IMG/VR virus record: IMGVR_UViG_3300027793_000052
Span: 248,001 to 312,000 of that record
From: a virus
Length of the DNA: 64,000 bases
Strand: one strand, 5' to 3'
The notes below the pieces were generated by a model. It was not told the DNA's origin, did not search any database, and saw only the letters and a list, made by a program, of their open reading frames with translations. This document shows positions 1-64,000 of the stretch, one piece after another (within the stretch, counting starts at the first letter, position 1; every line of letters starts with the position of its first letter). Made by a program: the position numbers and the translations under genes.

Positions 1-1
1 T

Positions 2-3000
2 GGTTACATAGCTGCTTCACAATTTTTAGATGAAGATAAATATAAACCACAACAAATATTAAGAGAAAAATACAAAGCCACTAAAATACATTACAACAAT
101 CAAGAATTGGATAGTGATATAGATGATACATCACCATTTTCACCTTGGTGTGACAATACGGCTATAGGTGATAATAGATGTACTACTATAATGGATTTGG
201 TAAAACTTATTAATGTTTTTGAAAAAGACAACAAATCCAACATTATTAAAAGTCCGGAATTTTTTGAGTTACAAAACTTAGAGGCTCTACAAAAATTATT
301 GACACAATATCGTGACACTGTTACAACTTTAATTAATCAATTACAAAGCCAAAACTATCTTTTTGAAAATAGTGAGGCTTATAAAGATGAAAATTTACCA
401 CCACTTAAACAAAAATTAGTTTTAAATAACCCTGATCAAATTAATGAATTAAATAAACAAGATAGTGGTTTATTATACGGTTATTTTAATAAAAAAAATG
501 GTACATTTTTAAATTTAGTAAAAGATATTTTAATAAAAAAAATAACAAATAATGATGTTTATGGTGATAGGTATACTAATTGTTTAAGTGAGGGTTTTAA
601 CAATGATTATGTAAAAAGTATAGAAGAAAAAAATCCTGAAGAACAATTATATACTTTTTTTTATAATCTATTAGATAATAAACCTTTTCAATACGGTATT
701 TTAAAAGGAATGTCTTATGCTGATAGCAATCAGATACAAAAAGATAAAAACGGTCAAACAATAAGTTTTATAGATTTTGGTTTTATATTAAAAGATATTG
801 ACAATTCTTTAAAAATTTTAAATAACAACTCCTCAGACCCAAATCAACTTGGTGTAATAAATAAAAAAAGGTTAGAAGTTAATAAGGCAATCAATAATGT
901 TTTTAGCACAACAATTGGTTTTAAACCCTCAATAAGAAATATATTTACTGTCATACTATGTAACACTGAAACTTTTATTGACATATTAGTAGACTTACAA
1001 GTAAAGGCTGAAGAATACCATGAACAAAACACACAAGTAACACCAAATGGACAAGGTGATATTTTTTCTGGTTATGATAAAGTATACCCATGGCCAACTT
1101 ACATTGAAAAAGGTTATACACCCCCATCTGGTTCTGCCAAAAACCAAGGTGAAAAAGAAGTATATCCAGGTAGAAGATACCCTAATTGGGTTGAGTGTAT
1201 ATTTGTTGAAGATTTTTTAAAAGCATTAAAAAAGTTTAAAGAAGAGACAAAAATAATTGAAAATGATACAACTGGTATAGGTGGTTTTGACAATTATGTA
1301 CCAATAAACCCATTGGAGTCACCTTTGTGGTATGAAAACCCTACAAAATACAAAGATGTTCACGATAAAGAAACCACTTACAGGATTATAGGTGAAAGAG
1401 CTTTTATTAATTTAGATCACAGTTATTTTTCACCAATTAGAATGACACCTGACATGTTGGACATGCCATTAGGTATTAGAAGGAAAGAAACAGAATGGAA
1501 TCCTATTAAAAACACAGATAATGGTCAGGACGATATTGCATCTATATTAGGAGCAATGGATGCTTGGAATTTATTAAACAGTAAAGATGACGGTGATAAA
1601 ATAAGTCTTGAGTTAAATTTAATTCTTAAAGAAAATGATCCCGAAAAATTTATACAATCCGTATTAAGTCGTTTAAAAACAGACGGATTTAATTGGACGG
1701 AAAAAACAGCAGCAGAAATATCCAATTTAAATACTACAATATCAACTGGAAGTACGTTAGGTGCTTCATATGGTTTTAATTGGGATGACGTGTATTATGT
1801 ATTAGATACTGGTAATAATGGAATAAAGTTAGACACTCTTGGAAAAGTTGTTATTCATGCTAATCCACATAAAATGGATTTCAATAATTTATTTAAAATA
1901 ATACCAGCACCAAACGGATCACCTGAAAGTAGTACTAGACAAATAGAAATAACCAATGACAAATTAGTTAGTCAAATAAACAACTACTCCGATAAAATAT
2001 CGTTAGAAACTTCATTTATAAATTTTAATACTAAATCATTAGATGATGCAACAGATTACCCTAAAGATATAAATAAAATCACTTTAGATAAAAATGAAAA
2101 AGTTGGTTGGTTCATAACTTCATTAAGTAACCCACAACAATATATAACTTTGGCAATGTCAGATGTTAAAGAAGGTAAATTAACGGATTGGTACAAAAAC
2201 ACTGATATTAGTAAATTATCTATATCAAACATGGGTTTATTATCTTATTGGGACTACGATAATTTGAATGAAACATATGGAATTAGTTTTTTAACAGATG
2301 AAAACAATCAAGGTGATATATTTGGCAATAAAATTGATTTTAATGGTGATAATTTCCCTAAATTAGAAAATTTTTCTGATCCTAAAAGTACTAAAATAGA
2401 ACCGGAAGATAATATAACAGGTGAAGGTGTGGCAGGTGGTGACGGTATTTCTACACCATTCATATCAACACCATTATGGTTGGATAATATAAATAAATTT
2501 AGAACTAACGCAAGTGGAAGTAGATTAAAAACTAACTCTAGTGGTGGAATGGATACTGACGATAAAATTCAGTATAGAAATTTAGCTTATTTATTTTTAC
2601 ATACACTAAAAACCACCCCATTAATAACTAGATATACGTCTGATGATGGTTATTTATGGGATAAAAATAAAGCAATAGGTGCATCAAATCTTATAGATCA
2701 AGGTAAATCTTCTGACCCAGCATTAATACAATCATTAAGAGCTTTTATGATTAATGGTGGTATGGCGAAAGTACCAAAGGCTTGGTTACTAACACTTGGT
2801 TCTGAATTATGGAGATGGAAAATGTTTGTGGGTACTAAAACAATTAATGACAAAATAGTATGGAACAAACCTTTAACTTGTAAAAAATGTGATAAAGGCG
2901 ATAAACCCAATGGTTTTGACCCTTTAGCACAACCCGGATTTAATTATAACCCAACAGGTGGTACATACACAAAAAGATTGTATAAAAATTATACACTTGG

Positions 3001-5989
3001 ATTTGATAAAAATGAACCGATAGAGAGGAATGATATACCAGTATATTTAAATAAATTATACAATATAACTAACAATAATTTTTATGTTAACAACATACAA
3101 ACATCTGTTTTTAGTAATGAATATCAAAACAGAAAGAAAGGTCAAATATTAGATGGTGGTAATGATCCTTATTGTTCTTTTAGATATTATAATATCTATA
3201 AAGACAAAATGGGACCGTTAAAAGATAATTTAAATTTAACTAACGAACAGGTCACCCCACAATCTGAAACTAAATCATATAGTTGGCCACAACTATGGAT
3301 AGCACCACACCACATACCTTATGTTAATCCAGAAATTTTTTATGATAACGATGAAGGTGAAGCATCAGGGTTTGTTGTGGCTTTTGAAAATGGTATAGAT
3401 TACATGGACTACCAAACAATAATGCCTGTTACATATGATAATACTGAGTATTATGATGGTACATCATTAAATAGTGGTGAATATTACACTTACAGATCCA
3501 GAAGTTATGATGGTAACTTAGGTATGGTATTACAATATATACCAGACGATATAAAAAATAAAATAATTGAAGAATTTGAAAAATGGTGTGATAGTCAAGA
3601 ATGGAGACAAAACATATTACCAATTTTTGATCCTGTAAATTTTGGATCTCAAACTTCTACTATATTTACAAATTACCAACTTAGACAAGACATATCGGTT
3701 AAAACCGTAGGTAATCATAAAGATAGTTATGTTTTAACACTTAAAGACGATGAATCTACATCTAGTTTAAAAAAATTGTTAACGGATCAATATTGGTTGT
3801 TATCTTCTACACCTAAGATATGGTATGGTATTGGAGATGATACACAACCTGGTACAGATGCAATAACAAATCAATTTAAATCTATAGGTAACTCCCAACC
3901 ATTTTTAGTTTCAAAAAAAATATTAGATAGTTATTTAACTTCTTTTTATAATGAGTTTACAAAACAAAGGAATGAAAGGATACAAGAGGTTAATAAAAAA
4001 GAAACTGAGAGTGGTACAAACAACGATTCCATAATTAACGATGATGATATTAAATTATCTCTTTATAGAACTTTTAAATCTTTATCGGATAAATGGATTT
4101 CAGCATCAAATAAAGGTAAATCTTTTTTTACTCTTGTTAATGACGGTAATAACGTATGTGATGGCAATTACAGATACAGAGGTAAAACACAAAGTAATGA
4201 TTCACAAAGTAATGAACCACCAAAAACATTGGCAAACAATTTTCAATACGTAAATAGAGCTATGGGTGACATTGGTGATATTGCTGTAATAGACGTGACA
4301 AAATTAATGGAAATATTAGACAATCCAAAATTATCACTATATCAATACATAACAGATTTGTTAGTACAAAATGAATATTTATTTTTTCCACTTCCAGCAT
4401 ACATAAATTTTACACATTCAGGATTATCTGATGACGCTTTAGTGGATATGTTTAGGCCAGTAAATGATTTAAGTACAATAAGTTGTGGGCCAATATTTTT
4501 GTCTATGTATGTGGGAGGTACTTCCAGACAATTAGACTTAAATAACAATACTTTAAAATCTAATTGTAAACAAGATAATGATGCTTTAAAAAACATAAAT
4601 AACGACAGTTTTTCTTTAACAGGATTTGGTAATAACATACCGGAAGATTTCACCAACACCGAAATATCCAAAACTACAACAGCTTTTAAAGTTACTTATG
4701 GTATTGAAAACCAAAACCATTTTAAAAATATACAGTTAGATCAGGCTGATTTTAAAGAAACTGCAGAATCGTTAATGGTTATAGATAAACTATCACAACA
4801 AGGTGGTAGCGATAGAACGACAAAGGGACAAAATTTAAATACAGCCTATTTAACACGTTCATACACTTGTGAAATAGAATCATTTGGTAATATGATGATA
4901 CAACCAATGATTTACTTTGATTTAATGGGAGTACCAATGTTTAGTGGAACTTATTTAATAACAGAAGTTAAACATAATTTTAAACCAAACAACTCCACAA
5001 CATCTTTTAAAGGTGTTAGACAACCTAAAATGACTGTACCTATTGTCACTGATGTAGCGACAGCAATGAATCTATCATTTAAAGGTGAATCTAGTGATGG
5101 TTCAGGACAGTCTATTGTTGATAACAATAATAATAATAATAATAATAACGGAAGTAGTTCTAAAAGTAAGTCAGTAATACCAACCGGTTCTTACGCACCA
5201 ATTGTAAAAACGTTAATAGAAAATGGGTCAACAAACGGTAATGTATCAGCTGGTAATATTACATTAAAAGCAATACCACCAATAAAAGGTATTAACAATT
5301 TTAAATTAAACAATGCTAGAGAAAATTTATTAATAACCGAAGCTTCAGATTCTTTAGTGGTAATGATGAATGATTGGGTTAGTTGGATGATACAAGATGG
5401 TTTTAAAGGTGACAAAGGCATTTACGCTTATATAACATCAGTATTTAGAGATTATAATAAACAAGTTGATATTAAAAAAGAATATGGTAATGCAGCCGCA
5501 GAACCTGGTACATCACCACACGGTTGGTGTATAGCGGTAGATATACAAATGTTTAGAAAAGATGGATCCATAATACCTAATAAGAAAAATCAACCACAAT
5601 ATTTTAATATTAATGAAAATCCGGCTTTAAAATGGTTATTCGATAATTCATACACTTACGGATGGATATTACCTGAAAAATTGAGGGATGGTGATCCACT
5701 TGAAGAACATTGGCATTTTGAATATCACGGAACATCTGCTAAGTGCTTAGTTAATGAATCACCTACAGTATATGGGTACACAATTAAAGTTGACAAACCA
5801 GATAAATCCATAGTCATAAACCCAAAAACTAAAAACGGTAAAACAGCTGTTTATACTGACTGTAAATATAAAAAAGTTGATTCTGGTGAAGGAACTGAAG
5901 GTAACGGTACATTAGGTACAAAAAGTACACAAAAATTAAGTAACATTCAAAAAATAAGTTATAGATTAGGTTATTTAGGTAAAATATAA
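2..5989 (+). CDS. Baseplate hub-like giant protein with C-terminal M15 peptidase (5' partial)
   Basis: The frame is open from base 2, so the gene begins before the window; a TTG at 107 is internal. About 1995 residues are visible. Near residues 1630-1660 a stretch reading QPMIYFDLMGVPMFSGTY, then EVKH, resembles the hub domain of gpD/gp27-type tail proteins. After a poly-Asn linker the last 250 residues carry M15 (VanY-like) zinc-peptidase motifs: SPHGWCIAVD near 1837 and HWHFEY near 1902. I infer a cell-puncturing hub with a peptidoglycan-cleaving tip, like T4 gp5 but with a peptidase instead of a lysozyme. The first 1500 residues are not recognised. A GH104 lysozyme gene follows 4 bases later. 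The M15 call is firm; the hub role is inferred. Confidence 0.7.
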   Translation, partial: GYIAASQFLDEDKYKPQQILREKYKATKIHYNNQELDSDIDDTSPFSPWCDNTAIGDNRCTTIMDLVKLINVFEKDNKSNIIKSPEFFELQNLEALQKLLTQYRDTVTTLINQLQSQNYLFENSEAYKDENLPPLKQKLVLNNPDQINELNKQDSGLLYGYFNKKNGTFLNLVKDILIKKITNNDVYGDRYTNCLSEGFNNDYVKSIEEKNPEEQLYTFFYNLLDNKPFQYGILKGMSYADSNQIQKDKNGQTISFIDFGFILKDIDNSLKILNNNSSDPNQLGVINKKRLEVNKAINNVFSTTIGFKPSIRNIFTVILCNTETFIDILVDLQVKAEEYHEQNTQVTPNGQGDIFSGYDKVYPWPTYIEKGYTPPSGSAKNQGEKEVYPGRRYPNWVECIFVEDFLKALKKFKEETKIIENDTTGIGGFDNYVPINPLESPLWYENPTKYKDVHDKETTYRIIGERAFINLDHSYFSPIRMTPDMLDMPLGIRRKETEWNPIKNTDNGQDDIASILGAMDAWNLLNSKDDGDKISLELNLILKENDPEKFIQSVLSRLKTDGFNWTEKTAAEISNLNTTISTGSTLGASYGFNWDDVYYVLDTGNNGIKLDTLGKVVIHANPHKMDFNNLFKIIPAPNGSPESSTRQIEITNDKLVSQINNYSDKISLETSFINFNTKSLDDATDYPKDINKITLDKNEKVGWFITSLSNPQQYITLAMSDVKEGKLTDWYKNTDISKLSISNMGLLSYWDYDNLNETYGISFLTDENNQGDIFGNKIDFNGDNFPKLENFSDPKSTKIEPEDNITGEGVAGGDGISTPFISTPLWLDNINKFRTNASGSRLKTNSSGGMDTDDKIQYRNLAYLFLHTLKTTPLITRYTSDDGYLWDKNKAIGASNLIDQGKSSDPALIQSLRAFMINGGMAKVPKAWLLTLGSELWRWKMFVGTKTINDKIVWNKPLTCKKCDKGDKPNGFDPLAQPGFNYNPTGGTYTKRLYKNYTLGFDKNEPIERNDIPVYLNKLYNITNNNFYVNNIQTSVFSNEYQNRKKGQILDGGNDPYCSFRYYNIYKDKMGPLKDNLNLTNEQVTPQSETKSYSWPQLWIAPHHIPYVNPEIFYDNDEGEASGFVVAFENGIDYMDYQTIMPVTYDNTEYYDGTSLNSGEYYTYRSRSYDGNLGMVLQYIPDDIKNKIIEEFEKWCDSQEWRQNILPIFDPVNFGSQTSTIFTNYQLRQDISVKTVGNHKDSYVLTLKDDESTSSLKKLLTDQYWLLSSTPKIWYGIGDDTQPGTDAITNQFKSIGNSQPFLVSKKILDSYLTSFYNEFTKQRNERIQEVNKKETESGTNNDSIINDDDIKLSLYRTFKSLSDKWISASNKGKSFFTLVNDGNNVCDGNYRYRGKTQSNDSQSNEPPKTLANNFQYVNRAMGDIGDIAVIDVTKLMEILDNPKLSLYQYITDLLVQNEYLFFPLPAYINFTHSGLSDDALVDMFRPVNDLSTISCGPIFLSMYVGGTSRQLDLNNNTLKSNCKQDNDALKNINNDSFSLTGFGNNIPEDFTNTEISKTTTAFKVTYGIENQNHFKNIQLDQADFKETAESLMVIDKLSQQGGSDRTTKGQNLNTAYLTRSYTCEIESFGNMMIQPMIYFDLMGVPMFSGTYLITEVKHNFKPNNSTTSFKGVRQPKMTVPIVTDVATAMNLSFKGESSDGSGQSIVDNNNNNNNNNGSSSKSKSVIPTGSYAPIVKTLIENGSTNGNVSAGNITLKAIPPIKGINNFKLNNARENLLITEASDSLVVMMNDWVSWMIQDGFKGDKGIYAYITSVFRDYNKQVDIKKEYGNAAAEPGTSPHGWCIAVDIQMFRKDGSIIPNKKNQPQYFNINENPALKWLFDNSYTYGWILPEKLRDGDPLEEHWHFEYHGTSAKCLVNESPTVYGYTIKVDKPDKSIVINPKTKNGKTAVYTDCKYKKVDSGEGTEGNGTLGTKSTQKLSNIQKISYRLGYLGKI
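5123..5149 (+). repeat. AAT trinucleotide tract encoding poly-Asn linker
   Basis: A run of AAC/AAT codons encodes about nine consecutive Asn between the hub-like region and the M15 peptidase of the giant tail protein. Slippage by whole triplets would change linker length without breaking the frame. Confidence 0.8.
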
Positions 5990-5993
5990 AAAT

Positions 5994-6617
5994 ATGGAAA
6001 CAATACCAAAACATTACAAAGCTATGTTGGACACATTGGCTTACACAGAAGGAACTTTAGGTGTTTCTAATAACGGTTATGATTTATTATTTAATTTTTT
6101 TACCATAAACGGTTGGTCAGACAATGCTGAGTTTGGACACCAAGGTAAAAATTGGTCTGTACCTATAGGTAATGATTTTACAACAGCTGCTGGAAGGTAT
6201 CAATTTTTAGCTAGTAGTTGGTATGATATGTCACAAAGGGAAAAAGACATTTTAAAATTACCTAAACTTGATACACCAATAACTTATAAAAAAGTTAATT
6301 ATAATTATAACGCACCTTTTAATAAAGTTAATCAAGATTATTTGGCCTACAAATATTTAAAATTAAAAAAAATAACCGAAGAATTATTAGTAGAGGCCGA
6401 AAAATCAGTAAATAATTTTTCCACTATGATTGAAAAAACAAAATTAGATTGTACATGGACTTCATTAGCTAGATCTTTATCATCTTCAGCAAAACCATGT
6501 GAAAAACAAGCAAAACCTGGTGAAACCAAAAACAAACAAATTTGTACACCAAAAGTATGTTCGTCAGGTGCTGAAGAAATATGGACTGTTTATAAAATGG
6601 CTTTAAGTAAGTATTAA
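5994..6617 (+). CDS. Lambda R-like peptidoglycan transglycosylase (GH104)
   Basis: The 207-residue protein aligns without gaps at its N-terminus to lambda endolysin R as I remember it: KAMLDTLAYTEGT here against KAFLDMLAWSEGT, which puts the catalytic Glu at residue 19 in both. The family's NGYD and AAGRYQF motifs follow, and a WTSLARSL segment matches the lambda WASLPG region. The reaction would be cleavage of the MurNAc-GlcNAc bond leaving a 1,6-anhydro product. No signal peptide is seen. Its place directly after the hub-M15 gene suggests a tail-associated lysozyme as much as a lysis endolysin. The C-terminal 50 residues are Cys/Lys-rich and have no lambda counterpart. Confidence 0.85.
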   Translation: METIPKHYKAMLDTLAYTEGTLGVSNNGYDLLFNFFTINGWSDNAEFGHQGKNWSVPIGNDFTTAAGRYQFLASSWYDMSQREKDILKLPKLDTPITYKKVNYNYNAPFNKVNQDYLAYKYLKLKKITEELLVEAEKSVNNFSTMIEKTKLDCTWTSLARSLSSSAKPCEKQAKPGETKNKQICTPKVCSSGAEEIWTVYKMALSKY

Positions 6618-6656
6618 TTTATTTTTTCATTTTTATTCATTATATTTTTATATTAT

Positions 6657-7286
6657 ATGAATATCATTGGAATTATAGTATCAAAAGACGATTTAACAGG
6701 AATACCAACAAACTTTGTTCGTATGTCTCCTGAAGATTATTTAAAATTAGATAACAAAGAACTCCCTACATTAATAATCGGATGGGGTTTAACTAAAGAT
6801 AATTTTAATAAAGCATCAATTTTAAATAAAAAGATATCAGATAATCTTTATTGGACATTTTCTACCGATGAAAAACGTGGTGTATTTGAATCTGATTTAA
6901 AGAAATTTATTAAAAAATCTTACGACGATTTTATAAAAGGTCTAAAATATTTTAATATAGACCCTATTATGTATAAAATAAATAATACCGAAGAATTAAT
7001 TGAAAAAATAAAGAGCCTCTCTGGTGGTTTTGCATATTTATATCTAAATAAAGTTGTGTACATATATCACAACTTTAATTTATTTTCTATCGACCTTAAT
7101 CAATTGGATTTCATAAAGTTTGATAGAAATGTTGTACTTAATGTGGTGAAAGAAATTATGAATTTTTTTAACAGTGAAATGGAAAAAGAATTTAAAAATG
7201 AACTTAAGTACTTGGATATAAAATATTTACCATACTTAATATACAGAGATGCAACAAAAAACATTATTACTAGCGTCATTCCTTAA
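6657..7286 (+). CDS. Hypothetical protein, 209 aa
   Basis: I do not recognise this protein. It has mixed alpha/beta composition, no membrane segment and no Cys. The C-terminal half is rich in Phe, Asn and Lys. The ATG follows an AT-rich gap of 39 bases with a TATTTTTATA run, a stretched version of the TATTTATA motif. The end overlaps the next gene by 38 bases in another frame, so the two are probably co-expressed. Confidence 0.65.
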   Translation: MNIIGIIVSKDDLTGIPTNFVRMSPEDYLKLDNKELPTLIIGWGLTKDNFNKASILNKKISDNLYWTFSTDEKRGVFESDLKKFIKKSYDDFIKGLKYFNIDPIMYKINNTEELIEKIKSLSGGFAYLYLNKVVYIYHNFNLFSIDLNQLDFIKFDRNVVLNVVKEIMNFFNSEMEKEFKNELKYLDIKYLPYLIYRDATKNIITSVIP

Positions 7287-7650
7287 AGAAGATAAGTTAG
7301 ATTGGTTCTTAAATAAAATTTGGAAAAATTTTAATGTTAAAAAACAAAATGTTTTTTTCTTCAAAATGAATGATGATTATGTATTAACATATAGACTATC
7401 TTTAGATATTGAAAAAAGGATAGACATAAAAAAAGAACTCCCTAAAACCATACAAATACATAAAAAAGGTAGTACCATGTTTACAATTAATGCTTTAAAT
7501 AAATTAATAGAAACAGAAAGTGGTTTACAAGGTAATGTTAATCATAAAGACTTTCAAGTTGATTGGAGTAAGTATGAAAATAAAATAATACTACTCAAAG
7601 GGGAGGATTTAGAGATTTTACCTATTGAAAGAATATTTTTTAATAATTAA
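7249..7650 (+). CDS. Hypothetical protein, 133 aa
   Basis: Not recognised. The start ATG lies 38 bases inside the preceding gene. The N-terminus MQQKTLLLASFLKEDKL is mildly hydrophobic but too polar for a confident signal peptide. The protein reads as a small soluble alpha/beta domain. It is the last gene before a TATTTATA motif, so it probably ends a transcription unit with the 209-residue gene. Confidence 0.6.
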   Translation: MQQKTLLLASFLKEDKLDWFLNKIWKNFNVKKQNVFFFKMNDDYVLTYRLSLDIEKRIDIKKELPKTIQIHKKGSTMFTINALNKLIETESGLQGNVNHKDFQVDWSKYENKIILLKGEDLEILPIERIFFNN

Positions 7651-7653
7651 CGA

Positions 7654-7661
7654 TATTTATA
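7654..7661 (+). promoter_or_regulatory. TATTTATA motif (candidate phage promoter)
   Basis: GATATTTATATAA lies 13 bases before an ATG. It is one of eleven exact intergenic copies of TATTTATA in the window. Confidence 0.5.
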
Positions 7662-7674
7662 TAAAAAAAGTGTC

Positions 7675-7866
7675 ATGTTAGTAAACAAAAACAAAAATGA
7701 AAAAAATATTCAATCTAATTTGGATAATTTTTTAAAGGGTAAAAAACAAGAAGATTGTAACACCGATGAGTGTTTAATTAACAACCCTGAAGAAATCGTA
7801 AAGAGAGAAAATAAAAAAATCATCACAAATGATGGTAGACAACTTTTAAACGAATACACAAACTAA
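7675..7866 (+). CDS. Hypothetical small protein, 63 aa
   Basis: A short, highly charged protein with many Asn, Lys and Glu and two Cys. It starts 13 bases after a TATTTATA motif and ends 2 bases before the next gene, so it probably leads a two-gene operon with the acidic protein downstream. No domain is recognised. Support comes from position and promoter, not from similarity. Confidence 0.6.
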   Translation: MLVNKNKNEKNIQSNLDNFLKGKKQEDCNTDECLINNPEEIVKRENKKIITNDGRQLLNEYTN

Positions 7867-7868
7867 AT

Positions 7869-8693
7869 ATGGAAAAAGATTTATCTAAAGAATTATCGGA
7901 ATCTCTAAAAAGACATAGAGAACTTCTTGGTTATGATCCAACCAAAGGTAAGTCTTCATTGGAAGAAAGTAGATATAGACATACATATCCGGCAGTTGAT
8001 GATATGACTGATTATGCCGATGAAGAGGAGACTACAGAAACAGAAGAAGAAACAACTGACACCGAAGGTGGAGAAGAGGGTGGTGATAACCCTGATTTCG
8101 ATTTCGGAGGAGAAGAAGAAGGTGGTGATGAAGAAACTGCTGATACTGAAGGTGGGGAGGAAGAAGACACCGACGAATTTGGTACGGCTGATGAATTCAG
8201 TGCTGCAGACGAGTTAGAAACTGAAGATGCAGACGAGGAAGTTGAAGAAATAGATGTAACAGATATTGTTAAACGTGCTGACGATGCTAAAGGTTATTCT
8301 GAAAAGGCTGTTAAAGCAGCCGAAGAAGGTAAAAATATGATAACAGATTTAATGTCCAAGTTTGACGCGTTACAATCTACTTTATCAAAGATAGATACTG
8401 TGGCTAACGAACTTAATGTTATTAAGAGAGATATTCAATCACAAAAACCTAAAGAAAAATTAGAATTACGTTCATTAGACTCATATCCGTTCAACGTTAA
8501 ATTAACTGATTATTGGAATGATGAAAAATTAAAAGATAATTATGAAATTACTTCAGGTACTCCTGACGCTGAAAGTCAAGACGGTGAGGTTAAAGTTTGG
8601 AAAGTAAAACCTGAAGATGTTAAAGATTACAACACAACAGATATTAAAAAATCTTTTGTTCCTGAATCTAAAAAGAAAAAAAGAACAATTTAA
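7869..8693 (+). CDS. Very acidic protein with coiled-coil and Lys-rich tail, 274 aa
   Basis: Residues about 45-130 are almost wholly Glu, Asp, Gly and Thr. A likely coiled coil follows (about 135-200) and the C-terminus ends in a basic KKKKRT tract. This layout is typical of scaffold or core proteins and of virion-associated acidic proteins, but no family is recognised. The gene is followed by a strong terminator at 8705-8730, so it closes the operon led by the 63-residue gene. An overlapping frame at 8014 encodes a Lys-rich shadow and is not a gene. Confidence 0.7.
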   Translation: MEKDLSKELSESLKRHRELLGYDPTKGKSSLEESRYRHTYPAVDDMTDYADEEETTETEEETTDTEGGEEGGDNPDFDFGGEEEGGDEETADTEGGEEEDTDEFGTADEFSAADELETEDADEEVEEIDVTDIVKRADDAKGYSEKAVKAAEEGKNMITDLMSKFDALQSTLSKIDTVANELNVIKRDIQSQKPKEKLELRSLDSYPFNVKLTDYWNDEKLKDNYEITSGTPDAESQDGEVKVWKVKPEDVKDYNTTDIKKSFVPESKKKKRTI

Positions 8694-8704
8694 AAAGTAA
8701 ATAG

Positions 8705-8730
8705 AAAAGGGGAAACTTTCCCCTTTTTTT
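8705..8730 (+). terminator. Intrinsic terminator
   Basis: A 10-bp stem (AAAAGGGGAA pairing with TTCCCCTTTT) with a 3-base loop, ending in seven T. It separates the acidic-protein operon from the gp32 leader. Confidence 0.85.
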
Positions 8731-8734
8731 CTGC

Positions 8735-8763
8735 TTTACAAAATCTTAATTATCCATTATAAT
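8735..8763 (+). promoter_or_regulatory. Sigma-70-like promoter upstream of gp32-like gene
   Basis: TTTACA at 8735-8740 and TATAAT at 8758-8763 are separated by 17 bases. The expected start, near 8770, coincides with the first base of the inverted repeat at 8769-8794. No TATTTATA motif is present here, so this unit may be expressed in a different phase from the late genes. The -10/-35 form is not the Bacteroidota consensus, which lowers confidence. Confidence 0.45.
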
Positions 8764-8768
8764 TAACC

Positions 8769-8794
8769 TACGTATACATCATATGTACTGCGTA
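8769..8794 (+). promoter_or_regulatory. Imperfect inverted repeat in gp32 leader
   Basis: TACG and TACAT on the left pair with ATGTA and CGTA on the right, with a 3-base loop and a small internal bulge. About 30 bases of A-rich, G-poor leader follow up to the ATG at 8829. The layout recalls the structured-then-unstructured translational operator of T4 gene 32; that role is inferred. Confidence 0.45.
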
Positions 8795-8828
8795 TTAAAT
8801 AAATGTTAAACAATTAAAAAAAAACAAA

Positions 8829-9662
8829 ATGAGTAATGTATTAGATGCAATCATGTCACAGTATGAGAAGAATAAGAATACTGGTGGCAGTAAAAATTTC
8901 GAAGAAAAGGACTTTTCAAAGTATTTTAACCCACGTTTAGAAGATGGAGAAAAAAATGGCGAAGCAACTATTCGTTTAATGCCAACCAAAGAAGGTGCAT
9001 CACCTTTTGAAGAAGGTTATTTTCACGTTATGCAAGTTAATGGACAATGGAGAAAACTTTATTGTAGAGAACATAACGACGGTGAAACTTGTCCATTGTG
9101 TGAAGTCGAAAAGGCTTTAAAAGCAACAGGTAGTGAAGAAGATAAAAAAATAGCTAAAACTTACAAAGCAGGTAAATTTTACCTTGTTCGTGTTATTGAC
9201 CGTTCCAAAGAAGAAGACGGTGTTAAAATTTGGCGTTTTCGTCATAACTATAAGGGTGAAGGTGAATTAGATAAAATGATACCTTTATTCACTAAAAAAG
9301 GAAATCTTGCAGACGGTAGAGAAGGTCGTGACCTTACACTTATGTTAGGCCGTGGTGATAAAAACAACACCAAAATAATTTCAATTATGGCCGAAGACCC
9401 ATCAATGTTAACAAATGATAAAGAAAAAGCTAAATCATGGGTTAAAGATACTTTATCATGGAAAGAAATTTATAAATCTTCTCCACTTGAATATCTTGAA
9501 ATTATAGCTAATGGTGAAACACCTGTTTGGGATAAAAAACTTGAAAAGTTTGTAGCTAAAGGTGAAGAAACGGTTAAGAAAGAAACTCCTACAAGTTCGG
9601 CTAAATATACAGCCCCTAGTGTTGAGGATGAGGCTGGTGATGATGATGAAATGCCATTTTAA
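8829..9662 (+). CDS. 32: Single-stranded DNA-binding protein, T4 gp32-like
   Basis: Coats single-stranded DNA during replication and recombination. The 277-residue protein has a zinc site C79-x2-H82-x5-C88-x2-C91, in the same region as the T4 gp32 zinc site. Its acidic C-terminal tip ends DDDEMPF, like the protein-interaction tips of SSBs. The family is usually about 300 residues. The recombinase partner UvsX is encoded 10 bases downstream, as expected for a replisome operon. The leader carries a promoter-like sequence and a hairpin that could support autoregulation. Confidence 0.85.
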   Translation: MSNVLDAIMSQYEKNKNTGGSKNFEEKDFSKYFNPRLEDGEKNGEATIRLMPTKEGASPFEEGYFHVMQVNGQWRKLYCREHNDGETCPLCEVEKALKATGSEEDKKIAKTYKAGKFYLVRVIDRSKEEDGVKIWRFRHNYKGEGELDKMIPLFTKKGNLADGREGRDLTLMLGRGDKNNTKIISIMAEDPSMLTNDKEKAKSWVKDTLSWKEIYKSSPLEYLEIIANGETPVWDKKLEKFVAKGEETVKKETPTSSAKYTAPSVEDEAGDDDEMPF

Positions 9663-9672
9663 TTTTTAAGTT

Positions 9673-10701
9673 ATGTCAGAAAGTAAAGAAGCAACAAAAA
9701 AGTCTATTGGTAAAAAACAGTTTTCATTAGACAATTTAAAAAATAAGTTTAGTACGAAAACTAAATACAAGGAAACAGAGTATTTTGATTGTGGTGAAGC
9801 ATTTCACAAAGCATGTGGTATACCAGGGCCTGTTGTGTGTGGTATATCTATGTTTTTAGGCCACAGTAATAGTTCTAAAACCACAGCTTTAATTAAAGCT
9901 GCCGCTGATGCACAAAAGAAGGGTCATTTACCTGTTTTCATAATAACAGAAAGAAAATGGTCTTTTGATCATGCTAAAGAGCTTGGTTTAGATTGTGAAA
10001 AAAATTCAGAAGGTGAGTGGGACGGATTCTTCTTATTCCGTGATGATTTTGATTATATCGAACAAATCACTGATTATATGAATGATTTGTTAAATGCTCA
10101 AGAAAAAGGTGAGTTACCACATAGTTTAGCTTTCTTTTGGGACTCTGTAGGTTCGGTACCTTGTAAAATGACCTTTGAAGGTAAAGGTGGTAAAATGCAT
10201 AACGCATCAACTTTAGCTGATAAAATAGGTCTAGGTATTAGTGGAAGAATATCCAAGTCAAAAAAACAGGATTACCCATATGAAAACAGTTTAATAATAG
10301 TGAACCAACCATGGGTGGATTTACCGGATAACCCATTTGGACAACCAGAAATAAAGGCTAAAGGTGGTGAGGCAATTTGGTTGGCATCTAGTTTAGTGTT
10401 TTTATTCGGTAATCAAAAGAAGTCTGGTATTTCACATATAATGGCAACCAAAGATAAAAGGAAAGTTAGTTTTGGTATACGTACTAAAGTATCTGTGTTA
10501 AAAAACCATATAAACGGTTTAGGTTACAAAGATGGTAAAATAATAGCCGTACCACATGGTTATATTGAAGATACTACAGAAGCTGTGGATCAATATAAGA
10601 AAAACTATTCTGAATTTTGGAAAGAAAAATTGGGGGCAGTAGATTCAGACTTTTCTTTGGAAGAAGATAAAGAAGGTGATTATCAATTATTTGAAGACTA
10701 G
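9673..10701 (+). CDS. uvsX: UvsX-like RecA-family recombinase
   Basis: An ATP-dependent strand-exchange protein that would act on gp32-coated DNA. The P-loop GHSNSSKTT (residues 63-71) departs from GxxxxGK[ST] in the same way as T4 UvsX, which as I recall also lacks the last Gly. ITERKW follows and LAFFWDSVGSVP forms the Walker B region. The length of 342 residues is normal. Its position after gp32 and before the helicase block supports the call. The next gene is a homing endonuclease. Confidence 0.85.
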   Translation: MSESKEATKKSIGKKQFSLDNLKNKFSTKTKYKETEYFDCGEAFHKACGIPGPVVCGISMFLGHSNSSKTTALIKAAADAQKKGHLPVFIITERKWSFDHAKELGLDCEKNSEGEWDGFFLFRDDFDYIEQITDYMNDLLNAQEKGELPHSLAFFWDSVGSVPCKMTFEGKGGKMHNASTLADKIGLGISGRISKSKKQDYPYENSLIIVNQPWVDLPDNPFGQPEIKAKGGEAIWLASSLVFLFGNQKKSGISHIMATKDKRKVSFGIRTKVSVLKNHINGLGYKDGKIIAVPHGYIEDTTEAVDQYKKNYSEFWKEKLGAVDSDFSLEEDKEGDYQLFED

Positions 10702-10730
10702 TTTTTTAGGACTTTTAGACACTGGGTGTA

Positions 10731-10738
10731 TATTTATA
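10731..10738 (+). promoter_or_regulatory. TATTTATA motif (candidate phage promoter)
   Basis: Exact octamer only 4 bases before the ATG of the homing endonuclease gene. A transcript started from it would have almost no leader. Confidence 0.45.
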
Positions 10739-10742
10739 ATAT

Positions 10743-11579
10743 ATGTTTATAAAAAATTGTCATATATGTAATTGTGAGATGGTATATAAAGATAAAAGGT
10801 CTTTTATGAAATCCACAAAAAATAATACACCATGTTTGAGTTGTAATAGAAAAGGTGATAAAAACCCCTTTTATGGTAAAAAACATACCAAAGACAGTAT
10901 GTTAAAAATGGTGGAAACATCTAAAAATTCTGAAAAAAGAAAAGAATATTACAACAAAATAAAGACAGAAGAGTTTAGAAAACAATTGTCAGAAAAATTT
11001 AAAGGTAGTGATAACCCCAACTACAATAGGGGTTATTACAAATCCTGGGTTGAAAAGTACGGGGTGGAAGTAGCTAATGACATGATGACCGAGTTTAAAA
11101 AAATACAATCATTATCATCATCTGGTGAAAATAATCCCATGTTTGGTAAACCCTCACCAAAAAAATCTGGTAATGGTTGGGGTGGGTGGTATAAGGATTT
11201 TTATTTTAGAAGTTTATTGGAATTATCTTACCTGATTAATATCATCGAAAGGTTTAATATTAATTGGGAGTCTGGTGAACAAGACAAATATAAGATTCAG
11301 TACGAAATAGACGGTAAGAAAAGGAATTATTTTCCTGATTTTATCTTAAATAATAAATACATTATAGAGTGTAAACCGAAAAAACTGTGGAATACACAAG
11401 TTAATAGTATTAAAAGAAAATACGCTGAAGAATTTTGTTCTATGAACGGTTTTAAATTTAAAATGGTGGAACCTAAAAAGATATCTTTTACTGAATTAGA
11501 AGAAATGATTAAAAATGGTGAAATTATTTTAAACGAAAAATATACTAATAGATTTAATAAACTTATACTTAATAAATAA
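10743..11579 (+). CDS. Free-standing homing endonuclease, PD-(D/E)XK type with NUMOD3 repeats
   Basis: The N-terminus has a CxxC...CxxC zinc finger (CHIC and CLSC). Three NUMOD3-like DNA-binding motifs follow: GDKNPFYGKKH, GSDNPNYN and GENNPMFGK. The C-terminal third carries a nuclease core FPDFILNNKYIIECKPKK, in which D, E and K are the likely metal and catalytic residues. It would cut DNA at a homing site, probably in a related phage's replication operon, and spread by repair. It sits between uvsX and the exonuclease gene and has its own TATTTATA motif. It is probably a mobile gene rather than part of the replisome. Confidence 0.8.
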   Translation: MFIKNCHICNCEMVYKDKRSFMKSTKNNTPCLSCNRKGDKNPFYGKKHTKDSMLKMVETSKNSEKRKEYYNKIKTEEFRKQLSEKFKGSDNPNYNRGYYKSWVEKYGVEVANDMMTEFKKIQSLSSSGENNPMFGKPSPKKSGNGWGGWYKDFYFRSLLELSYLINIIERFNINWESGEQDKYKIQYEIDGKKRNYFPDFILNNKYIIECKPKKLWNTQVNSIKRKYAEEFCSMNGFKFKMVEPKKISFTELEEMIKNGEIILNEKYTNRFNKLILNK

Positions 11580-11821
11580 TGAGAATCGACTGGACACAAT
11601 TACAATTAATATATCAAACACTAGGTGATGATATTAAAAACCACGTATCAGTTTTGGTTCATGAGTACTTAGTAGGTACACAAACACAAACTATAAAAGA
11701 TGAGTTGATATCGTTGAGAATTCTAGTCGATAATCCAACCCCAATTAATATATCAGAAAGAAGAACTATTGTCCAACCCTTTAATTTTGTGTCAAACAAT
11801 GACGGGGCTCAAAGTAACTAA
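11579..11821 (+). CDS. Hypothetical protein, 80 aa
   Basis: Starts with a TAATG overlap with the homing endonuclease stop and overlaps the next gene by 23 bases. The sequence is soluble with a helical N-terminal half (WTQLQLIYQTL) and no recognised domain. Its place ahead of the FEN-like gene suggests it belonged to the replication operon before the endonuclease gene inserted. Confidence 0.6.
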   Translation: MRIDWTQLQLIYQTLGDDIKNHVSVLVHEYLVGTQTQTIKDELISLRILVDNPTPINISERRTIVQPFNFVSNNDGAQSN

Positions 11822-12821
11822 AAGAAAAGAAAAAACTAAAACACTTCTTGTTGATGGCAATGTGTTATTAAAAAGATCTTACAATGGCGCGAAAAATGTT
11901 TTCTACAAGGAGGTACATATCGGCGGAATTTTCCAATTCTACACCACATTAAGAAAACTCATAGTAGAGTTATCAATAGATAAGGTTATTATCATGTGGG
12001 ATGGTGAGAGAGGTGGTTATTTAAGACTAACCTACTATCCTGAATACAAAAGGAATAGACCTAAATTCTTCGACGAAAACTACGAAATCCAAAAATTAAG
12101 AGTCAAAGCTTACGCTGAAGATTTATTCTTGCGTCAATATGAACACCCCGATTGTGAATCAGATGATTTATTATCTTTTTACTCCATCAATAGAAGTAAA
12201 AACGAAGAAGTAATTATCTACACAAATGACCGAGATTTGTGTCAATTAATTTGTGAAGATGTTAGTCTATATTTGGCAGATAAGAAAACCTTGGTGGGTG
12301 TAGGCAATTATAATTGGTATTTTCAACACCACTATCAAAACGCTGGTTTAGTTAAAATAATAGAAGGATGTACAACAGATAATATTAAAGGGATTGATGG
12401 TGTTACTGAAAACACACTTTTAACCCATTTCCCTGAAATAAAAGATAAAAAAATTACCTTAGAAGAGATATTTGAACGTAGTAAAACCTTGAAAGAAGAA
12501 AAAAATTTAAAGATATTTGAATCAATATTGGAAGGTAAAACTAAAGGATGTCACAAAGGTAATGTATATGAAATAAATAAAATAATAATAGATCTACAAC
12601 AACCACTTTTAACGGATGAGGCTAAAGAAGAAGTTTTAAATCTTATTAATTTACCATTAAACCCCGAAGGTCGTGATTATAAAAACGTATTAAAAATGAT
12701 GTTTGAAGACGGTGTTATGTACGCTATACCTGGTGGTGAAAATGGTTATGTAAATTTTTTAGAACCCTTTATAAAACTATCCAAAAAAGAAAAAACAAAC
12801 TACAAAAACTCAAAACTATGA
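11799..12821 (+). CDS. rnh: 5'-3' exonuclease, FEN / T4 RNase H-like
   Basis: Removes RNA primers and 5' flaps on the lagging strand. The 340-residue protein starts LLVDGN (first metal Asp), then IMWDGERGG, CESDDLL, IYTNDRD and a CTTDNIKGIDGV helix-hairpin-helix-like motif, all in FEN order. I start it at the ATG at 11799 because the alternative TTG at 11769 adds 10 residues before the conserved strand and deepens the overlap with the preceding gene. It overlaps the next gene by ATGA, so translation is likely coupled. Confidence 0.8.
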   Translation: MTGLKVTKRKEKTKTLLVDGNVLLKRSYNGAKNVFYKEVHIGGIFQFYTTLRKLIVELSIDKVIIMWDGERGGYLRLTYYPEYKRNRPKFFDENYEIQKLRVKAYAEDLFLRQYEHPDCESDDLLSFYSINRSKNEEVIIYTNDRDLCQLICEDVSLYLADKKTLVGVGNYNWYFQHHYQNAGLVKIIEGCTTDNIKGIDGVTENTLLTHFPEIKDKKITLEEIFERSKTLKEEKNLKIFESILEGKTKGCHKGNVYEINKIIIDLQQPLLTDEAKEEVLNLINLPLNPEGRDYKNVLKMMFEDGVMYAIPGGENGYVNFLEPFIKLSKKEKTNYKNSKL

Positions 12822-13255
12822 AAAAATTTGAATTCTTATTAAAGATTAATGGCAATATTATTTGCCAACGTTACTTTTCTGTAAAAAATTTTAACACCAA
12901 ATCGGTAAACTCTTTAGATTTATACGACTGTGTGGATGATTGTACAGGTATGATACAAGAACAACTAAAAGAAAAAGCCATAGATTATTTATGGAACCAA
13001 TTTAACCCATACGAAAAACAAACAGAAGAACAAATTAACAGAACACCAATCTATGAAAAAGAAGATATTTTTGATTTTGAAATTAGAATAGATGAAAAAA
13101 CTATTATAGCTAAACGTTTTACTGGTAATGTTTACCCACAAAGAGTTAGATATAGTGTTGATATTCGTGAATTAATTTCTAAGATTATATCTCGTATTCA
13201 AGAAACATTAGGTCAAGAAAATTTTACTGTGGAATACGCAAGCATAAAATTGTAA
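12818..13255 (+). CDS. Hypothetical protein in replication operon, 145 aa
   Basis: Not recognised. The ATG overlaps the exonuclease stop by 4 bases and the gene ends 9 bases before the helicase gene. The protein is mixed alpha/beta with a charged middle and is conserved in reading-frame quality. Its position suggests a small accessory protein of replication, but nothing in the sequence proves it. Confidence 0.65.
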   Translation: MKKFEFLLKINGNIICQRYFSVKNFNTKSVNSLDLYDCVDDCTGMIQEQLKEKAIDYLWNQFNPYEKQTEEQINRTPIYEKEDIFDFEIRIDEKTIIAKRFTGNVYPQRVRYSVDIRELISKIISRIQETLGQENFTVEYASIKL

Positions 13256-13264
13256 TCACTATTT

Positions 13265-14674
13265 ATGAATATACAAAGTAAGAAGATGGGTAAAAATGTT
13301 ACATTAGGGTATCTCGGTTATAAGTTTCAAACCGAATTAATTAACCAACTCTTACATCCAGCGAATAAAAAATTTTCTGACAGAATTATCGACATTGTAC
13401 ACGCCAAGTATTTCGATAATGAATATTTTCGTCTCATAGTAGCCCAAATTAAAGACTACTATGAGAAGTACGAAAAAGTTCCAGCTTACGACACTTTAGA
13501 AACCATTTTTAGAATGGAGATTAAAGACAAAGTAACTCAGGACTATGTATTTGAAATGTTAAATGAAATTCGTAATTTGGTTGTAACAGATTGGGAATTT
13601 ATTCAGGGTAAAGCTTTAAATTTCTGTAGACAACAAGAACTTAAAAAAGCCAATGAAAAAATTAACAAGATTGTTGATAATGGTGAGTTTGACAACTATG
13701 AAACTTGTGCTGAAATTTTAAGAGAAGCTTTAGCTGTAGGTTCCGAAAAAGATGACGGTACTTCCATCACCGAAAACATTGAAGCAGTGTTAGAAAAAGA
13801 CTTTAGACACCCAATTCCGACAGGAATAAGTGGTATTGATAATTTAACCGATGGTGGTTTGTCTAAAGGTGAGTTAGGTGTTATTTTAGCCCCATACGGG
13901 ATTGGGAAGACCACCATATTAACAAAATTAGCTAATACGGCTTACAATGAAGGTTATAATGTTTTACAAATAGTATTTGAAGACATGCCTGATGTTATTA
14001 AAAGAAAACATTTAGCGTGTTGGTCAGGTATTAATTTAAATGAATTAGCTGACCGAAAAGAAGAAGTTTTAGCTAAACACAAAGAAGTAACTTTTAACCG
14101 TAACAATGACCTCAAAATTAGAAAATTTTCATCTGAGGGAACAACCATGCAAACAATAAAATCTTTTGTTAGACATGAAATTTCTAATGGTTTTAAACCT
14201 GACATGATAATTTTAGACTATATCGATTGTGTTGAATCAACACGTCAGTATAGTGATGAATGGTCTGGTGAAGGTAACGTTATGAGAGGTTTTGAATCTA
14301 TGTTAAGTGAATTTGGTATGGTAGGTTGGACAGCAGTACAGGGTAATAGAAGTTCTATTAGTTCCGATGTTGTTACAGGTGACCAAATGGGAGGTTCAAT
14401 TAAGAAAGCTCAAATCGGACACTTCATTATGTCAATAGCAAGAACTCTTCCACAAAAAGAATCTGGTAGAGCTACAATAGCAGTCTTAAAATCACGTTTT
14501 GGTCGTGATGGTGTTGTATTCGAAGACTGTACATTTGATAACGGTAGGGTGTATATAGACACAGAATCCTCAAACACATTCTTAGGGTACGAAAAGAAAC
14601 AAGAGGAGAAAAAAGAAGCACATACACGTGATAGAATACAAAGAGCAAAAGAGTTACAAAAACAAAACAATTAA
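13265..14674 (+). CDS. 41: Replicative DNA helicase, T4 gp41/DnaB-like
   Basis: A hexameric 5'-3' helicase that would unwind the fork and work with the primase encoded at 42.7 kb. An N-terminal helical domain is followed by the RecA-like core: TGISGIDNLTDGGL, Walker A APYGIGKTT near residues 208-216, and Walker B MIILDYIDC. The length of 469 residues is typical for gp41. The C-terminus is Lys/Glu-rich. The ATG falls within a near-match TATTTATG, so the start may be read from a very short leader. Confidence 0.85.
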   Translation: MNIQSKKMGKNVTLGYLGYKFQTELINQLLHPANKKFSDRIIDIVHAKYFDNEYFRLIVAQIKDYYEKYEKVPAYDTLETIFRMEIKDKVTQDYVFEMLNEIRNLVVTDWEFIQGKALNFCRQQELKKANEKINKIVDNGEFDNYETCAEILREALAVGSEKDDGTSITENIEAVLEKDFRHPIPTGISGIDNLTDGGLSKGELGVILAPYGIGKTTILTKLANTAYNEGYNVLQIVFEDMPDVIKRKHLACWSGINLNELADRKEEVLAKHKEVTFNRNNDLKIRKFSSEGTTMQTIKSFVRHEISNGFKPDMIILDYIDCVESTRQYSDEWSGEGNVMRGFESMLSEFGMVGWTAVQGNRSSISSDVVTGDQMGGSIKKAQIGHFIMSIARTLPQKESGRATIAVLKSRFGRDGVVFEDCTFDNGRVYIDTESSNTFLGYEKKQEEKKEAHTRDRIQRAKELQKQNN

Positions 14675-14706
14675 AAAATTACAAATTTTCTAAAAAATTA
14701 TTAAAA

Positions 14707-17700
14707 ATGGAGATTTCAAGTAAAATACTCTCAGACATAACAGTCCACATGAAATACGCTAAGTATGTTCCTGAGTTAAACAGAAGAGAAACGTGGGAAG
14801 AATTGGTGACAAGAAATAAAGAAATGCACCAAAAAAAATATCCACAAATTAAAGATGAAATTGAAAAGGTATATAAATTAGTATATGATAAAAAAGTTTT
14901 ACCCTCAATGAGAAGTCTTCAATTTGGCGGAAAACCAATTGAAATTTCACCGAACAGAATTTACAATTGTGCATACATGCCAATTGACCATACGGATTCT
15001 TTCGCTGAAGCGATGTTTTTACTATTAGGTGGTACAGGGGTTGGTTATTCGGTACAAAGACATCATGTTGATAAATTACCAGAAATTAAAAAACCAAACA
15101 CAAATAGAACTAGAAGATACCTTATCGGTGACTCTATTGAAGGATGGGCTGACGCTATCAAAGTTTTGATTGAATCGTATTTTGGTTCTAAATCTTCCAC
15201 CCCTATATTCGATTATTCTGATGTTAGACCTAAAGGTGCAAGATTAGTAACATCAGGTGGAAAGGCACCAGGACCTCAACCTCTAAAAGATTGTATCCAT
15301 AACATTAAAAAGATTTTAGATACAAAAAATGACGGTGATAAATTAAAACCAATTGAAGTTCATGATATTGTATGTTTTATCGCTGATGCAGTTTTAGCTG
15401 GTGGTATTCGTAGAGCGGCTTTAATTTCATTATTTTCAGCTGATGATGATGAAATGTTGGCATGTAAATCAGGTAATTGGTGGGAATTAAATCCACAGAG
15501 AGGTAGAGCTAACAACTCAGCTGTTTTAATGAGACATAAAATCACCAAAGAATATTTTATGGACATTTGGAAACGTATTGAGTTAAGTGGTTCAGGTGAA
15601 CCTGGTATCTACTTATCTAACGATAAAGATTGGGGGACTAACCCATCACTGAGAGCCGGTACAAAAGTTTTAACAACAGAAGGTATATTTCCTATTGAAG
15701 ATTTACAGGATAAAAAGTTTTATGTTAAAAACTTAAATGGTGAAATTAGTGAGGCTAAATGTTGGTTATCTGGTGTGGATAAACAATTATGGAAATTAAC
15801 GTTAAGTGATGGACATGAATATTTTGCAACACCAGAACACGAATGGCCTGTATGGGACGGAACTAAATATATTAAAGTTAAAACCCCTGATTTAGTATCT
15901 GGAGATAAACTACCAATTTTAAGGGAATCTAAATTATTTGACGGTGATTTAGGTAATTATGAAGATGGTTTCTTATCAGGATGGTTAATTGGTGACGGAT
16001 GGGTAACAAATAGAAAAGAATATTCAGAATATGGTATGATAGTTTCTGACTTAGATGATAAATCTAACATATCTGAAAGGTTAATTAACACTATTAAAAC
16101 AAACGTCCCAGAATTTAATGGAAGTTTCAAAAAAAGATTTAGAAAAGAATTTGAAAACCATGAAGAAGAAATGCAAATAATTTTGGTGGATACTAAAACT
16201 AAAGAGATAGGTATTAATAATAAACAAGTTGATACCTATATAAAAAACTTTGGTATTGTGGATAAAAATGTTGGTTTACCTAAAGCCGTTTGGGAGAATG
16301 GTTCCGAAGAATATAGAAAAGGTCTAATAGATGGCTTATTTAGTTCAGATGGTAATATTTCTAAAACACAAAAAAGAATAACATTAACTTCTAGTCATAA
16401 AAAATTAATTGATGATGTTTCCGAGTTATTAGGTTTTTATGGTGTTAAAACAAAAATTAAACATAAAAAATCTAAATTAGATGGCTATGATAATGAATTT
16501 GATAGGTATGATTTAAAAATTTGTGAAGGAGCGTCTATTAAACATTTCAGAAATTTATTTAAACTAAGTAATAAATATAAACAAGATATATTAGATTCTT
16601 ATGAATTCAGATATAATATTGTTGACCCTAAACAGATAGAAGTAGAATCGGTAGAACTAACAAACATTAAGGAAAATGTTTGGGATATATCTGTCTATGA
16701 CGAAACACACTGTTTTCAGATATCTAAAGTTGTAACTGGAAATTGTTGTGAGATAGCATTACGTCCTTATCAGTTTTGTAACTTATGTGAGGTAAACGCT
16801 TCAGATATTACATCTCAAGAAGATTTCGAAGAGAGAGTTAAAGCGGCAACATTCATTGGTACATTACAGGCTGGTTACACTGATTTCCACTACTTAAGAG
16901 ATGTATGGAAACGTACAACTGAGAAAGACGCTCTCATAGGTGTTGGTATGACAGGTATTGGTTCAGGTGTTGTATTGGGTTACGACATGAAGAAGGCAGC
17001 AAAAATATCTAAAGAAGAAAATGAAAGAGTGGCAGGTTTATTAGGTATTAATAAGGCAGCTAGAACTACTACAGTTAAACCTTCAGGTACTTCTTCATTA
17101 GTATTAGGTACATCTTCAGGTATTCACGCATGGCACAATGATTACTATGTTAGACGTGTTCGTGTTGGTAAGAACGAGGCTATCTATAGTTACTTATCTA
17201 TTTACCACCCTGAATTACTAGAGGATGAATACTTTAGACCACATGATACGGCTGTTATTTCTATTCCACAAAAGGCACCAGAAGGAGCTATTGTTAGAAC
17301 AGAATCCGTATTCCAATTACTTGAACGTGTTAAAAAGGTTTCACACGAATGGGTTAGAAGTGGTCACAGAACAGGATCCAACACACATAATGTATCCGCT
17401 ACAATCTCTATCAAAGACAATGAATGGGATTTAGTTGGTCAGTGGATGTGGGATAATAGAGACTATTATAACGGATTATCCGTATTACCTTACTCAAACC
17501 ATACTTACAAACAAGCACCATTTGAGGATTGTGATAAAACGACTTATGAAAATTTACTTAAGACATTACACAATATTGATTTAACTAAAGTGGTAGAATT
17601 GGATGATAATACTGATTTAAGTGAAAATTTGGCATGTTCCGGAAATAATTGTGAGATAGATATAGATCTTAGCAAACTAACAAAAAACGATGTAGTTTAA
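14707..17700 (+). CDS. nrdJ: Adenosylcobalamin-dependent ribonucleotide reductase (class II), intein-containing
   Basis: Makes deoxyribonucleotides using a cobalamin-derived radical. N-terminal motifs PSMRSLQFGG and YNCAYMPID, then MFLLLGGTGVGYS, match monomeric class II ribonucleoside-triphosphate reductases. The active-site loop reads NP, then CCEIALRP, once the intein is removed, followed by FCNLCEVN. The C-terminal ACSGNNC supplies the redox Cys pair. The precursor is 997 residues; splicing would leave 631, somewhat shorter than the about 740 of the Lactobacillus enzyme. A terminator follows directly. The host or its surroundings must supply B12. Confidence 0.9.
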   Translation: MEISSKILSDITVHMKYAKYVPELNRRETWEELVTRNKEMHQKKYPQIKDEIEKVYKLVYDKKVLPSMRSLQFGGKPIEISPNRIYNCAYMPIDHTDSFAEAMFLLLGGTGVGYSVQRHHVDKLPEIKKPNTNRTRRYLIGDSIEGWADAIKVLIESYFGSKSSTPIFDYSDVRPKGARLVTSGGKAPGPQPLKDCIHNIKKILDTKNDGDKLKPIEVHDIVCFIADAVLAGGIRRAALISLFSADDDEMLACKSGNWWELNPQRGRANNSAVLMRHKITKEYFMDIWKRIELSGSGEPGIYLSNDKDWGTNPSLRAGTKVLTTEGIFPIEDLQDKKFYVKNLNGEISEAKCWLSGVDKQLWKLTLSDGHEYFATPEHEWPVWDGTKYIKVKTPDLVSGDKLPILRESKLFDGDLGNYEDGFLSGWLIGDGWVTNRKEYSEYGMIVSDLDDKSNISERLINTIKTNVPEFNGSFKKRFRKEFENHEEEMQIILVDTKTKEIGINNKQVDTYIKNFGIVDKNVGLPKAVWENGSEEYRKGLIDGLFSSDGNISKTQKRITLTSSHKKLIDDVSELLGFYGVKTKIKHKKSKLDGYDNEFDRYDLKICEGASIKHFRNLFKLSNKYKQDILDSYEFRYNIVDPKQIEVESVELTNIKENVWDISVYDETHCFQISKVVTGNCCEIALRPYQFCNLCEVNASDITSQEDFEERVKAATFIGTLQAGYTDFHYLRDVWKRTTEKDALIGVGMTGIGSGVVLGYDMKKAAKISKEENERVAGLLGINKAARTTTVKPSGTSSLVLGTSSGIHAWHNDYYVRRVRVGKNEAIYSYLSIYHPELLEDEYFRPHDTAVISIPQKAPEGAIVRTESVFQLLERVKKVSHEWVRSGHRTGSNTHNVSATISIKDNEWDLVGQWMWDNRDYYNGLSVLPYSNHTYKQAPFEDCDKTTYENLLKTLHNIDLTKVVELDDNTDLSENLACSGNNCEIDIDLSKLTKNDVV
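15646..16743 (+). mobile_element. Intein with LAGLIDADG endonuclease in nrdJ
   Basis: A 366-residue in-frame insertion, precursor residues 314-679. It begins SLRAGTKVLTTEG (Ser1 splice block) and ends VVTGN, followed by Cys+1 of the host protein. Two dodecapeptide motifs, FLSGWLIGDGWV near 422 and GLIDGLFSSDGN near 539, mark a LAGLIDADG homing endonuclease. The penultimate residue is Gly rather than the common His. The +1 residue is the predicted catalytic Cys of the reductase, so unspliced protein should be inactive. Confidence 0.92.
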
Positions 17701-17710
17701 ATTTAATTAA

Positions 17711-17738
17711 AATCCCCACAATGTGGGGATTTTTTTTT
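17711..17738 (+). terminator. Intrinsic terminator after nrdJ
   Basis: AATCCCCAC pairs with GTGGGGATT across a 3-base loop, followed by a run of eight T. It begins 11 bases after the nrdJ stop. Confidence 0.85.
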
Positions 17739-17758
17739 GATAAAAAATATTTATTTGT

Positions 17759-18535
17759 ATGATTATATATAAAACAACAAATCTATTAAATAATAAAATA
17801 TACGTAGGTCAATCTAAAAACGATGATGACCACTACTTAGGTAGTGGAACATACATAACCAAGGCTATAAAAAAATACGGTAAATCAAATTTCAAAAAAG
17901 AAATATTAGAAAGGTGTTCAACACACGAGGAGTTAAATTCTAGAGAATTGTATTGGATAGATAAATTAAACTCAACAGATAGGAGTATAGGGTACAATGT
18001 TAGCAGAACTACTTATGGTATATATACAGAAGAATCACGTAAAAAACAAGGTTGTAAAGGTCATTCAGAAGATACTAAACGTAAAATATCAGAGGCTCTA
18101 AGAAAGTACGAAAGAACAGATGAACACAAAGAAAAGTTATTAAAATCTATTAAAAATATAGATTTTTCTTACATGAAAACTGAAGAATATCGTAATAATA
18201 TGAGTAAGTTAACCAGTGGAGAAAAAAACGGTATGTACGGTAAAAAACACGGTAATAATACTAAAGAAAAAATTAGTAAATCATTAATGGGTAAAGAACC
18301 ATGGAATAAAGGGAAAGATGGATCATCATACTATAAAACCATGTTAATCAATTCTTTAAATAAGATACGAACACATTACAATATAACAATAGAAGAACTT
18401 ATAAATAACTTAGATTTGTATGTTAGTAAATCTAAAAACGATGGAATTATATCTAAGAATAAAGGTATATCCAACAACACTTTAATCAAGTTCGGTATAC
18501 CAACCTTATACGAAATACGTAAAAAACATGGGTAA
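17759..18535 (+). CDS. GIY-YIG homing endonuclease (Seg-like)
   Basis: Starts IIYKTTNLLNNKIYVGQS, a GIY-YIG catalytic core in which IYK and IYVG replace GIY and YIG. A conserved ESRELYWID-like stretch follows (here LNSRELYWIDKL), then NUMOD3 DNA-binding motifs including GEKNGMYGKKH. It would nick or cut DNA near its own insertion site and is probably mobile. It lies immediately after the intein-carrying reductase gene with its own upstream TATTTATT and its own terminator, so it is a self-contained cassette between replication and structural genes. Confidence 0.85.
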   Translation: MIIYKTTNLLNNKIYVGQSKNDDDHYLGSGTYITKAIKKYGKSNFKKEILERCSTHEELNSRELYWIDKLNSTDRSIGYNVSRTTYGIYTEESRKKQGCKGHSEDTKRKISEALRKYERTDEHKEKLLKSIKNIDFSYMKTEEYRNNMSKLTSGEKNGMYGKKHGNNTKEKISKSLMGKEPWNKGKDGSSYYKTMLINSLNKIRTHYNITIEELINNLDLYVSKSKNDGIISKNKGISNNTLIKFGIPTLYEIRKKHG

Positions 18536-18536
18536 T

Positions 18537-18564
18537 TAAAACCCCTCCTAGTGAGGGGTTTTTT
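18537..18564 (+). terminator. Intrinsic terminator, shared-sequence type
   Basis: AAAACCCCTC pairs with GAGGGGTTTT across a 5-base loop, with a T run and then ATGCTC. The 19 bases at 18551-18569 are identical to 63144-63162. Confidence 0.9.
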
Positions 18565-18621
18565 ATGCTCTAAAAATTACACTTTATATTTTATTTTTTG
18601 GTGGTAAATTTCTTAAATGGA

Positions 18622-18629
18622 TATTTATA
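18622..18629 (+). promoter_or_regulatory. TATTTATA motif before the structural operon
   Basis: GATATTTATAAAG lies 15 bases before the gp25-like ATG, in the gap after a terminator. No other candidate promoter was noticed for the 23-kb structural block until 37.1 kb. Confidence 0.6.
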
Positions 18630-18644
18630 AAGAAAAGTATTAGA

Positions 18645-19031
18645 ATGGCACAAAAAAGATTTATTAACATACAGTTTCCATTTTCTGATGACCCTGAAGG
18701 CAAGTTTTTAGAAATGAATACCGAACCAAAAAGAGCTATTAAAGCGGATTTGGTTCATTTATTATTAACTAATAAAGGTGAAAGATTGTATATGCCAGAT
18801 TTTGGTGCTAATTTAAGACAATACATTTTTGAACCAAATGATGAACCTAGTTACAGTGCTATTAAAAACGAAATTAATACAGCTATATCCAAGTTCATAC
18901 CAAATTTAAATGTTACTGAATTAACGGTAACACCATCTGAAAATAATATTCATGCAGTTATAGTTAGACTAGATTATGTTGTAACTACAGGTGCTTTTGA
19001 ATCTAACGACTTTGTAATATTAGAAATATAA
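18645..19031 (+). CDS. 25: Baseplate wedge protein, T4 gp25-like
   Basis: A 128-residue lysozyme-fold-like sheath initiator and wedge subunit. It shows the GPW_gp25 signature DLVHLLLTNKGERLYMPDFG, then NLRQYIFEP, close to the family consensus. It is the first gene after a terminator and a TATTTATA motif and is followed 1 base later by the gp6-like gene. This gene pair is standard in contractile-tail phages and fixes the window as myovirus-like. Confidence 0.9.
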   Translation: MAQKRFINIQFPFSDDPEGKFLEMNTEPKRAIKADLVHLLLTNKGERLYMPDFGANLRQYIFEPNDEPSYSAIKNEINTAISKFIPNLNVTELTVTPSENNIHAVIVRLDYVVTTGAFESNDFVILEI

Positions 19032-19032
19032 A

Positions 19033-20850
19033 ATGGCCGAGAAAAAAATAAATTATTTTGCCAGACAGTTTGCCGATGTAAGAGGGGAATTGATAAATTA
19101 TGTAAGACATTTTTATCCTGAGTTATATCAAGATTTTAATGACGCATCAATAGGTATGATGTTAATCGAATTAAATGCAGCTGTGTCTGACATGTTATCT
19201 TATCATACAGATAAAATGTTTACCGAAACACAAATTGATTATGCACAAGAAAGAAGGTCTGTAATGAATATCGCCAGAACTTTAGGTTTAAAAATACCTG
19301 GCAGAAGGTCTTCCATAACACTTGTAGATTTTTCTGTTGTCGTACCAGTTTTTGGGGACACTTTTGATGTGAGATACGCTCCCACAATAAAATATGGAAC
19401 CCAAGTTGCCGGTGCTGGACAAACATTTGAAACATTAGATGATATAGACTTTTCCTCACCGTTTAGTACAGGTGGCATACCCAACAGACTAATTATCCCA
19501 AATATAAACGCTAATAATCAAATAGTTAGTTATACTTTAGTAAAAAGAGAAATTGTATCAAACGGGATTAGTAAAATATATAAAAAAATTATAACTGATA
19601 GAGATGCTAAACCTTTTTTAGAAATCATATTACCCGATAATAATGTTGTATCTATAGAACAGGCAATAACAAAAGAAGGTACCACATTTATAAATAACCC
19701 AACAACAGCCGAATTTGTTGATAATAATTTAAGATGGTGGGAGGTAGATTCCTTAGCTGAAGATAAAATATTTGTAGAAGATCCAAATAGAAGTACCGAT
19801 AATACTGGTATAAAACCAGGTAAATGGATGTCCGTTAATAGAAAGTTTATTAAAGAATATACTGACACTGGCTTTTGTAAAATAACATTTGGTTCTGGTT
19901 TTTCCGATCAACAAAACTTACAAGCTTACACAACAAATCAATATGTTTTACAAGTATCTAATTTTTTTAATAGTACTGCTTTAGGTGAAATACCTAGACC
20001 TAATACGACTTTATATGTTAGATATAGAGTAGGTGGTGGTACTACGGCTAACATAGGTGCTAATGTTATAAATAGTGTTGGTTTTGTAGATATGTTTGTA
20101 AATGGACCTAACACTACCAACAACCAAGCTGTTAGACAATCCTTAAGGGTTAACAACCCAATACCGGCTTTTGGTGGTGGTGATGAACCAACAATTGATG
20201 AAATTAGATGGATGACAAAGTATAACTTTGCGTCACAGAATAGAGCGGTTACGATAAAAGATTATATAGCAACCATATTTAAAATGCCAGGTAAATTTGG
20301 TGTCCCTTTTAGAATGCAAGTGGCTGAAAATCAAAATAAAGTAGAATTTGCTGTATTGGGTTTAAACTCACAAGGTAAATTAGATAACTCGTCAACCAAC
20401 ACATTAAAAGAAAATATGTCAACTTGGTTAGCGGATTATCGTATGATTAATGATTATGTTTTAATTAGAGACGGTAAAGTTATTAATTTAGCTTTTGATA
20501 TTGATTTATATACAGATAAATCTTTTAATCAGGCTGAGATAGTTAACAATGTTATTAACACAATAACAAGTTATTTTGATGTAAATAAATGGCAAATGGG
20601 TCAAAACATATACATATCACAATTAATAGAACAAATTAATAATGTAGCCGGTGTATTAAATATTACAGACATAAAAGCTTACAACAAAGTTGGTGGTAAT
20701 TATTCTTTAAACTTTACAAGACAAAGTTATATAGATAACGTAACCAAACAAATTGATTTAACTTTGGATTATGTTTTATTTGGTGAATATGATACAATGT
20801 TTGAAATAAAATATCCACAAACAGACATTAGAGTTAGGGTCAAATCTTAA
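19033..20850 (+). CDS. 6: Baseplate wedge protein, T4 gp6 / baseplate J-like
   Basis: A 605-residue protein with the family N-terminus: RQFADVRGELINYVRHFYPE, then DASIGMMLIELNAAVSDMLSYH and an RRSVMNIARTLGL segment. The middle contains the VRYRVGGGTTANIGAN stretch that is typical of gp6/J proteins. It would form the ring of wedge dimers around the hub. It follows gp25 directly, as in other contractile systems, and ends with a TAATG overlap into the next gene. Confidence 0.88.
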   Translation: MAEKKINYFARQFADVRGELINYVRHFYPELYQDFNDASIGMMLIELNAAVSDMLSYHTDKMFTETQIDYAQERRSVMNIARTLGLKIPGRRSSITLVDFSVVVPVFGDTFDVRYAPTIKYGTQVAGAGQTFETLDDIDFSSPFSTGGIPNRLIIPNINANNQIVSYTLVKREIVSNGISKIYKKIITDRDAKPFLEIILPDNNVVSIEQAITKEGTTFINNPTTAEFVDNNLRWWEVDSLAEDKIFVEDPNRSTDNTGIKPGKWMSVNRKFIKEYTDTGFCKITFGSGFSDQQNLQAYTTNQYVLQVSNFFNSTALGEIPRPNTTLYVRYRVGGGTTANIGANVINSVGFVDMFVNGPNTTNNQAVRQSLRVNNPIPAFGGGDEPTIDEIRWMTKYNFASQNRAVTIKDYIATIFKMPGKFGVPFRMQVAENQNKVEFAVLGLNSQGKLDNSSTNTLKENMSTWLADYRMINDYVLIRDGKVINLAFDIDLYTDKSFNQAEIVNNVINTITSYFDVNKWQMGQNIYISQLIEQINNVAGVLNITDIKAYNKVGGNYSLNFTRQSYIDNVTKQIDLTLDYVLFGEYDTMFEIKYPQTDIRVRVKS

Positions 20851-22637
20851 TGAATAGTATTAGAAATATAATAGGTGAAAAGAGATACAAACTCGCCACC
20901 AACCAAAACACTAACTTAAGTTTAGACTTAGAGAATAAAACTAAAGTTTTAAATAATGAGGTTTTTTTTGAGGTTGTTAATGCTCAAAATGTTTTTGAAG
21001 TTGAAAGAAATGAAAGTAACAAATATAGATTTAACGGTAAATTAAACATCTACACATCAAACGCTTTATCTACTACAGCAACATCTAATGATTGGGATCC
21101 TTTATTCAAGGACAACCCACCAACAACACCAAATAATTGGGTTATGCAAATAACATATCCTTCATTTATGGATGATGAATATGAAATAAAATATTCTCAT
21201 CCTGTTTTTGGGTTAAAAACCAAAGCTTACCGTGGTTTACAATATACAAAATTAAGTTCCACTTTTGTTAACGGATCTAATAAATTAACGATAATTGGTG
21301 TACAGAGACATAATTTAGAAATAGGTGATTTTGTATATTTAGTTGATACAAACTACCAAGGGTTTCATAGAGTACAATCTTTAGGTATTAGTGGTAATGA
21401 TTTAAAAACTTCAGTCACTTTAGACACATTTGTTGATACGGTGACTGGTGTTACAACAAATTATAATAATTTTAAAAGAGTATTAAATGTATCTAAAAAC
21501 GATATATCTTTTAACAATCCCAATACATTTAACTATACCGAATCCACCGATATTAGTGGTAACACAGGTATGGGGTACACAAAAATAGTAACTACATCAA
21601 ACCATGAATTAAGTATTAACAATTTCGTTGATATTAGAGTAGGATCTTCAAACCCATTAAATGGTGTTTGGAAAGTTGTTAATATATTAGCCCCAAATGT
21701 TTTTATAGTTAAAGTTGAAACTTTGGCTAACTACAATTTTTCTTCAGCAAAATATAGAATATTAGATTGTACACCATCAGAATATTATATTAGGTACTTT
21801 GAACTTTTAACATCAAATGAATATGAAGTTTATAAATGTGCCTTTAGTTCCAACATATACAGTAATGTAATTGATCCTAAAATAGGTACAGCTAACGATA
21901 CATGGGCATTTCAATATAATAAAGACATCAACATTAAAAATTTAAAGGACAATAGAAACGGTAAAATTTCTGAATTATACTATACCATAATAAAAAGAGC
22001 TGGTTTAAAAACATACCCTTGGAGTGATGTTGTGGCAGATTGGGACTTTAATGCCACATTTACCAATTTAAGTAATGGTTTAGAAACCATATCAAAAATA
22101 AACCCTAATGGTATCGGTTCGGTTGAAAAGAAAACCCAAAGAACTGAAAGTGTAAACCAAGCCGGTGATTTAGTATTTAATTCGGGTGATTTTTATTTTG
22201 GTGAATTTGTTGAATTTAACATGTTAGAAATTATTGAAAGGCCTGTTGCTGACGTAATACATAGATTTGGGTTAAATAGTAACCCAAACGGAAGAGGTTA
22301 TTATTACAAACCATTTCAAAATTTACAAATCAGAGTGTACTCTACACAAATAGAAACGGCAGATGCTGATGAAATAGTTATTGACTTACCAGAAAACTTT
22401 GTGACATATGCCGATGGATCTTTGGCTTGGAAAGATTTATTACCAATAGGTTACTATGAGGATGATAATAATGGCGTTGATTATCCTTTTAACAATGGGG
22501 CCAATTATTTTTATTTTAATAAAAACTTATACGTTAGAGTACAACCAATATATGTCCCACCACCAACCCAAACTACAACACAAACCACAACACAAACTGT
22601 TGATAATGCAATTGTTAATATAAACGAAGAGTGTTAA
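20850..22637 (+). CDS. Structural (baseplate-region) protein, 595 aa
   Basis: Not recognised as a known family. It is joined to the gp6-like gene by a TAATG overlap, which makes a baseplate role likely. The sequence is beta-rich, with a C-terminal low-complexity PPPTQTTTQTTTQT tail at about 22557-22600. No membrane segment or signal peptide is seen. It could be a wedge or fibre-attachment protein; the assignment rests on context. Confidence 0.7.
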   Translation: MNSIRNIIGEKRYKLATNQNTNLSLDLENKTKVLNNEVFFEVVNAQNVFEVERNESNKYRFNGKLNIYTSNALSTTATSNDWDPLFKDNPPTTPNNWVMQITYPSFMDDEYEIKYSHPVFGLKTKAYRGLQYTKLSSTFVNGSNKLTIIGVQRHNLEIGDFVYLVDTNYQGFHRVQSLGISGNDLKTSVTLDTFVDTVTGVTTNYNNFKRVLNVSKNDISFNNPNTFNYTESTDISGNTGMGYTKIVTTSNHELSINNFVDIRVGSSNPLNGVWKVVNILAPNVFIVKVETLANYNFSSAKYRILDCTPSEYYIRYFELLTSNEYEVYKCAFSSNIYSNVIDPKIGTANDTWAFQYNKDINIKNLKDNRNGKISELYYTIIKRAGLKTYPWSDVVADWDFNATFTNLSNGLETISKINPNGIGSVEKKTQRTESVNQAGDLVFNSGDFYFGEFVEFNMLEIIERPVADVIHRFGLNSNPNGRGYYYKPFQNLQIRVYSTQIETADADEIVIDLPENFVTYADGSLAWKDLLPIGYYEDDNNGVDYPFNNGANYFYFNKNLYVRVQPIYVPPPTQTTTQTTTQTVDNAIVNINEEC

Positions 22638-23419
22638 TAAAATATACCATACAAAATTTATTTCAAGAAATTACTGGGGCAACATCAACATTGACAGGTG
22701 GCACGTTGAATGGGTTATATAAATCTATACCTTTACCGATAACTCAAACAATAGCACCGTTGTTTTTTGGTGACAAAATGTTAGATGTTATAAATGAAGA
22801 AAAAGAAAAAATGATAAACCCAATAATTGACGGTGAAACTTTAAAATATAATTTTAATAATTTGACTGCCAACAACAATAAAGGTTTGTTAATTAGTTTT
22901 AAATTTTGGGATCCCAACACTTCTAGTATGAATATGGATTATAGTTTGGCTGGTTTCACAACTGAAGATGTGACAAAAAATAAAAACGGGTTTAAAAAAA
23001 GTTTTTTTAGATTATATTTTTATGACAGTAATGATAGTGAAAATAATTCTTTAATATTTACGGAAGATATTGATGTTGATTATACTTTAAAACCTGAATT
23101 TAGTTTAAACCGTTTATATTGGTTAAGAAACGACCAATACTTTGTTGATAATAACACCAACCGAGTTTTATATATGGACGCTAGATTTTTTAATGCTAAA
23201 ACAGGCAAAATACACAGATTTATAAACCCACCATCTAATGTTACAATGCCTGTAGATATAAATACATATAAAGACATAAACAATAGAGGGTGGAGAACTT
23301 CCAGAGTAGAATTTATAAACCCTAAAAATAATAATGGTAATTATAATTTTTTAGTAACACCTAATGTTGGTGCTAACACTAATAACACAATAACAATGAC
23401 AGAGTTTATATTAAAATAA
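22631..23419 (+). CDS. Structural-operon protein, 262 aa, GTG start
   Basis: Starts at GTG 22631, overlapping the previous stop by 7 bases. No ATG occurs for the next 45 codons, while the reading frame already looks coding. The product is beta-rich, Asn-rich and soluble. It ends with a TAATG overlap to the SprB-repeat gene. It is probably a virion protein; no family is recognised. Confidence 0.65.
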   Translation: MLIKYTIQNLFQEITGATSTLTGGTLNGLYKSIPLPITQTIAPLFFGDKMLDVINEEKEKMINPIIDGETLKYNFNNLTANNNKGLLISFKFWDPNTSSMNMDYSLAGFTTEDVTKNKNGFKKSFFRLYFYDSNDSENNSLIFTEDIDVDYTLKPEFSLNRLYWLRNDQYFVDNNTNRVLYMDARFFNAKTGKIHRFINPPSNVTMPVDINTYKDINNRGWRTSRVEFINPKNNNGNYNFLVTPNVGANTNNTITMTEFILK

Positions 23420-25191
23420 TGGAGTTATTTAAAAGAAATGTAGGTTATCAAGACATAGGTAGGGATAGTAATTTAACAATCACTGCCACTACAATATACA
23501 TACCTATATTTTTAACTCAGTCATTTGAAGATTTAGGTCTTTATACAGACACTAAAAACCCAATATTTGACGTTGTTACGGGTTTTACAGGTATATGGGA
23601 CACCACGTCTAATACTGGAACAACACAAAAACCTTGTTTGGTTTTAAATAATTGTGGTGTAGGTAACCCTACAATAATAAAACCTTCATTTTACGGTGCG
23701 TCCGATGCTTCTATTAATGTTAACAATATTACAAATTGTTCACAACAGTATACATTTAAATGGACTGGACCTAATAATTATAACAATACAACCACACTGT
23801 ACCCAACAGGATTAAAGGCTGGTAATTATACATTAAAGATTACAGATAACAATTGTGATATATCCTACCATTCTTTTTTAATTCCAGAAGCAGAAATTTT
23901 AAATACAACAACTTCTTTATTTAATTCTCAAGTTAATGATATTAATGGAACATGTAATGGTTCAGCCTCGGTTGTTGCATCTGGAGGTTTAGCACCTTAC
24001 AGTTATAATTGGTTTATAAATACAGGTGTTACGGCCACAACATGGACAAGTTTAGGTTTAACAACTTCTACCATAACTGGACTTTGTGCTGGTACATATT
24101 TAGTTCAAACCACGGATTCCACAGTACCACCAGTAACAGTATCTTCTATTTTTAAAATAACTGAACCAAGTGTATTATCTGGTAATGTAATAACAACAAT
24201 CAACGTGGATTGTTTTGGTGGTAATAATGGCGAGATTAATGTTATAGGTTTTGGCGGTAATATGGGTACTGGTTATACCTATACATTATCACCTGGATTT
24301 ATTTCTAATTATACTGGTATGTTTAAAAACATAGGTTCTAATACTTATAGTGTATTAATCACAGATTCCGTAGGATCAACTTATAATCTAACACCAATAA
24401 TTATAACACAACCAGTTGTTGTTAATGCTACCGTAAATTTATTATCAAATGCTGGATGTTTTGGTGGTGATTTAGGTTCTATAACTATAAACCCTTTTGG
24501 TGGTAACGGATCTTATTCAATAACAGCTTATCGTAATGGTTTACAATATAATTTCTACACTACATCATCATCATTAAATATAACCGATTTAGAAGCTTCA
24601 TTATATACGTTTGATATTACAGATGGTAATGGTTGTACATTTAATGGATTGTCACAAACAGTTTACCACAGAGAAGATTTTGATATAACAATAACTAAAC
24701 CATCACAAATAAATGGTTATGATATACCTTGTTATAGTAATACAACACAAATAACTGCCACGACAACATTCATTTCCGACGCTTATACATTACCGACGCC
24801 CGCTGGTAATATTAATTTTTATGCTAATGGTGTTTATAAAAGTACTTGTTCACACGTATTGGGTAGTGGTTGTACGTCTATATTAACAGGTTTAACCGCT
24901 GGTGATTACACAATTACAAGCGTATCTAATGTTGGGTGTTCTGCAACAACCTTTGTAACTTTAACACAACCAGAATCAGTTTTATCGATAAACTTAGGAT
25001 TAATTGAAGTTTCGGCGTCTGATAGACAAGGTGTTATAAATATTAACGGTGGTGTTACTCCTTACACTGTTTTATGGAGTGATAGTAGTAATGACATAAC
25101 ATCTAACGTACACACTACCGGATACGGCGTATTAAGTGTTACTGTTACAGATAATAATGGTTGCACAGCAACAGATAATATAACAATATAA
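23419..25191 (+). CDS. Tail protein with SprB-like repeats
   Basis: A 590-residue protein made largely of about six imperfect 70-90-residue repeats. Units contain CFGGNNGEI or CFGGDLGSI, then GG..PYSYNW, then GxYxVxxTDNNGC and xxITQP. These are the marks of SprB repeats in the gliding adhesin of Flavobacterium and other Bacteroidota surface proteins. The N-terminal 85 residues (KRNVGYQDIGRDSN...) are unlike the repeats and may anchor the protein to the baseplate. TAATG overlaps join it to both neighbours in the baseplate operon. I infer a receptor-binding or adhesin-mimicking tail fibre. There is no signal peptide, as expected for a virion protein. Confidence 0.75.
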   Translation: MELFKRNVGYQDIGRDSNLTITATTIYIPIFLTQSFEDLGLYTDTKNPIFDVVTGFTGIWDTTSNTGTTQKPCLVLNNCGVGNPTIIKPSFYGASDASINVNNITNCSQQYTFKWTGPNNYNNTTTLYPTGLKAGNYTLKITDNNCDISYHSFLIPEAEILNTTTSLFNSQVNDINGTCNGSASVVASGGLAPYSYNWFINTGVTATTWTSLGLTTSTITGLCAGTYLVQTTDSTVPPVTVSSIFKITEPSVLSGNVITTINVDCFGGNNGEINVIGFGGNMGTGYTYTLSPGFISNYTGMFKNIGSNTYSVLITDSVGSTYNLTPIIITQPVVVNATVNLLSNAGCFGGDLGSITINPFGGNGSYSITAYRNGLQYNFYTTSSSLNITDLEASLYTFDITDGNGCTFNGLSQTVYHREDFDITITKPSQINGYDIPCYSNTTQITATTTFISDAYTLPTPAGNINFYANGVYKSTCSHVLGSGCTSILTGLTAGDYTITSVSNVGCSATTFVTLTQPESVLSINLGLIEVSASDRQGVININGGVTPYTVLWSDSSNDITSNVHTTGYGVLSVTVTDNNGCTATDNITI

Positions 25192-25682
25192 TGGTATCAG
25201 GAACGACTTCACATAAATTAGATGTAATTAGTACATACGATAACGTTAGACCTTTTAAAGTAGGTAATAGTGGTATTACTGATGGTTTTGTATATGTCAT
25301 AACTAATATAGATTACGTAGATCCTATACTACAAACTGGTTATACAAAGATTTATTACACAATAGGTGACATAGATTACGTAACAACATATAGACCATCG
25401 ACAAATCAATTTGATACTAAAACACATCCAACAACATTCTCAACTACCTCAAGTGGTTATGATTTTGAACCTTACTTATATGGTAATAGCCAATTAACTT
25501 TTGATGTAAAAGAAGAAGCAAAAATGGGGCTAGTTTTCCCACCAAAAGTAAACAACGAGCTATTTATAGAAAGAATGTCTGTAGCTGTTTTTGAGAGACA
25601 TTCAAGATTGGCTGAAATCAAAAGTTTAGAAGGTTTAGTTGAATATAGAAACGGATATTATAATATAGTAGAAAATAGTTAA
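25191..25682 (+). CDS. Structural-operon protein, 163 aa
   Basis: Not recognised. The protein is beta-rich with a C-terminal helical segment RMSVAVFERHSRLAEI. A TAATG overlap couples it to the SprB-repeat gene, and 9 bases separate it from the next gene. The context suggests a small tail or baseplate connector. Confidence 0.65.
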   Translation: MVSGTTSHKLDVISTYDNVRPFKVGNSGITDGFVYVITNIDYVDPILQTGYTKIYYTIGDIDYVTTYRPSTNQFDTKTHPTTFSTTSSGYDFEPYLYGNSQLTFDVKEEAKMGLVFPPKVNNELFIERMSVAVFERHSRLAEIKSLEGLVEYRNGYYNIVENS

Positions 25683-25691
25683 AAAAAAAAT

Positions 25692-26591
25692 ATGGCAACA
25701 GGACAATACGGGATAGTTAGGTCATCATCGGTTACACCATCAGATATGGATATATATTATACATATGCGCCATCAAGAGATGTTAGGCCCACAATTCCAT
25801 TAACAGCGTTAGACCCTAATCAGGTTATATCAAGATTTAATGATCCAACAACTAACACAAACGGGACACCTTTATTTGATGGTCTATATAATTTAGAATT
25901 ACCTGTAACACAGTTTTCAACTAAAGGTATTTATTCTATTGTTATAAAACCAAAAGAGGTTAGAACTAAAATTACTGATTGTGGTGTTTTAGCAGCTTTT
26001 CCTGATATTAAAGGTATTATTTTAGATTTAGATACTTTAGGTATACAAGATGCCGGATCTTTAATAGGATATCGTGTTGAATATTATAACCAAAACAATG
26101 GTAGTAAGATACCTAATTTTTTTAGAATTATAACATCAGCAAACAGAACTGAAGCTATAAATACTAATCAATCAAACACAGTACAAAAATCAGTTAAATA
26201 TAGGTTTAATGATAACTCAAATTTAGTTTTTTGTACATTAACACCAAGTTCAGCACCTAATGTTAGACCAAATCAATTTCCAGATATAGGTACACCAGGA
26301 CAAGAAATATCTATAACCAATACATTCTTTAACCCAATTTTGTTGGAGGTTAATATGGTTGAACACGATATTGAAACATTGGCGTATGGTATATTTGGCA
26401 ATCAAACCAAGTCAATTGTTGATGGTAAATATACTATTTACGATGAACAAAATCGTATATATAAACAATACAACTTATACGAAATACAAGACCAATTTAC
26501 TGGTGAACCTTTATACGAAGTTCGTCAAGAAGTTGATAATATTGATTTCACCAAAGATTTCAATACAATTACAAATGTACCATTAGCCTAA
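25692..26591 (+). CDS. Structural-operon protein, 299 aa
   Basis: A soluble, beta-rich protein without Cys-rich or membrane segments. It starts MATGQYGIVRSSSVTPSD and is preceded by an A-rich run. It contains a hydrophobic strand IKGIILDLDTLG and ends with the TAATG overlap to the 1314-residue protein. No known family; a role in the tail is inferred from position. Confidence 0.65.
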   Translation: MATGQYGIVRSSSVTPSDMDIYYTYAPSRDVRPTIPLTALDPNQVISRFNDPTTNTNGTPLFDGLYNLELPVTQFSTKGIYSIVIKPKEVRTKITDCGVLAAFPDIKGIILDLDTLGIQDAGSLIGYRVEYYNQNNGSKIPNFFRIITSANRTEAINTNQSNTVQKSVKYRFNDNSNLVFCTLTPSSAPNVRPNQFPDIGTPGQEISITNTFFNPILLEVNMVEHDIETLAYGIFGNQTKSIVDGKYTIYDEQNRIYKQYNLYEIQDQFTGEPLYEVRQEVDNIDFTKDFNTITNVPLA

Positions 26592-29500
26592 TGTCAAACG
26601 TTAAAGTAGTACCTCGTTCACTAACTGATGCGTATAAAAGAAGAGAAGGTGATTTCTCACCAGATTTAGTTGGTTTACAATTCACAAGCGGTGACGCATT
26701 TTTTACTTTTGGTAATTTTAATGTAACTACAAATGTAAGCCCCAGATTAAGTAAAGACTTTATTTTAGGTGGTGAGTGGTCGGAATACTACAATTTAGAA
26801 AATTTAAACTTAAGTCAGTCGGATTCAATAACTTTAGAAACGAATGATTTAAATATTTTTTTAAATTTTGACCCAAACAACATTAGTAGGTATGTTTATT
26901 TTGGTTCTTTTTATGAACTCATTAGAGTTACATTAGAACAAATAATACAAAAATGGAAAGGTTCTATATATCTAAACCCTTTATCTAAAACAAATATAGC
27001 TGTAAATACAGTATTATCTTTTCAGTATGACCAAATTAACGGTGTTGCATCTTTTTTAATACCTAAAAGTGTTATCAGTAACCCCTTCGAATTAATAGTA
27101 GATGACAATCAAGATTTTGTTGATTTAAAACCTGACGAGATATTTAATCTTTCTAGAGATTATTCAAAATATGTTATAGAAATAAATGGTAATCAGTTTC
27201 CTGTTGTTGGCTACACAGGATCAACCACAAATTATTCATATATAAGAATAAATACTAAAGGTAATCCTTTCACACAATTATCAGGATCAACCTTTGGTTC
27301 ATTAACTTATCATTTAAAACCTAATAATAATGAAGTTAATTTATTTTTTGAAGAACTAACTGATTTTGAAAATTTAATACTAAATAGAATGACTGTACCT
27401 CAGTACACTTGTTCTTTTTTAGTACCATCTGAGGTTGATGGTTTTATATCTTTTTCAAACAAAAATTTCACATGGCCAGTATCGGATGGTTACAATATAG
27501 ATATAAACACAAACGAATATAGTTTATATGTTGAAAAAATATTACAAACGGCAAAAGATTTTGATTTATATAAAACAGATTTAGTATCTAGAAGATTTGT
27601 TTCGGAATCAATTCACGAATATGATACAGATGGTGGTGGACAAGAAATTTATGGAAGAAAAGTTAATAAACTTTTAAAAATATATGGTAGAGAATTTGAT
27701 GAGGTTAAAAAATACATAGATGGTATTTCTTTTGCTAATGTGGTTACTTACGACAAGTTGGATAATACGGCTGATGAATTAATTAAGATAATGGCTAAAA
27801 CATTAGGTTTTGATGTTTTACTAACCGTTGGAACTGACAATTTTAACTTAAAAGAAATAACGGACAAACCACTAACAACAGTATTTAGTGGACAATCTAT
27901 GGGATTATCGACTAAAGAATTGGATGTAGAACTTTGGAGAAGATTGGTTATAAACGCGTGGTGGTTATGGAAATCTAAGGGTACCAGAAAAGTTATAGAA
28001 TTTTTCTTTAGTTTATTTAATATACCACAATGTATGTTATCGTTAAATGAATTTGTTTATTTAGCTGAAAATAGATTAAATACTGTAGAAATATATGAAA
28101 TATTAGCTAATTTATATGGTGGTATAGAAAATGTTGATTTAACCGTTATACCTATGGATGATTTTGGATTCCCATCAAAGTTACCAACAACAACAGATAA
28201 TTATTTTCAAATGGACGGTTTTTGGTATAATGGTGGTAGTGAAAGTACTATTGGTAACAACCCACATATAGGACCATACGATTACGGTAAAAAATATTTT
28301 AACCAATATGAATGTTTTATTGATAGTACAGTGTTACAAGGTTTACGAAATACTACTGTTACTGTACCTAAAACTGAAAATTTATTTAACAATTATAACA
28401 AAGGTACTTTTTCTGTAGATACAGAGTTAGGCTTACCTATACCTTATTATGGTTCTGATTATGCTAATGTATTAAATAATAACGGACAAGTAAATAACGC
28501 AACTGTAACATCAGCGGGTTTAACAGAACCAAAAACAATATACGCACCACCAATAGAACAAGAGGGTAGTCAAACATTTATGGGTTTAACGTTTGAAACT
28601 AATTCAGATGTATGTAATCTTTGTCCAGAAATTTTTTACGGTGAAGACGGTATTGTTTATAATTTAAACGATAAAAAACCTATAACAGATGAAAAATGTT
28701 GTATGGGTACTTGGTTGGCAAGTGTACCAACTGAAACAACACCCCCTATAGTATGTCCACCATCTAAAGATGTGTTGGTAAATCAAAACGATAGGCTTGT
28801 AAAAGCTATTATTAATTGTTATTCTAATACTTCTTTAACTTTAGAACAAAAAGACACTTGTTACAACCAAGTTTATACACAGTACGGATCAAACCCACCT
28901 TGTGCTGTTGGTATGGTTTCAGGCCAATCAATAATAGGTATACCTAAAGATTGTTGTAATAAAGATAATTTAGGTTTTGATGTGTATTGGGATGGTAGTT
29001 TTTGTTATCAAAAAGAATGTTATGTTAAGTTACAAACAGGTTTAAATTGTAGTGATAATTTAATAATAACAAGTGATAGTATAAAATGTCAGGCAAGTAA
29101 ACTTTTAGAATGTGTTGATTGTGACAGTGAATTTGTTTATCAATCCGCGAATTTATTTAGAGAACAACCAAACAAAAATTTAGGATTAATTGATTTGGTT
29201 AATTCTTACACTTGTTATTGGTGTCAACCTGAAAATTACATAACTAAAATTTGTGATGCTAGAAGTTTTGTGAACGGACTAACTCAACAAGAAATTAACG
29301 ATTTATATATTAAAATATTTGGACCAATAGGTGAGGCTTCAGATTCAATTATTAAAGAAAAGGTTAATAACGCTTTAACAAGTTCAATCAAAAATTATGG
29401 TTGTTTATTAATATCAAAAAATGGTGAATTTATTGTTGATAATAATTGTTGTAAATTAAGGGGTGGTAATTATGTTAATGGTTACTGTTTTAAACCACAA

Positions 29501-30535
29501 GATGATCCTTGTAATACGGCACAAGTAAATAGTAGTCATGTATTTGTAGATGATAAAGGTAATTTATTATCACAAAATTGTTGTACAAAATACGGTAGTT
29601 GGACTTTTGGTTCTATAAATATAGTTTCTAATGGTACAATTTTAACGGATAGTTTAGGATCTTCATTCGCTAATTCATTGGGTGAAAAATATTATTGTTC
29701 AGCATGTCCTCAAAACATAACAATATATAACGGAACAGAAGTTAGAGACAATTCAACAAATCAAAGTTTAACATCACAATGTTGTGTTGATTATGGTTAT
29801 GAATGGAATGGGACTATATGTGTTGTAAAAACGCCTACAGATGGTGGTGGTACAGGTATTGACACTGGTGGTAATACCACAGCAGGTGAGGCTGAATTAT
29901 GTTTAAAAGATTGTATCATAACTTATGAACCCACAGGAACTAAATGTGAGGATGCTCTGTTACAATTGTTAGAAATGAATAGAATATTAGTTAAGGGTTG
30001 GGGTTGTTTACAAAAAGTATATGAAGAACAAACATATTATCAATTAACTAATAATCCATTATATAGAAATAAGATATACAATTTTAACAACACTACTTTT
30101 AAAACTGTTGATGAGTTAATTGACCTATTGAATAATATGTTACAAACATATTATAATTATTTAGAAGATTATATACCAAACGCTACATTCCCAAATGATA
30201 TTAAAAATAACGGTGCTTTCACTTGTGACATAACAATTATGAATAGTTTCTATAACGACTATACTGTAGCCGGACTTAATGAATTTTGTTCTATAGATGT
30301 GTTTACAAGTTATGCCGGTAATCTACTACCAGTGGATGATCCAATTAATGATGGATGGGATTATGTTGAGGCGATAGATTATTTGTTAGCTTTAAACTCT
30401 TCAGGTAGTTGGGTTGTTTTAAAAAGTAATGAACAAATACCAACAGTACCTTTAACCAACACAAATCAAAACTGTGTAGTACCAACTTATGATGAGTTAA
30501 TTTTACAACCATATTTTCCAATAAGTAACGGATAA
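26591..30535 (+). CDS. Large baseplate/tail protein with gpI-like segment and Cys-rich repeats
   Basis: 1314 residues. Around residues 440-480 the sequence WRRLVINAWWLWKSKGTRK followed by LFNIP resembles the tail protein I (gpI) region of contractile tails. From about residue 690 the protein becomes Cys-rich, with repeated CC...W.G..C units (DCCNKDNLG, NCCKLRGG, NCCTKYGSW, QCCVDYGYEW). A Thr/Gly linker TDGGGTGIDTGGNT precedes the last 200 residues. It probably links baseplate and fibres. The abundance of paired Cys in a cytoplasmically assembled virion is unusual; metal binding or later oxidation is possible. Confidence 0.7.
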   Translation: MSNVKVVPRSLTDAYKRREGDFSPDLVGLQFTSGDAFFTFGNFNVTTNVSPRLSKDFILGGEWSEYYNLENLNLSQSDSITLETNDLNIFLNFDPNNISRYVYFGSFYELIRVTLEQIIQKWKGSIYLNPLSKTNIAVNTVLSFQYDQINGVASFLIPKSVISNPFELIVDDNQDFVDLKPDEIFNLSRDYSKYVIEINGNQFPVVGYTGSTTNYSYIRINTKGNPFTQLSGSTFGSLTYHLKPNNNEVNLFFEELTDFENLILNRMTVPQYTCSFLVPSEVDGFISFSNKNFTWPVSDGYNIDINTNEYSLYVEKILQTAKDFDLYKTDLVSRRFVSESIHEYDTDGGGQEIYGRKVNKLLKIYGREFDEVKKYIDGISFANVVTYDKLDNTADELIKIMAKTLGFDVLLTVGTDNFNLKEITDKPLTTVFSGQSMGLSTKELDVELWRRLVINAWWLWKSKGTRKVIEFFFSLFNIPQCMLSLNEFVYLAENRLNTVEIYEILANLYGGIENVDLTVIPMDDFGFPSKLPTTTDNYFQMDGFWYNGGSESTIGNNPHIGPYDYGKKYFNQYECFIDSTVLQGLRNTTVTVPKTENLFNNYNKGTFSVDTELGLPIPYYGSDYANVLNNNGQVNNATVTSAGLTEPKTIYAPPIEQEGSQTFMGLTFETNSDVCNLCPEIFYGEDGIVYNLNDKKPITDEKCCMGTWLASVPTETTPPIVCPPSKDVLVNQNDRLVKAIINCYSNTSLTLEQKDTCYNQVYTQYGSNPPCAVGMVSGQSIIGIPKDCCNKDNLGFDVYWDGSFCYQKECYVKLQTGLNCSDNLIITSDSIKCQASKLLECVDCDSEFVYQSANLFREQPNKNLGLIDLVNSYTCYWCQPENYITKICDARSFVNGLTQQEINDLYIKIFGPIGEASDSIIKEKVNNALTSSIKNYGCLLISKNGEFIVDNNCCKLRGGNYVNGYCFKPQDDPCNTAQVNSSHVFVDDKGNLLSQNCCTKYGSWTFGSINIVSNGTILTDSLGSSFANSLGEKYYCSACPQNITIYNGTEVRDNSTNQSLTSQCCVDYGYEWNGTICVVKTPTDGGGTGIDTGGNTTAGEAELCLKDCIITYEPTGTKCEDALLQLLEMNRILVKGWGCLQKVYEEQTYYQLTNNPLYRNKIYNFNNTTFKTVDELIDLLNNMLQTYYNYLEDYIPNATFPNDIKNNGAFTCDITIMNSFYNDYTVAGLNEFCSIDVFTSYAGNLLPVDDPINDGWDYVEAIDYLLALNSSGSWVVLKSNEQIPTVPLTNTNQNCVVPTYDELILQPYFPISNG

Positions 30536-30569
30536 AAACGTAAATAAAAATAATTATATATAAAAGATA

Positions 30570-32432
30570 ATGGCTTTAAGACCTATAACTAGTTTAAATA
30601 CCGAAAATCAAATATTAGGATGTTTAAATCCTTTAGCGACTAACTATCGTGAGGTTCAAAACCCTAATGGTATTAATCCTGAAGTTATAATTGTTGAACC
30701 TCATTTTTGGTTTATTGAAGGTACAACAACAAAGGCTAAAATATGGGACACAAACCAAAATAGTTATAAAATTTATAACATAGTAGAAAGTACACCAACA
30801 AGGTGTCAATATGTTAATACGGTTGAAGGGTGTAAAGATCCTTTGGCCTATAACTATAATAGTAAGGCAACAAAAAGTTGTGTTAATTGTTGTACATACG
30901 TTAATCAAAACATCAATGTATCAAACCAAAGAGTTTCTGAAGCACCAGAAATAATACAACCAGCCTGTTCTTTAGTTGGTGTTACAACCAAAAATTATCT
31001 ATCAACACAAATATTGGTGGATAGTAACGGTGTGGATTTAAGTAAAGTTTGTTGTGAAAAACTAGCTAGTGATTATTCCATGACTTGGGTGTACGATACT
31101 AACACAAGTAAATGTTTTATAAACGATGATTTTAAAAATATAGACACTACAACTAATAGTGATTGTTTACCTGTTATATTTTCATTGAATGAAAAACCAA
31201 TGGGTATTACTTGTGAAAGTGAATTAACAATAAATTTATGGTTATATGTGGGTAAACCGAAAAAAGAAGAATGTTATAACAACGGAGACCCAATATCTGC
31301 TAGAATAAAAATAAGTGATGATACTTTAAATAACGCTTTAACACAAATCAACCAATATAATGCAAATGTAAGTGGTTTTGATACTTGGGTAAAATTAGAA
31401 GCCACACTACCACCCACACCAACTACAGTGGAGTTTACTGTTGACATAGAATTTTATGCCGGTTTAAATTGTTGTTGTACTTATGATATTTTTGTTGATA
31501 ATATAGAAGTTTTATGTAATAGTCAAATAATTCAAACTTCGGATAGGTTAAGTGGTAGAGATTGTCCTGGTTTTAAATTAAAAAGAGTAATAGATAATAA
31601 AAAGTCTTGGGTTTATAACCCTGGATTACCTGAAGTTGGTATCTCAGAGTATGATGACATAGAAAGAGAAGATGGATCTTTTGGTTTACTAAATGGTGAG
31701 GGTACTATAAATAGAACGTTTGCACCTAGTTTAGATGCTGAATTACCTTGGAGGTATACAGATTATTGGATACAATCTAGTGTAAAAGAAAAACATAGTA
31801 ATTTAGTTTTAAACACTAAAGAACTTGAATTAACATTTGATATGTGCGCTGACTGCCCAATTAGTGGTACATCATTTACATGTCCTAATGGTTTTACTTT
31901 ATCCGCCGGTACAACTGTTTGTTATAACATGACGGGTACGACTAGTGCAACTTCTATAACTACGGTAACTTATTTAAGTTTATACAATTTAGAAAACTAT
32001 AAAAAACAATTCCAAAGTTTTTGGATACCTTTTATGGAACAGTTTATACCAGCAACAACAATATGGGTCGCTGGTGAAAGATGGTGTAATGAACCTTGTA
32101 CTATTATAAATCCTTGTGATTATGATTTTGAGTTGGTGGAAGCTGAAGTTAGTATAGAAACAACCCCAAGTATCAAAGAACCAACTGGTGGTGTAAGACC
32201 CAAACCTAAAAAGGTACCTAGTTTTTACGAAAATATACAACTAGTATCTACAGACACTACATCATACGCTGAAAGACTTATAAATCCACCTAATATTGTA
32301 CAGATAGAAGATGTCGGTCTTATCAGATTCAAACCTTTATTTAGAACGTTTGATGATTTATCTATTGTAAATAAATTAGAACAGTATAAACAAAGATTTA
32401 CGGCTGTTACTACTAAACAAATTATTGAATAA
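30570..32432 (+). CDS. Cys-rich tail/fibre protein with GC-x-DP-x-A-x-NY motifs
   Basis: 620 residues. The N-terminal region has LGCLNPLATNY and EGCKDPLAYNYNSKA followed by CVNCC, close to a repeat common in secreted Bacteroidota proteins (GCTDPxAxNYxxxA...GSC). A VCCEKLASDYSMTW unit matches the CC...W repeats of the previous gene. The middle is beta-rich with a WIPFMEQF segment, and the C-terminus is charged. It follows the 1314-residue gene after a 34-base gap and is probably part of the same fibre or baseplate assembly. Confidence 0.65.
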   Translation: MALRPITSLNTENQILGCLNPLATNYREVQNPNGINPEVIIVEPHFWFIEGTTTKAKIWDTNQNSYKIYNIVESTPTRCQYVNTVEGCKDPLAYNYNSKATKSCVNCCTYVNQNINVSNQRVSEAPEIIQPACSLVGVTTKNYLSTQILVDSNGVDLSKVCCEKLASDYSMTWVYDTNTSKCFINDDFKNIDTTTNSDCLPVIFSLNEKPMGITCESELTINLWLYVGKPKKEECYNNGDPISARIKISDDTLNNALTQINQYNANVSGFDTWVKLEATLPPTPTTVEFTVDIEFYAGLNCCCTYDIFVDNIEVLCNSQIIQTSDRLSGRDCPGFKLKRVIDNKKSWVYNPGLPEVGISEYDDIEREDGSFGLLNGEGTINRTFAPSLDAELPWRYTDYWIQSSVKEKHSNLVLNTKELELTFDMCADCPISGTSFTCPNGFTLSAGTTVCYNMTGTTSATSITTVTYLSLYNLENYKKQFQSFWIPFMEQFIPATTIWVAGERWCNEPCTIINPCDYDFELVEAEVSIETTPSIKEPTGGVRPKPKKVPSFYENIQLVSTDTTSYAERLINPPNIVQIEDVGLIRFKPLFRTFDDLSIVNKLEQYKQRFTAVTTKQIIE

Positions 32433-32439
32433 TATTGTA

Positions 32440-34053
32440 ATGGGATTTTTATGTTCAGACGAAGAAAGTAAGAAAAAAGTACCGATAAAAGACTTGGCTG
32501 ATGTTATAACATCCCGTGATTTGGGTTTAAATAATGTTTATAACTTAAACCCTAATGTTAATGTTTGTTCTGAGACATTCTTAAGTCCACAATATTATGT
32601 TACAGGAGCAACTAGTAATGTAGCTTTAGGGATGAGTGGAACAACACCAGTATCATTAAGTTTGACAGGTTGCACTACAGGATCAACAGCTGTTTATAAT
32701 TTAAATTACACACCAAATTTCAACATTAAATTTTTTCTAACAGGTAACACAGAATACACAGGTTATACTGGTAGTTTATGTTATAATATTTTTAATCAAA
32801 ATAAATTTAACACGACTAAAAGTAATGATGTACTTACTAGGTCTACATCTATTTTAAGAAATTGTGCACCTTATAAATTTATACCAACAGGATTTACTAT
32901 AACACAAAATTTTGAGGAAGGTAGATTACCTAAAACATGGTCACAATATTTAATAAGACCTTATTATACTTTTGTAAGTAAAACTTGTAATGAAGGTGTT
33001 TTATTTAATACTTGGGATAGTACAACACAAGAAAATACATTCTCTAAAGGTGATTATTATTTTGTAACAGTTGTGGATCCACCAACTCCAATATTAGCAC
33101 CACCAGAAGATGAACCAATACCACAATACAATTTTGTACAAGATTTATTATTAAAAAATGGTGTCTCAGGACCACAAGGACCACAGGCTATAAATGGTAC
33201 TTTAAATTATTTTATTTTGAGGTGGAGACCAATAGACACCAGTTCAGTTATGGTATTTGTTAATGGTGTTAAATTAACAAACGGTTATGACTATACACTT
33301 ATTAGTAGAGGTTTTACATTACCACCAATAGTGGTTTTTAATTTTTCACTAAACAGTACTGATTGGGTTGTGGCTAATTATATGGCTGGTACCACTGACG
33401 CAACACTTAATGTAGACTTTAGTAAATATTTTGTCAATACACTGGTAGTACAAAATATAACAGTGGATACTAATCCAGGTTATGTTGTCACGTTAAACAA
33501 TAACACAATAACTGGTAAACAAGAATTTTATTGTTCACAACCAATATCTAAAGATGATGCAATAATAGTATTTGTTAACGGTGTCGAATTAGTTCAAAAT
33601 CAACAATTTTTCTTAAGTACGTCACAAGATAACAGAATTATATTTAATAATTTAGCACCTATTGTTTTAGGTGATGTTATTTCCATTTTTGCAGTTTCAC
33701 CTAATTTTATATTTGGAGGCAATAATTACGGCAGTTTAGATAAAAATGAATTTAGTGTACAATGGGGATCAGTACCAGAGTTACCCGAAAATGTCAGTGG
33801 TAAATTTATAGTTCAGATATTTGATGATAATGACATAACAAATACCGTTTTATATCAACAACAGACAAATTTTGTTGAGGGTTTAACGAATTATGTTTTA
33901 ACGTTTAATAGTTTAGCTGTTAATATATATTATAGATTTAGGGTTACATTTGAAACTACGTACACAACATATTTAAATAATCAAATTACCACATGTTCAT
34001 ATGCTGAAGGTTATTTTGATACGGTAAATGAATATATTAACAATACATATTAA
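32440..34053 (+). CDS. Tail fibre-like protein with duplicated FVNGV domains
   Basis: I place the start at ATG 32440; an upstream TTG at 32425 would overlap the previous stop. The 537-residue protein has a collagen-like hinge GVSGPQGPQAING near residue 245. Two copies of a beta domain follow, marked VMVFVNGVKL and IIVFVNGVEL, each ending in a GD-type strand. The last 110 residues resemble a fibronectin-type III fold. FVNGV domains are common in T4-like fibres. It is coupled to the next gene by TAATG. Confidence 0.65.
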   Translation: MGFLCSDEESKKKVPIKDLADVITSRDLGLNNVYNLNPNVNVCSETFLSPQYYVTGATSNVALGMSGTTPVSLSLTGCTTGSTAVYNLNYTPNFNIKFFLTGNTEYTGYTGSLCYNIFNQNKFNTTKSNDVLTRSTSILRNCAPYKFIPTGFTITQNFEEGRLPKTWSQYLIRPYYTFVSKTCNEGVLFNTWDSTTQENTFSKGDYYFVTVVDPPTPILAPPEDEPIPQYNFVQDLLLKNGVSGPQGPQAINGTLNYFILRWRPIDTSSVMVFVNGVKLTNGYDYTLISRGFTLPPIVVFNFSLNSTDWVVANYMAGTTDATLNVDFSKYFVNTLVVQNITVDTNPGYVVTLNNNTITGKQEFYCSQPISKDDAIIVFVNGVELVQNQQFFLSTSQDNRIIFNNLAPIVLGDVISIFAVSPNFIFGGNNYGSLDKNEFSVQWGSVPELPENVSGKFIVQIFDDNDITNTVLYQQQTNFVEGLTNYVLTFNSLAVNIYYRFRVTFETTYTTYLNNQITTCSYAEGYFDTVNEYINNTY

Positions 34054-37000
34054 TGGCTAACGAATCAATAAGGATAAGAACAACACCTGGTGATAATAAA
34101 AACATCAGGTTCAAACTTGATCAAGAGTTTGATTTTTTAGAAATTTTAAGTCTTAAGATAACACAAGAAGACCTATATCAACCATTTTGCGCTGATTACG
34201 GTGTTGTAGTTGGTCGTGTAATTGCGAACAAAGGTTTTGGGGTACCTAACGCTAAAGTATCAATATTTGTACCCATAACAGATGAAGATGAAAAAAATCT
34301 TTTAATTAAAAATTTCTACCCATTTAAAACACCCTACCAAAAAAACAGTGATGGTATTAGATATAATTTACTATTATCCAAACCAACTTGTAGTTTAAAT
34401 GTGGGTGTAGGTACGTTTCCAAATAAAGAGGATATGTTAGATAATGATACCGTGTTAGAAGTTTTTGACAAGTATTATAAATATACAACTAAAACTAATG
34501 ACGCTGGTGATTATATGATTTTTGGCGTACCTGTAGGACAACACACGGTTCATATGGATGTTGATTTATCAGATATCGGTGCGGTAAGTATTAGACCTTA
34601 TGATATGATATCTGAAGGTTTTCCTGAAAAATTATTTAAATCTAAAACAGAGTTTAAAACATCAACCAATTTAGATTCTTTACCACAAATAAAGGTTGGT
34701 GATAAAGGTATAGAGGTTATACCTTTTTGGGGTGATCCTGACACTTGTGAGTTTGGTATAACTAGGGTTGATTTTGATACAAACGTACAAATAAATAGTA
34801 CAGCATTATTTTTTGGTTCTATATTTACCGATTCGGGTAAGATGTCACTTAACCTAGGTTGTAACCCAAAAAATGATCAGGGTGAACAAGATAATTTTAA
34901 AACTGGTGCTGGTATCATAAGAATGATTAGGGCTAAGCAATATGATATATCAGAGTGGGTTAATAACGATAAAATAGTACCAATAGAATTAGAAAATTTT
35001 GATATTGACGGTGGTGAGTTAATAGACGATGATGGTGTGTTTGCTTTTACATTACCAATGAATATTGGACATGTTATAACAGACGAGTTTGGTAATTTAG
35101 TACCCTCAAACAATCCTTCTATTGGTGTTGCTACTAAAGGTATGTACAGGTTTAAAATGAATTTTATTGAACCGAATGAAAACCCTAAAATTAGAACTGC
35201 TCACATGTTGTTCCCTAGTTTTGGTAGGGATTTTGACGGTACTTTAGGTGGTGTAAATGGTGCCGGAATACTTGGTGGTACAGAAGATCAAAGATTTAAT
35301 ACAAATATAACAACTTATAAAGATATTGATAAAGATTTTCATTTATTTGAGTTTAAACAATTATATACGATAGCTCATTATATTAAAAAATATAAAAAAG
35401 GTATTAACAGGTTTAGTTTTTTAGGTATAAAAAATACAGACGTATCAACACAAACAAACCCATTTCCTTTCACCAATGCTATATGGAAATTTAACCTGAT
35501 GTATTATATCAACGCACTTTTTATTGATATAACATCTTTTATCTTAAAATTTTTGACCATATTGACTAGTATTTGTTTTGGTTTTTGTTTAAACCTTGTT
35601 GTAAAAATACCGGCAGAATTAATTTCTTTTACTGTCCCCGTTATAGATGTAACAATAAAAATACCAAAAAACGATATTATTTTATTTAAATTTGGTATTT
35701 GTATATCTATATGCCCCTTTAAGTGGATTACAAACTTATTACCACAATTACCTAGTGGTGGTAGAGGTTTTACTTTAAATTGTGAAACAGTACCAAGTGG
35801 TGAAATAGAAATAGATTTACAAAGTTGTTCTGCAGATGCTTGTTGCGGTCAACAAACTGAAGTTTTTAAATTTGAAGGTGGTGTAGGAAAATGTCCTGCA
35901 GGATCAAACTGTTATCAAAGTTGTCTTAATAACGAAACATTTATTGACGGTTGTTTTAAACCTGACAATATATCATCTTTACCCTGTATTAATGATATTG
36001 AGACTTGGAAATGTTGTGCTAAGGTAAGTTTAGCTGAAGATTTAAATTTAATTAGGAGAGTGTTTTTTGATGCTTGGGTGTTGGGTACGGCCTATTTATT
36101 TCAATTTAAGTATAAAAGAAAAGTTAATAAAAAAACCGGTAAAGTTAAAAAAGAAAAGTTTTGTGGACCTGGTTCTGATACAACAAGGGGTGATAACTAT
36201 AAAAAAAATAAATGTTGTTTAGACTCTGGTAATGGTAATGATTGTGATAGATGTTTATTGAGAGGTCCTGGCCAAACTAAATCTAGATCGTATTTCGGTA
36301 TACAAGATTACCATGAAAAATTCCATAACGCAACACCAACTGGAGCAGATGATATAGAGGATATTATTTATTGTAACGCTTTGATGCCTACAAAAATTGT
36401 TTCATTAGGCCGTGTAGAAATGTGTGAAGATAATTTAACACAAATAGAAAATTCTATAAATGCTTCAAGAGCTATATCTAAATATACACAAGGACATGAC
36501 TTTTTTACTGGTACTTATAATGAAAGTGGTTGGGATTTAGGTTATTGGGTGGATTATTTAAAAGAAACTTCATATGAAGATCCTAGAGAAGTTATTGATT
36601 ATTTGGCCAGTAAAAGAAATTGTAATTTAGATCCTATGTTTTATGGAGGTATTGGTTGTCATGAAAGGGAAATGCAAGACCAAGAATTTTTTCTTATGAA
36701 AGAAATTTCCAAAATATACACTGATATAATAACAGCACCCAAACCTGTTGGATCTGATTTTACAGACGTTTTTGAACCCGCAGGTGGTTTTGTAAATCCT
36801 TTAGCTAATTTACCGGCTATAGACATATCGACAAGTGGTGGTACTGCTGGTGATTCTGGGTTTGAAGTTGATTTGGAAGTTGGTAACAGATTTAGTCCTT
36901 GCGGTTCCAACGGTAACTGTAATCCTGGTTCTAATTGGACTACTACATGGTTAGACCCTAATGACGATTCTGCTAATAATTTTTTAGGTTTTGATAGCAT

Positions 37001-37124
37001 AACTCAACCAATCCAAAGAAATAATATAAACACTAGATCTAATATACCTTATTATTATTTTGGTATAAACCCAGGTAAGACGGCAATAAATAAATTAAGA
37101 AAAGATTTCTTTGTTAAAAGATAG
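34053..37124 (+). CDS. Large structural protein with carboxypeptidase-regulatory-like domain and hydrophobic segments
   Basis: 1023 residues. Residues about 45-175 read like a carboxypeptidase regulatory-like beta-sandwich: VVVGRVIANKGFGVPNAKVS, then TNDAGDYMIFGVPVGQHTV. Around residues 485-535 there are strongly hydrophobic stretches (ITSFILKFLTILTSICFGF and a following IPAELISFTVPVIDV). A Cys-rich part follows (CCGQQ, CC, CLLRG). The hydrophobic core may insert into a membrane during infection or be buried in a trimer. No known family; virion function is inferred from the operon. Confidence 0.65.
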   Translation: MANESIRIRTTPGDNKNIRFKLDQEFDFLEILSLKITQEDLYQPFCADYGVVVGRVIANKGFGVPNAKVSIFVPITDEDEKNLLIKNFYPFKTPYQKNSDGIRYNLLLSKPTCSLNVGVGTFPNKEDMLDNDTVLEVFDKYYKYTTKTNDAGDYMIFGVPVGQHTVHMDVDLSDIGAVSIRPYDMISEGFPEKLFKSKTEFKTSTNLDSLPQIKVGDKGIEVIPFWGDPDTCEFGITRVDFDTNVQINSTALFFGSIFTDSGKMSLNLGCNPKNDQGEQDNFKTGAGIIRMIRAKQYDISEWVNNDKIVPIELENFDIDGGELIDDDGVFAFTLPMNIGHVITDEFGNLVPSNNPSIGVATKGMYRFKMNFIEPNENPKIRTAHMLFPSFGRDFDGTLGGVNGAGILGGTEDQRFNTNITTYKDIDKDFHLFEFKQLYTIAHYIKKYKKGINRFSFLGIKNTDVSTQTNPFPFTNAIWKFNLMYYINALFIDITSFILKFLTILTSICFGFCLNLVVKIPAELISFTVPVIDVTIKIPKNDIILFKFGICISICPFKWITNLLPQLPSGGRGFTLNCETVPSGEIEIDLQSCSADACCGQQTEVFKFEGGVGKCPAGSNCYQSCLNNETFIDGCFKPDNISSLPCINDIETWKCCAKVSLAEDLNLIRRVFFDAWVLGTAYLFQFKYKRKVNKKTGKVKKEKFCGPGSDTTRGDNYKKNKCCLDSGNGNDCDRCLLRGPGQTKSRSYFGIQDYHEKFHNATPTGADDIEDIIYCNALMPTKIVSLGRVEMCEDNLTQIENSINASRAISKYTQGHDFFTGTYNESGWDLGYWVDYLKETSYEDPREVIDYLASKRNCNLDPMFYGGIGCHEREMQDQEFFLMKEISKIYTDIITAPKPVGSDFTDVFEPAGGFVNPLANLPAIDISTSGGTAGDSGFEVDLEVGNRFSPCGSNGNCNPGSNWTTTWLDPNDDSANNFLGFDSITQPIQRNNINTRSNIPYYYFGINPGKTAINKLRKDFFVKR

Positions 37125-37143
37125 TAAAAAGATAATATAACGA

Positions 37144-37151
37144 TATTTATA
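37144..37151 (+). promoter_or_regulatory. TATTTATA motif inside the structural region
   Basis: GATATTTATAAAATA lies 13 bases before a GTG start and 20 bases after the previous stop. It would give the fibre genes 37.2-42.0 kb their own transcript. Confidence 0.55.
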
Positions 37152-37164
37152 AAATAAAGTAAAA

Positions 37165-39213
37165 GTGAGTTACATTGACAAAAATTCAAATATAGTTGTT
37201 TCGGCAAGGATGACCAACGAAGGAAGAAGATTACTTTCATTAGGTCTTTTAACTTTTGACACTTTTAGATTAGGTGATTCAAACATTGATTATTCAACAT
37301 TAGGTTCTTCTTATGATATTACATTAGAAAATATAATTAGAGCTAAGGCTGAAAATCCTGATTTAAAAACGCCATTATTACCTACAGCGACAGCAACAGA
37401 CACTTATGTCACAATACCAACACTAAATCCGGTTATTTTAGAACAATTAATAACAGCACCTAAAGTTGGTTTCTTTGATTATGGTACTGGTGGTACAATA
37501 ACTTATACGGCTTACACAGATACAGTTTGTCATATACTACAGTCTGATACTATTATACCTTTAGCCGGCTTAACTGGTGGAACTTCTATACCTATTAGAC
37601 AATCAGGTTCTTACGGTTCAAACACTTATGAACCTAAAATTGGTGATTTAATGATGGTTAAAATGAGTAACGATGAGTTAGCCTTGACACAAACACCTAC
37701 AGTAGTTGATTTAAACGTACCAGTACCATACCTATGGTTTCAAGTACAAGCGGTACAAAGTGGTTCTTTAACTGGTGATGACTTACAAATACAAATAGAT
37801 AGAAATTTCGCTAGTTTCCCTTCTTATGGTGGAGCCAATGAAGCACAAGTTATATTTTATCCATTGGGTACTGGTGGTACACAAAACTCATTATTTAGTG
37901 ATGGTGGTTTCTTCAGTGGTGGTTGTGTTTGGAATATGAACAATGTTTGGTCATACCCAATACCAGGTGTTGATGACAGCACACACGAAACTTTTAATAA
38001 ATACGGTTCTGAAACTTATATTGGTAGTAAAGAATATTTTGGATATACGTCAGAGATAGGTTTATTATATACAGCAAATACGGCTTGTAATTTAATACCA
38101 TCAATTAGTATTATACATTACACCAATAAAGAAACATGTGATAATCAGAGTGAACAGAAATACGGTCAGAAATTTTATGTTGATACAACAACACAAGACA
38201 CACCTGAATTGATATTACCTACATTAATGTGGCATAAAGACTATAGTGGTAACACAATAGGTCATACTTTTATGACAACAGGTGACACTAAATTTGTTAC
38301 CTTATCTGGTGTTAATACAACAGTTTATTATCATGATTTGGTAGATAAGTATGGTAATGCTGTTGGTAGAACTTATCCTGAGTTACACATGTTTACAATC
38401 GACAATCAAGAATTGGTTGCAGCAATGTCTTACAAATCAAACAGAAATTGGACTTTACCTACAATAATAACAACATTAGGATCAACAGTTGATGGTGTTA
38501 TAGACGGTACTGAAACACTTTATGTAACTTATATGTTGGAAAGTACTTCAGGTTATACAAGTGGCTTACACTGTCAAAATACTGTTTGTGTTAATTTTGA
38601 TACACAAGATTGTAAATGTAACCCAATTGATGCTAAAACAGTAGAGTTAACATTACCTAATGAATTTCCATTTATGAAAGTTAGTGGTGGAACAGGGTGG
38701 TACGCTGATAGATTTTATGCTTTAGTACAAAAACAAACTATTGGTACTTACCCTGATCCGACAGCTTGGGTTATGATAGATTTTACATCAGATATTGTTG
38801 GTCATACAGTTGGACAAAGGATTAATCCGGCAAACTTAGCAAATTCAACGTTTGAAGTTACGGCCACTAATTACGCTTCAGCAACACCTTATGATTTAAA
38901 TGATTACATAAAAATACCTGGGATAGCTGAAACAGAATATTTACAATTTGGTGATGAAAGATTTTTGTATGGTAACATTGAGTCAACAGGGGTAACAAAC
39001 AAATACAGAACAAAATTTGTATTTACTGTACCACCTACACAATTTAATTGGTCAACAAACCCTACATGGTCAAATTCAAACCAATATACACATATAAATG
39101 AGGTTTGTGTTTATGACGTTAATAAAACATTGGTGGCAATAGGTAAAATGAATTTACCGATTGAAAAGGTACCTAACGCTACTATAATAATAGAAATTGC
39201 ATTTGATTTATAA
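37165..39213 (+). CDS. Tail fibre-like protein, GTG start, 682 aa
   Basis: Starts at GTG 37165 just after a TATTTATA motif. The N-terminus ARMTNEGRRLLSLGLLTFDTFRLGDSNIDYS shares the pattern T..G...L...G.....y.lgD...nY with the two genes that follow, so the three are paralogous at their N-terminal module. The C-terminal module EVCVYDVNKTLVAIGKMNLPIEK recurs in the 387-residue protein at 40803. The middle is a long beta-rich region with few charges. I infer a fibre or spike attached through the N-terminal module. Confidence 0.65.
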   Translation: MSYIDKNSNIVVSARMTNEGRRLLSLGLLTFDTFRLGDSNIDYSTLGSSYDITLENIIRAKAENPDLKTPLLPTATATDTYVTIPTLNPVILEQLITAPKVGFFDYGTGGTITYTAYTDTVCHILQSDTIIPLAGLTGGTSIPIRQSGSYGSNTYEPKIGDLMMVKMSNDELALTQTPTVVDLNVPVPYLWFQVQAVQSGSLTGDDLQIQIDRNFASFPSYGGANEAQVIFYPLGTGGTQNSLFSDGGFFSGGCVWNMNNVWSYPIPGVDDSTHETFNKYGSETYIGSKEYFGYTSEIGLLYTANTACNLIPSISIIHYTNKETCDNQSEQKYGQKFYVDTTTQDTPELILPTLMWHKDYSGNTIGHTFMTTGDTKFVTLSGVNTTVYYHDLVDKYGNAVGRTYPELHMFTIDNQELVAAMSYKSNRNWTLPTIITTLGSTVDGVIDGTETLYVTYMLESTSGYTSGLHCQNTVCVNFDTQDCKCNPIDAKTVELTLPNEFPFMKVSGGTGWYADRFYALVQKQTIGTYPDPTAWVMIDFTSDIVGHTVGQRINPANLANSTFEVTATNYASATPYDLNDYIKIPGIAETEYLQFGDERFLYGNIESTGVTNKYRTKFVFTVPPTQFNWSTNPTWSNSNQYTHINEVCVYDVNKTLVAIGKMNLPIEKVPNATIIIEIAFDL

Positions 39214-39440
39214 TGTCATTTATTGGTGGTGATACTGATAGTTTAAAGTTTGTTTTGACAAATAAGGGTAAACAAATATTGATTGAAAAGGGATGGGAGA
39301 ATTTAAACATTTACTATACTTTTTTTGATGATGATGTTAACTATACAATTAACTCATACCCTAATTTGATTTCAGATATAAATGGTGTTGAAAATAAAGT
39401 GTTAGATGATAATACAAAATATAGATATAACTTAAAATAA
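39213..39440 (+). CDS. Small fibre-module protein, 75 aa
   Basis: Consists almost entirely of the shared module: VLTNKGKQILIEKGWENLNIYYTFFDDDVNYT. TAATG overlaps join it to both neighbours. It may be a free-standing adaptor built from the same fold as the N-termini of the flanking fibre proteins. Confidence 0.65.
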   Translation: MSFIGGDTDSLKFVLTNKGKQILIEKGWENLNIYYTFFDDDVNYTINSYPNLISDINGVENKVLDDNTKYRYNLK

Positions 39441-40567
39441 TGGCTGCTGAATTACAATTTAGTTTAACAGAATTAGGGTATAAAACATTAATCAATAAGG
39501 GATTGGTTGATACGTTAACCCATTATAGTTTGGGTGACTTTGACCACAATTATACTATTAAAAATGCTACTAATAATATATTAGCAAAAATAACTGGTTA
39601 CCACAATGAAACTACTAAAACTGAATGTGGTAAATCTAAATATGAAGGAATGTTCCCTACAGAGCCAACTACCGAAGAAATATTAAATACAAGAAGTAGA
39701 GTACAAACAATTTTTAATAGAGTAGACTGTGATTACGAATTCAATGAACCTTCAATACAATTAAAAATTAATTTAAATACATGGTTAAACGATTTATCAA
39801 ACATATCTACTTATAGTTATGATATGACTGAACATCTAACTTTAGACTTATGGAGTTACATTTCAATTTTAAATCAAAGAATAGATTTAACAACTAACGA
39901 TTATAAAACTTATGATACCATAACTGATTGTGGTTTTATTTACACACCAATGACCACTGAGGACCTTAAACTTTTTAATATACTTAGTCCTAAATACATG
40001 AAATCAGCTGAGAACGGACAAAAATATTTATATAACCAAACAGGTTTAAGATACAATTCCCCTCTATTATTAACTTTTTCAACCAACTCCGTTAATGGTA
40101 ACACAGTACACGGTACAAGAGGTTTATTAAGTTTAGTACCTAATGAGTGGGGTTACTATTGTGATGGACAATTTTTAACAATTGAAACTGTTGAAAATAC
40201 TGATTCTAATAATTTCCCTTGGGAAAGTATATATCCGGCTGTTAAAATCGGTAATGGTATTTATGTGTTAAAAAGTAATGATAGTTTTTTAACTAAAAAT
40301 AGGTTAATTGGTTATCTATATAATATGGTGGGTGTTACTGATAATACAACGACCGCATTACAGGGTTTAATAGATTATGCAAAACTTTTCTTTAAAACTT
40401 ATGGGTCACAAATGCCAGACGGTAGCTACCAAACAAAAATAAATTTTAATGTTTATGTTAAATCTGATAAAACAGACAACATAAATGAAGTTGTTGGTAA
40501 CATATTTGGTATTACTTTATCTTATAACCCCTCCGACACCACATCACAAATAATTCAATTGATATAA
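39440..40567 (+). CDS. Fibre/spike protein with shared N-terminal module, 375 aa
   Basis: Begins FSLTELGYKTLINKGLVDTL, then YSLGDFDHNY, the same module as the two preceding genes. The rest is beta-rich with a hydrophobic LLSLVPNEWGYYCDGQFL segment and no recognised enzyme motif. Its place in the fibre block supports a receptor-binding or attachment role. Confidence 0.62.
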   Translation: MAAELQFSLTELGYKTLINKGLVDTLTHYSLGDFDHNYTIKNATNNILAKITGYHNETTKTECGKSKYEGMFPTEPTTEEILNTRSRVQTIFNRVDCDYEFNEPSIQLKINLNTWLNDLSNISTYSYDMTEHLTLDLWSYISILNQRIDLTTNDYKTYDTITDCGFIYTPMTTEDLKLFNILSPKYMKSAENGQKYLYNQTGLRYNSPLLLTFSTNSVNGNTVHGTRGLLSLVPNEWGYYCDGQFLTIETVENTDSNNFPWESIYPAVKIGNGIYVLKSNDSFLTKNRLIGYLYNMVGVTDNTTTALQGLIDYAKLFFKTYGSQMPDGSYQTKINFNVYVKSDKTDNINEVVGNIFGITLSYNPSDTTSQIIQLI

Positions 40568-40569
40568 TT

Positions 40570-40794
40570 ATGGCAATAATATTACCTACATACTCTCAAG
40601 ATTATCTACCTTATCGTTATGCTGATAGAATAGAAAATAACGGATTATCAGAATATAATTTTTTCTATTCACCTGTTAGTAAAGTTTTTTGGTTTAAAAA
40701 CCCAAAAGGTACTTTAACACAAGTAACAATAGATTTACCAACAATAGATAATTTAATAGAGGTAAATAATAACGGTCAAAGAACAACTAATTAA
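40570..40794 (+). CDS. Hypothetical small structural-region protein, 74 aa
   Basis: A short Tyr/Asn-rich protein (MAIILPTYSQDYLPYRYAD) starting 2 bases after the previous stop and ending 8 bases before the next gene. It has no membrane segment or recognised fold. It could be a chaperone or a small fibre component; only the context speaks for it. Confidence 0.6.
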   Translation: MAIILPTYSQDYLPYRYADRIENNGLSEYNFFYSPVSKVFWFKNPKGTLTQVTIDLPTIDNLIEVNNNGQRTTN

Positions 40795-40802
40795 AAAAAA
40801 TC

Positions 40803-41966
40803 ATGAGTTTGTTACCAGTAGAAAATGTATACACTAAAACTGAAACTGTAAAATCAGATTTATATAACATCTTAGGTGATGGTTTTACTTTTTATAAGGT
40901 TTTACCATTCACAGACACCAATTTTGGTAATTATTCTATAAGTCATATATGGGGTAATTTAGGTTATTATAATGAAATAAGTTATAATACAACAAATAAA
41001 TCAATAACATCTGGTGGTTTATTAGATACCATGTTAGCCGATTTACCGAAATCTTTTTATTCTAAAGGTATGATTATCGGTATTGTCAATAACGATGATT
41101 ATAGAGTAGAATTAAATGGTTATAATATTGGTCTTAGAATTCCTTTGAACTCAAGTTACTCTGGTATGACATCAGGTTTAACAGCCACCACTTTATATTC
41201 ATCTTTTGTTTACGAACCTGGTATCTTAGATATTAGTGTTACAAATTTGTGTGATGGAACTAAGGCTGACAGTCAAACACAGGAATCAAATTATATATGG
41301 ACATCAAACGTGGGTATAGGAGCCAAGTATAACTCAACGTCTGAAATGTATAAATCAGGTGTTGTTTATTTATTTAGTGATGACATCTATTATACATTTA
41401 CAGGTGGTACTGGTTCTAGTATTAGTTGGGGTTATCAGTTTGGTGTAGACAACAAATACTCTAAAGGAGCAAGATTAGCCAACCCTAGTAAATCACAAAC
41501 TTTATTCAAAAATACATATGACAGAGCCGTCGGTATGTTACATTTACAATCAGGTATTTTTTATTTGTGGGATGAAAATATTGTAGACGGTTTTAATTGG
41601 ACCAACTTTACAGGAAACCAACTAACTGGGGCTACAACTACTAGTGGTAATACATACGCTGTTGTTGGTGATATAGACACATCCGTTTCACTTAAAGTAG
41701 ACATTATATCCAAACCTAGTGATTGGAATAGTACAACAAATCCCTCGGCTATCGGTGAAGATTGTGGTACAGTATTTACTTCTATATGTTTATACGATAA
41801 TAATGGTAATCTATTAGGGGTTGCTAAAGCCAATGAGGCTATACAATTAAGTGACACAACTTATACACCACTTACTCTAGAATTACCAATTTCTGGGGCC
41901 ATCAATGATGATGTGAACGCCATTTGGAGTTCGGGTTTAATTGCGGGTTATGAGTTAGGGGTTTAA
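40803..41966 (+). CDS. Fibre-like protein sharing C-terminal module, 387 aa
   Basis: The C-terminal 75 residues (TSICLYDNNGNLLGVAKANEAIQLSD, then TLELPI) match the C-terminus of the 682-residue fibre protein in pattern. The middle contains Gly/Ser/Thr-rich beta sequence typical of distal fibres. It is the last structural gene of the block and is followed by recombination genes after a 25-base AT-rich gap. Confidence 0.62.
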   Translation: MSLLPVENVYTKTETVKSDLYNILGDGFTFYKVLPFTDTNFGNYSISHIWGNLGYYNEISYNTTNKSITSGGLLDTMLADLPKSFYSKGMIIGIVNNDDYRVELNGYNIGLRIPLNSSYSGMTSGLTATTLYSSFVYEPGILDISVTNLCDGTKADSQTQESNYIWTSNVGIGAKYNSTSEMYKSGVVYLFSDDIYYTFTGGTGSSISWGYQFGVDNKYSKGARLANPSKSQTLFKNTYDRAVGMLHLQSGIFYLWDENIVDGFNWTNFTGNQLTGATTTSGNTYAVVGDIDTSVSLKVDIISKPSDWNSTTNPSAIGEDCGTVFTSICLYDNNGNLLGVAKANEAIQLSDTTYTPLTLELPISGAINDDVNAIWSSGLIAGYELGV

Positions 41967-41991
41967 TAATAATATTAATTAATTGTTTTAT

Positions 41992-42642
41992 ATGGAAATT
42001 AAAAAACGTATTCTTGGGCTTGATGTGAGCACCAAAACAATCGGGATGGCATTATTCGAAGAAGATGGTAAGTTATTAGAATTAACACACATCACACCGA
42101 AAATAAAACCACAACCAGAAAATAAAATAGAAGAGTTATTTAGAAAGGTTGATGCTTTTGAAAAACTTTTAACCAGATATATGGATTTAGAAATAGATAA
42201 GGTTATCATTGAAGAACCGTTATTGAATAGTAATAATGTTAACACAGTAGGTACTTTGTTACGTTTTAATGGTATGATTTCTAAAGTTGTTGATGATGTA
42301 TTAGGTGTTGTACCTGAATTTATTTCTTCATATGATTCCAGGTCTCACGCTTTTCCAGAATTAATGTCCATAAGAACACAAGATAAAAAAGGTATACTTT
42401 ATAAAGAAAAAGATTTAAAATCTAAAAAACCTGTATTGTTTGGTGCATATCCATGGGATGTAGACAAAAAACAAATTATATGGGAAAAAGTTGCCGATAG
42501 AGAACCACAAATTGTTTGGGAATATGATAAAAATATGAAGTTGAAAAAAGAAAACTTTGATATGACTGATGCATATGCTTGTGTTTTAGGGTATATGCAT
42601 AAAAACAATTTTTGGAAACCCAAAGTTATTTTACAAACTTAA
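41992..42642 (+). CDS. RuvC-like Holliday junction resolvase
   Basis: An RNase H-fold endonuclease that would resolve branched DNA before packaging. RILGLDVSTKTIG gives the first acidic residue (D11), VIIEEPL the Glu pair near 70, and DMTDAYACVLGY the C-terminal Asp. The length of 216 residues is a little longer than bacterial RuvC. I start it at the ATG at 41992; the TTG at 41983 adds only three residues. It lies directly before the primase gene, at the boundary between structural and DNA-metabolism blocks. Confidence 0.75.
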   Translation: MEIKKRILGLDVSTKTIGMALFEEDGKLLELTHITPKIKPQPENKIEELFRKVDAFEKLLTRYMDLEIDKVIIEEPLLNSNNVNTVGTLLRFNGMISKVVDDVLGVVPEFISSYDSRSHAFPELMSIRTQDKKGILYKEKDLKSKKPVLFGAYPWDVDKKQIIWEKVADREPQIVWEYDKNMKLKKENFDMTDAYACVLGYMHKNNFWKPKVILQT

Positions 42643-42664
42643 AATTAATAGTTATATTTGTCAT

Positions 42665-43642
42665 ATGGGACAAATAGAATCCTCTTTACTATTAGACGTA
42701 ATTCAAGAAATTTTAGGTAACCCTAGAAAGGAAAACCGAACTAAAGGACAATTTTCATTTGATTGTCCGGTTTGTTCTGCCGAAAAAGATATGCCACAAG
42801 GTGATGGTAAAGGTAACTTTGAAGTTAATGTCAATAAAGGTGTTTACCACTGTTGGTCCTGTGGCGGGACTCATAAAACACATGGTTCCATAGGTAAATT
42901 AATAACCAAGTTTGGTCGTAAAGAACACAAGAAAAAACTAAAACAATTAGGTATCCAATTAGATGACGTTAAGTCACCAAAAAAGAAAGAAATACAAGAG
43001 GTAAGAGAAATACATTTACCTGAAGAATATACGCCCTTTGAAGGTACAAATTCTAACACTTTACCTTATAAAGAGGCTTGGAATTATTTGACCAAGAATA
43101 GAAATTTACCACCAGATATAATCTATAAATATAAAATGGGTTATACCACTGAAGGTGATTATGCCTTTAGAATTATTGTCCCTTCTTATGATAAAGACGG
43201 CAAGTTAAATTATTTCACAGGACGCACATGGTTATCCAAAAAGAAACCTAAATATAAAAACCCTGACCTACCTAGGGAAGAGGTTATTTTTAATGAACAA
43301 TTAATAAATTGGGATTCCACGATTTATATTGTGGAAGGACCTTTTGACCATATAGTGGTTTATAACTCCATACCAATGTTAGGTAAAGACCTACATTCAA
43401 AACTGTATGATAGTTTAATGAAAAAGGCCAATAGTTGGGTTGTTGTTCTGTTAGATGATGATGCTTGGGATAGAGCAAAACAAATATACTCACAACTTAA
43501 TGTGGGTAGGTTACATGGTAAAGTTAAAGTTATTAAAATGAAAGATGGTTATGACATATCACAGGTTAATGAAGAATTCGGTAGGGAAGGTGTAATAGAC
43601 GTTTTAAAATCATCCGTTAAATTAAAAGAAAGTATGTTATAA
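42665..43642 (+). CDS. 61: DNA primase, DnaG/T4 gp61-like
   Basis: Makes RNA primers for the gp41-like helicase. A four-Cys zinc ribbon (C34, C37, C63, C66) is followed by a GSIGKLI helix and then a Toprim core with IYIVEGPFDH and VVVLLDDDAWDRA, which hold the metal-binding acidic residues. The length of 325 residues is near that of gp61 (about 340). A TATATTTG box ends 4 bases before the ATG, and no good -33 element was found. The helicase partner is 28 kb away. Confidence 0.85.
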   Translation: MGQIESSLLLDVIQEILGNPRKENRTKGQFSFDCPVCSAEKDMPQGDGKGNFEVNVNKGVYHCWSCGGTHKTHGSIGKLITKFGRKEHKKKLKQLGIQLDDVKSPKKKEIQEVREIHLPEEYTPFEGTNSNTLPYKEAWNYLTKNRNLPPDIIYKYKMGYTTEGDYAFRIIVPSYDKDGKLNYFTGRTWLSKKKPKYKNPDLPREEVIFNEQLINWDSTIYIVEGPFDHIVVYNSIPMLGKDLHSKLYDSLMKKANSWVVVLLDDDAWDRAKQIYSQLNVGRLHGKVKVIKMKDGYDISQVNEEFGREGVIDVLKSSVKLKESML

Positions 43643-43649
43643 TTTTTGA

Positions 43650-43657
43650 TATTTATA
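43650..43657 (+). promoter_or_regulatory. TATTTATA motif (candidate phage promoter)
   Basis: GATATTTATAATT lies 6 bases before the ATG at 43664. Starting translation at the TTG at 43646 would place the motif inside the gene, which is unlikely. Confidence 0.5.
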
Positions 43658-43663
43658 ATTAAG

Positions 43664-43870
43664 ATGGGATTTAATAAAAGATATGTTAATAAAAAAATAA
43701 TTAAAACTGTTTTAAGTGAAGACGGTATTGATGCTTTGATAAATTTTATAAAAAAACCTGACGCTCTAATTATTGAGGATGTTTATTCACAAAAAGTTTG
43801 TGACATTATTTTGGACAACCAAAGTGGTGACGATATTTTAAACAAAATATTAAATATAGATAATGGCTAG
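43664..43870 (+). CDS. Hypothetical protein, 68 aa
   Basis: A basic N-terminus (MGFNKRYVNKKIIK) and acidic C-terminus. It is co-transcribed with the RecB-like nuclease, which starts 8 bases before this gene ends. I prefer the ATG at 43664 to a TTG at 43646 because a TATTTATA motif lies between them. Function unknown. Confidence 0.6.
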   Translation: MGFNKRYVNKKIIKTVLSEDGIDALINFIKKPDALIIEDVYSQKVCDIILDNQSGDDILNKILNIDNG

Positions 43871-44612
43871 AAAAAGAGATAGCGTTGTTTGGTTGGAACC
43901 TAAAGAACATGTTTATATACATAAAGTTACAAATGAAAAATTTAAATCTGTAACAGGTGTTTTATCCATGTTGGAACCTGAATTTAACTCTGAAGAAGTT
44001 GCATTAGCTATTTCTATGCAAGACCCCTCCAAGAAGAAGGAACAATATCAGAATATGTCTCAAGAGGAGATATTAGCCGAATGGAAACGTATTAACGATG
44101 AGGCTAATGAATATGGTACACAAATCCATGAAATAATGGAAAGGTATCTATTGGCTGACAAAATTTATATACCACAAGATGATTATGAAAGGGAATTAAT
44201 AACTAAATTTCAGGAGATAGATCCAATGACAAAAGGTACAATATACCCAGAAACTATTTTATTCTCTGAAAAACACAAATTGGCAGGTACTGCTGATATT
44301 ATAGAGGATTGTGGTGACTACTTTAATGTATGGGATTGGAAAACTAATAAAGCTTTCAGATTTATTTCGGAATATAACCATTGGTTAAATCCACCTGTAT
44401 CACACTTATCAGATTGTCAATATAATGTATACGCTTTACAATTATCAATCTACGCTTACATGTTTCAAATGGAAACTAAAAAGAAAGTGGGTAGATTGGG
44501 TATATTCTATTATGATAAAGAACAAGGATTTAAATTAATACCACTACCTTACATTGGTCTTGAGGCAAAGGCCGTACTAGATTATTGGGTAAATAAGAAC
44601 AACAAAAAATAA
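43863..44612 (+). CDS. PD-(D/E)XK nuclease, RecB/Cas4-like exonuclease family
   Basis: A 249-residue nuclease with the full RecB-type set: H89 in GTQIHEIMERYL, E130, D145 in LAGTADII, and D158-W-K160 in FNVWDWKTNK. The family's YALQLSIYAYMF helix follows. It would degrade or resect DNA in recombination or host-DNA breakdown. No Cys cluster for an iron-sulphur site is seen, so it is not Cas4 in the strict sense. It overlaps the upstream small gene by 8 bases. Confidence 0.8.
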   Translation: MARKRDSVVWLEPKEHVYIHKVTNEKFKSVTGVLSMLEPEFNSEEVALAISMQDPSKKKEQYQNMSQEEILAEWKRINDEANEYGTQIHEIMERYLLADKIYIPQDDYERELITKFQEIDPMTKGTIYPETILFSEKHKLAGTADIIEDCGDYFNVWDWKTNKAFRFISEYNHWLNPPVSHLSDCQYNVYALQLSIYAYMFQMETKKKVGRLGIFYYDKEQGFKLIPLPYIGLEAKAVLDYWVNKNNKK

Positions 44613-44756
44613 ATAATTTGATATATTGATTATTTTTTTATTTCTTTCCTTTTTCCCCCAGTCCACTTATATATTGGTTCTATTTTCATTTATTGATTTT
44701 TTATCAATAATAACTAAAATAAATAAAAAGTACATAAAAATATTTTTATTGTTGTG
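44613..44756. other. Longest gene-free stretch
   Basis: About 170 bases separate the nuclease and thioredoxin genes. The stretch holds a pyrimidine-rich run (TTTCTTTCCTTTTTCCCCC near 44641) and a weak ATTGAT/ATCAAT hairpin near 44694-44710, but no tRNA, good terminator or open frame. Confidence 0.6.
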
Positions 44757-44764
44757 TATTTATA
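44757..44764 (+). promoter_or_regulatory. TATTTATA motif upstream of thioredoxin
   Basis: GTATTTATATC lies 19 bases before the thioredoxin ATG at 44784. Confidence 0.5.
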
Positions 44765-44783
44765 TCATACAAAAACAAAAGTT

Positions 44784-45092
44784 ATGCAAGAATTAAATTC
44801 AATTACCTATCAAGAAAAAATTAATGAAAATAAACTAACATTAGTTAAGTATGCCGCAAATTGGTGTGGGCCATGTCGCATGTTAACACCCATCTTAAAT
44901 AAGGTGGTTGAAAATTATACCGATATTAATGTTGGTGAAGTTAATATTGACACACACCCTGATTTGGCTGTTAAAGATGGCATTAGAGGTGTACCGACAA
45001 TAGTTTTTTATAAAAATGGACAAGTTGTTGATAGAATGGTTGGATTACAACCGGCTCAAGTTTACCAATCTAAAATAGATAGTTTAAAATAA
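44784..45092 (+). CDS. trxA: Thioredoxin
   Basis: A dithiol oxidoreductase with the WCGPC active site (C28, C31), KYAANWCGPCRM strand-helix and the cis-Pro loop GVPTIVFY. At 102 residues it is a single thioredoxin domain. I start it at ATG 44784, because a GTG at 44754 would run through the TATTTATA motif. It could reduce the class II ribonucleotide reductase and keep the Cys-rich tail proteins reduced. The gene ends 6 bases from the convergent reverse-strand gene. Confidence 0.92.
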   Translation: MQELNSITYQEKINENKLTLVKYAANWCGPCRMLTPILNKVVENYTDINVGEVNIDTHPDLAVKDGIRGVPTIVFYKNGQVVDRMVGLQPAQVYQSKIDSLK

Positions 45093-45098
45093 AAAATA

Positions 45099-45656
45099 TT
45101 AATCTCTAACACGAAATTCAATAGAAAGACGGTCAAATCCCATCCAACCTTTAACAATTATCCAACGATATTCAAGGTTTGATTGAGGAATAAAACCGTC
45201 TTTTAGTTGTATACCAATATTAGATTGTGAAATATTATCCAATATTTCTTGACCAACATTCAATCTAACACCATTAATAAATTTATTATAATTGGTGACA
45301 GCCAAATCATAATCCCCATAACCAAATATTTGAATAACTTTATTCACAGCATCATGACTAGCTACCTTAAAAATAGGTTCAGAATATAAAGTCCAATCCT
45401 TTAATTTATCTTTATTATATTTTTTAATTTCAACACCATCACCATTTGGTGTAATTGCGTCATACTTATGAAAGACACTACCTTCTATGGGATAAAACTT
45501 TGTTGGGTCAAAATCAACCGAAGATATTTTTTGAAAATTAGAACGACCACTTCCTGACCACTTAATTCTAGGTGACTTAGAAACACGACGCCAACCTAAG
45601 GTCTCACATATGGAATATTCAAAATCCACACCAGTTTTATTTCTACTTTGTCCCAT
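45099..45656 (-). CDS. PD-(D/E)XK nuclease-like protein, the only reverse-strand gene
   Basis: 185 residues. D66 in HKYDAITP and E76-x-K78 in GVEIKKY give the D-x9-ExK arrangement of PD-(D/E)XK nucleases, and E13 lies in an N-terminal helix as in many restriction-like folds. The central RIKWSGSGRSNFQK stretch is basic and may bind DNA. It is convergent with thioredoxin and divergent from the DruA-like gene. Its opposite orientation suggests separate control or recent acquisition. It may be a restriction-like or resolvase enzyme; the fold call is moderate. Confidence 0.6.
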   Translation of the reverse strand: MGQSRNKTGVDFEYSICETLGWRRVSKSPRIKWSGSGRSNFQKISSVDFDPTKFYPIEGSVFHKYDAITPNGDGVEIKKYNKDKLKDWTLYSEPIFKVASHDAVNKVIQIFGYGDYDLAVTNYNKFINGVRLNVGQEILDNISQSNIGIQLKDGFIPQSNLEYRWIIVKGWMGFDRLSIEFRVRD

Positions 45657-45718
45657 TTACAGATTAAGTATTTTAACGTATTATTGTAAGTATATAATAT
45701 TTTTTTAAAAAAGTAAAA
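45657..45718. promoter_or_regulatory. Divergent intergenic region
   Basis: The 62-base AT-rich gap should hold promoters for both the reverse-strand nuclease gene and the DruA-like cassette. A TATAAT at 45693-45698 faces the cassette, but no good -35 or TTTG element was seen and the phage octamer is absent. Confidence 0.4.
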
Positions 45719-46867
45719 ATGGCTGAAGTATTCGATACAAAATTAACACCTGAAGAAACAGAATATTTAACCAACAGATTGATGGGTTTTTATAGTGAGT
45801 TGGAAACTATTCAGGATTATTTCTTAGAACGTAAGAAAGAGAAGGTGGTTGATATTAACCATGATAAGTTCACAAAACTTATGTTCGATGATTATGGTAT
45901 CGAACCTAAAGATATGAAATTCGAGATTGAAATAATAGATGGTAAATTATTTAATCCAGCAACACAAATAATCACATCACTACCACTTGAATCTCAAATC
46001 GGTAGACAAATAATGATAGGTGTTAAAGAAACAAATACCAATAAGTACGTTGGGTTTATTCGTTTAGCTTCACCTGTTTTATCTATTAAACCACGTAATG
46101 ATTTATTTCAGGGGTTTAAAATCACAGCTAATGAAGTGAACAAATATATGATTAACGGTGCTATCATTGTACCCGTACAACCATTTGGTTATAACTATTT
46201 GGGTGGTAAGTTGTTGGCCTTGATTTGTTGTTCACATGAGGCAAGACAAATGTTAAAAGATAAATACGGTGATAAGATAGATACGGTATTTATGGAAACC
46301 ACATCACTTTATGGTGATATTAAAGGGGTTAGTCAATATGACGGTCTTAAACCTTTTATGAGATATGGTAGTATGACAGAATCCGACTTATTTTTATTCC
46401 CTAATGACGATGTTTTTATGGAAATTAGAAATGTGTTAAGACCATTATACGGTAAACCTGAATGGGGTGGTTCTATGGTTGACCCTGGTCCATCTGGCCC
46501 TAAGATGAGAGAATTTAATAAAATAATCTCTATATTAAAAAACCACTTAAGGGTTCAAAATCCACAGAAATATAAAGAATTTCATGACTTTACTAAGTCA
46601 CATATGAAAGCTAAAACCAAAAAAAGGTATTACTACTGTAATTACGGTTATGATAATATTGGGGCATATATATCTAGTGACGGTAAAGTACCTTTAGTTA
46701 AGAGAGATAATTGGGATAGATACCATTTAACTCACATGATTGATTGGTGGAAGTCAAAAGCACAAAACAGATACGAGACTTTAAAAAATGATGGTAGATT
46801 AAGAAACGATTTGGAGATATACACATTGGATAGGATTGAATCTGGTAATGTTGACATGGTAAGATAA
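45719..46867 (+). CDS. DruA/DUF4338-like protein A
   Basis: 382 residues. The core reads VGFIRLASPVLSIKPRN, then PFGYNYLGGKLLALICCS near 157, then ETTSLYG and SQYDGLKPF, in the order I recall for DUF4338 proteins, the family of DruA in the Druantia defence system, also found in phages. A C-terminal YYYCNYGYDN stretch aligns with YWCDRG in the paralogue at 48099. The biochemical role of this family is unknown to me. It starts the cassette after a divergent gap and is TAATG-coupled to the next gene. Confidence 0.6.
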   Translation: MAEVFDTKLTPEETEYLTNRLMGFYSELETIQDYFLERKKEKVVDINHDKFTKLMFDDYGIEPKDMKFEIEIIDGKLFNPATQIITSLPLESQIGRQIMIGVKETNTNKYVGFIRLASPVLSIKPRNDLFQGFKITANEVNKYMINGAIIVPVQPFGYNYLGGKLLALICCSHEARQMLKDKYGDKIDTVFMETTSLYGDIKGVSQYDGLKPFMRYGSMTESDLFLFPNDDVFMEIRNVLRPLYGKPEWGGSMVDPGPSGPKMREFNKIISILKNHLRVQNPQKYKEFHDFTKSHMKAKTKKRYYYCNYGYDNIGAYISSDGKVPLVKRDNWDRYHLTHMIDWWKSKAQNRYETLKNDGRLRNDLEIYTLDRIESGNVDMVR

Positions 46868-47070
46868 TGTTAGAATTTAAAAATCCAATACCAGTAGTAG
46901 TTGAAGATAACAAAGAAGGTTATGCCATATATGTAACAAATGGCGGTTCATTTGAGAATGATATATGGTGTGTGGTTCATTGTGACGGCGGCATTGTTAG
47001 ACATTACAGAAGTGACCAAATAAAAATACATAATAATTTAACTTTAGATATAAAAAAACATGGACAGTAA
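46867..47070 (+). CDS. Hypothetical protein in DruA-like cassette, 67 aa
   Basis: A compact beta-type protein: EGYAIYVTNGGSFENDIWCVVHCDGG, then VRHYRSDQIKIHNN. The layout looks like a small SH3- or KOW-like barrel found in T4-like phages. TAATG coupling to the DruA-like gene and an 11-base overlap with the coiled-coil gene indicate joint expression. No function known. Confidence 0.65.
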   Translation: MLEFKNPIPVVVEDNKEGYAIYVTNGGSFENDIWCVVHCDGGIVRHYRSDQIKIHNNLTLDIKKHGQ

Positions 47071-47461
47071 AAAAGTATCAAATCTATTAAGGGCTGTAGC
47101 AGACCTTATGGATAACACAACAGAAGTTGTACAAGAAACACAAAAAGATATGGTTAAAACCATAGAAAAGAACACAAATGACTATTTAGAACATTCTTTA
47201 AAACTTATGAGAAAGATTGAAGATAATGACACAATTAGAGCTTATAAGAATAAAATGGGTAAGCAAAATAAAGTTTTGTCTGAAGCCTTACTAGAAATAC
47301 AAAAGTTACGTGAGAATGCTATAGAAGACATGATTAGAGATGCTAAAGGCATATCCAACCCAATAGACTTTTTTAATAAAACTATCACTAATAGTGAAAA
47401 ATTAGGTAGACAGTTTGTTAAAGAAGGTGAAATTTTAAATAAGGCTATTACACAAGAATAA
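47060..47461 (+). CDS. Coiled-coil protein in DruA-like cassette, 133 aa
   Basis: Almost entirely helical and charged, with heptad-like spacing from VSNLLRAVADLM through QETQKDMVKTIEKN to KLRENAIEDMI. No Cys and no membrane segment. It lies between a small beta protein and a P-loop ATPase, so it may act as their scaffold or small subunit. A terminase small subunit-like role is conceivable but unproven. Confidence 0.6.
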   Translation: MDSKKVSNLLRAVADLMDNTTEVVQETQKDMVKTIEKNTNDYLEHSLKLMRKIEDNDTIRAYKNKMGKQNKVLSEALLEIQKLRENAIEDMIRDAKGISNPIDFFNKTITNSEKLGRQFVKEGEILNKAITQE

Positions 47462-47464
47462 TTT

Positions 47465-48109
47465 ATGTACTGTGAGGTATCACCAAGACAATCTGGTAAA
47501 ACTACAAGGTTGATAACAGCCTTGGTGGAATACCTACGTAACAATATACGTAATAACCATTATGTTGCTTTAGTCACACCTAACTCTAATATAACTAAAG
47601 ATTTACTTAATCTTATTAGAGATAGGTTGGCTATAGAATGTTCTTATGATGTAGGTATGGAATGGCCTAGTGATGGTATATACCGATTGGTTGATGATTA
47701 CCATATGAAACACATCATAACAAAAACAAGGTTTGGTGAGTATAGAAATGAACCTAATATGTGGTTTTTCGATGAGTTTGCCTCCATACCAATGGATAAA
47801 GTTTTACACCCAATTAACCAAACCCTAATAACAAATGCCTATTATTGTACAACACCATCAAATGGTATTAACTTAACAACAGATACTATAGTTGAGTATT
47901 GTCGAGATAATAATATAAACATTCAATTCCATAACCCTTGGACACCTAATAGACTTAGGGAACAAGGTGGTTTGGAACCTTATATTAGAAATCATGTATT
48001 GGGTAGTTGGGTAGAATATATGGCATCAAACGGTTTTAACATAGAAGAGTTAAAATCAGAAATCATTTCAAAATATATTAAAAAACATCGTTTTATTAAT
48101 GGTAAATAG
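47465..48109 (+). CDS. P-loop ATPase, terminase/helicase-like
   Basis: 214 residues with Walker A SPRQSGKTTRL (residues 6-16) and Walker B MWFFDEF near 98-104. These resemble the ATPase domain of large terminases, whose Walker A is often PRQxGKT. The domain stops after about 200 residues, so there is no room for the usual nuclease domain or a second RecA domain. It could be a truncated terminase-like ATPase or the motor of the DruA-like cassette. It overlaps the second DruA-like gene by 11 bases. Confidence 0.7.
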   Translation: MYCEVSPRQSGKTTRLITALVEYLRNNIRNNHYVALVTPNSNITKDLLNLIRDRLAIECSYDVGMEWPSDGIYRLVDDYHMKHIITKTRFGEYRNEPNMWFFDEFASIPMDKVLHPINQTLITNAYYCTTPSNGINLTTDTIVEYCRDNNINIQFHNPWTPNRLREQGGLEPYIRNHVLGSWVEYMASNGFNIEELKSEIISKYIKKHRFINGK

Positions 48110-49049
48110 AGAACAGTTAAAACATGATTTGTTAAATTTTACCTTCTTAACACAGGAAGAACAAAAGGCTAAACAACCCAAGAAGTACGATTCAATATGG
48201 ATTAATGAAAGTATTGTAGATGATCCAATAAACATTAAACCATTATTAATACCTGTGGATTCCACTAGTAAACTATGGAGGGAGTGGAAAAGTGTGGAAG
48301 AACATGTGTCTAGTTTCCCATTTAGACGTAGTCCTGGTAGAAATAACTATTTCCTTGTTAAAAACGAGTATGATGGTAAAAATCTAGGTATTTTAGATGT
48401 GGCTGCCGATTTCTTAGCATTAGGACCAAGAGATAGACACATTGGTTGGAACAAAGATGAAAGAGTTGTTAGAAATAGAAATATTGCTAATATATCTGTT
48501 TGTGTACCTACTAGACATTTTGGTTATAACATGGCAGGGGGTAAGTTATTAACATTGTTAGCTGCCTCTAATTTTGTTGGTGACCATTGGAAATTAAAGT
48601 ATGGTGATGATTTGGCTGGATTAACTGTAACTTCCTTATACGGTAGAGGTGTACAATACAATAGATTAAAACACTTTAAATATTTAGGTCTAACACAAGG
48701 ACAAGGTACAGTACAGATAGACGAGGACCTATATCAACAAATGAGGTTGGTTGTGGAGGAGGAAGAAGGTGAAATACCTGGAGGTCAATTTACAAGTGGT
48801 AAAAACTCAAGAATAAATATTATTAGAAAGGCTAGTGATTACTTAAATATTGACGCTAGGGTTTTAACAACCCACGGTAATCGTAGAGGGATTTATTGGT
48901 GTGATAGAGGTGATAACACTTCAGAGTTTTTAAGAGGTATTGACAAAGACTTCAAGGTTAAAGAAGGTTTGGATATAGAAACACTAACAAACCATTGGAG
49001 AGAAAGGTGGGCCTATAAACGTATTGAAAATGTTAAAACTAAAGTTTAA
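48099..49049 (+). CDS. DruA/DUF4338-like protein B
   Basis: 316 residues, paralogous to the protein at 45719. Shared landmarks are LDVAADFLALGPRDRHIGW, HFGYNMAGGKLLTLLAAS near 141, VTSLYGRGVQYNRLKHF with a following LG, and a C-terminal GIYWCDRGDNT. The RDRHIGW motif, common in DUF4338 proteins, is much clearer here than in protein A (PRNDLFQGF), so protein A may be the diverged copy. The ATPase gene upstream overlaps it, so the two are probably translated together. Confidence 0.6.
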   Translation: MVNREQLKHDLLNFTFLTQEEQKAKQPKKYDSIWINESIVDDPINIKPLLIPVDSTSKLWREWKSVEEHVSSFPFRRSPGRNNYFLVKNEYDGKNLGILDVAADFLALGPRDRHIGWNKDERVVRNRNIANISVCVPTRHFGYNMAGGKLLTLLAASNFVGDHWKLKYGDDLAGLTVTSLYGRGVQYNRLKHFKYLGLTQGQGTVQIDEDLYQQMRLVVEEEEGEIPGGQFTSGKNSRINIIRKASDYLNIDARVLTTHGNRRGIYWCDRGDNTSEFLRGIDKDFKVKEGLDIETLTNHWRERWAYKRIENVKTKV

Positions 49050-49070
49050 ACTTAATAAAAAATAATTAAT

Positions 49071-49859
49071 ATGATTAAATCTGTTGTACACTGTGCTGAT
49101 ATACACCTACGTTTGTTTAAAAGACATGAGGAATATACAGAACAATTTGAGAAGTTTTATAAAGAATGTGAAGAAATACAACCTGACAGGATTGTTATTG
49201 TTGGTGACTTAGTACATTCTAAGAATCAAATGACACCTGAACTTATTTATATGGTTACAACCTTTTTAAATAATTGTTCAAAAATAGCTATGACTGTTAT
49301 TACATTAGGTAACCATGATTTCTTGGCAAACAATTTAGATAGGATGGATGCTTTATCACCCATCATATCCACAATGGATAACCCTAATATCTTATTTTTA
49401 AAACACACAGGCACATACAGAGATGAAAATGTAGTTTGGTGTGTTTATGGACATATGGAAGGTTCTGAGAGACCTAATATAGAAGAGGCAAGAGAATTAT
49501 ATGGTGATGATGTGACTTATATAGGTTTATATCATGATCCTTTGGTTGGTTTAAAAACTAACGTTGGGTTTGAATTTGAGGATGGTAAAGATATCTCTAT
49601 TTTTGAAGGTTGTGATATGGTTATGTGTGGTGATATCCACAAGTATCAGGTAATGAAACACCGTAAAACACCAATTGTAATGCCATCATCAATGATTCAA
49701 CAAGACTTTGGTGAAGACCCATATAACCACGGTTATGTGTTATGGGATATCACAACAAAAGAACATGAGTTGAAGAGATTACCAAACGATTATGGGTTTT
49801 ATACTTTTAAAATTAAATCTATTGAGGATATAGAAACAGAGTCAGAGAGATTAGTATGA
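49071..49859 (+). CDS. 47: Recombination endonuclease subunit, T4 gp47 / SbcD-like
   Basis: The Mre11-family nuclease half of a complex that processes DNA ends. Phosphoesterase motifs are present in order: D10-x-H12 (HCADIHL), GDLVHS with D46, GNHD at 80-83, YGHMEGSE and CGDIHKYQ. At 262 residues it is shorter than T4 gp47 (about 340), so the DNA-binding cap is reduced. The gp46-like partner lies 1 kb downstream, separated by two small genes. It overlaps the next gene by ATGA. Confidence 0.88.
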   Translation: MIKSVVHCADIHLRLFKRHEEYTEQFEKFYKECEEIQPDRIVIVGDLVHSKNQMTPELIYMVTTFLNNCSKIAMTVITLGNHDFLANNLDRMDALSPIISTMDNPNILFLKHTGTYRDENVVWCVYGHMEGSERPNIEEARELYGDDVTYIGLYHDPLVGLKTNVGFEFEDGKDISIFEGCDMVMCGDIHKYQVMKHRKTPIVMPSSMIQQDFGEDPYNHGYVLWDITTKEHELKRLPNDYGFYTFKIKSIEDIETESERLV

Positions 49860-50125
49860 ACTATGATGAACAAATAAAATCAATTGAAGAACTTATAGGT
49901 TATTTTGATTTTAAAATCAATAACGTACTTAATAGAACCGAAACTGAATATAGGGGTGGGCTTAGAAGACTTATGTTACAACGTAATAAATTAATTGATA
50001 GTTATCATATTTTATTAGAAACAAGACGTAGAAACGTATTAGGTATAAAAAAACAAATAAAACCACATAAATTCAACGAACCAATAAATTTTGATATAAC
50101 ATTCTTAACAGATTATTATTTTTAA
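49856..50125 (+). CDS. Hypothetical protein, 89 aa
   Basis: A helical, charged protein (EQIKSIEELIGYFDFKINNVL) lying between the gp47- and gp46-like genes. ATGA overlap upstream and TAATG downstream. It may be a small helper of the nuclease complex, but no family is recognised. Confidence 0.62.
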   Translation: MNYDEQIKSIEELIGYFDFKINNVLNRTETEYRGGLRRLMLQRNKLIDSYHILLETRRRNVLGIKKQIKPHKFNEPINFDITFLTDYYF

Positions 50126-50820
50126 TGGACTTATTACCTAAAAATATTAAAGACGATATTTGGAATTATTGTAGAGCCAATAATATAACCAATATGGATA
50201 AGTTCATAGTTGATATGGTTATCCAAGGATTGAATATTGAGAAATATGGTAACTCACCTATTGTACCACAAGTTATAGAAAAAGAGGTTATAAAAGAGGT
50301 TGAAATTGAAAAGATTGTTGAAGTACCTGTTGAGAAAATAGTAGAGAAGGTGGTTGAAGTACCAGTGGAAAAGATTGTGGAGAAAACAATAGAGGTACCT
50401 GTAGAAAAAATTGTAGAAAAGGAAGTTTATATCACCAATAATGAAGAAGTTGAAAAATTAACTCTCGACATTACCAAATTAAAGGAGGATAATAAAAAAT
50501 CATCTGATAAGGTAGAAAAATTATCTAAAGCCAATGAATTGTTAAATTCTGATTTAAAAACAAAAGAACTAGAAGTTGGTGAAATAAAATCTGAACGTGA
50601 TAACTTATTGTTAGAGTTAGATAAAGAAAAAACCAAGGTTAGTAATTCTGAATTAAATAAACTATACCAAAAAATACAAAATTTGGAGTCCCTTTTGGAA
50701 GTTGAAAAAAATAGAAGTAAACCTAAAATTGATATTACAAACCCTTTTAATGATAAACCCAAGGATGTTATTAAATGGGTACCACAGGAAAAAGATGATA
50801 AAGATTTATATAACGAATAG
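50125..50820 (+). CDS. Coiled-coil protein with EVPVEKIVEK repeats, 231 aa
   Basis: A short N-terminal helical domain (residues 1-45, DIWNYCRANNITNMDKFI, a ribbon-helix-helix-like length) is followed by about five tandem 10-14-residue units related to EVPVEKIVEK. A long coiled coil runs to residue 200, and a Pro/Lys tail follows. The repeats probably form a rigid stalk. It lies between gp47 and gp46 genes, so it might tether or space the nuclease; this is inferred from context only. Confidence 0.65.
   Translation: MDLLPKNIKDDIWNYCRANNITNMDKFIVDMVIQGLNIEKYGNSPIVPQVIEKEVIKEVEIEKIVEVPVEKIVEKVVEVPVEKIVEKTIEVPVEKIVEKEVYITNNEEVEKLTLDITKLKEDNKKSSDKVEKLSKANELLNSDLKTKELEVGEIKSERDNLLLELDKEKTKVSNSELNKLYQKIQNLESLLEVEKNRSKPKIDITNPFNDKPKDVIKWVPQEKDDKDLYNE
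50275..50432 (+). repeat. Tandem repeats encoding EVPVEKIVEK units
   Basis: Related 30-42-base units in the coiled-coil gene, diverged at the DNA level (mixed GAG/GAA and GTA/GTT) but regular in the protein. Confidence 0.7.
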
Positions 50821-50854
50821 TGACTTATTATAAAATATATAACATAATTAACTA

Positions 50855-53227
50855 ATGACTACAATAACAAAAGAAAAAATAAAAATACCAGCTAAAGCAT
50901 CGGTTAGAGTAATATGGGAAGGTGACCCCGTAGAATATACAAAAGATAGGGTAAAACGTATTGAACAATATATCGCAGAAAAATATTCTGTAGATAAAGT
51001 ACAAGTTATTTTTAAACCCAAAAAACAAAATACTGAACACGGGGAAGTTGAAATGGCCATAACGGATAACGTTATGGATATCAATTACCAACGTAGATTA
51101 TTTAAAGAATGGTTAGATGGTAATAAAATTGACGTGGATTGGGATAGACTTATTAGGTTGGATGATAAGGTTAACGATAAGTTAAAAGAAAAACGTGATA
51201 TAGAATATCGTTATCGTAATTGGCATATTAAAGAATTGGAGTGGGATAATTTCCTATCTTATGGTGATGGAAATAAGTTGTCTATAGATGGTTTAAAAGG
51301 TATTACAACAATTACCTCTAATCCACCTAATATGGGTGGTAAGACTGCTATGGCAATAGATTTACTTTTATTCTTATTCTTTAACGAAACAACAAGAACT
51401 AAAGTTGCTGCACAAATTTTTAATAAATTTAGGGATGTTAATAATGTTAGGGTCAAAGGTGTTATTAATATAGACGGTGGTGACTATGTCATAGAAAGAA
51501 ACTTAAGTAGAAGTAAAAAGAAAACCGAAGAAGGTTATAATGTTAAAACTGATTTAAATTTTCAGAAGATATTATCTGATGGTTCTGTTTTAAATTTAGA
51601 AGGTGAACAACGTAGGGAAACGGATGAGTTTATTAAAAAATCTATTGGTGATGTTGATGATTTTCTTTTAACTATCATTGCTACATCAGATAATTTGGAA
51701 GAATTAATACACACTCTACCAACACAAAAAGGTAAGTTATTATCTAAATTTATTGGTTTAGAAGTTATAGAACAAAAAGAAGAAATTGTTAAAGAAATGA
51801 AATCGGCTTGGGCTAAAAACTTAAAATCAGATCAATATAACACAGGTGATTTAAAAAAAGAAATTGAAAATCTAGAAAGTAAAATTAAAGATTTTAATGA
51901 AGATATTAAAATATCTGAAGAAACATTATCTTCATTAAAAGAAGAAATTGTTGATACAACTTCCATTAAAGAAACTTTACTATCCCAAAAAATTATTATT
52001 GATGGTGAAATAATAAAATTAAGACCTGAAGATATCAATAGAGAAATAGATACCGTAATTGAAAAGGGTAAAAAATCTAAAGAAAAGTACGATATACTAA
52101 AAACCGAATTTGATAGATTAACTGAAATAGAATATGATGCTCAGATACATAAAGAGTGGAAGCAACAATTAAGTGATTTAAATACATCTAGAAGTCATAA
52201 AACTATAAAAAAAGACAGCGTTGAGGGTTTAATTAAAAATCTTGAAGAGGGTGAATTTTGTTCTCTATGTAAACAACCTTTAAAAGATGTTGACCATTCT
52301 GATGAAATTGCTAGCAATAAAATTACCTTAGAAAAGTTAATCGAAGATATCAAAGGGTTTGATACTGAAATTGAAGAGGCTAAAAAAGAAATTGAAAAGT
52401 TTGATAAAATTAAAGAACAGGTTGATGAATATGATAGAAAATCTATTATGATTGACAAAATTGAACTTGAGATTGAAAACTTTAGACTTCAACTAAAAGA
52501 TAAAAAAGATTTAAAGAAAAAATACGAGGACAATATCGGTAATATAGAAAAAAACAAAGACCTAGATTCCAAAATACTTGGTTATAACGCTAAACTGGAT
52601 AGGTTAAATAGAGAAAAAGACGAATTAATAACCAAAATACAACGTAATAAAACTGAAATTGAACGTTTTGAAGATAACATAGTTAAAAACAAAGAATTAA
52701 TTAAAACAATTAAAGTTGAAGAAGAGGTTAAACTTATTTTTGATATATACATTAGGATAGTTGGTAAAAACGGTATTACAAAATTAATAATGAAAAATGT
52801 TATACCTTTATTAAATTCAGAATTAGAAAGATTATTAACGGATTCCGCTGATTTTAAAATTACCGTGGATTTAAATTCTAAACAGGAGGTTGATTTTATG
52901 TTAGAAAAAGAAGAGGGTGGTAAAAAAATAAGTTATTTATTAACAGAAGGTAGTGGTTTAGAAAAAACGTTAGGTTCTTTAGCCTTAAGAATGGTACTAT
53001 CAAGGGTCAGTACATTACCCAAACCAAATATAATAGTGTTAGATGAAATTTTTGGTAAGGTGGCTAATGAAAATTTAGACTTGGTGGGTAATTTTTTTCA
53101 AAAGTGCTCTGAGATGTTTGATAATATATTTCTGATTACTCATAACCCGTTAGTTAAAGATTGGAGTACAAATATTATAACAATAGAAAAAATTAATAAT
53201 ATTTCTTCTTTGAAGTTATCAAGATAA
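50855..53227 (+). CDS. 46: Recombination endonuclease subunit, T4 gp46 / SbcC-Rad50-like
   Basis: 790-residue ATPase half of the end-processing complex. The N-terminal lobe has ELEWDNFLSYGDGNKL and a P-loop SNPPNMGGKTA near 155-165, which lacks the usual second Gly (GxxGxGK). Long coiled coils flank a zinc hook C469-SL-C472. The C-terminal lobe has a signature-like LTEGSGLEKTLGSLALRM and Walker B NIIVLDEIFG near 725-733. The first 120 residues, before the ATPase lobe, are extra relative to T4 gp46. This and the unusual P-loop set it apart. Confidence 0.87.
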   Translation: MTTITKEKIKIPAKASVRVIWEGDPVEYTKDRVKRIEQYIAEKYSVDKVQVIFKPKKQNTEHGEVEMAITDNVMDINYQRRLFKEWLDGNKIDVDWDRLIRLDDKVNDKLKEKRDIEYRYRNWHIKELEWDNFLSYGDGNKLSIDGLKGITTITSNPPNMGGKTAMAIDLLLFLFFNETTRTKVAAQIFNKFRDVNNVRVKGVINIDGGDYVIERNLSRSKKKTEEGYNVKTDLNFQKILSDGSVLNLEGEQRRETDEFIKKSIGDVDDFLLTIIATSDNLEELIHTLPTQKGKLLSKFIGLEVIEQKEEIVKEMKSAWAKNLKSDQYNTGDLKKEIENLESKIKDFNEDIKISEETLSSLKEEIVDTTSIKETLLSQKIIIDGEIIKLRPEDINREIDTVIEKGKKSKEKYDILKTEFDRLTEIEYDAQIHKEWKQQLSDLNTSRSHKTIKKDSVEGLIKNLEEGEFCSLCKQPLKDVDHSDEIASNKITLEKLIEDIKGFDTEIEEAKKEIEKFDKIKEQVDEYDRKSIMIDKIELEIENFRLQLKDKKDLKKKYEDNIGNIEKNKDLDSKILGYNAKLDRLNREKDELITKIQRNKTEIERFEDNIVKNKELIKTIKVEEEVKLIFDIYIRIVGKNGITKLIMKNVIPLLNSELERLLTDSADFKITVDLNSKQEVDFMLEKEEGGKKISYLLTEGSGLEKTLGSLALRMVLSRVSTLPKPNIIVLDEIFGKVANENLDLVGNFFQKCSEMFDNIFLITHNPLVKDWSTNIITIEKINNISSLKLSR

Positions 53228-53239
53228 CACTTATCTTTG
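53209..53239 (+). promoter_or_regulatory. Bacteroidota-type promoter (TTTG-N19-TATCTTTG)
   Basis: TTTG at 53209-53212, a 19-base spacer and TATCTTTG at 53232-53239 match the TTTG / TAnnTTTG consensus of Bacteroidota. It lies 29 bases before the ATG at 53269 and just ahead of a TATTTATA motif, so the sigma-factor operon may have both a host-type and a phage-type start. Confidence 0.55.
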
Positions 53240-53245
53240 TGAAGA

Positions 53246-53253
53246 TATTTATA
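53246..53253 (+). promoter_or_regulatory. TATTTATA motif before the sigma-factor operon
   Basis: GATATTTATAATA, 15 bases before the ATG at 53269 and 6 bases after the TATCTTTG box. Confidence 0.55.
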
Positions 53254-53268
53254 ATAAAAACATAACTT

Positions 53269-53745
53269 ATGGATAGTAAAAGATTTTTAATGGTAATTCT
53301 TGGTACATCATCCGATATTGAAACTGATTTAAATTATATTGCGGATGGTGATAGTGGTGTTAACTATGTAGACGGTAAGGGTATATTTATTTGTACGTTT
53401 TTTAGTCCATATACAACAACTGAAATTCAAGAAAAATTGTCCCACAGACCTGCTATAATGATTTTTGATATTACAGATATGGACAACTACAGTGTTAACT
53501 TACCTTCAAAGTATTATGCCGGTTTATTTCCAGAAGTTGCTAAAACAATGGAATCCATTAATGAAAGTTTAAAACCTAAATGGGAACCTGTGGCTTCTAA
53601 AACTAAAAAATCTTCTAAGAAAAAAGAAGTTAAAAAAACAGAAGAGTTTGATTCTGTAGATGAGATTTTAGATAAACTATCACGTAATAATTACGATAGA
53701 AGTTGTTTAACCGAAAAAGAAATCAATATATTAAATAAAATATGA
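53269..53745 (+). CDS. Hypothetical protein leading the sigma operon, 158 aa
   Basis: The N-terminal 100 residues form an alpha/beta domain (RFLMVILGTSSDIE, PAIMIFDITDMDNYS). A Lys-rich linker leads to a C-terminal DEILDKLSRNNYDRSCLTEKE helix-turn motif, a short module common at the ends of Bacteroidota and phage proteins. No enzymatic motif is seen. Five genes run from here to the sigma factor without a terminator. Confidence 0.65.
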   Translation: MDSKRFLMVILGTSSDIETDLNYIADGDSGVNYVDGKGIFICTFFSPYTTTEIQEKLSHRPAIMIFDITDMDNYSVNLPSKYYAGLFPEVAKTMESINESLKPKWEPVASKTKKSSKKKEVKKTEEFDSVDEILDKLSRNNYDRSCLTEKEINILNKI

Positions 53746-53924
53746 CATTTTTAATTTTATATGGAATATGGACATTACATGTACTATTAGGCGTTTGCTT
53801 CTTATACTATTTTGTTTCTAAAAAAAGTTTTGATTTCGATAATGTATTAGCTGTAATGATTTTTATTTCATTGTGGCCAATAATAGTTTTATTTTATTTT
53901 TGTAAAAAATGTTTAAAATATTAA
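53742..53924 (+). CDS. Small membrane protein, 60 aa
   Basis: Two predicted transmembrane helices (FLILYGIWTLHVLLGVCFLY and MIFISLWPIIVLFYF) with a short charged loop between them and a Lys/Cys-rich end. It overlaps both neighbours (4 and 16 bases). The two-helix form fits a small inner-membrane regulator or a holin, but the location in a regulatory operon away from lysis genes makes holin uncertain. Confidence 0.65.
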   Translation: MTFLILYGIWTLHVLLGVCFLYYFVSKKSFDFDNVLAVMIFISLWPIIVLFYFCKKCLKY

Positions 53925-54385
53925 ATTACCTACCTTCATGGTTAAAAAAGAAAAAAACAGTAAAAAATACTGAAGATAAAGATGTTAAATCTTTAATCAA
54001 TCTTCTAAAGAAAGAAGATAAAAAAACACCTAAAATCGAAAGATACGAATATCAAGGACACACTTATAAAATCGGTGATAAGGTTATTTGTAGATCCAAT
54101 GAACCACATCCATTTTGGTATGGTAAAATAGTTGAGTTTTGGGACAATAATGGTAAATGGAACACGGCAGTACCTAGGGTCAGAAATCTAAAAACTGGTA
54201 AAGTTTGGGGTGTTAATGGAATTATTAAACCTTTTTCTAAAGAGTTAGTCGAAAAACTAAAAACCATGAAAGCTTTGGAACAATGGAATTATTTAGCACC
54301 TGAAGAAGCTAGGTATACAGAAAGTGAAATGAAACTTAAAGAAGAAAACTTTAAGAAAAAATCCGAATTATATAAAAAAAGTTAG
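53909..54385 (+). CDS. Hypothetical protein with SH3-like domain, 158 aa
   Basis: A basic N-terminal 35 residues precede a likely beta-barrel: YKIGDKVICRS, PFWYGKIVEFWD and KVWGVNGIIKPFS. The C-terminus is helical and charged (LEQWNYLAPEEARYTESE). SH3/KOW-like barrels often bind nucleic acid or protein tails. It has no known family name to me. It overlaps the membrane-protein gene by 16 bases. Confidence 0.65.
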   Translation: MFKILNYLPSWLKKKKTVKNTEDKDVKSLINLLKKEDKKTPKIERYEYQGHTYKIGDKVICRSNEPHPFWYGKIVEFWDNNGKWNTAVPRVRNLKTGKVWGVNGIIKPFSKELVEKLKTMKALEQWNYLAPEEARYTESEMKLKEENFKKKSELYKKS

Positions 54386-54432
54386 TATATTTGTAATTAA
54401 TTAATAAAACGGTCTATTTATTGTTGATTACA

Positions 54433-54798
54433 ATGTTATTTGAAGAATACGAGAAGATTTTAACAAAAGGTAAACGTGTCGAATGGCACGGAATTTCAGT
54501 ACCTAAAGATTTGTTAACCCCAACAGTTCAAGCGGTTGCACAAAATATTATTGAAACAATTAATAAATTTGAATCTATAGCTGTTGATAAAGACAATAAA
54601 AAACAGTATATTTGTACACTTTGGGATAATCTTAAAAATTTACCATATAAATTAAACAATGATTTTTTTCTAATTAAAAAGAATAAAATAGAAGAAAATT
54701 TAAAACAAAAACCAATTAAAGAAAGTAAAAAAGAAGAAACAACAAATAGTAAAAAACCCACCAAAAATAGTAGTTTAATATTCGGAAATAAAAAATAA
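54433..54798 (+). CDS. Hypothetical protein, 121 aa
   Basis: I start it at ATG 54433; the TTG at 54421 adds four residues and abuts a TATTTATT near-match at 54415. The helical N-terminal 90 residues are followed by a Lys/Ser/Thr-rich tail ending IFGNKK. It lies directly before the sigma factor, so it might modulate it, but there is no sequence evidence. Confidence 0.62.
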   Translation: MLFEEYEKILTKGKRVEWHGISVPKDLLTPTVQAVAQNIIETINKFESIAVDKDNKKQYICTLWDNLKNLPYKLNNDFFLIKKNKIEENLKQKPIKESKKEETTNSKKPTKNSSLIFGNKK

Positions 54799-54808
54799 AG
54801 TTACATAT

Positions 54809-55636
54809 ATGAATAACACGACAAACATTAAAAGATTTATTGACACGTCAGAAGAAAGCATCTCTAGATACTTAAAAGACGTAAGAAAGGTTGATGTATT
54901 AACTCCTGAGGAAGAAAACAAATTAGCTTTAGAGGTACAAAATGGTAATCAAATTGCGATGGAAAAGTTAATTACGGCAAATCTTAGATTTGTCATTAGT
55001 GTGGCTAAAGAATATCAAGGGCAAGGTTTACCTTTGGTGGATTTGATATCTGAAGGTAACTTTGGTTTAATTAAGGCGGCACAAAAATTTGACCCTAGTC
55101 GTGGATTTAGATTTATATCTTATGCGGTTTGGTGGGTTAAACAATCTATCATACAATCTTTAAATGATAACGCTAGAACTGTACGCATACCCGTTAATGT
55201 AACAAATAACGTATCTAAACTTAAAAAAGATATGGCAGCTTTTGAACAAGAACACGGTAGAAAGGCTACTGACGCTGATATGGATTTAAGTTTGTTAAAC
55301 TTACCATCTTGTACGTCACTTAATGAAACTATTAATGAAGATGGTGATGAAATGTTGGATGTTATTGCTGATAACACTTTTGAATCACCTGACGAATCTT
55401 TTCAGAAACCATCCGATATGTTAAAAGTTGAACTAGATAAAACTTTATCGGTGTTATCACCTAGAGAAAGAGTTATTATTGAACTTTACTTTGGTTTAAA
55501 TGGTACACCTCTAACTTTAGAAGAAATAGGTGAGGATTATAATCTTACAAAAGAACGTATAAGACAGATTAAAGCAAAGGCTTTACGTAAATTAAGAGAT
55601 AAAAGTCAAAATTTATTTGACTTTGTACACAAATAA
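54809..55636 (+). CDS. rpoD: Primary-type sigma-70 factor (Bacteroidota SigA/RpoD-like)
   Basis: 275 residues with nearly all regions of a housekeeping sigma. Region 1.2 is SISRYLKDVRKVDVLTPEEE. Region 2 is ANLRFVISVAKEYQGQGL, then DLISEGNFGLIKAAQKFD and GFRFISYAVWWVKQSI. Region 3 is NVSKLKKDMAAFEQEHGRKA. Region 4 is LSPRERVIIELYFGL, then TLEEIGEDYNLTKERIRQIK. As in Bacteroidota SigA there is no region 1.1. T4 gp55 is much shorter and more diverged. Placement after gp47/gp46 recalls T4 gene 55. I infer redirection of host RNA polymerase to phage promoters, perhaps the TATTTATA set. A terminator follows. Confidence 0.92.
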   Translation: MNNTTNIKRFIDTSEESISRYLKDVRKVDVLTPEEENKLALEVQNGNQIAMEKLITANLRFVISVAKEYQGQGLPLVDLISEGNFGLIKAAQKFDPSRGFRFISYAVWWVKQSIIQSLNDNARTVRIPVNVTNNVSKLKKDMAAFEQEHGRKATDADMDLSLLNLPSCTSLNETINEDGDEMLDVIADNTFESPDESFQKPSDMLKVELDKTLSVLSPRERVIIELYFGLNGTPLTLEEIGEDYNLTKERIRQIKAKALRKLRDKSQNLFDFVHK

Positions 55637-55641
55637 AATTG

Positions 55642-55667
55642 AAACCACGGAATTCCGTGGTTTTTTT
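55642..55667 (+). terminator. Intrinsic terminator after the sigma factor
   Basis: A perfect 22-base palindrome (AAACCACGGAA paired with TTCCGTGGTTT) ending in seven T, 5 bases after the stop. Confidence 0.85.
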
Positions 55668-55716
55668 ATTTAATTTATACCGATATGTGTTATTATTAAT
55701 ATAATAAATAATAAGA

Positions 55717-55724
55717 TATTTATA
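55717..55724 (+). promoter_or_regulatory. TATTTATA motif before membrane/lysis operon
   Basis: GATATTTATATTA, 17 bases before the ATG at 55742 and about 50 bases after a terminator. Confidence 0.55.
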
Positions 55725-55741
55725 TTAAAAATTAAAATAAC

Positions 55742-56050
55742 ATGAAAACAATTACCGAATTTATTGATAAATGGGCCATCAGGGTGATGTTTCCATTGGT
55801 TATTATTGTTTTTTTTAAAACATGTAACACAAACAACAAGGTAGAAAAAACTAGAGAAGAATTAACCTTTAAAGTTGATAGTATTAACAATGTTGTTAAA
55901 CAATCAGCTTCAAAACCTGAAATAGAGAAGATGATTAAGATTGAAGGTTTAAAATCTGAAAAGAGAATGATACAATCAACAGATAGAAAAATTTTAGATG
56001 TTAATAGACAATCTGAGATTGATAAGGAGATTGAAACATTGAACAAATAA
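55742..56050 (+). CDS. Membrane-anchored coiled-coil protein, 102 aa
   Basis: One N-terminal transmembrane segment (IRVMFPLVIIVFF, followed by KTC) and then a helical charged domain with heptad character. A Cys follows the membrane helix but the context is not a lipobox. The topology resembles an inner-membrane spanin or a tethering protein. It leads the operon that later encodes the amidase, and is TAATG-coupled to the ADP-ribosyltransferase-like gene. Confidence 0.62.
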   Translation: MKTITEFIDKWAIRVMFPLVIIVFFKTCNTNNKVEKTREELTFKVDSINNVVKQSASKPEIEKMIKIEGLKSEKRMIQSTDRKILDVNRQSEIDKEIETLNK

Positions 56051-56754
56051 TGGGTTTTAGACGTATAATTAAAGAATCTATAACAGAGTTTGAGTGGAAA
56101 AAACTCATAGGTGAGGGTTTGATAAAAACCCATAACCCAAAACAGGTTGTTGATATTTTAAATAGATTCGTTAATAAAACATTAGATGTAAAATTACACA
56201 AAGAGGAAGATAGTGACACTTCTGGTATTATTTTAGTTTACTTTAAAGAAGATTTTAAAAAAACAAAAATAGACGAATTATTATCTTTTATGAATAATAT
56301 GGGATACTATCCGGCTGGATTTTTTAGTAAAACAAATATGTTTACTAAAACGTATCAGGAGTTAGGTGATGATTTATATAGCGTAAGGTTTGAACCTAAA
56401 TTTGATACAGAATATATACCGCAAGATAGATATATGTACCACATAACAGATGGTAAACATATCGAAAAAATAATGAGGATAGGGTTAACACCTAAAACTA
56501 AATCTAAAGCATTATATCACCCAGAAAGAATATATTTAACAAAGACAATCAACGATGCTTTAAACATAAAAACAATATTTAGTTTACAGAATTTAGAGTC
56601 TGATTATGGTTTGATAGTATTGAAAATAGATTTACAAAATTTATTTATACATCTTAGGGAAGATTCACAATTTAAAGGTGGTGTTTATACAACCGATAAC
56701 ATACCACCAAATCATATACAAGTGGTGGATTTAAAAAAAACAAATAATGATTAA
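56050..56754 (+). CDS. ADP-ribosyltransferase-fold-like protein, 234 aa
   Basis: The C-terminal half reads MYHITDGKHIEKIMRIGLTPK (H131), then ERIYLTKTINDAL (R160), a YGLIVLKIDL strand, and a GVYTTDNIPPNHIQVV end. This order (YHxT, GL-P, xIYL, IPPxxI) is typical of ART/Tpt1-like folds, whose members use NAD and modify proteins or nucleic acids. No obvious catalytic Glu can be pinned; D207 or a nearby residue may serve. The N-terminus MGFRRIIKES shares a helix motif with other proteins of this end of the window. The family call is by pattern, not search. Confidence 0.55.
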   Translation: MGFRRIIKESITEFEWKKLIGEGLIKTHNPKQVVDILNRFVNKTLDVKLHKEEDSDTSGIILVYFKEDFKKTKIDELLSFMNNMGYYPAGFFSKTNMFTKTYQELGDDLYSVRFEPKFDTEYIPQDRYMYHITDGKHIEKIMRIGLTPKTKSKALYHPERIYLTKTINDALNIKTIFSLQNLESDYGLIVLKIDLQNLFIHLREDSQFKGGVYTTDNIPPNHIQVVDLKKTNND

Positions 56755-57406
56755 TTGGTTTAAAAATAACAAGAAAAGTTTAATTAGAGGAGCATTCCTA
56801 GTACCGATAATACTAGTGATGTTTATATCCATATCACACGTAGTTAGTTGGTATGATTTAGCAAACCCTTTTAAATGGGCTATATATCTATCGGTAGCTA
56901 TAGAAATAGCTGCTATGAGTTCCATTGCTGCAGCATCTGTAAGAATTAAAGGTGGTGTTTGGTTGGTATTCATATTGGTGACATTGATACAGTTCATGGG
57001 TAACATATTTTTTTGTTTTAATGATATCGATGTTAACTCTAAAGAGTTTAAAAGTTGGGTGGAATTGACAGGACCGATATTTGAGTCTATTGGTTCTGAT
57101 ATTAAGGATATTGTTGCACAAAAAAGATGGTTAGCTTTATTAGAGGGTGGTTTACTACCTATCATATCATTAACTTCATTGCACTTCTTCATTAGATACG
57201 GTGGTGAAGATGACACTAAGATTGAACGAATCAACCAAGCTACCGACCAAGCTACAGACCAAGTAGTTGAAGAGGTGAAAGAACCTGAAACCGTAATACA
57301 AGAAATAGTAGAAGAAATTTCTACACCAGAATCACCAACAACAATTACAACTAATGCTATAATAGACAGACCCAAAAAAAGAAATTGGTGGGGTAAAATT
57401 AGTTGA
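56747..57406 (+). CDS. Multi-pass membrane protein, 219 aa
   Basis: Four likely transmembrane helices: FLVPIILVMFISI, AIYLSVAIEIAAMSSIAA, VWLVFILVTLIQFMGNIFF, and GGLLPIISLTSLHFF. A 75-residue cytoplasmic-type tail follows, with an ATDQ repeat and many Glu. It overlaps the previous gene by 8 bases and precedes the amidase gene by 2. It is too large for a standard holin; a superinfection-exclusion or membrane-scaffold role is possible. The family is unrecognised. Confidence 0.65.
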   Translation: MINWFKNNKKSLIRGAFLVPIILVMFISISHVVSWYDLANPFKWAIYLSVAIEIAAMSSIAAASVRIKGGVWLVFILVTLIQFMGNIFFCFNDIDVNSKEFKSWVELTGPIFESIGSDIKDIVAQKRWLALLEGGLLPIISLTSLHFFIRYGGEDDTKIERINQATDQATDQVVEEVKEPETVIQEIVEEISTPESPTTITTNAIIDRPKKRNWWGKIS

Positions 57407-57408
57407 AA

Positions 57409-58005
57409 ATGATAAATAAAACAACATATCAATTACCAGAAGAAAATTATTATAAAGATATCTTCGATAAGACACAAATAATAATTGGCCATACGTATAG
57501 AAATAATATGAAACATTATGGTAGTTGGGTATATAGATTAAATGGTAAAAATAAAAAAACAGCAACATTTACCATAACCAAAGAAGGTAAAATATTCCAA
57601 CATTATGATCCTAAATATTACTCAGACTTTACAAATAATAACCAAGACAAAGCCTCCATATCTATAGTATTAGAAAATTTGGGTTGGTTAAAAAAAGATG
57701 GTATAATTAATCGTTATGTAGATTGGTTAGGTAATACACATAGAAAAGAAGAAGATGAAATTTTAAGTAAACGTTGGCGAAATCATAATTATTGGGACAA
57801 ATACAGTCAAGAACAATTATCGGCATTAAAAATTATCATAAATAAATTGTGTGAAGAATATAATATACCAAAAAATTTTATTGGCCACAATGTTTATGAT
57901 GAAAATGTGGATCTTTATAAAGGAATAACATTTAGAAGTAACTATAGTCAGGAATCAACAGACGTTAGTCCTGCTTTTGATATGGAATTATTAAAAAACT
58001 TGTAA
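57409..58005 (+). CDS. N-acetylmuramoyl-L-alanine amidase (endolysin, amidase_2-like)
   Basis: Cuts the amide bond between MurNAc and the peptide. Zinc ligands are likely H28 (IIIGHTY), H160 (FIGHNVYD) and D185 (STDVSPAFDMELL). ATFTITKEGKIFQHYDP and SISIVLENLGW give the core strands. At 198 residues it is a single catalytic domain without a cell-wall-binding module, usual for Gram-negative phages. I use ATG 57409 rather than TTG 57403. There is no signal peptide, so a holin is needed; membrane genes upstream are candidates. Confidence 0.82.
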   Translation: MINKTTYQLPEENYYKDIFDKTQIIIGHTYRNNMKHYGSWVYRLNGKNKKTATFTITKEGKIFQHYDPKYYSDFTNNNQDKASISIVLENLGWLKKDGIINRYVDWLGNTHRKEEDEILSKRWRNHNYWDKYSQEQLSALKIIINKLCEEYNIPKNFIGHNVYDENVDLYKGITFRSNYSQESTDVSPAFDMELLKNL

Positions 58006-58006
58006 A

Positions 58007-58552
58007 ATGAAGAAAAAAGACGATATCAGAGACCTTTTAGGTAAGATTAGAAAATTACAAAATGAAAATCACCAAATCACAACTTTAAATTCTGATGATA
58101 TTAGAAAAAGATTAGATGAGTCTAAATCACCTGTAAATAAATTAATTTTATTAAAAGAGGAAGAAGTACAAAACGTTACATCTGATGAACAAAGAGAAGA
58201 AGAAAATAAATTTAAAGATGTTGTGTCTAAATTGGTCAAGTTTGATGAAATTCAAGTTTATAGACAAAATGTAACTTGGGGTGGTTTTTTAGTTCGTGAA
58301 AAAATTAGATGGACATTTTCTCTAGACGAAAATAACGGTTGTTATATAAGTACGGAAAGTTTGGATATGCTACAACTAACAACTGAAGTTATTGAATTAC
58401 TTAAAAAACTTCGTGGTTATTATGAAGTATGGTCGGATGAATGGTCAAGTAGGCTAACAGGTTCACCTAAAGAAGGTGGAGAAGGGGAAGGTTCTGCAGC
58501 ACCAGAAGGTGGAGAAACTGCAGCTGAAACAACAGGTGGTTTTGGTGTTTAA
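58007..58552 (+). CDS. Hypothetical protein with Gly/Glu-rich tail, 181 aa
   Basis: A charged N-terminal coiled coil and a mixed alpha/beta middle (VTWGGFLVREKIRWTFSL) are followed by a 35-residue tail rich in Gly, Glu and Ala. The tail is disordered and may be a linker. It lies between the amidase and a membrane-anchored protein and is TAATG-coupled to the latter. Unknown function. Confidence 0.62.
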   Translation: MKKKDDIRDLLGKIRKLQNENHQITTLNSDDIRKRLDESKSPVNKLILLKEEEVQNVTSDEQREEENKFKDVVSKLVKFDEIQVYRQNVTWGGFLVREKIRWTFSLDENNGCYISTESLDMLQLTTEVIELLKKLRGYYEVWSDEWSSRLTGSPKEGGEGEGSAAPEGGETAAETTGGFGV

Positions 58553-59349
58553 TGGAAAAGAAAGATAAATTTTATGTGGTGTTAATGGCTATTATGATAT
58601 TGGTCATTTTATTTTTAAGTTGGCGTATCGGTAATTTAAAAGTTGGTAATTCTGATGGTATTGATGAACTTAGAAAAACCATAATACAAAACGATTCACT
58701 AACTAAAATAAAAGAAGGTCAGTATACTAAATTAGTTGATTATTATAATTCAGAAAAAGAATTAAAAGAAGAACTTAAAAAATCTAATCGAGATTTATAT
58801 AACACATTAAAAAAACAAGATGAAAAAATATTAAGTTTAACTAAAGTTGTTATTTCATTAAAAGATACTGTTGTACAAGGTTTTGGTAAATTTAATCCCA
58901 ATGACACAAATTTAATTGATTTAAATTTAAAATATCCAGTAAGTGATGAAAAACCTTTTATATTTTGGAATGGTTTTGTTAATAAAAAAACAGCCTTTTA
59001 TAAGGGTAATTGGGAGTTTAATACCTTACCAATTCAAATTGTATTGACAGAAGAAAAAAGAGGTTTGTGGAAAACAAATGTTGTTGGACCAAAATGGTTT
59101 AAATTGGATTCCCTAACAATTAAAAGTTTACCACCAGAAGATTTCCCCCAAAAAATAGAAAGAAATATTCAGTTTTTATTAGGTGGAATGTATAATTCAA
59201 ATATTGTACCAATGGTACCTAGAGCTATTGGATTTGGTGGTGGTGTTAGTTTTAAGAATCAACATAATTTAATTATGAACGTAAATTCTGACCAATCATT
59301 TAGTTTAGGTTATTATTATAAATTTAAAACATTCAAAAAGAATAAGTAG
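58552..59349 (+). CDS. Membrane-anchored coiled-coil protein with C-terminal beta domain, 265 aa
   Basis: One N-terminal signal-anchor helix (FYVVLMAIMILVILFLSW) leads into a coiled coil (residues 30-105) and then a beta-rich domain ending SFSLGYYYKFKTF. The architecture matches an inner-membrane spanin or periplasmic structural protein of Bacteroidota phages. Located downstream of the amidase in the lysis-linked operon, it may act in outer-membrane disruption; inference from topology and place. Confidence 0.62.
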   Translation: MEKKDKFYVVLMAIMILVILFLSWRIGNLKVGNSDGIDELRKTIIQNDSLTKIKEGQYTKLVDYYNSEKELKEELKKSNRDLYNTLKKQDEKILSLTKVVISLKDTVVQGFGKFNPNDTNLIDLNLKYPVSDEKPFIFWNGFVNKKTAFYKGNWEFNTLPIQIVLTEEKRGLWKTNVVGPKWFKLDSLTIKSLPPEDFPQKIERNIQFLLGGMYNSNIVPMVPRAIGFGGGVSFKNQHNLIMNVNSDQSFSLGYYYKFKTFKKNK

Positions 59350-59350
59350 T

Positions 59351-59665
59351 ATGAGTCAACAAATTAATAGATTATTAGAAGAAATAAAAGAAAATAATGA
59401 CAAAAAAGTTATTTTATATACAATGTCACATTGTCCTGCGTGTAAAGAATTGAAAGAAAAATTAGATCACGTTGGTATCTACTATGAAAATGTTGAAATG
59501 GAAGGTAATGACAAAGTATGGTCGGAAATTAAATCTGAAGGTGGTGCTGACTATGTACCACAAGTTAGAGTTTCAAGTAAACTTATACACGAATTTGATG
59601 AAATTAATGATTTAATCGGTATGGTAATTAGTGAAATGATTGGCCGTAAAATTATTATAAAATAA
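59351..59665 (+). CDS. Glutaredoxin
   Basis: 104 residues with the CPAC active site (C28, C31) after strand KVILYTMSH and a cis-Pro loop YVPQV. It would catalyse disulfide exchange, possibly donating electrons to ribonucleotide reductase. It starts 1 base after the upstream stop and is followed by a terminator. The window thus has both a thioredoxin and a glutaredoxin. Confidence 0.85.
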   Translation: MSQQINRLLEEIKENNDKKVILYTMSHCPACKELKEKLDHVGIYYENVEMEGNDKVWSEIKSEGGADYVPQVRVSSKLIHEFDEINDLIGMVISEMIGRKIIIK

Positions 59666-59675
59666 TTTTTAAGAT

Positions 59676-59702
59676 AAAACCACCATGTTAGGTGGTTTTT
59701 TT
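59676..59702 (+). terminator. Intrinsic terminator after glutaredoxin
   Basis: AAAACCACC pairs with GGTGGTTTT across a 6-base loop, followed by seven T and then ATGCTC, the same tail as at 18.56 and 63.16 kb. Confidence 0.9.
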
Positions 59703-59714
59703 ATGCTCTTTTGA

Positions 59715-59722
59715 TATTTATA
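59715..59722 (+). promoter_or_regulatory. TATTTATA motif (candidate phage promoter)
   Basis: GATATTTATAGAA directly after the terminator and its ATGCTC tail; the first gene starts 45 bases later. Confidence 0.55.
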
Positions 59723-59767
59723 GAAAAATGTATTTGTACAAATAACAATAAATTAAAAAATTAAAAA

Positions 59768-59929
59768 ATGGCTAAAAAAGTATTACGTTACACAGAAGAA
59801 CAGTTTATAACACTTCTTGAAAACATTGTAAAAAAAGTTAAAGCTGAAGAAACTTTAAACGAATCAGTAGATCCTAACAGAAATGCCAGAAGACAAAATT
59901 TAAACGAAAGATTTAAAAAACTAAAATAA
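59768..59929 (+). CDS. Small basic/acidic helical protein, 53 aa
   Basis: A short open frame: MAKKVLRYTEEQFITLLENI at the start, then LNESVDPNRNARRQN, and a Lys-rich end. It starts after a terminator and TATTTATA motif and ends 4 bases before the next gene. LNE followed by Ser resembles a T4-type prohead protease site (I/L-x-E). Possibly a small head-core protein; uncertain. Confidence 0.62.
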   Translation: MAKKVLRYTEEQFITLLENIVKKVKAEETLNESVDPNRNARRQNLNERFKKLK

Positions 59930-59933
59930 TCCA

Positions 59934-60218
59934 ATGAGTAATAATAATATAAAAAGGATTATTAAGGAGGAGTTAAACAAATCTGATGAGGCTAAAATTA
60001 AAAAAATAGCTAAGGATGAGTTTGACAAACTAATTGGTAAACATTTAAAAAGTGAAGATCTTGAAAAAAAGGTTAAAGAATTAGTTCTTAAACATATCAA
60101 GAAAGATAAACCAACACAAAAAGAAGTGGCTAATATCACCAAAGAAGTGTTAGTTAAACTATACAAAACACTTTGGACTAGGAATAATTTTTGGAGTAAC
60201 GGTTTAGAAAATATCTAA
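59934..60218 (+). CDS. Helical protein, 94 aa, possible head-core protein
   Basis: Almost all helix and strongly charged (NIKRIIKEELNKSDEAKI, then DLEKKVKELVLKHIKKDK). The N-terminal RIIKEE motif recurs in other proteins near here. TAATG couples it to the large gene that follows. An internal AAGGAGGAG stretch encodes the KEE residues and is not a ribosome-binding site for the next gene. Confidence 0.62.
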   Translation: MSNNNIKRIIKEELNKSDEAKIKKIAKDEFDKLIGKHLKSEDLEKKVKELVLKHIKKDKPTQKEVANITKEVLVKLYKTLWTRNNFWSNGLENI

Positions 60219-62134
60219 TGGTACAAAAAGATCCAAACGCAAAAGAAGGAATGAGAGTTAGGGTTCTATCTATGGTAGATGACCCTAACCCAGTACTTGC
60301 AGGTACAGAAGGCACTATTGTTTTAATAGATGATATGGGTACATTACATGTTAAATGGGATGATGGTAGAAGATTAGGTTTAATACCTGGTATTGATAGG
60401 TATGTCTTAGAACCTGAAGAATTTTCTAATTTAATGGACGATGCTTTTAGTACAATAGATGAGGCAGATTCTGGTAAAAATGCCATAAATACATCTATAA
60501 ATCAAACCCCATCAAACATTAAAAAATCTATGCCAAGTATGCCAAGTTTGTCAAAAAGTAATGTTACCAAAAATTTTAAAACAGCTAACATTAAAGATGT
60601 TAAGGTTGAGTCTAATGAAATTAAAGGTGGTAAGGCCGATAAATTAAGTATTAAAGATTTGGCTAAAAAACATAAAGTTTCTATAGAAGATATTAAAAAA
60701 GAAATTAAGATTGGTGTAAAGATTGAGAAGGAACATGTTGGTAATGATGTTAACAAGGCTAAAGAAATAGCTATGGATCATATATCAGAGTTCTCAGACT
60801 ATTACTCCAACAAAAGATATGGTGTGTTAGCATCGGAAAAAGGTCTTAAAAAATCTAAAAAGAAAAAGGTTAATGAAAATCATGAACCATTGTATTTGTT
60901 AGACGCAATGACCGCTTGGATGGCGTACAGAGGTTATAAAGAATATGGGCTCAAGGGGATGATTAAAAATCTCGGAAATAACCTAAAAGAAATCATGAAA
61001 GACTTTATTGAATATTCAACAACTGTTTATGGTACACCAGTAACTAAAGATATGACAGAGTATCAATTTAAAGAGTTATTAAAAAAATTTAAATCGGATA
61101 AAACTGATTATATGACATCGACTGCTGGAGGTGTATCCACAGGGGCTTATACTGGTAATGCTTGGGGTTCAGGACCTTTAACCAAAAGTAAATCAGTTGC
61201 CAAACCTGGCCCATTAAAAGAAATGACATATACACCCGACGATGATATTAGTGATACTAGTGCTGAAGCTTGGGCTGATAAAAATAAAGATGGATGGAAG
61301 TGGAATGATACCCCTTTATGGGAAGAAGGTGAAATTATCGATCCTTTGGCTAAGATAAAAACATCATGGGATGATGACAATTTGGACATCTCCAAAGATT
61401 GGGATAAAGTTCAAAAGAAAAAAAATCTTAAAAAAGAAGATGTATTAAAGATGGTCGGTATGAGACTTATAGAATCTAAATATAAAATTGTTAATGATAA
61501 GAGTTTAGATAGTATTAAAGATAATTTTAAACCACCAAGAACAGAAGATGAGGAAGAACCAATAGAAGAGACAACAACATTTGGTTCTGTTTGGGGACCT
61601 AATGGACCTCCTGTTGGGCCGGCTTTCGCGGCAAAACAAGGTCAATGGAGAGCAGGAAAAAACCCAATATGGAAAGGTGGTAAAATAGTTCAAAAAGTTA
61701 ATAATTCTGGTGTTTTAAACCCTATTACTGAAAATAAAATAGAAGTAGGTGATATGGTAAAAATTAAAAAAGAATACGGTGGTGGTACGGGTGAAGTTGT
61801 TGACATTAAGAAATCATTTGTTGTTGTAAAAACAAAAGACGGTAATAAGTCATACCACATGTCTGATTTAATTACAGAAGCTAATAAGGTTAAATACAAT
61901 CCTGATGGTCAAATAGTACAGATAAAAAAGAAGTGTACCAAATACCCTTATTGTAGTCAAGGGGCTATAGACAAACCTTTAAAAATATCAAGTTCAGTTA
62001 GTCAACCAGGGACTTATGTAGAAACAGAGTTATCTAACGAGACAATAAAGAACATACATGAAATATCCAAACAAATTGGTAGACCTTTTATAGAGGTTTA
62101 TAATTTGGTTAAAGAAAAATTGGGTGATTATTAA
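60218..62134 (+). CDS. Multi-domain protein with DUF4314-like and DUF5661-like regions, 638 aa
   Basis: Residues 10-70 (GMRVRVLSMVDDPNPVLAG, then GTLHVKWDDGRRLGLIPG) match a DUF4314-like beta barrel. Residues about 140-200 (ELAKKHK-type LSIKDLAKKHKVS, then IEKEHVGND and MDHISEFSDYY) match DUF5661. A Gly/Trp-rich, low-complexity region follows. A second barrel (IEVGDMVKIKKEYGGGTGEV) lies near 510-560. LITEA, PITEN and KVNEN resemble prohead protease sites. It is probably a virion or core protein with processing, not an enzyme. Confidence 0.68.
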   Translation: MVQKDPNAKEGMRVRVLSMVDDPNPVLAGTEGTIVLIDDMGTLHVKWDDGRRLGLIPGIDRYVLEPEEFSNLMDDAFSTIDEADSGKNAINTSINQTPSNIKKSMPSMPSLSKSNVTKNFKTANIKDVKVESNEIKGGKADKLSIKDLAKKHKVSIEDIKKEIKIGVKIEKEHVGNDVNKAKEIAMDHISEFSDYYSNKRYGVLASEKGLKKSKKKKVNENHEPLYLLDAMTAWMAYRGYKEYGLKGMIKNLGNNLKEIMKDFIEYSTTVYGTPVTKDMTEYQFKELLKKFKSDKTDYMTSTAGGVSTGAYTGNAWGSGPLTKSKSVAKPGPLKEMTYTPDDDISDTSAEAWADKNKDGWKWNDTPLWEEGEIIDPLAKIKTSWDDDNLDISKDWDKVQKKKNLKKEDVLKMVGMRLIESKYKIVNDKSLDSIKDNFKPPRTEDEEEPIEETTTFGSVWGPNGPPVGPAFAAKQGQWRAGKNPIWKGGKIVQKVNNSGVLNPITENKIEVGDMVKIKKEYGGGTGEVVDIKKSFVVVKTKDGNKSYHMSDLITEANKVKYNPDGQIVQIKKKCTKYPYCSQGAIDKPLKISSSVSQPGTYVETELSNETIKNIHEISKQIGRPFIEVYNLVKEKLGDY

Positions 62135-62145
62135 CATAAATAGCA

Positions 62146-62153
62146 TATTTATA
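62146..62153 (+). promoter_or_regulatory. TATTTATA motif (candidate phage promoter)
   Basis: CATATTTATAATA in the 33-base gap between two large genes, 14 bases before the ATG at 62168. Confidence 0.5.
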
Positions 62154-62167
62154 ATAAAAACAAAAAC

Positions 62168-63124
62168 ATGTCAAATATTAATAAACTAATAAAGAAAGGT
62201 CTTAACAAATTATTGGAGACAAAAGGTTTTGAAGAAATGGAATTTGCTTTTGGTACTAAAAAAAATTCCGAATTATCACAAGAGGAAAAAAACCAATTTG
62301 GTCCCATGGGTAATTTAAAAGACCAAAAAGGTGGTAATATCACAACTCAAGAAGTTAATGGTTTAAAAGTGGTAAACAAAACCAATAAAACAAATGATAG
62401 TGACGCTCAAGCATATTATAAAGAAGTGGCTAAAAAAGTTAAAGACTATCAAACACCAAACGATAAAGAAAAGTTTGATGCACCTAAAGTAGATACTAAT
62501 ACAAATGTTGAAGATGAGAGACTTGAGATAACTGGTTATGATGTTGGTGTTTCTGGTTTAGAAGTTACAGCCGATTTAGCTGCTGAAAAAGGTGGTTCAG
62601 AAGGGGTTAAAGCCAAATATAAAGAAAGGATTAAATCTGATGATCCTACGGCAGAGAAAATGATGAAGAACGCTAAGAAAACAAATGATTTAAAATATAA
62701 AAAAGAAGCAAATAACACAAGACCTGTAAAGGCACAAAAATCACCACAACCAATGGGAGAAAATGTGGAATATAGAGGTGTTGATGCTAAGAACATCTTT
62801 AAAGCTAACGGTAAGTTAATATCAGAAGAACAAGTTTTAAAATTAGCAAATAAAGTACCATCTAGGATTAAAATAGATGAAACAACTTTTGCTATTACTG
62901 ACGGTGAAAACACGTATAGACTTATATGGGAAGGTGATGATAAAAACGGTGAGGCAATCATTACAAACCATAAAAACAGTACATTAGTAAAAGAAGATAT
63001 TGAAAAAATGAAGAAACTTTGGGGTTTTAAATCTAATAATTCTATATCCACTAAGAAAAACATTACCGAATCTGGTGAAGACGCATTTAAAAGAATGTTT
63101 AAAAAAATAAAAGAAGATAAATAA
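62168..63124 (+). CDS. Charged hypothetical protein, 318 aa
   Basis: The N-terminal NKLIKKGLNKLLETKGFEE helix resembles the RIIKEE motif of neighbouring genes. The middle is disordered and Lys/Asp-rich. A small alpha/beta domain lies near 220-265 (KVPSRIKIDETTFAITDG), and the C-terminus ends with a NITES site and a basic helix. It sits between a large multi-domain protein and the M15 peptidase and is followed by a terminator. Possible core or scaffold protein. Confidence 0.62.
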   Translation: MSNINKLIKKGLNKLLETKGFEEMEFAFGTKKNSELSQEEKNQFGPMGNLKDQKGGNITTQEVNGLKVVNKTNKTNDSDAQAYYKEVAKKVKDYQTPNDKEKFDAPKVDTNTNVEDERLEITGYDVGVSGLEVTADLAAEKGGSEGVKAKYKERIKSDDPTAEKMMKNAKKTNDLKYKKEANNTRPVKAQKSPQPMGENVEYRGVDAKNIFKANGKLISEEQVLKLANKVPSRIKIDETTFAITDGENTYRLIWEGDDKNGEAIITNHKNSTLVKEDIEKMKKLWGFKSNNSISTKKNITESGEDAFKRMFKKIKEDK

Positions 63125-63132
63125 TAAAAATT

Positions 63133-63157
63133 AACCCCTCTTCGTGAGGGGTTTTTT
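63133..63157 (+). terminator. Intrinsic terminator, shared-sequence type
   Basis: AACCCCTC pairs with GAGGGGTT across a 5-base TTCGT loop, then a T run and ATGCTT. Bases 63144-63162 are identical to 18551-18569. Confidence 0.9.
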
Positions 63158-63168
63158 ATGCTTAACAA

Positions 63169-63176
63169 TATTTATA
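63169..63176 (+). promoter_or_regulatory. TATTTATA motif (candidate phage promoter)
   Basis: AATATTTATATAT, 5 bases after the terminator tail and 32 bases before the ATG at 63209. Confidence 0.5.
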
Positions 63177-63208
63177 TATAAAATAATAGATTTTAAAAAC
63201 AAAATTAT

Positions 63209-63751
63209 ATGAAACCAGGTTATATTTCAGAATACGTAACACTCAAAGAAGTTACTTATAGTGATACAGCAGCAAGAAAAGGTATTGATAACACACCTTC
63301 ACCAGAACAAATGAAACTAATTGAAGCCGCGGCCGTTAATGTTTTTGATAAATTAAGAGAGTGGGTTGGTGGCCCTATCAAAATCAACAGTGTGTTCCGT
63401 GGTGATAAATTAAATAAAGCTATAGGGGGTAGTAAAACATCACAGCATTGTGTTGGATTAGATCCTAAAACTTCTAGTTATGGGGCGGCTTTCGATGTGG
63501 ACGATGATTACTTCCAAAAAAAATTTACAACTAAAAACAACAATGACATGTTTCATTACATCAAGGATAAATTAGATTTCGATCAATTAATATGGGAATT
63601 CGGCAGTAAATCAAATCCTGATTGGGTTCATTTTAGTTATAGACCTGATGGTAAAAATAGAAAACAAGTTCTCATAGCTGTTAAGAAAGAAGGTAAAACA
63701 GTTTACTTACCATATAAAGGAAATGAAAATTTAACCGGCTCAATTAAATGA
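63209..63751 (+). CDS. M15 family zinc peptidase (endolysin-like)
   Basis: A 180-residue peptidase resembling phage M15_3-type endolysins. SVFRGDKLNKAIGGSKTSQH gives the SxH zinc His (H80), then an Asp in AAFDVD (D96), and the second His in WVHFSY (H141). The spacing between H80 and D96 is 15 residues; the usual SxHxxGxAxD spacing is about 7, so a short loop (LDPKTSSYG) is inserted. It would cleave peptidoglycan stem peptides. It is the fourth wall hydrolase in the window and has its own promoter motif. Confidence 0.8.
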   Translation: MKPGYISEYVTLKEVTYSDTAARKGIDNTPSPEQMKLIEAAAVNVFDKLREWVGGPIKINSVFRGDKLNKAIGGSKTSQHCVGLDPKTSSYGAAFDVDDDYFQKKFTTKNNNDMFHYIKDKLDFDQLIWEFGSKSNPDWVHFSYRPDGKNRKQVLIAVKKEGKTVYLPYKGNENLTGSIK

Positions 63752-63806
63752 TAAATCAATTTTAAAATCTATTTAATTTAAAAACTATTGGTTTATATTA
63801 TAAATT

Positions 63807-64000
63807 ATGAAAGGGAAAACACAGGCCATAGATTTTATAGAATACATTTCAAAACCTATGAATAAAGAAGATATTTCTTTAATGTATAAGATTAATAATA
63901 TAACCCCTGAGAGAACAGGTTTATATTTAGATTTTACACAAACAATATATCAAACCATAATTTCAACCTATTTGGGCGATGAAGTGATGGACAATAAATC
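63807..64000 (+). CDS. Hypothetical protein (3' end outside window)
   Basis: The frame starts at ATG 63807 (MKGKTQAIDFIEYISKPM) and remains open to the window edge, giving 64 residues. It starts 55 bases after the M15 gene in an AT-rich gap without a clear promoter. The visible part is helical; too short for a family call. Confidence 0.55.
   Translation, partial: MKGKTQAIDFIEYISKPMNKEDISLMYKINNITPERTGLYLDFTQTIYQTIISTYLGDEVMDNK

What the first reader, a model, noticed from the sequence alone, without database searches (positions are those of the whole stretch)
45719..49049. Candidate new system: two DruA/DUF4338-like paralogues around a P-loop ATPase
Five tightly overlapping genes encode a diverged and a well-conserved DruA-like protein, a small beta protein, a coiled-coil protein and a 214-residue ATPase with terminase-type Walker motifs. 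DruA is known to me only as a part of the Druantia defence system with unknown chemistry. Duplication, coupling and an adjacent reverse-strand nuclease suggest a multi-subunit DNA-acting machine carried by a phage. It might be inter-phage defence, packaging-related, or genome modification.
Basis: partly seen in the sequence, partly recalled or inferred. Interest (0 to 1): 0.75.

Follow-up and report, generated by a model that had tools for sequence, protein, structure and literature searches.

The report
Phage DruA proteins resemble Mom DNA-modifiers
A giant virus of bacteria carries two DruA-family genes that appear to be distant cousins of Mom, an enzyme that chemically decorates viral DNA; in related viruses the two kinds of gene sit in the same places on the genome, which makes the unknown chemistry of the bacterial DruA defence protein testable.

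Summary
Window 45719-46867 (DruA-1) and 48099-49049 (DruA-2) both match Pfam DruA/DUF4338 above its cut-off and flank a 214-aa P-loop ATPase. The window lies in a 318-kb T4-like phage record. The five genes are not a conserved unit: the small beta gene and the coiled-coil gene are absent in relatives. What recurs is DruA-1, the ATPase, and a slot before gp47 that holds either DruA-2 or a bona fide Mom protein (PF25680, E=4.5e-53). AlphaFold/Foldseek place DruA-2 in the GNAT acyltransferase fold. A bridging set of bacterial DUF4338 matches Mom (hhalign E=3e-8; 29 unrelated control families E>=0.0026) and viral DUF4338 (E=6e-11). Across T4-like phages DruA and Mom share slots in the replication and recombination blocks. 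Best explanation: both DruA proteins are GNAT enzymes that acylate bases in phage DNA, probably to protect it; the ATPase is an accessory, not a split terminase (an intact one lies elsewhere). No DruE-like helicase is present, so this is not Druantia. DUF4338 as a GNAT was already published; the Mom link and slot sharing were not found in the papers searched. Chemistry and substrate are untested.

The parts
45719..46867 (+). DruA-1: DUF4338 protein, 382 aa; orthologue of a single-copy gene in the replication block of many T4-like marine phages
   Evidence: PF14236 E=5e-15; PHROG_19197 E=4.5e-90; 31 phage records at 30-38% identity; gp44-DruA-gp62 setting; one clade, support 100
48099..49049 (+). 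DruA-2: DUF4338 protein, 316 aa, predicted GNAT fold; occupies the slot that holds Mom in sister phages
   Evidence: PF14236 E=3.6e-29; AF2 pLDDT 84.9, pTM 0.79; Foldseek PDB hits nearly all GNAT/AHL-synthase fold; Mom in this slot in L006, L107, L109/L110, L254, L255
48504..48551 (+). beta4-alpha3 stretch of DruA-2 (VPTRHFGYNMAGGKLL, residues 136-151), the position of the CoA pyrophosphate loop in GNAT enzymes
   Evidence: several columns invariant; lies between predicted strand 129-137 and helix 147-155; role inferred
48654..48659 (+). invariant Gln186-Tyr187 of DruA-2, taken to match the invariant Tyr of Mom and of the CYRAANW motif of bacterial DUF4338
   Evidence: catalytic role inferred from GNAT enzymes in general
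47465..48109 (+). 214-aa RecA-like/terminase-like P-loop ATPase without a nuclease domain; upstream of DruA-2 or Mom in this clade
   Evidence: alignments A3/A6; AF2 pLDDT 75.9; Foldseek weak hits to RecD, Mfd, NAT10/TmcA, terminase ATPases
47060..47461 (+). coiled-coil protein, 133 aa; among relatives seen only in those that carry DruA-2 (L003, L004)
   Evidence: cluster c61; no family
46867..47070 (+). small protein, 67 aa; not conserved in relatives
   Evidence: cluster c354; no convincing family
45099..45656 (-). reverse-strand gene, 185 aa, syntenic in the clade; invariant D66, E76, K78 suggest a PD-(D/E)XK-like nuclease
   Evidence: alignment A8; no Pfam/PHROG hit
43863..44612 (+). PD-(D/E)XK exonuclease of the same syntenic block
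   Evidence: PF12705 E=1e-7; PHROG_298 exonuclease E=4e-25
49071..49859 (+). gp47/SbcD-like nuclease subunit that closes the slot
   Evidence: PF00149 E=2e-12; PHROG_100 E=6e-21

Best explanation
DruA-1 and DruA-2 are GNAT-fold acyltransferases, distantly homologous to the Mom DNA-modification enzyme, and they act on DNA bases of the phage. Shown by sequence or structure prediction: both belong to DUF4338; DruA-2 has a GNAT-like core with a glycine-rich loop between strand beta4 and helix alpha3, where GNAT enzymes hold the CoA pyrophosphate; the family links to Mom through bacterial DUF4338; and Mom and DruA occupy the same genomic slots. Inferred: an acyl-CoA-type donor binds that loop, a nucleobase amine attacks the acyl group, the invariant Tyr (Y187 in DruA-2) protonates the leaving thiolate, and the product shields phage DNA from host or rival nucleases. 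DruA-1, kept in the replication block of many T4-like phages, would work on newly made DNA. DruA-2, like Mom in sister phages, would add a second mark. The 214-aa ATPase would be a DNA-remodelling helper that gives its GNAT neighbour access to bases, in the manner of the helicase-like domain of TmcA/NAT10 (RNA cytidine acetyltransferases, from general knowledge); this last step is the weakest.
For: DUF4338 membership. GNAT fold: model pLDDT 84.9; Foldseek PDB hits nearly all GNAT or AHL-synthase; PMC10853773 independently calls DUF4338 a GNAT. Mom link: bacterial DUF4338 vs Mom hhalign Prob 95, E=2.8e-8, score 60; 29 unrelated families E>=0.0026; reversed Mom 0.74. The Mom HMM directly hits bacterial DUF4338 L199, L197, L198 (E 2e-5 to 1.5e-4). 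Bacterial vs viral DUF4338 Prob 97, E=6e-11. Slot exchange: ATPase|gp47 holds DruA-2 (window, L003, L004) or Mom (L006, L254, L255; also after the ATPase in L107, L110); DNApol|uvsX holds DruA-1 (4 loci) or Mom (10 loci); Mom directly beside DruA-1 in L151, L154; a glycosyltransferase-like gene follows DruA-1 in 18 of 96 loci. DruA-1 sits among gp44, gp62, regA, DNA pol, uvsX and gp41. The window phage itself carries a separate Mom gene.
Against: Viral DUF4338 shows no direct profile signal to Mom; the link needs the bacterial bridge, which rests on 6-7 sequences. The Asp invariant in Mom (ADG; FVD/E in the bridge) is replaced in the viral and Druantia-type proteins, so the chemistry may differ. 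Foldseek E-values are weak (0.02 at best) and the Mom structure 8bv8 is not among the 50 matches shown. Slot sharing could reflect a hot spot for gene exchange rather than equal function, and some phages carry both. No base modification has been measured. Many GNATs act on proteins or small molecules. ATPases of this kind are also found without DruA-2 or Mom beside them (L111, L120).
Confidence: 0.6

Rival explanations
1. The two DUF4338 proteins are GNATs that acylate proteins (host RNA polymerase, the replisome or defence proteins) rather than DNA; their place among replication genes reflects the regulation of that machinery.
For: Phage GNATs such as Rac act on proteins (PMC7824862); PMC10853773 suggested protein targets for the GNAT domain fused to DndF; the fold alone does not set the substrate.
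Against: Specific profile link to Mom, a DNA modifier; recurrent slot sharing and adjacency with Mom; glycosyltransferase-like neighbour.
Confidence: 0.22
2. A phage-borne defence module related to Druantia that attacks rival phages, with the ATPase replacing the DruE helicase.
For: DruA-2 matches PADLOC DruA (E=1e-26) and carries the YNRL motif of Druantia-type DruA; a possible nuclease gene lies beside it.
Against: No DUF1998/MZB helicase in the phage, whereas the Meiothermus Druantia control has it; DruA-1 occurs alone in the replication block of cyanophages; the five-gene set is not conserved.
Confidence: 0.08
3. The ATPase and its neighbours form a packaging or terminase-accessory unit, and the DruA proteins mark DNA for packaging.
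For: The ATPase resembles terminase ATPase domains weakly (Terminase_6N E=0.027; T4 gp17 E=0.1; P74-26 and D6E terminases).
Against: A complete terminase large subunit lies at about 126.6 kb; no nuclease domain; the neighbours are replication and recombination genes (gp47, gp46, primase), not head genes.
Confidence: 0.03
4. Slot sharing is a by-product of recombination hot spots between core genes, and DruA and Mom have unrelated substrates despite a common fold.
For: Small unrelated genes and HNH or homing endonucleases also fill these gaps (L008, L120).
Against: The same two families alternate in at least two different slots and sit side by side in others, and they are remote homologues.
Confidence: 0.15

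Closest known systems
Mom family (PF25680; phage Mu Mom, PDB 8bv8)
   Same: Remote homology through bacterial DUF4338 (hhalign E=2.8e-8); GNAT superfamily; invariant Tyr; same genomic slots in T4-like phages
   Different: No PF25680 match for the window DruA proteins; the Mom Asp is missing; larger C-terminal part; no direct viral DUF4338-Mom profile signal
DruA of Druantia (PF14236)
   Same: Pfam and PADLOC DruA matches; DruA-2 shares the YNRL motif with the Meiothermus DruA
   Different: No DruE-like DUF1998 helicase and no other Druantia gene recognised; embedded in phage replication/recombination genes
PHROG_19197 (unknown function), DruA-1 of T4-like cyanophages and pelagiphages
   Same: Full-length match E=4.5e-90; one relative is annotated 'methylcarbamoylase mom' and one 'DUF4338 domain-containing protein'; PMC12774648 noted a DruA-like fold in six Synechococcus phages
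   Different: There DruA-1 is usually alone in the replication block; here it is followed by the ATPase and DruA-2
TmcA/NAT10 (ATPase plus GNAT RNA cytidine acetyltransferase)
   Same: Idea of an ATPase paired with a GNAT acting on a nucleobase; the ATPase model matches the TmcA/NAT10 ATPase part weakly
   Different: Separate proteins here; E about 0.01-0.09, no better than helicases or terminases; substrate unknown

Membership tests
DUF4338/DruA (PF14236) | match over the curated cut-off | tested here: met
   55.9 and 102.3 bits against a cut-off of 27
Druantia defence system | DruE-type large helicase with DUF1998/MZB | tested here: not met
   no PF09369 match in the 318-kb record; positive control plasmid matched at 1.8e-17; the record is linear and may be incomplete
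Druantia defence system | DruA present | tested here: met
   PADLOC DruA E=9.6e-27 for DruA-2, 1.4e-7 for DruA-1
Mom family (PF25680) | match to the Mom profile | tested here: not met
   no PF25680 hit for either DruA protein; direct hhalign null; linked only through bacterial DUF4338
Mom family (PF25680) | conserved Asp of the ADG motif | tested here: not met
   Asp invariant in A5, not kept in viral DUF4338
GNAT superfamily | GNAT fold with beta4-alpha3 CoA loop | tested here: met
   AF2 model and Foldseek of DruA-2, weak E-values but consistent; published for DUF4338
DNA base acyltransferase (function) | modified base in DNA | not testable with these tools
   needs nucleoside LC-MS or long-read kinetics
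Terminase large subunit | ATPase plus nuclease domain; terminase role in this phage | tested here: not met
   214 aa without a recognisable nuclease domain; separate terminase at about 126.6 kb

The most novel reading that the evidence does not exclude
DUF4338/DruA is a second large family of nucleobase acyltransferases, found in hundreds of T4-like phage contigs and in bacterial Druantia, in which phages use one or two DruA copies (interchangeably with Mom) to make a so far undescribed acylated base, with a small RecA-like ATPase partner in some lineages; Druantia's DruA then works by modifying DNA or acting on its modification.
Probability: 0.35. Interest if true: 0.85.

Novelty: new variant of a known kind. 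Interest (0 to 1): 0.66.

Why it matters
If they are Mom-like DNA acyltransferases, a DNA modification widespread in ocean phages has been overlooked, and Druantia gains a concrete biochemical hypothesis. Cultured phages carry the gene (HTVC008M, S-SSM7, S-PRM1; no Mom was detected in the five tested), so the claim can be checked by mass spectrometry.

Tried and rejected
Direct profile comparison of 176 viral DUF4338 proteins with Mom: no signal; resolved by the bacterial bridge. Sequence search of both DruA proteins against the PDB: nothing useful. ATPase against phage records: no match for the window copy; its L006 relative reaches only short stretches of proteins in Acinetobacter phages and one Pseudomonas phage. 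Split-terminase idea rejected. Druantia rejected for lack of a DUF1998 helicase. A strict 'DruA or Mom, never both' rule rejected: 13 loci carry both. Peptide deformylase upstream of marine DruA-2 was considered as a functional partner but is a common phage gene and not informative. Window DruA-2 as orthologue of the marine DruA-2 next to gp46 was not supported by the quick tree (long branch). The 'methylcarbamoylase mom' label on S-SCSM2R was treated as a lead, not as evidence.
Full report
What is there. The window is bases 248001-312000 of a 317,983-base virus record with T4-like replication genes: primase, exonuclease, gp47 and gp46-like proteins. Five overlapping plus-strand ORFs lie at 45719-49049. 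The first and last match Pfam DruA/DUF4338 above its cut-off (5e-15 and 3.6e-29) and PADLOC DruA. The first also matches PHROG_19197 over its full length (4.5e-90). Sequence searches against the PDB were uninformative.

DruA-1. They sit in the replication block: gp44-DruA-gp62-regA in cyanophages, and DNA polymerase-DruA-uvsX-gp41 in HTVC008M. The neighbour count over 94 anchors gives gp44 33, gp62 27, regA 27, gp45 27, gp41 26 and uvsX 20 (core-gene names read from annotated members and sequence). DruA-1 forms one clade with support 100.

DruA-2. It is 26% identical to DruA-1. A quick tree puts the window copy and its two close relatives on a long branch near the bacterial Druantia-type proteins, apart from the marine DruA-2 clade that lies after gp46 and peptide deformylase; with such branch lengths this placement is unsure. 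Tandem DUF4338 pairs occur elsewhere (L016, L053, L097, L098).

The five genes are not a unit. Among six close relatives (L003, L004, L006, L107, L110, L120) the 67-aa gene has no counterpart, the coiled-coil gene is found only in L003 and L004, and the ATPase is always near DruA-1, short and diverged in L120. The gene after the ATPase is DruA-2 in the window, L003 and L004. In L006, L107, L109/L110, L254 and L255 it is instead a Mom protein (L006 copy: Pfam Mom E=4.5e-53, PHROG 'Mom-like' 1.7e-41, PDB 8bv8 5.5e-14).

Fold. The AlphaFold model of DruA-2, built from an alignment of 57 sequences, has pLDDT 84.9 and pTM 0.79. Foldseek against the PDB gives almost only GNAT and AHL-synthase fold proteins, with weak E-values (best 0.02). 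Giant-virus proteins of unknown function match strongly (Faunusvirus 1e-21, Yasminevirus 2e-17). A 2024 paper already names DUF4338 a GNAT domain in a DndF fusion and suggests protein targets (PMC10853773). The conserved VPxxPxGYNxxGGKLL stretch lies between strand beta4 and helix alpha3, the CoA-loop position of GNAT enzymes (role inferred).

Link to Mom. Viral DUF4338 against Mom gives no signal. Bacterial DUF4338 with the motif ETFVDPxRFxGTCYRAANW gives hhalign Prob 95, E=2.8e-8, score 60. Twenty-nine unrelated neighbour families reached at best E=0.0026, and reversed Mom gave 0.74; a narrow alignment of the Mom genes found beside DruA reached only E=0.0022 in the same run, so the link depends on a diverse Mom alignment. 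The Mom HMM itself finds three bacterial DUF4338 ORFs at 2e-5 to 1.5e-4. The same bacterial set links to viral DUF4338 at E=6e-11. The aligned motifs are HYLG with HYSK, and FVD..GxCYRAANW with WAD..GxVYQGSNF. A Tyr at the matching place is invariant in each set. The Asp is lost in viral and Druantia-type proteins, so this is kinship, not membership of PF25680.

Slot sharing. A scan of 80 Mom loci plus the DruA loci shows the two families between the same core genes. ATPase|gp47: DruA-2 in 3 loci, Mom in 3, plus Mom after the ATPase in 2 more. DNApol|uvsX: DruA-1 in 4, Mom in 10. gp44|glycosyltransferase: DruA-1 in 18, Mom in 2, there directly before DruA-1. Mom lies between gp47 and gp46 in 7 loci, near where marine DruA-2 sits after gp46. 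L151 reads gp45-gp44-Mom-DruA-1-glycosyltransferase-like-Mom-Mom. Thirteen loci carry both families, so they are not mutually exclusive, and the counts include some near-identical contigs. No formal null model for slot sharing was run. The window phage carries a further Mom gene at 10350-10919 of the record.

ATPase. It has a RecA-like core (pLDDT 75.9) with weak matches to RecD, Mfd, TmcA/NAT10 and terminase ATPase domains and very weak sequence matches to Rep and T4 gp17. It is not the phage's terminase: a complete one with an intein-like insert lies at about 126.6 kb. A related ATPase occurs beside a RecA-like gene without DruA (L111), so the pairing with DruA-2 or Mom is a feature of this clade.

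Druantia test. No DUF1998/MZB helicase is found in the record, while a Meiothermus plasmid with a PADLOC-grade DruA has one nearby.

Mechanism. Best supported: GNAT-type transfer of an acyl group to a base in phage DNA, giving protection from nucleases. Family, predicted fold, Mom kinship and genomic setting are shown by computation. Donor, base, catalytic Tyr, timing and the ATPase's role are inferred. Confidence 0.6 overall; about 0.9 for the GNAT fold alone.

Novelty. The structural likeness of cyanophage proteins to DruA (PMC12774648) and DUF4338 as a GNAT are published. The Mom kinship and slot exchange were not found in the papers searched, though the library holds only open-licence papers and an earlier statement elsewhere cannot be excluded.

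Noticed in passing
L151:3359-4732, L130:2373-3758, L149:4160-5521: A 453-461-aa protein, weakly glycosyltransferase-like (PF00534 E=1e-3 for L151), directly follows DruA-1 in 18 of 96 loci; possible DNA glycosyltransferase acting with DruA or Mom.
   Followed up: partly
G000:C1 107294-107701 (-), 145266-145676 (+), 233368-233769 (+); loci L246-L248: Three 430-560-aa ORFs in the same phage look like homing-type endonucleases with a C-terminal Mom/GNAT-like domain (weak PF25680 hits).
   Followed up: partly
G000:C1 about 126.6 kb, L250: Terminase large subunit interrupted by an intein-like insert inside the ATPase region.
   Followed up: partly
L198:1513-2532, L199:3-794: Bacterial DUF4338 of the ETFVD type appears fused to the start of what looks by eye like an ISAs1-like transposase, suggesting that some transposons carry the domain.
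   Followed up: no
A0A3G4ZXG3, A0A5K0UAJ3, A0A3G4ZRA1: Giant viruses (Faunusvirus, Yasminevirus, Dasosvirus) have proteins with strong fold similarity to DruA-2.
   Followed up: no
L016:4635-6891, L097:2280-4708, L098:969-3478: Tandem DUF4338 pairs; the L097/L098 pairs lie between gp41 and DNA polymerase on contigs filed as Thermoplasmata, probably misbinned phage.
   Followed up: partly
window 45099-45656 (-): Syntenic reverse-strand gene with invariant D66...E76-x-K78, possibly a PD-(D/E)XK nuclease of no known family.
   Followed up: partly
L107:6701-9059, L110:6400-9441, L222:6-1400: Secreted or surface-type ORFs in this phage and its relatives resemble gliding/type IX secretion C-terminal domains by eye, hinting at a Bacteroidota host.
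   Followed up: no
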